Positions 1-15,199 of a stretch of DNA of 15,199 nt are shown here, one piece after another. This DNA comes from Saksenaea vasiformis B4078 (Eukaryota > Mucoromycota > Mucoromycetes > Mucorales > Saksenaeaceae). Positions within the stretch are counted from its first letter, which is position 1. Each line of letters opens with the position of its first letter. The notes under the pieces are model-generated. The model searched no databases. It was not told where the DNA came from and saw nothing but the letters and a program-made list of their open reading frames with translations. A program made the translations under genes and the position numbers. The stretch covers positions 1 to 15,199 of the forward strand of contig JNDT01001657.1 of the NCBI GenBank assembly GCA_000697055.1. Reading direction: 5' to 3'.

Positions 1-430
1 GAGACGTCTTTCTTCATCCCGGTTGTACATTTTGATATAATGTTGTGCGATTCGGGCATTTATACCTGTGATGAATGCTGCTTCTTTGCTGTTCGTCCTT
101 CTTCAATCACCAAATCAAACATCTTTTCGATTTGCTGCGGGTGTGTTTTCTATAGGAAGCATTCGTTCTAGCTTTATGCTCACGCTACACACATAGTCTA
201 TCTGGAAAATGGATAAAGCCTGTTAAGCTTTCATCTCTGTTATCATCAGAAAATATTGGGGCTTCTGTCAATGTACGCATTCGCATAAGGTTGATGTCTA
301 CATGACTACCTCCTTCCCGCCATCTTTCAGTTAAAACGAATGGATTTGAACGAGACAGTTCTGTCTACTCATTTTGTATATCATCCGCAAACATATCAAT
401 GTCAAATGACGTGACATCATTTACATTCGA
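1..430 (-). pseudogene. Decayed transposase-like fragment (N-terminal/HTH part), continues past left edge
   Basis: Read leftwards on the minus strand, one frame gives DIDMFADDIQNE, a stop (366-368), then about 50 open codons (including ERWREGGSHVDINLMRMR) to another stop near 190. From an ATG at 120-122 a second frame gives MFDLVIEEGRTAK. Near 87-90 the reading must slip by one base to continue as EAAFITGINARIAQHYIK and MYNRDEERRL up to the window edge. That last piece resembles the helix-turn-helix region of Tc1/IS630-type transposases (an AA..TGI..RTAQ..I..YN pattern). Stops and the frameshift mark it as a relic. The family assignment rests on pattern memory only; the catalytic DDE part would lie left of the window. 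It sits just upstream of the uL1m promoter region. Confidence 0.35.
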
Positions 431-453
431 TGGAGCGCCATCAGCCTCCATGT

Positions 454-489
454 GTTCACGTAAAGCGTTCGTTCACGTAAAGCGTTCGT
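454..489. repeat. Tandem duplication of a 17-bp unit
   Basis: The unit GTTCACGTAAAGCGTTC occurs twice head to tail (454-470 and 471-487), followed by GT. It lies 150-190 bp upstream of the uL1m start codon, so it may be promoter sequence. No function is evident. Confidence 0.9.
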
Positions 490-641
490 GTCGACCCTTC
501 TCTTTGCAAATGGCGGAGTTCATGCAACGCAAAAAAAGCTCTGGATGCTGGCGCAAAATTCATTACCAGCCGACGCAAAGTCACACGCAAAAAACTGTAA
601 ACAGCGTTTGTGACCTTACCAACCCGCCTGACGAACACACG

Positions 642-1610
642 ATGTTTTCTCTGACACGCGCCACTCGTACGTGTGCCAACAAAATTGTCGGCCAGCAATG
701 CATTCGTAGCCGATTTTACGCTACCAAGAAGAAGAATGTTGTTAGGGAAAATCCAGACGCCGTTGACGTCCAGGAAGCCGTTCGAATTTTGAAGGCATTC
801 GAGGTCGGCAACCCAGCACACCAAATTGAAGCCCATGTGCAGTGTAAAGTTGAAAAATCGACACCGTTGATTCGAGGTTCGCTTGTGCTTCCAAAGAGCA
901 TAAAGCAGGAAGCAACGATTGTCGTGTTTGCTACAGGCAAACAAGCAGAGGAAGCTCGCGCCGCTGGAGCTCACTTCGTTGGTGGTGAAGAGCTTATTGC
1001 ACAGATCCAAAATAACGAAATCAAGTTCGATAAATGTATCTCTACCCCTGCTATGTTTCCAGCAGTAACAAAAATCGCGAGAATACTTGGTCCCAAGGGT
1101 TTGATGCCTACGGTGAAGAAAGGTATGACGGAGACCCAGATGATGATTTCGTTTGAGAGCTCAATGGGTCCGTAGGCACTGTGACGGATGATGTATCCAA
1201 CGTTGTACGTACATCAAAGAGTTCTTTTGATTTCAAGGCCGATAAGAAGGGCGTTTTGCACACAGGTACTACCGGATCGATAGTAGTTGATTATATCGTT
1301 GATCGCGCTTTTTTCAGGCATTGGCAAAGTTTCCTTTGAGGCTTCAGATATTGAAGGTAAAAAAAAGAAGAAGAAGAAGAAGAAATGAAAAGGAAGATCG
1401 AAGGATTATGTTCTTACCGTCTTCTTAGCTAACTTGAAGGCCATCCTTGAGGAATTGAGAGTATTTGGAAAGACAAACAATTTGAAAGGTGGGTGAAAGA
1501 GAAGGAGTTCATGTGCGGATACTAATTGGTTCTTAGCAATTATTCAAAACGTTGTCCTGTCATCTACTCGTGGACCTGGCATTGTCATTGCAGGCGGACC
1601 TTCCCTGTAA
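642..1610 (+). CDS. mrpl1: Mitochondrial large-subunit ribosomal protein uL1m (MRPL1)
   Basis: Five exons: 642-1122, 1176-1265, 1318-1356, 1429-1488, 1537-1610 (744 nt, 247 aa); introns of 53, 52, 72 and 48 nt all begin GT, end AG and keep frame. The protein starts MFSLTRATRTCANKIVGQQC, an arginine-rich mitochondrial presequence, then enters an L1 fold. The signature GPKGLMPTVKKG is split by intron 1 and continues as TVTDDVSNVV; the end reads STRGPGIVIAGGPSL. uL1 forms the L1 stalk next to the ribosomal E site; here it would act in the mitoribosome. The ATG at 642 is preferred over an upstream in-frame ATG at 399, because 642 puts the targeting sequence at the N-terminus and the extra stretch has no L1 similarity. 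Intron 3 holds a pure AAG repeat (1365-1382). Confidence 0.92.
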
Positions 1611-2080
1611 CCGGAGATACGCATAGCCATTCATGTAAATTAACTCCGTAACTTTTTGCTTTTACTTGCAAAGACAAATAATATAGATTTGACATACAAT
1701 TGCTTCTTGTATAATTGGAGAGCGTGCATCATGGTCTAAATATTCGATACCTTTTTTACCAGACATAAAACAAGAGAGCAACCTGCCTAGAAAGTGATCC
1801 TCATGCATTGACACGTAAAGAAAAAGGTTGCACATAAAGAGTATGAAAACCGCTAGAATTGAAATTGCTGACTAGCTAATTTCATGGCATTTTGTTATTT
1901 CCATGGGATAGAGCTTATCCTTGCTTGCAGTGGCACAGCTGGGTCTTCCGTCCCTTTTTCCCCTTTCAAAGGATTGGCGGGGGGGAGAGGTATGTGACGG
2001 CTCAAAACACCAATTGTGACCACGCCTTTCACGGTAAACAAAATTGGGTTGGGATCGAGGTCTGACACCTGGGAAAACAC
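1611..2080. other. Intergenic spacer between uL1m and uL5m
   Basis: This 470-nt stretch should hold the uL1m 3' UTR and the uL5m promoter. Short open frames on both strands (for example near 1872-2159) show no recognisable protein. A poly-G run sits at about 1978-1985, and a CCAAT box at 2010-2014. No RNA gene was recognised. Confidence 0.7.
2010..2014 (+). promoter_or_regulatory. CCAAT box upstream of uL5m
   Basis: A CCAAT pentamer lies about 67 nt upstream of the uL5m ATG. In fungi this motif is bound by the HAP/CBC complex, which often controls mitochondrial genes. The match is only five bases, so it is weak on its own. Confidence 0.3.
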
Positions 2081-2979
2081 ATGGCCGCATTGCGAACTCT
2101 TGCACGACAGGCCGCGTCATTATCGCGCTCCATTCAGACAGGCTTGCCGATACGAGCATTCAGCTCCACGTCTGGCGTATCCTCATCACATGGTTTGTTG
2201 AGACTGAAAGAGCACTACGACGCAACGTTGGCGGAAGACCTCATGGTGCTTGGTTACGACCACAGCCGTGTTGCCCCAGCAACCTCGAAATATCCTGATA
2301 TTCAAGCACAAATCGATCGTGCACTGTCTGCCACGGATGAACCAGCACCAGTTAAAGCTACACCAGTGGAAACCGTCCGTACTCGTAAGGGTGGTAAGCC
2401 CGTGAAGCCGATCCAGCCATTGAAGAGTGCCAATGCAATCCCTCGATTGGACAAAATTACGCTTCATGCCATGGTGAAAGACGCGATTGGAAACAAAAAC
2501 AACTTGTTGTCAGCATTTATGGCATTTCAGAGTATTACAGCCTGCCGACCTGAGGTTGTGTATGCTCGCACATCAGTAGCCAATTGGAAACTCCGGTAAT
2601 GAAGAAGACATTGGATTATGTTCATAGAAAACTGACGTTCGATATGTGTGTGTGATGTAGTGAAGGTATGCCTATTGGTGTCAAGGTGACATTGAAGGGA
2701 GAGGAGATGTATCAATTTTTGGATAAGCTTGTCGAAATTGTTTTGCCACGTTTGAAGGAATGGCCCGGTCTGCCAATGACTTCCGGTGATGGCAACGGTA
2801 ATATTGCCATTGGTTTTCCTCCGTCAGCTCTTGCCCTGTTCCCCGAAATCGAAGGATCTTTCGATGTTTACCCTAAGATGACTGGTTTCGATGTCATTTT
2901 CAACACCACCGCGTACACAAACACAGATGGCCGTTTATTGCTTTCAGGGTTCTCCGTTCCCTTCAAGACAAAAAAATAG
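2081..2979 (+). CDS. mrpl7: Mitochondrial large-subunit ribosomal protein uL5m (MRPL7 in yeast)
   Basis: Two exons: 2081-2595 and 2661-2979 (834 nt, 277 aa), joined across a 65-nt intron (GTAATG to GATGTAG) that splits an Arg codon, giving NWKLREGMPIGVKVTLKG. The N-terminus MAALRTLARQAASLSRSIQ, followed by RAFSST, is a typical mitochondrial presequence. The rest matches the fungal MRPL7 type of L5: LDKITLHAMVKDA, MAFQSITACRPEVVYART, EEMYQFLDKLVEIVLPRL, and a C-terminal RLLLSGFSVPF. uL5 binds 5S rRNA in bacteria; in mitoribosomes it sits in the central protuberance. The start fits the family length and the presequence. Same orientation as uL1m, with a 470-nt gap, so it presumably has its own promoter. 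Confidence 0.94.
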
Positions 2980-3235
2980 ATTTAGAAGCGACCTTTTTAT
3001 CTTTCCTTCATCATCGCTGTAAAAAAGTTTGTACAAAAAAAGTAAGAAAACCTAAAAGTTTCTGGAAGATTCAAAACGCAAGGATCATCTCGGTTTGTGT
3101 GTGTTGGAAAATCATGTGAACCTCTTTCTTTTTTTTACGCCGTCCGCTTTGGCCATAAAAAGAAAAACCTGTCTGACATTCTTTTGGTGTCAAACACATA
3201 TACATCCTTCTCCTTCTTTTCTTGCTCTTTATAGT

Positions 3236-6092
3236 ATGCGCAGAAGAAAAGTTTCATTGCAAGACGAACCTACACAACGAAGTAACAGAGCCATGACGAA
3301 GGTTAAACGTAGCGCTTCCGATTGCACTTTGGATCAACGCATGCGGCCATTAGAACAACCAGAAGATATCATGGCCGATTGCTCATTATTCAAGGAATAT
3401 GTGCCTATCTGGAAAAGAAAACGATTTCATTTTATATTTGGTTTAACTTTTGGACTTTTGATCGCTTTTTGCGCGTCGACAACACCTGTTGCTCAAAATC
3501 GATTTAATGATTTACAAACCTATCTTGCACTCCAGTTGGCAGATATCGACATTGGAAGAATGATGCCAGCAGCGGATATGGTCGATGAGTTATTTGGCAA
3601 TGTTACGAATTATTTTACGCCGGCGGCATCAAATGAAATGCCTTTTATGCCGGCTCTCACAGCAAGGTAACACCGACTGTGACCCTCGCTGGTACTTTTT
3701 ATCTGACAGAATGATAAATCCTGCTTAAGAGAAGAAATGGGTCTGAAACCTCACTTCCCAGTTGTCTTGATACCCGGTATCGTTTCCTCAGGATTGGAGA
3801 GCTGGGGAACCTCTGAGAAATCACGGAAATACTTTCGAAAGAGATTGTGGGGGACAACAAGTAAGTGTGGACGGTAGTACGGATTGGGTGATAGAACAGC
3901 GCTTTAAAGGTTGTCCGGAATAGCCATGTTTCGGTCAGTGCTTCTAGATAAGGAAAGTTGGATACGACATGTCCAACTGGATCCCATCACTGGTTTGGAC
4001 CCTCCGGGAATTAAAGTGAGAGCTGCTCAAGGTAAGGAAAAGTCCTTATCAGGAGCCGAGACAAGAAGGATTGAACAATTTTTCTAGGTCTTGATGCTGC
4101 GGACTATTTCATCACAGGGTAATACTAAAAAAAAGTAGTAGTAAGAGGAGGAAGAGGAGCAGAGATGTTTCGATAGATGTATTCACATTGTGCCACGAAG
4201 TTATTGGGTCTGGGCAAAGATCATTGAAAATCTTGCAGCCATTGGATACGATAACAACAACATGCACCTAGCCAGTTACGATTGGCGTCTGTCTTTTCAT
4301 AATCTGGAAGTCCGAGACAGGTATTTTACCAAGTTAAAAGGGCTCATCGAGACCTCCAAACGCTCCGAAGGGCGCAAATCGGTTCTCGTGGCGCATTCTA
4401 TGGGTATACAAAGAACACAAATTAAGCTTTTTTTGGTTATGCTCATATGACAATCTTGGGCGTTCAATTGATTTGTTCGTTCCCCTGCAGGCTCAGTGTT
4501 GCTTCCATATTTTCTCAAATGGGCAGAAAGTCCTCAAGGAGGGAACGGTGGACCTCATTGGACAGAGGATCATATTGAGTCGTTTGTTAACATTGGAGGC
4601 CCAATGCTTGGCGTAGCCAAGGCTTTCCCATCGCTGATATCAGGTAAAGCAAAAAAAAAAGTGTCTTGCATAAACACACATGGTTGCTGAAGATAAGGCA
4701 ATTTAGGCGAAGCACGCGATACCGTATCATTGGGCAGTTTTGCTGGTTATCTGTTGGAGAAATTTTTTTCCCGTCGTGAACGTGCAGGATTGATGAGAAC
4801 TTGGCTGGGTGGATCGTAAGAACCTTGTTGACAACAAGTGCTATTTTTTCCTTATTGCTGTGTAATTGGTTCAGATCGATGTTGCCAAAAGGCGGCAATT
4901 TGATTTGGGGCACCGAAGAAAGAGCACCTGACGACACTCAATTTACAAAGGATCATTCCCATGGCAACATCATCACTTTTGTAAATCAACCCACGCCGAC
5001 ATCGCCTTATTCAAGTTTCCAGAGCAACCCAAACGGTCTTGCGGATGATCTTATACGTAACTACACAGTGGATTCGGCTTACGACCTCCTTAAACGGAGC
5101 ACACCCAAGGAATTTATTTCCATACTCTACCGCAGCTATTCGTTTGGTATATCTGTATCAGAAAAACAACTCAAAGAGAATGATAATGATCACACAAAAT
5201 GGTCAAATCCATTGGAATCTCGGCTGCCCAATGGTGAGTTGCTTGAGGACCATGCATGACTAATGCTTAACAACTGTTTTTTCCCTATGCAGCACCAAGC
5301 ATGAACATCTATTGTCTATATGGTGTTGGTGTAAATACCGAACGTAGTTACTTTTACGATAAAGCGGCCAATGTAATGAATGGGTATTGTGATACTGACA
5401 ATGAAACAAGGTACTGTACTCCACAAGAGAGAGTAAATGCAACGGATCGGGACAACGATGACTTTATCGATGTTGTTGTGGACAAAGCGGCAGAAATGCT
5501 TCGAAATACATCTTCCAAACCAGTGAACGACCAAATTCATCCGCCCACATTGGTAACTGGCATTAAAATTCTCTTTTTCTAAAGAATGCTCCTAAAACTT
5601 GGTGGACGCAGTATATCGATGGTTCGTTTCACGATCCCATTCGTGGTGTTGAGACAGGTGTACGATTTTCAGATGGGTAAGTAAACATTGCTGAAAAAAG
5701 GGTTTATTAACTAATTTTTTTTTGTATGGAGTGATGGTACGGTCCCGTTAATATCGGCTGGGGTTATGTGTACACCTTCTGGAGGCTGGACAAAACACTG
5801 GAAACTTTATAATCCAGGAAGGAGTCCTGTGATACTAAAAGAATATCGACATGAGCAACCAGAAAGCAAATTAAATGTACGAGGAGGTAGTAAGGCTAGT
5901 GACCATATTGATATTCTTGGCAATTGGGAAATGACGGTAAGTAAATGTACTTGTAGCATTGTATTGATCCTGATAAAATGCTAGTTGGATCTCCTACAGA
6001 TTGTATCTGGTAATGGTCATAATGTTACCCAGCGCATTATATCAAATATCGAGGAATACACTCAAAAAATTGATTTACGTCATGAAAAGTAA
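3236..6092 (+). CDS. lro1: Phospholipid:diacylglycerol acyltransferase (PDAT, Lro1 family)
   Basis: PDAT moves an acyl group from a phospholipid to diacylglycerol, making triacylglycerol in the ER. Twelve exons: 3236-3666, 3730-3860, 3924-4031, 4088-4118, 4201-4403, 4491-4643, 4707-4815, 4875-5233, 5293-5522 (or 5552), 5585-5676, 5732-5936, 6000-6092; 714 aa (724 with the alternative donor). A basic cytosolic tail (MRRRKVSLQDE) precedes one membrane anchor at about residues 64-80 (FHFIFGLTFGLLIAFCA), then a lumenal lipase-like domain: PVVLIPGIVSSGLESWG (154-170), YWVWAKIIENLAAIGYD, DWRLS, the nucleophile elbow AHSMG (Ser300), SDGDGTVPLISAG (Asp617) and SGNGHNV (His691). These form the catalytic triad of the LCAT/PDAT family. 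The elbow starts with Ala where Gly is usual. Two introns end in AAG (3729, 4200). Intron 4 carries a GAGGAGGAAGAGGAG tract. The start is the ATG directly before the basic tail; an in-frame ATG at 3095 would add an unlikely hydrophobic extension. Confidence 0.95.
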
Positions 6093-6316
6093 TAACAAAT
6101 ATATATGAAAATAAAAAAAGTCCGAGGCTACATTACAATCAACTGCCTCTTGTTTTACTACTCATCCGTTTCTTTTTGCGTTACGTCACACGAATATAAT
6201 TCTTGCGCTTTTTTTAACCCTTTTTGTTTCCAGACTTCTCTTTCTTGTTTTTCTCTTTACTTCGCTTTTTCTTACTGCATAATAGTTTTCCCTTTCTTCC
6301 CTTATTTTTCGGCAGT

Positions 6317-9300
6317 ATGGCAGGATCGGTTGCTGCATCAGAAAATGATATGGAAGAAATATGTCTATATCAGCGTATACAGAATGTCAGTCCAGTGACT
6401 CCTCCCGCAACCCCAATGCCTCCTTCTCCAGACGAAGTTTCCCCTTTAACCCCAACTTCCAGTACATCTTGTCCTTCTTCCGCTGCCTCCTTGCAAAGTT
6501 CTCAATCATCTTCTACTTCTATTCGTGAAAACGTACACGTAATGATCCGATGTCGTCCACCTACTTTAAAAGAACAAGAAATGAACGAAAAACCAACTTG
6601 GATTTGTCGATCTGAAAATGGAACTATTGAGCTTGCACAACAAAAATCTTCCTGTCAAAAGACATTTCAATTTGGTACTTTCTATCATATTTTCCGCAAT
6701 CGTTTGCAACTGACACTCTAGCCACCGTTTAGATTCCGTCGCTAGCGGTGTTCGTAATTCGGCGGTGTATAACGAAGGCGTTCGTGAACTCGTCAGGTAA
6801 AATGAATCCCCATTACAACAGAATTAAGTACTAAAAACAAAATATGCAGATCCTCAATGAATGGTTACAACGGTAAATACAATATATACGCGCTATGTTA
6901 AAAACCGTTGTATAAATGAAAGCCCTGTCATTATTTTAGGCACCGTCTTTGCCTATGGCCAAACAGCAAGTGGCAAAACTTATGTAGGTATATTAATAAT
7001 ACATACATTTACAGATGTTTATAACCTTTCTCCGCTTTGTAGACAATGGTAATGTATATTTCTGCATGTACATGCTATGGCTGATGACCGAAATTCATTT
7101 CTTACTTGACATCCGCTTGTTTGTTTAGATGGGTAAGTCGGCTGTTCAAATTCGGTGATCTTTAAGGTAGTACAAAAGGGGCGCTCATGGTTACAATGCA
7201 GGAACTCCGGATGAGCCTGGTGTAATTCCGTTGGCAGTGGAGGATATATTTGCTTACATCGAAGAGGTAAACATTACCCCTTAATCATTTGGTTTATTCT
7301 TTTTCCGGTCTGATATGTTTTATAGGACGTGACCCGCGGATATATGTTACAAGTTTCATATCTCGAAATATACAAAGACGAACTACGAGACCTTCTGTCT
7401 GTGGAGAACAAACGACTTCGAATTCTAGAAGATAAAAATGTATGACCTTCTGTCGCACACAGAGACCATTGTACTAAAAAAATTTATCTCATGAAGAAAG
7501 GGATTTATGTCGAAAACCTGCGGAAACAACATGTAAAGACGTTCCATGAGGTCATGAAATATATCAAAGCAGGCGAAAGTAAGTAATGTGATTTATCGGA
7601 AATTCTAAAAGCGCAAACTTACCATCTATTTTTGTCTGATCAGAACGACGCCAGATTTGTGCAACTGACTTCAACGAAGTCAGCAGTCGTTCGCATACGA
7701 TCTTCCAAATTGTAACTGTCGCTGACGTAGTCAAAGACGCAGCACATGATGGTCTAACGTCAACTTATGCAGATGATCGAAAGCAAAATGAAAATGGGGA
7801 CGGATAGCAACATTTCAACCGTCGGCCCTGTGCAGATGTCGCAGCTGGTAAATCGGAGACGATAATCCTTTTCCATTGTGAAACGCTAATAGGGTTCAAC
7901 CTTGTCAGAGCTTAATCGACCTTGCCGGTTCCGAGAGGATGACATCCGATAGTAAACGCCAAAAGGAAGGTGCATACATTAACAGAAGGTAAATCACTCT
8001 GCTCATCCATGCTATGGCATCCGACTAACCTTCCATGTCTTATAGTCTACTTACACTGGGAACTGTGATTTCCAGACTAACGGGCGCGGAAGGGTGAGCG
8101 TTCTAACTGAAAAGACCTACAATTGACTTATACCGCCTTACTAGCGTTGGACATATTCCTTATCGAGATTCAAAATTGACCCGTATCCTCCAGACAGCAT
8201 TGTCTGGCAATGCGCGAATATCAGTTATCTGCACGATAAACCCTACCGCGTCTTCTAGGGATGAATCAATCAATACGTTGCGGTTTGCCGAACGTGTCAA
8301 AGAAGTCAAAACATCAGCAAAGAAAACGAAAGATATGGATGATTCAAACCTGCAAGAATGTTTGAGACAAATTGAAGAACTGCAATCTCAACTGAGTCAG
8401 AAAGATGAGCAAGAAGTGGCGACAACGGATAGGTATAATAACAAGAAAAAAAAAGTGGAACTAGCTTTAGTAACAAACGCCCTGTTAGACTTCAACATCT
8501 ACTCGGATTGATCCTAAGTAGCTCGAAAGCGGAGGCAGCTGTCTCTGTCGTAAGTGCTTGCTGGATAAGGTAGAGGATAATGATACTGAGCCTTCCTTCC
8601 TTCCTTCCTTCCTTTATTATTAGAATTCGGCAACGGGCTTAGAAAGAATTAATACAATGCCGCTCAGACAGAATTCGATACAAGAAGTCGTCTCTCAATG
8701 TGAACAAGTTCTGCCAGCACAAATATCCCTTTATCAAAGAACGCAAGGAGAATTGATGACTGAGAAACGACGGAACCAGAAACTCTCAGAGAAGATCTTG
8801 CAGTACAAGAGAACAATCCAAGATCTCACAGAACAGCAAAAACAATTAAAAGCCGACATGGATACTGCACAACAGACGGATGCTGACAAATTACAGCAGA
8901 TGGAGCACTATTTGGCGGAAATCACACGTATCAAGGAGGAACAAGAAGCGCAGCTAGTCCGTATGAGCCAAGCCGCTGCCGATAAAACCCGTCAAATTGA
9001 GGACCTTGTGCAGGAAATGGAACGTATGAAATCAGAACGGGCAGTGCAATGGTTCAGCGCCAGTCAAATCGTCGATGTAATGCCGTCAGAAACGGTACAA
9101 GAACTCGCTAAGAAAGATGAGAAAATTATGCAATTGGAAACAAAAATTGAGCAACTACGACGGGAGTTGATTATTTTGGGTGACAAGGTTGTTGAAGCAC
9201 AGGAGAAGGCGATGGAAGAAAGGAAACGAACTCAATTTCTGCTCCATACCAAGTGTCAGCATGGCCATGACGTAGATAAGATGAAGCAAATGCAATCCCT

Positions 9301-9718
9301 CATTGACAGACAAAACGAGCAAATTAGAGGTCAAAATGAGCAAATTAGAGGTCAAAATGAGCAAATTAGAGAACTGGAAAAAAGCTTGCAAAAAGAGAAG
9401 GAACTCAATCGCCCAAAATCGATGGCCATTGTTCACCATGACACGATTGCTCTACCCGACCAAGACATTGATGAACTTGCCATCGCCGCCAAGTCGCCAG
9501 CTTTGCCAGAAAATGAATTGACACCTTCACCCGAACCAACAACCACCCCTTCCGAGGCTACCACCGCCACCAGAAAGTATTCAACATCGTCTTATTGCCC
9601 TAATACCTGCAACCAACAACAACAACATACCCAAAATGATAAGCTCAATGTACCCATATTTTGCTTCAACTCTTGGCTATTTTTTGCCGTTATTGCCATA
9701 TACACACTCTCCTTTTAA
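6317..9718 (+). CDS. Kinesin motor protein, kinesin-7 (CENP-E/Kip2)-like, with hydrophobic C-terminus
   Basis: Sixteen exons: 6317-6674, 6733-6796, 6850-6872, 6940-6983, 7043-7048, 7129-7132, 7202-7266, 7326-7439, 7497-7578, 7644-7711, 7773-7847, 7909-7988, 8046-8093, 8145-8432, 8522-8549, 8624-9718 (2442 nt, 813 aa). The layout is a Ser/Thr-Pro-rich N-terminus (1-71), a motor domain (about 72-399), a coiled-coil stalk (about 410-720), a Pro/Ser/Thr-rich linker, and a hydrophobic end (about 793-813). Motor motifs: FAYGQTASGKTYTM (P-loop, 155-162), NEVSSRSHT (switch I, 264-272), LIDLAGSER (switch II, 303-311), HIPYRDSKLTRIL, and NTLRFAERVKEVK leading to the neck. An ATP-driven microtubule motor. 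The TMMGTPDEPGVIP join and the N-terminal motor position fit kinesin-7; the subfamily is my inference. Exons 14-16 are less certain, as the stalk has no conserved anchors. Intron 8 ends in AAG (7496). Confidence 0.94.
8591..8614. repeat. (CCTT)6 microsatellite in kinesin intron 15
   Basis: Six perfect CCTT copies lie ten bases upstream of the acceptor (TTATTAG, ending 8623). They supply the polypyrimidine tract of that intron. Confidence 0.95.
9311..9373 (+). repeat. Three tandem 21-bp repeats encoding QNEQIRG heptads
   Basis: Three consecutive 21-bp units (9311-9331, 9332-9352, 9353-9373) encode QNEQIRG, QNEQIRG and QNEQIRE at residues 679-699 of the kinesin stalk. Units 2 and 3 are identical apart from their last two bases, which points to recent in-frame duplication. 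Seven residues equal one coiled-coil heptad, so register is kept. Confidence 0.95.
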
Positions 9719-10013
9719 CTTCTTTTTTTTTTCTTGTATAGGAACTTTGTATAGAATTGTCTAGTTAAATTTTTCCGTTCGTTATTTTTTTTTTTGATCT
9801 TTGCTTTTCTCTTTCCCTCCCTCATGTAAATTCTGTACATAAAGTTTCGTGAATTTGAAATCAAAGAAGAAAAAAGAAAATCACAAGTCCAAAGTATTGC
9901 ATACACAGATGCAGATATGCTATGTATAAAAGGGGTTTAAGCTCGCTATCGTTCTCATTAACAGTACAGTACTATGCTTCTTGATTTTATTGTTTGCGTA
10001 TGATATGAAAAAT
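9719..10013. other. Convergent 3' intergenic region, kinesin and Nop7
   Basis: Both neighbours end here, so it should hold two 3' UTRs. It is AT-rich with T runs at 9721-9732 and 9786-9796. No gene, RNA or repeat is evident. A minus-strand open frame over 9715-9906 is low-complexity Lys-rich translation of T runs. Confidence 0.7.
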
Positions 10014-11919
10014 CTATTGTTTGCTCTTTTTGATGGCTTTTTTCTTGCGTTCCAATTTGGCAACCTAAAGTAAACATGGCGATCAGTAATCATCATCACA
10101 TATAGCATATCCTTCTTTACCTCTTCTGCTTTCTTTTGCTTTCCGTACTGCATCTTTTCGTACAGCTTTCTTTGTTTGTTGGTCATCATCACTGTTGCCA
10201 TCTCCTTGCGTTCTTCTTCTTCAATTTCAGCGGCTGTTCGCTTCTTTGATGCTTTCTTCTTGGATTTCTTTTCAGGTTGCTGGTATTCCGAGAATGTGAC
10301 ACCTGCTGCTTCCGCCTTCAACTCACTCTCATATTCGTCCTCTTCCTCCTTTACAGCCTTTGGCTCTTCCTTGATTTCAACGTTCGTCTCTTCTTCAGCC
10401 TCCTGTGCTTCTTCTTCTTCCTCCTCTTCGCTTTCAGCTGCTTCTCCAGGAACGTAGTCGCCTTCCTTTGCTTCGACGAAGGGACTCAAGTGAGGTGGCA
10501 GCACCTTTCCAGGTTCATACAAACTTGGTTTTAACAATTTTCTGGCGTTGATACAATCAGCAATCCATTGTGGTTGCACATAAGAACGCGACAAAACACG
10601 GTTGCTGACGGTAGGTCGATCACAGATCTGATGTGTAATACGCTCATCGCTCTCGGGATAAGGAGGATTGGCGCCAACTGTCTCATCCCAACTCACTTGA
10701 CCGCCACACGATCGAATCATAAATTCCAATGCATAGCGAGGTGTTTCGCGTGACAGATAGAAAGCACACTTTGAGAAGAGCTTTTGTAAACTTGATACTT
10801 CGCTAGAAGCTTCCTGAATTTTACGCAATGTCACTGTGTTGCTGTCTTCCTCCTCTTCTTCCTTCACAGCAGGTACAAATTCGTCAATCGTCTCAGCGGA
10901 CTCGTCGGCATCAGCGGCTGCGTTGGTGGTGGGTGTGATCATGGCCTGGTCCAAAAGAATGTCGCCATTTGCTTCCAACTTGGGTGGGTAGGCGATGTTA
11001 AGCTCGTTGTACAGTCGGAAATTGACAAAGCCAACCACTGTACGGTAGAATTCCAAAAAGGTCAACATCACACGGAAATCCACATCGGTAGGCACCTAAA
11101 ACAAACAAAAGCACATCTTAGCTTTCACCACCGATTTCGCATTCAGGTCCTTACCGCTTGCGAAAATTGATAGGGAACAATCCAGGTGATTGTCTGTCCC
11201 TTCACTTCTGCCTGGTAGTAGATACCTTTGATGGAGAAGAAAACCTTGCGCAGAGACTGGGACTTCATCACATACATTTGGAATTCGGCAATCAACTTCC
11301 GGCACTCATTGACAGCATCTGCCTTGATCTGGTTGTCTGCCGGCATCTTGGCAAACAAAAATAACATAGAAAGTGCATCATCAAGATCACGCAAAGCATC
11401 CACAAAGGTAGGGTATCTAAAATAAACAGTTTTTTTAATCACTGTTGTTCGTGTCCTGCACAAAAAAAAAAAAAAAAAAGGCTGCCTACCTCTCCTTGAT
11501 GATGTGATCCAATGTGTACACAGGTTTGTTGTTTTCTCTCAGTGAATTGGCAGTACTGTACTGACCCTTGTGAAGCACCTTGTTCAGCTTCTTTGCAAAG
11601 GCCTTGTACTCGCGGAATTTAGCAAGGAGAGGTTCATGCAAAAGGTACTGAATATCTTTGGTGTAATAGAATGTCGCTGGTGCAGTCGAACCTTTGTTGG
11701 CTTTTTTCTTGTTCTTAGGCTCACGAGGGTAAATGCCCTTGAGAATACAAAGACGTCTGCGATCGACAGAGCGACCCCAATTAGTTATCGGAACGAAAAG
11801 CAAGATCCCTTCCGTTACCTGAAATCAGCAAGAGAGATTTGAAGCTTGTTCAAAGCTTGCTGTCTGGTAATGTAGTTGGATGCCGCTCCTTTTACTCCTT
11901 TCTTCTGGATCTTGCCCAT
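10014..11919 (-). CDS. nop7: Pescadillo homolog (Nop7), ribosome biogenesis factor
   Basis: Nop7/PES1 acts in the nucleolus with Erb1 and Ytm1 (the PeBoW complex) in 27S pre-rRNA processing and 60S assembly. Five exons on the minus strand: 11919-11819, 11756-11490, 11416-11155, 11095-10121, 10064-10014 (551 aa); introns of 62, 73, 59 and 56 nt keep frame. The start CACCATGGGC encodes [19 protein letters not shown], the near-invariant Pescadillo N-terminus. Then come [32 protein letters not shown] and [16 protein letters not shown] (Pescadillo_N), a BRCT domain at about 316-406 ([19 protein letters not shown]), an acidic Glu-rich stretch (about 432-475), a basic [11 protein letters not shown] signal, and a C-terminal [17 protein letters not shown]. 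Without the last intron the frame would read into unrelated sequence; spliced, it ends [16 protein letters not shown]. Intron 2 begins just before a 17-18 nt T run (A run on the plus strand, 11462-11479). Confidence 0.97.
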
Positions 11920-13192
11920 GGTGATAAACCTTTTTCTTTTTTTCCCTTCGACTTTTTTTTTTCGGGTACAAAACCATTGAAAGTCCGGTTTTCAAAAATG
12001 ATCGGTCACGGTGGCTTTGAGATTTGAGCAGCAAAAATTGGCCATTTGGTACTCCGTTTCTGGTGCCTGAAATGAGAGCGTTCCGTTTTCTCCAGAACAA
12101 GTAAGGAGTATGGTTCTATCGACTTCTTTCAAAAGCACGTTTCATCATTGCCCCTTATTTTAAGGAAAATAGATTAGATGCTACGCAAAGTGGAACTTTT
12201 GGAGATAAACGGGTCACATGTCTTTTTTGCCTGTGATTCTGTCTACTGGCATAAGAGCTGTGAGAGAGGCTCCTTCTTTCGCCATGACAAGAGGAAAAAT
12301 AAGAAATCCCATGGAAGTTCTCCAGGTTGCTAGTTATTAAATGGAATGATACTTTGGTAATGGTCTACTTGCTCACAAATATGGCTATGGCTTTGAGCAA
12401 TAAGCTGTCCCCGTACCTTACACCAACGGGGCTGGCGTAGAAGGGGATCGGGTAAAGAAGGAACTATAGTACTGAAAATTACGTACTGCAAAGGACTTGG
12501 AGTGACGCATAACTGATTGCTTGTTGTAGAAGTGGATGTGACAACATTTATTCAACGGCGTAGGACAGCAGCACACCAAGAAAGTCCGAAGTGAGAGATC
12601 ATGCAAGCTAAATGATACAATAGTGACACTCTTACCGGGATGCTTTGCGAGAAACAGTGCCAAAGAGGAAAAATCAAAGCATTCGTGCATCCCTTTAAAT
12701 ATCCCCTTTCATTGCGCTATCTAAAACAGATTTTTCAATTGCAGAGACCTGTCACAATAAACCAGCACCGTACACTCTGAGTTGATGCAGAATGATCTCT
12801 TTTCCCGGGGAACATTCAAGAATATAATTGCGCATAAGAAATACAGTAGGCACTTATATAAAAATACGCTTGATAAACAAAGAACTTGAGAATATTTGCT
12901 AGCTAGGGTCTATAATCCACTGTCTGCTAAATTTGTTCCTTAAAAGGGTGCTCTTATATCGAGTCTCTACCGTATTTCACAACATAGAGCTTATTTAATG
13001 CTGGCGCCGGGCTATACAAAAAATTCGATAAATTGTCCTCTGCTTTTAGTGCGAGCGCTGTCTAGTCTGAGAGTTCAGCGGGCTGGGGCTATGAGACCAT
13101 GTCTGTAGCCCTGAAATCTCCGATCGTTAGATCATTTGCGGAGATTAGACCCCGTCCTTACCTGTCATACAAAGTGACGAGTGAGCAGTTCC
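11920..13192. other. Gene-poor stretch between nop7 and the Fanzor locus
   Basis: The first 200-300 nt should be the nop7 promoter and 5' UTR. Beyond this I recognise no protein. A 90-codon minus-strand open frame at 12418-12690 has no familiar motif, and its neighbouring frames do not continue through plausible introns. A TATATAAAA-like box lies near 12855 (plus). The last 140 nt (13053-13192) are rich in inverted repeats and are described separately. No terminal inverted repeat or target-site duplication was found that would mark an element end. Confidence 0.6.
12037..12041 (-). promoter_or_regulatory. CCAAT box (ATTGG on plus) upstream of nop7
   Basis: A minus-strand CCAAT lies about 118 nt upstream of the nop7 ATG, a usual distance for fungal promoters. 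Between the two, the minus strand is purine-rich (A runs at 11936-11960 in complement), as expected of a fungal 5' UTR. The evidence is motif only. Confidence 0.3.
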
Positions 13193-13220
13193 TTACTGCC
13201 GAACTGTCCTGGACAGTGCT
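13053..13220 (-). ncRNA. Candidate structured guide-RNA (omega-RNA) region at the Fanzor 3' end
   Basis: Five inverted repeats follow one another. In plus coordinates they are: CGCTG/CAGCG (13056-13060/13076-13080); GGGCTA/TAGCCC (13086-13091/13106-13111), enclosing AGAC-CAT-GTCT; AATCTCCG/CGGAGATT (13115-13122/13139-13146); GCAGT/ACTGC (13185-13189/13195-13199), spanning the stop codon; and ACTGTCC/GGACAGT (13203-13209/13211-13217). They straddle the last Fanzor codons and the 3' flank, on the same transcript strand. TnpB and Fanzor guide RNAs are known to overlap the 3' end of the nuclease gene or start just after it. The stems are seen; that they form a guide RNA is inference. No guide end or element boundary could be fixed. 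Confidence 0.3.
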
Positions 13221-15199
13221 GCCGGGCGAGATGTCAATTGGCATCCAGATTCGATGTAGCGAACAAAAACATCACGAATGTTCCGCCCGGCATTAACATC
13301 TCTATTCCAAAACTAATCAAATAGTTAAAATCCTTGTGTTACGTCTACCATCACAACTTACTAGAGATGTTCTGGTTCCTCGTCTACCGTACGCGCACTG
13401 AGGGCACAGTCGGATAGGGTAGACAATATTTCTGTAATTATTGCGAGCCATTCGTGTATTAGAGAAAGACGTATGCAAGCTGGACTAAACTATACCAAGT
13501 CGGCGTCTATCGGGGCATTCACTGCTAAGATGCAGAATCTGCCTGTCGCTATCTAAGCAATATTGACGTTTGTGCTTATGATGCCGACGTCTGATATACT
13601 TTTTGCTAGAGGTTAATTCATACAAGTTAGTCTTCCATTGTGTTCGATTGCTTGGCGAAACGTACCGATGATTACATAGTTGCATGTTATAATCACGGAA
13701 ATCAACTGTGTCGTGATGACATATGCTGCATACTTTGCTGGTTTTATATTCGTCCACGCATATTACGGGACATCGCCGTGCTAGAACCCTGCGAAAGGTC
13801 TACACTGTGAATATTAATAGGATTCACACTACCAGGAGAACCTTAACACTCGCACCTTCACCGGTAACGGTGCATGCCTTTTGTAGCCTCCACTATGCAG
13901 GTCGGCATCTCCGTATGCCACAAGCGCTCGACGCTGGTCACGTCTACTGTTCTGAGCCGCACGGTGTCGACGACGTTGGTAATACCGCGCGCCTTTATTT
14001 TGTTTTTGCACGTTTGCAACTGGAGGCTGAAACAGAGATACAATTAATGAACGAAGAGTCAGTAGTCAAATGCTCACCAGGGTTGAATTGGGATAAAATC
14101 CCCCGACCTGGTCTGCGATAACATCCATGGTCATATTTCTGGAAGATTCCTGCAACGCACGTCTTTCCCTGTGTCTGTAATGACGGTTGAACTCATCCGT
14201 CCTGGAAAGGATCCATTTAATATGACCATGTACTGCTAATACTACTCTGCAGTTACCTCTGTTTTTCAGTAAATTGTGCCGTGAGAAATCGTTGGAATTC
14301 CGGAACAGATGAAGCCGTCTTCGGTTGTTCCGACAGACGATCGTAGACTCCCTGCATGTTGGCGATTTCACGATTCTTCTTTTCTAGCTGAAGACTCCAG
14401 TTGAACTTGGAGCTGGATATGTACAGATTATTGATATCTTACTGATAATAATTATTTGTAACGCCAAATGTGTGGTTTTCTCTCGCCTCTTGATCATGAA
14501 GGTCATCTGCAGTATCCACAGCAGTTACAAGAGAACGGATCCCTAAGATATATATATATAGCTTCTGTTGAGTTCCTTATAGAAAAAAAAAATACCAGGA
14601 TCGATTCCCACTATTCGAGCTATCTCAGGATCTAAGTCGCGCGCGGCTGTTAAACCCCTAGGTTCCTTCTTCAAATGATATATGCCATTATGCAAAGTAG
14701 AGAAATCCCTATCGCGAGGAAGGAACTGAAAGTCTCTTTGAGAGGACGGATAAGATGCTGACATGCAGTTTTTGCGTTAACGTACTTCATGGTAAAACAA
14801 AGACTAGACTGACCTTGGTTCGGTTTGCGAGATTTAAATCTGACTGCCACCATAACGCCATCCGTCTCAAAGCCACAATCAAACTCTACTTCTGGTAGCA
14901 CATCGTTGTTTATCCCTTATATGAAAAATGTAAGGACGTTACTTCCATGCGGTTGAATATAGCCAAACCTTGTGCCCGGCGGCGGCGAGGCATCACTCTA
15001 TCAAGACAGAAAATTGTTTCTCAAAGCTGTTCGCGGTATATCATGTCCTTGAGCGCATTATTGAAGGTATGAAAGCCTTGCAAAGGACCCTAACGTAAGA
15101 GTGCCAATTTTTTCTTTGGTCAATCTATGGTTTTTTTTACGAGACACCTACCGCTAGATTTTCCGGGAGATCGGTGGTAACGTCTTTAAGCGCCCAGTA
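13193..15199 (-). pseudogene. Fanzor (eukaryotic TnpB-like RNA-guided nuclease), 5' end outside window, two in-frame stops
   Basis: Eleven minus-strand exons: 15199-15152, 15089-14969, 14915-14814, 14757-14596, 14542-14443, 14412-14257, 14201-14078, 14026-13856, 13799-13666, 13605-13362, 13312-13193 (1482 nt, 493 codons before TAA 13195-13193). Introns are 49-62 nt, except a 30-nt one at 14442-14413. Motifs in family order, numbered from the window edge: EFDCGFETDGVMVAVRF (the TDG block); RIVGIDPGIRSLVTAVDT (RuvC-I, Asp143, split by an intron after DP); TNNYY; YGDADLHSGGYKRHAPLPVK; CVDEYKTSKVCSIC (C352, C355); RLCPQC (C440, C443); FWNRDVNAGRNIRDVF (RuvC-III, Asp459). Fanzors cut DNA guided by an omega-RNA; the Glu of VDEY may be the relocated catalytic Glu known in this family. 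Odd: TGA at 15023-15021 sits where Trp is likely (before ETIFCLDR), TAG lies at 13487-13485, and a TAA (14441-14439) is removed only if the 30-nt intron is spliced. Exons 1-2 and the linker between zinc-ribbon halves (exons 9-10) are least certain. Fanzor1 versus Fanzor2 cannot be decided. Confidence 0.82.

Follow-up and report, generated by a model that had tools for sequence, protein, structure and literature searches.

Can a stretch of DNA in which no single open reading frame looks like a gene still hold the gene of an RNA-guided nuclease? The question was raised by the right end of the window analysed here, which is the whole of contig C312 (15,199 bases) in an assembly of 38.7 Mb and 666 contigs. 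A sequence-only reading had joined eleven minus-strand pieces at GT-AG sites into a gene of the TnpB/Fanzor family, located at 13,193–15,199. As that reading stated, the region offers no gene-like single frame: none exceeds 133 codons from stop to stop, and the longest lies on the plus strand. Elsewhere in the window, 7 of the 10 frames scanned matched ordinary host families (ribosomal L1, L5, LCAT, kinesin, pescadillo).

A family-based model of an intron-rich gene

We built gene models by dynamic programming over an alignment, run on 19 copies from the same genome. Damage in many of the copies made the copy-by-copy models vary, with exon counts between 14 and 22. We adopted the 18-exon chain of copy L018 and added one intron from L021, giving a sister-copy gene of 19 exons, 18 small GT-AG introns and 803 residues. 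The added intron has a length that is a multiple of three in both L018 and L021; apparent stops at codons 257–268 in several copies fall within it and are not real. A first model, drawn from L010 alone (21 exons), was wrong and was rejected, because it had invented introns that bridged defects in L010.

Each intron is covered by 20–24 copies; at least 19 of these have GT at its start, and at least 19 have AG at its end. This splice-site conservation does not count as independent evidence, since model building accepted an intron only where 80% or more of the copies had each dinucleotide. The independent test was a separate spliced aligner, which needs GT-AG in its target only. Residues 301–803 of the L034 protein aligned to the window with a score of 1992, whereas 20 shuffles reached at most 92; the full-length L034 protein scored 57 on the opposite strand. 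A protein of a second subfamily, 64% identical, aligned to the window with almost the same series of exons. The L034 protein spliced onto three members of that subfamily gave a similar chain, and those members carried stops of their own and odd joins.

Within the window, the minus-strand joins produce TDG, IDPG, VDEYKTSK with CSIC, CPQC and NRD in that order, followed by a TAA stop, just as had been read from the letters (Table 1). That these motif-bearing joins are no product of chance also held up, given the gap between the spliced and shuffled scores and a variability among copies that tracks codon position. The extent of the gene had to be revised. Where eleven pieces and 1482 nt had been counted, the family model places 12 exons in the window, from part of exon 8 to exon 19, with 1452 nt. 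Nor is the gene complete: the contig end truncates it, and its ATG would lie about 1.4 kb past that end, as judged from sister copy L010. A search of the genome by the expected flank did not recover the left half of the window copy. Counted from the contig edge, the first catalytic aspartate keeps its earlier number, 143 (residue 463 of 803), but the last one, placed at 459, is residue 449, so the later joins of the earlier reading differ from those of the family model by ten codons.

Table 1. Features at the right end of the window
Feature	Positions	Strand	Basis
Right part of the Fanzor-carrying transposon; left part off contig	13087..15199	-	Ten both-ended sister copies
Exon 8, 3' part only; gene runs on past contig end	15152..15199	-	Family model, spliced alignment
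Exon 9; in-frame TGA at 15021-15023	14969..15089	-	Family model, spliced alignment
Exon 10, FETDG block	14814..14915	-	Spliced alignment
Exon 11; its end is the first part of RuvC-I (VGIDPG, predicted catalytic Asp)	14596..14757	-	Family model, spliced alignment
Exon 12, RuvC-I continued, IRSLVTAVD	14443..14542	-	Spliced alignment
Exon 13; intron 12 before it lacks polypyrimidine tract and 3' AG (about 30 nt deleted)	14257..14418	-	Spliced alignment
Exon 14	14078..14201	-	Spliced alignment
Exon 15, VAYGDADLHSGG ... PLPVK	13850..14026	-	Spliced alignment
Exon 16, RuvC-II VDEYKTSK and first zinc knuckle CSIC	13666..13799	-	Family model, spliced alignment
Exon 17, insert within zinc ribbon, extra Cys/His	13496..13605	-	Spliced alignment
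Exon 18, second zinc knuckle CPQC; preceding 3' splice site is AC	13362..13453	-	Family model, spliced alignment
Exon 19, RuvC-III NRDVNAGRN; stop TAA at 13193-13195	13193..13312	-	Spliced alignment
56-nt block spanning the final nine codons, the stop among them, and the 29 nt that follow; can form three hairpins; candidate omega-RNA core	13164..13219	-	Copy comparison
More variable 3' part of the right end and terminal hairpin, GGGCTACAGACATGGTCTCATAGCC	13087..13163	-	Right-end comparison
Flank at the position of the sister copies' 9-bp duplication; would be where the guide starts	13078..13086	-	Analogy with sister copies

The predicted protein belongs to the Fanzor family

A published TnpB/Fanzor pattern reads D-X(125,275)-[TS][TS]-X-X-C4 zinc finger-X(5,50)-RD (PMC3627910). 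The L018 protein has D463, then 208 residues, then T672, S673, K, V and C676; its zinc cysteines are C676, C679, C750 and C753, followed after 14 residues by R768 and D769. The two cysteine pairs stand 70 residues apart, with extra Cys and His between them. The Fanzor branch has been described as having DPG at RuvC-I and a catalytic Glu six residues ahead of the first zinc Cys (PMC10711439), and L018 has DPG at 463–465 and E669-YKTSKV-C676. The predicted RuvC acids (D463, E669 and D769) and both cysteine pairs were invariant in three aligned family proteins. With the exon chain and with its D/E/D residues and zinc cysteines at published TnpB/Fanzor spacing, the central proposal, a Fanzor-family gene hidden by small introns, is supported.

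A profile search had been named as a check on this assignment, and its outcome was mixed. The four spliced proteins scanned against the TnpB-type zinc domain PF07282 scored 19.3 to 26.2 bits (E 1.3e-3 to 9e-6): 22.9 for L018, 26.2 for L034, 25.1 for L028 and, for a mixed C-terminal sequence taken from the second subfamily, 19.3. The window exon gave 19.4 bits. None reached the gathering score of 26.3, which is a library cut-off and not a biological trait, and membership stands on other grounds. An NCBIfam scan of the L018 protein returned nothing, and PDB sequence searches with this family matched no Fanzor, no TnpB and no solved relative. The same genome holds a Fanzor-like, uninterrupted open reading frame of 452 aa, L043, which scores 37.3 bits against PF07282 (above the cut-off) and gave a weak match to Cas12m in a PDB sequence search (E 0.084). 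Aligned with hhalign, three family proteins matched L043 with 96% probability over residues 627–786. Membership of the predicted protein in the Fanzor family rests on the motif set, on selection on the protein (next section) and on this profile match; Fanzor1 rather than Fanzor2 is suggested by the type of element and by the size of the N-terminal half, which is large.

The protein has evolved under purifying selection

Thirty loci were retrieved and 24 of them aligned; L027, L032, L033, L035, L036 and L038 were left out of the gene analysis. Variability across the 24 copies was 0.046, 0.037 and 0.137 at codon positions 1, 2 and 3, respectively, and 0.117 in introns. We computed dN/dS for 18 chosen pairs out of 276, on the 18-exon model, which still counts 22 intron codons. 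The ratio was 0.12–0.22 for 15 of the 18 pairs. It was 0.12–0.17 in the 13 compared pairs with dS of 0.28–0.90, and 0.51–0.99 in three very young pairs (dS below 0.04). The low ratios between long-diverged copies indicate that the reading frame has been under selection, and the combination of low values in old pairs with high values in young ones implies selection on the transposing lineages, with copies drifting once inserted.

A rival reading is a Fanzor-derived protein that the transposon or its host has kept for a role other than RNA-guided cutting, such as DNA binding or regulation. The wide separation of the cysteine pairs, with more Cys and His between them, and the weak Pfam scores of the spliced family proteins would suit such a role. 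We nevertheless consider it highly unlikely: all three RuvC acids and the two pairs of cysteines do not vary among the three aligned proteins, though L024 has NRH in place of NRD; purifying selection extends over the whole protein; and a 3' block is conserved, as a guide system would predict.

The window copy is damaged and most copies are broken

Three lesions set the window copy apart from its sisters. The TGA in exon 9 stands where 22 out of 24 aligned copies have TGG; L010 shares the TGA. Intron 12 has lost its pyrimidine tract and 3' AG to the deletion listed in Table 1. At the end of intron 17, the 3' AG has become AC and the next AG has become GG; this 3' AG is intact in 21 out of 23 copies and is missing from L029 too. 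The ten in-phase joins of the sequence-only reading trace a real gene, but they do not all fall on intact family sites, introns 12 and 17 being the damaged ones. A working nuclease encoded at this locus is likewise not borne out, since the contig end cuts the gene and the copy carries these lesions. Judged by its sequence against the sister copies, the window copy is most likely dead and no longer makes the protein; its lesions may stem from sequencing or assembly error.

For this copy to be a working Fanzor, the TGA would have to be read through or bypassed by a later start, and alternative splice sites would have to be used. The rest of its C-terminal half is open, exon 9 has an ATG downstream of its TGA, and intron 12 has an alternative in-phase AG. 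That AG would leave an intron of 30 nt, against 52–58 nt in the sister models; both of the nearby AGs that end intron 17 are changed; spliced alignments from two subfamilies fail at introns 12 and 17; and nearly all aligned copies have TGG at the position of the TGA. We regard a functional window copy as extremely improbable and treat it below as protein-dead.

An open frame of 804–805 codons is kept in 9 out of 19 gene-spanning copies. Five of these (L011, L016, L018, L021 and L024) have no stop, frameshift or changed splice dinucleotide, and the other four (L022, L023, L028 and L034) are changed at one or two splice dinucleotides. The TGA occurs both in the window copy and in L010, and the right flanks of these two differ, so an element with a broken gene appears, from these two copies, to have transposed.

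The gene lies in a multi-copy transposon with 9-bp target duplications

The sequence-only reading had made no mention of a transposon. A DNA search of the genome with 12,900–15,199 found at least 42 stretches at no fewer than 41 places, window included, with 74–100% identity (40 of 65 candidates scored). Since a single copy interrupted by a contig break may be counted at two places, right ends are the safer count, and there are at least 40 of them including the window (at least 39 others; 40 scored). We sought the left end in thirteen extended copies and found it in ten, in which the element is 4.5–4.96 kb long. Four of these ten both-ended copies have a perfect 9-bp target duplication, three have one that matches at 8 out of 9 positions, and three have none recognisable; the chance of zero or one mismatch in the same scan is 0.35% per copy. 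A 9-bp target duplication is a MuDR/MULE trait, and here it occurs at 8 or 9 out of 9 positions in 7 out of 10 copies. All seven duplications start with C. The element ends are typically GCTCGCC...GGAGCC, and these termini, judged by eye, amount to no more than short, imperfect inverted repeats.

The MULE transposase domain (PF10551) had 48 matches in the genome, none of them within an element copy. MULE matches and pieces of the element occur together on contigs C248 and C294, where distances of about 19 and 64 kb, judged by eye, separate them. A terminus shared with an autonomous MULE was looked for in five Fanzor or MULE loci and found in none of them. One lead, a terminus apparently common to this element and the Fanzor-plus-MULE loci L001 and L004, was dropped because the motif falls inside the MULE coding frame. 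The Fanzor at these two loci (C531 and C599) is of another, more TnpB-like family. A decayed MULE transposase faces it tail to tail at a distance of about 0.3 kb, and the two possibly form a Fanzor plus MuDR element.

The matches inspected for ghost elements comprised five right ends, four running into contig ends and one truncated, and one left-end match that stops near its contig end. At C154:30650, C396:1038 and C383:18190, only the first 113–117 nt of the element's left end are matched, and the C154 match stops before its contig end; these three places may be other elements with this terminus, or ghosts.

Several further observations concern the structure of individual copies. The left part of L010, L021, L022, L023 and L024 contains a 396-bp MITE-like insert (L039:5584-5976) with 48-nt inverted arms and about 10 bp duplicated; other copies, L011, L013 and L018 among them, lack it. 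A short way inside the left end lie three tandem degenerate repeats of 41 nt (L039:4724-4846), possible transposase-binding sites. Locus L027 (C632:104607-108023) has element pieces of 2.1 kb and 0.8 kb close together, suggesting a nested or tandem insertion. The left flank of L018 (C633, about 49750) holds a right-end-like acggagccc, as if elements had inserted side by side. The octamer tagcatcg occurs after the right end of L015 and, on a different contig, ahead of the left end of L019, which could reflect recombination between copies or an assembly split.

A conserved block at the 3' end is a candidate omega-RNA core

The first 29 nt after the stop vary at 0.010, as against 0.117 in introns, and the third positions of the last nine codons vary at 0.019, as against 0.137 overall. 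Four distant members and the window have 20–26 matches in the 29 nt, and the next stretch has 25–44% identity. Singleton changes in the block numbered 10, compared with 19.4 expected at the intron rate (P 0.015); they were not below the expectation for codon positions 1 and 2 (12.0, P 0.35). A 34-nt two-hairpin pattern was exact at 34 loci, window included, and absent from the reversed control. When a five-helix structure was laid over 25 right ends (24 distinct), 92.2% of cells were paired, compared with 22–37% when it was slid, a comparison that favours the structure because it was drawn from the same sequences that were scored. Four of its pairs were changed on both sides, a number reached in 8 out of 500 shuffles; further pair types showed no excess over shuffles (320 out of 500). 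The folding energy of the region is ordinary (z -2.0 to +0.4). A proposed long-range pairing between exon 19 and the block preceding the stop was dropped, as by eye it fails in other copies.

From these comparisons, nucleotide constraint beyond coding is well supported and the exact fold of the candidate RNA is partly supported. Folding energies hardly below those of shuffles, and a position 77 nt inside the right terminus, where a transposase can constrain terminal sequence, leave some room for a different function: a signal close to the right end that serves transposase binding or mRNA processing. The hairpins, on the other hand, still pair across subfamilies, with some paired changes, and the block overlaps the last codons, as the omega-RNA does in GtFz1 (PMC10432273). 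We think such a signal unlikely and hold that the 56-nt block is likely the omega-RNA guide scaffold.

How the element might work

We observed the gene structure, selection on the protein, the copy number, target duplications, the conserved 3' block and the lesions of the window copy. The explanation as a whole, read from DNA sequence alone, is that the window very probably contains the right part of a non-autonomous MuDR-like transposon with a Fanzor1-type gene and a 3' omega-RNA, in a copy that is most likely protein-dead. The omega-RNA would overlap the gene's 3' end and extend to the right end of the transposon. In an intact copy, the spliced protein would bind this RNA. The guide would be transcribed from the flank just past the right end, by analogy with Fanzor and TnpB work, and the complex would then cut DNA matching that flank, most simply the empty target site; tested Fanzors are the basis for this analogy (PMC10432273, PMC11423790). 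Cutting of the unoccupied site would favour the element's being copied back into sites it had vacated. Insertion itself would be carried out in trans by a transposase, probably of the MuDR type.

A variant of this scheme would give the broken copies a part. Protein-dead copies might still supply omega-RNAs and guides to the few intact ones, so that the nuclease acts in trans and most members serve mainly as guide donors. Hints are the apparent movement of the element with the shared TGA, the intact 3' block in the window and in other dead copies, and a rate of singleton changes in the block that is about half that of introns, though no lower than at codon positions 1 and 2. We consider this variant unlikely.

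Significance and comparison with known systems

At least 137 matches to PF07282 (E up to 0.001; 150 of 388 candidates scored), from several distinct families, were found in this genome. To these the present work adds a Fanzor family of dozens of copies, some of them with open frames. The six-frame PF07282 search lists one of the at least 41 element places (C584, 25.3 bits, below the cut-off), and intron-rich Fanzor genes are easily missed by a domain search of that type. Copies of differing age allow selection on the protein and on the putative omega-RNA to be read straight from sequence, and what a eukaryotic transposon gains from an RNA-guided nuclease becomes testable, including guide donation by dead copies. 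Titles and the opening lines of abstracts in the Fanzor and fungal MuDR literature, mostly outside subscription journals, held no description of this family. Fanzor itself is a known RNA-guided DNA cutter of eukaryotes; what is new is an intron-rich, multi-copy family.

Parasitella, the source of one studied Fanzor, belongs to the Mucorales. That protein, PpFz1 of Parasitella parasitica (Xu 2024, PMC11423790), is likewise a fungal Fanzor1, and its RuvC insertion (FRI) binds cyclophilin. Fanzor1 genes were reported in 2013 in MuDR-like elements of Rhizopus, Phycomyces and Mucor, with 9-bp duplications and no transposase of their own. Compared by description only, the family resembles the Mucorales elements ROr-4, PBl-3 and MCi-4 of that report (Bao and Jurka 2013, PMC3627910), which combine a Fanzor gene and 9-bp duplications with the lack of a MuDR transposase; the family here has 19 exons, a count known on this side only, and most of its copies are broken.

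SpuFz1 of Spizellomyces punctatus (Saito 2023, PMC10432273) is similar in being multi-copy, in having a 3'-end RNA that runs into the right end and in occurring as full-length and partial copies; it has ghost loci as well. SpuFz1 is a single open reading frame in a 2.1-kb locus, in contrast to the 19 exons found here, and its omega-RNA lies after the stop, whereas the block described here overlaps the last nine codons. GtFz1 differs at the third catalytic residue, which is Asn there and Asp in the three aligned proteins of this family (Saito 2023, Xu 2024). The overlap itself is shared with GtFz1, whose omega-RNA covers C-terminal codons, 17 aa in its case (Saito 2023, PMC10432273).
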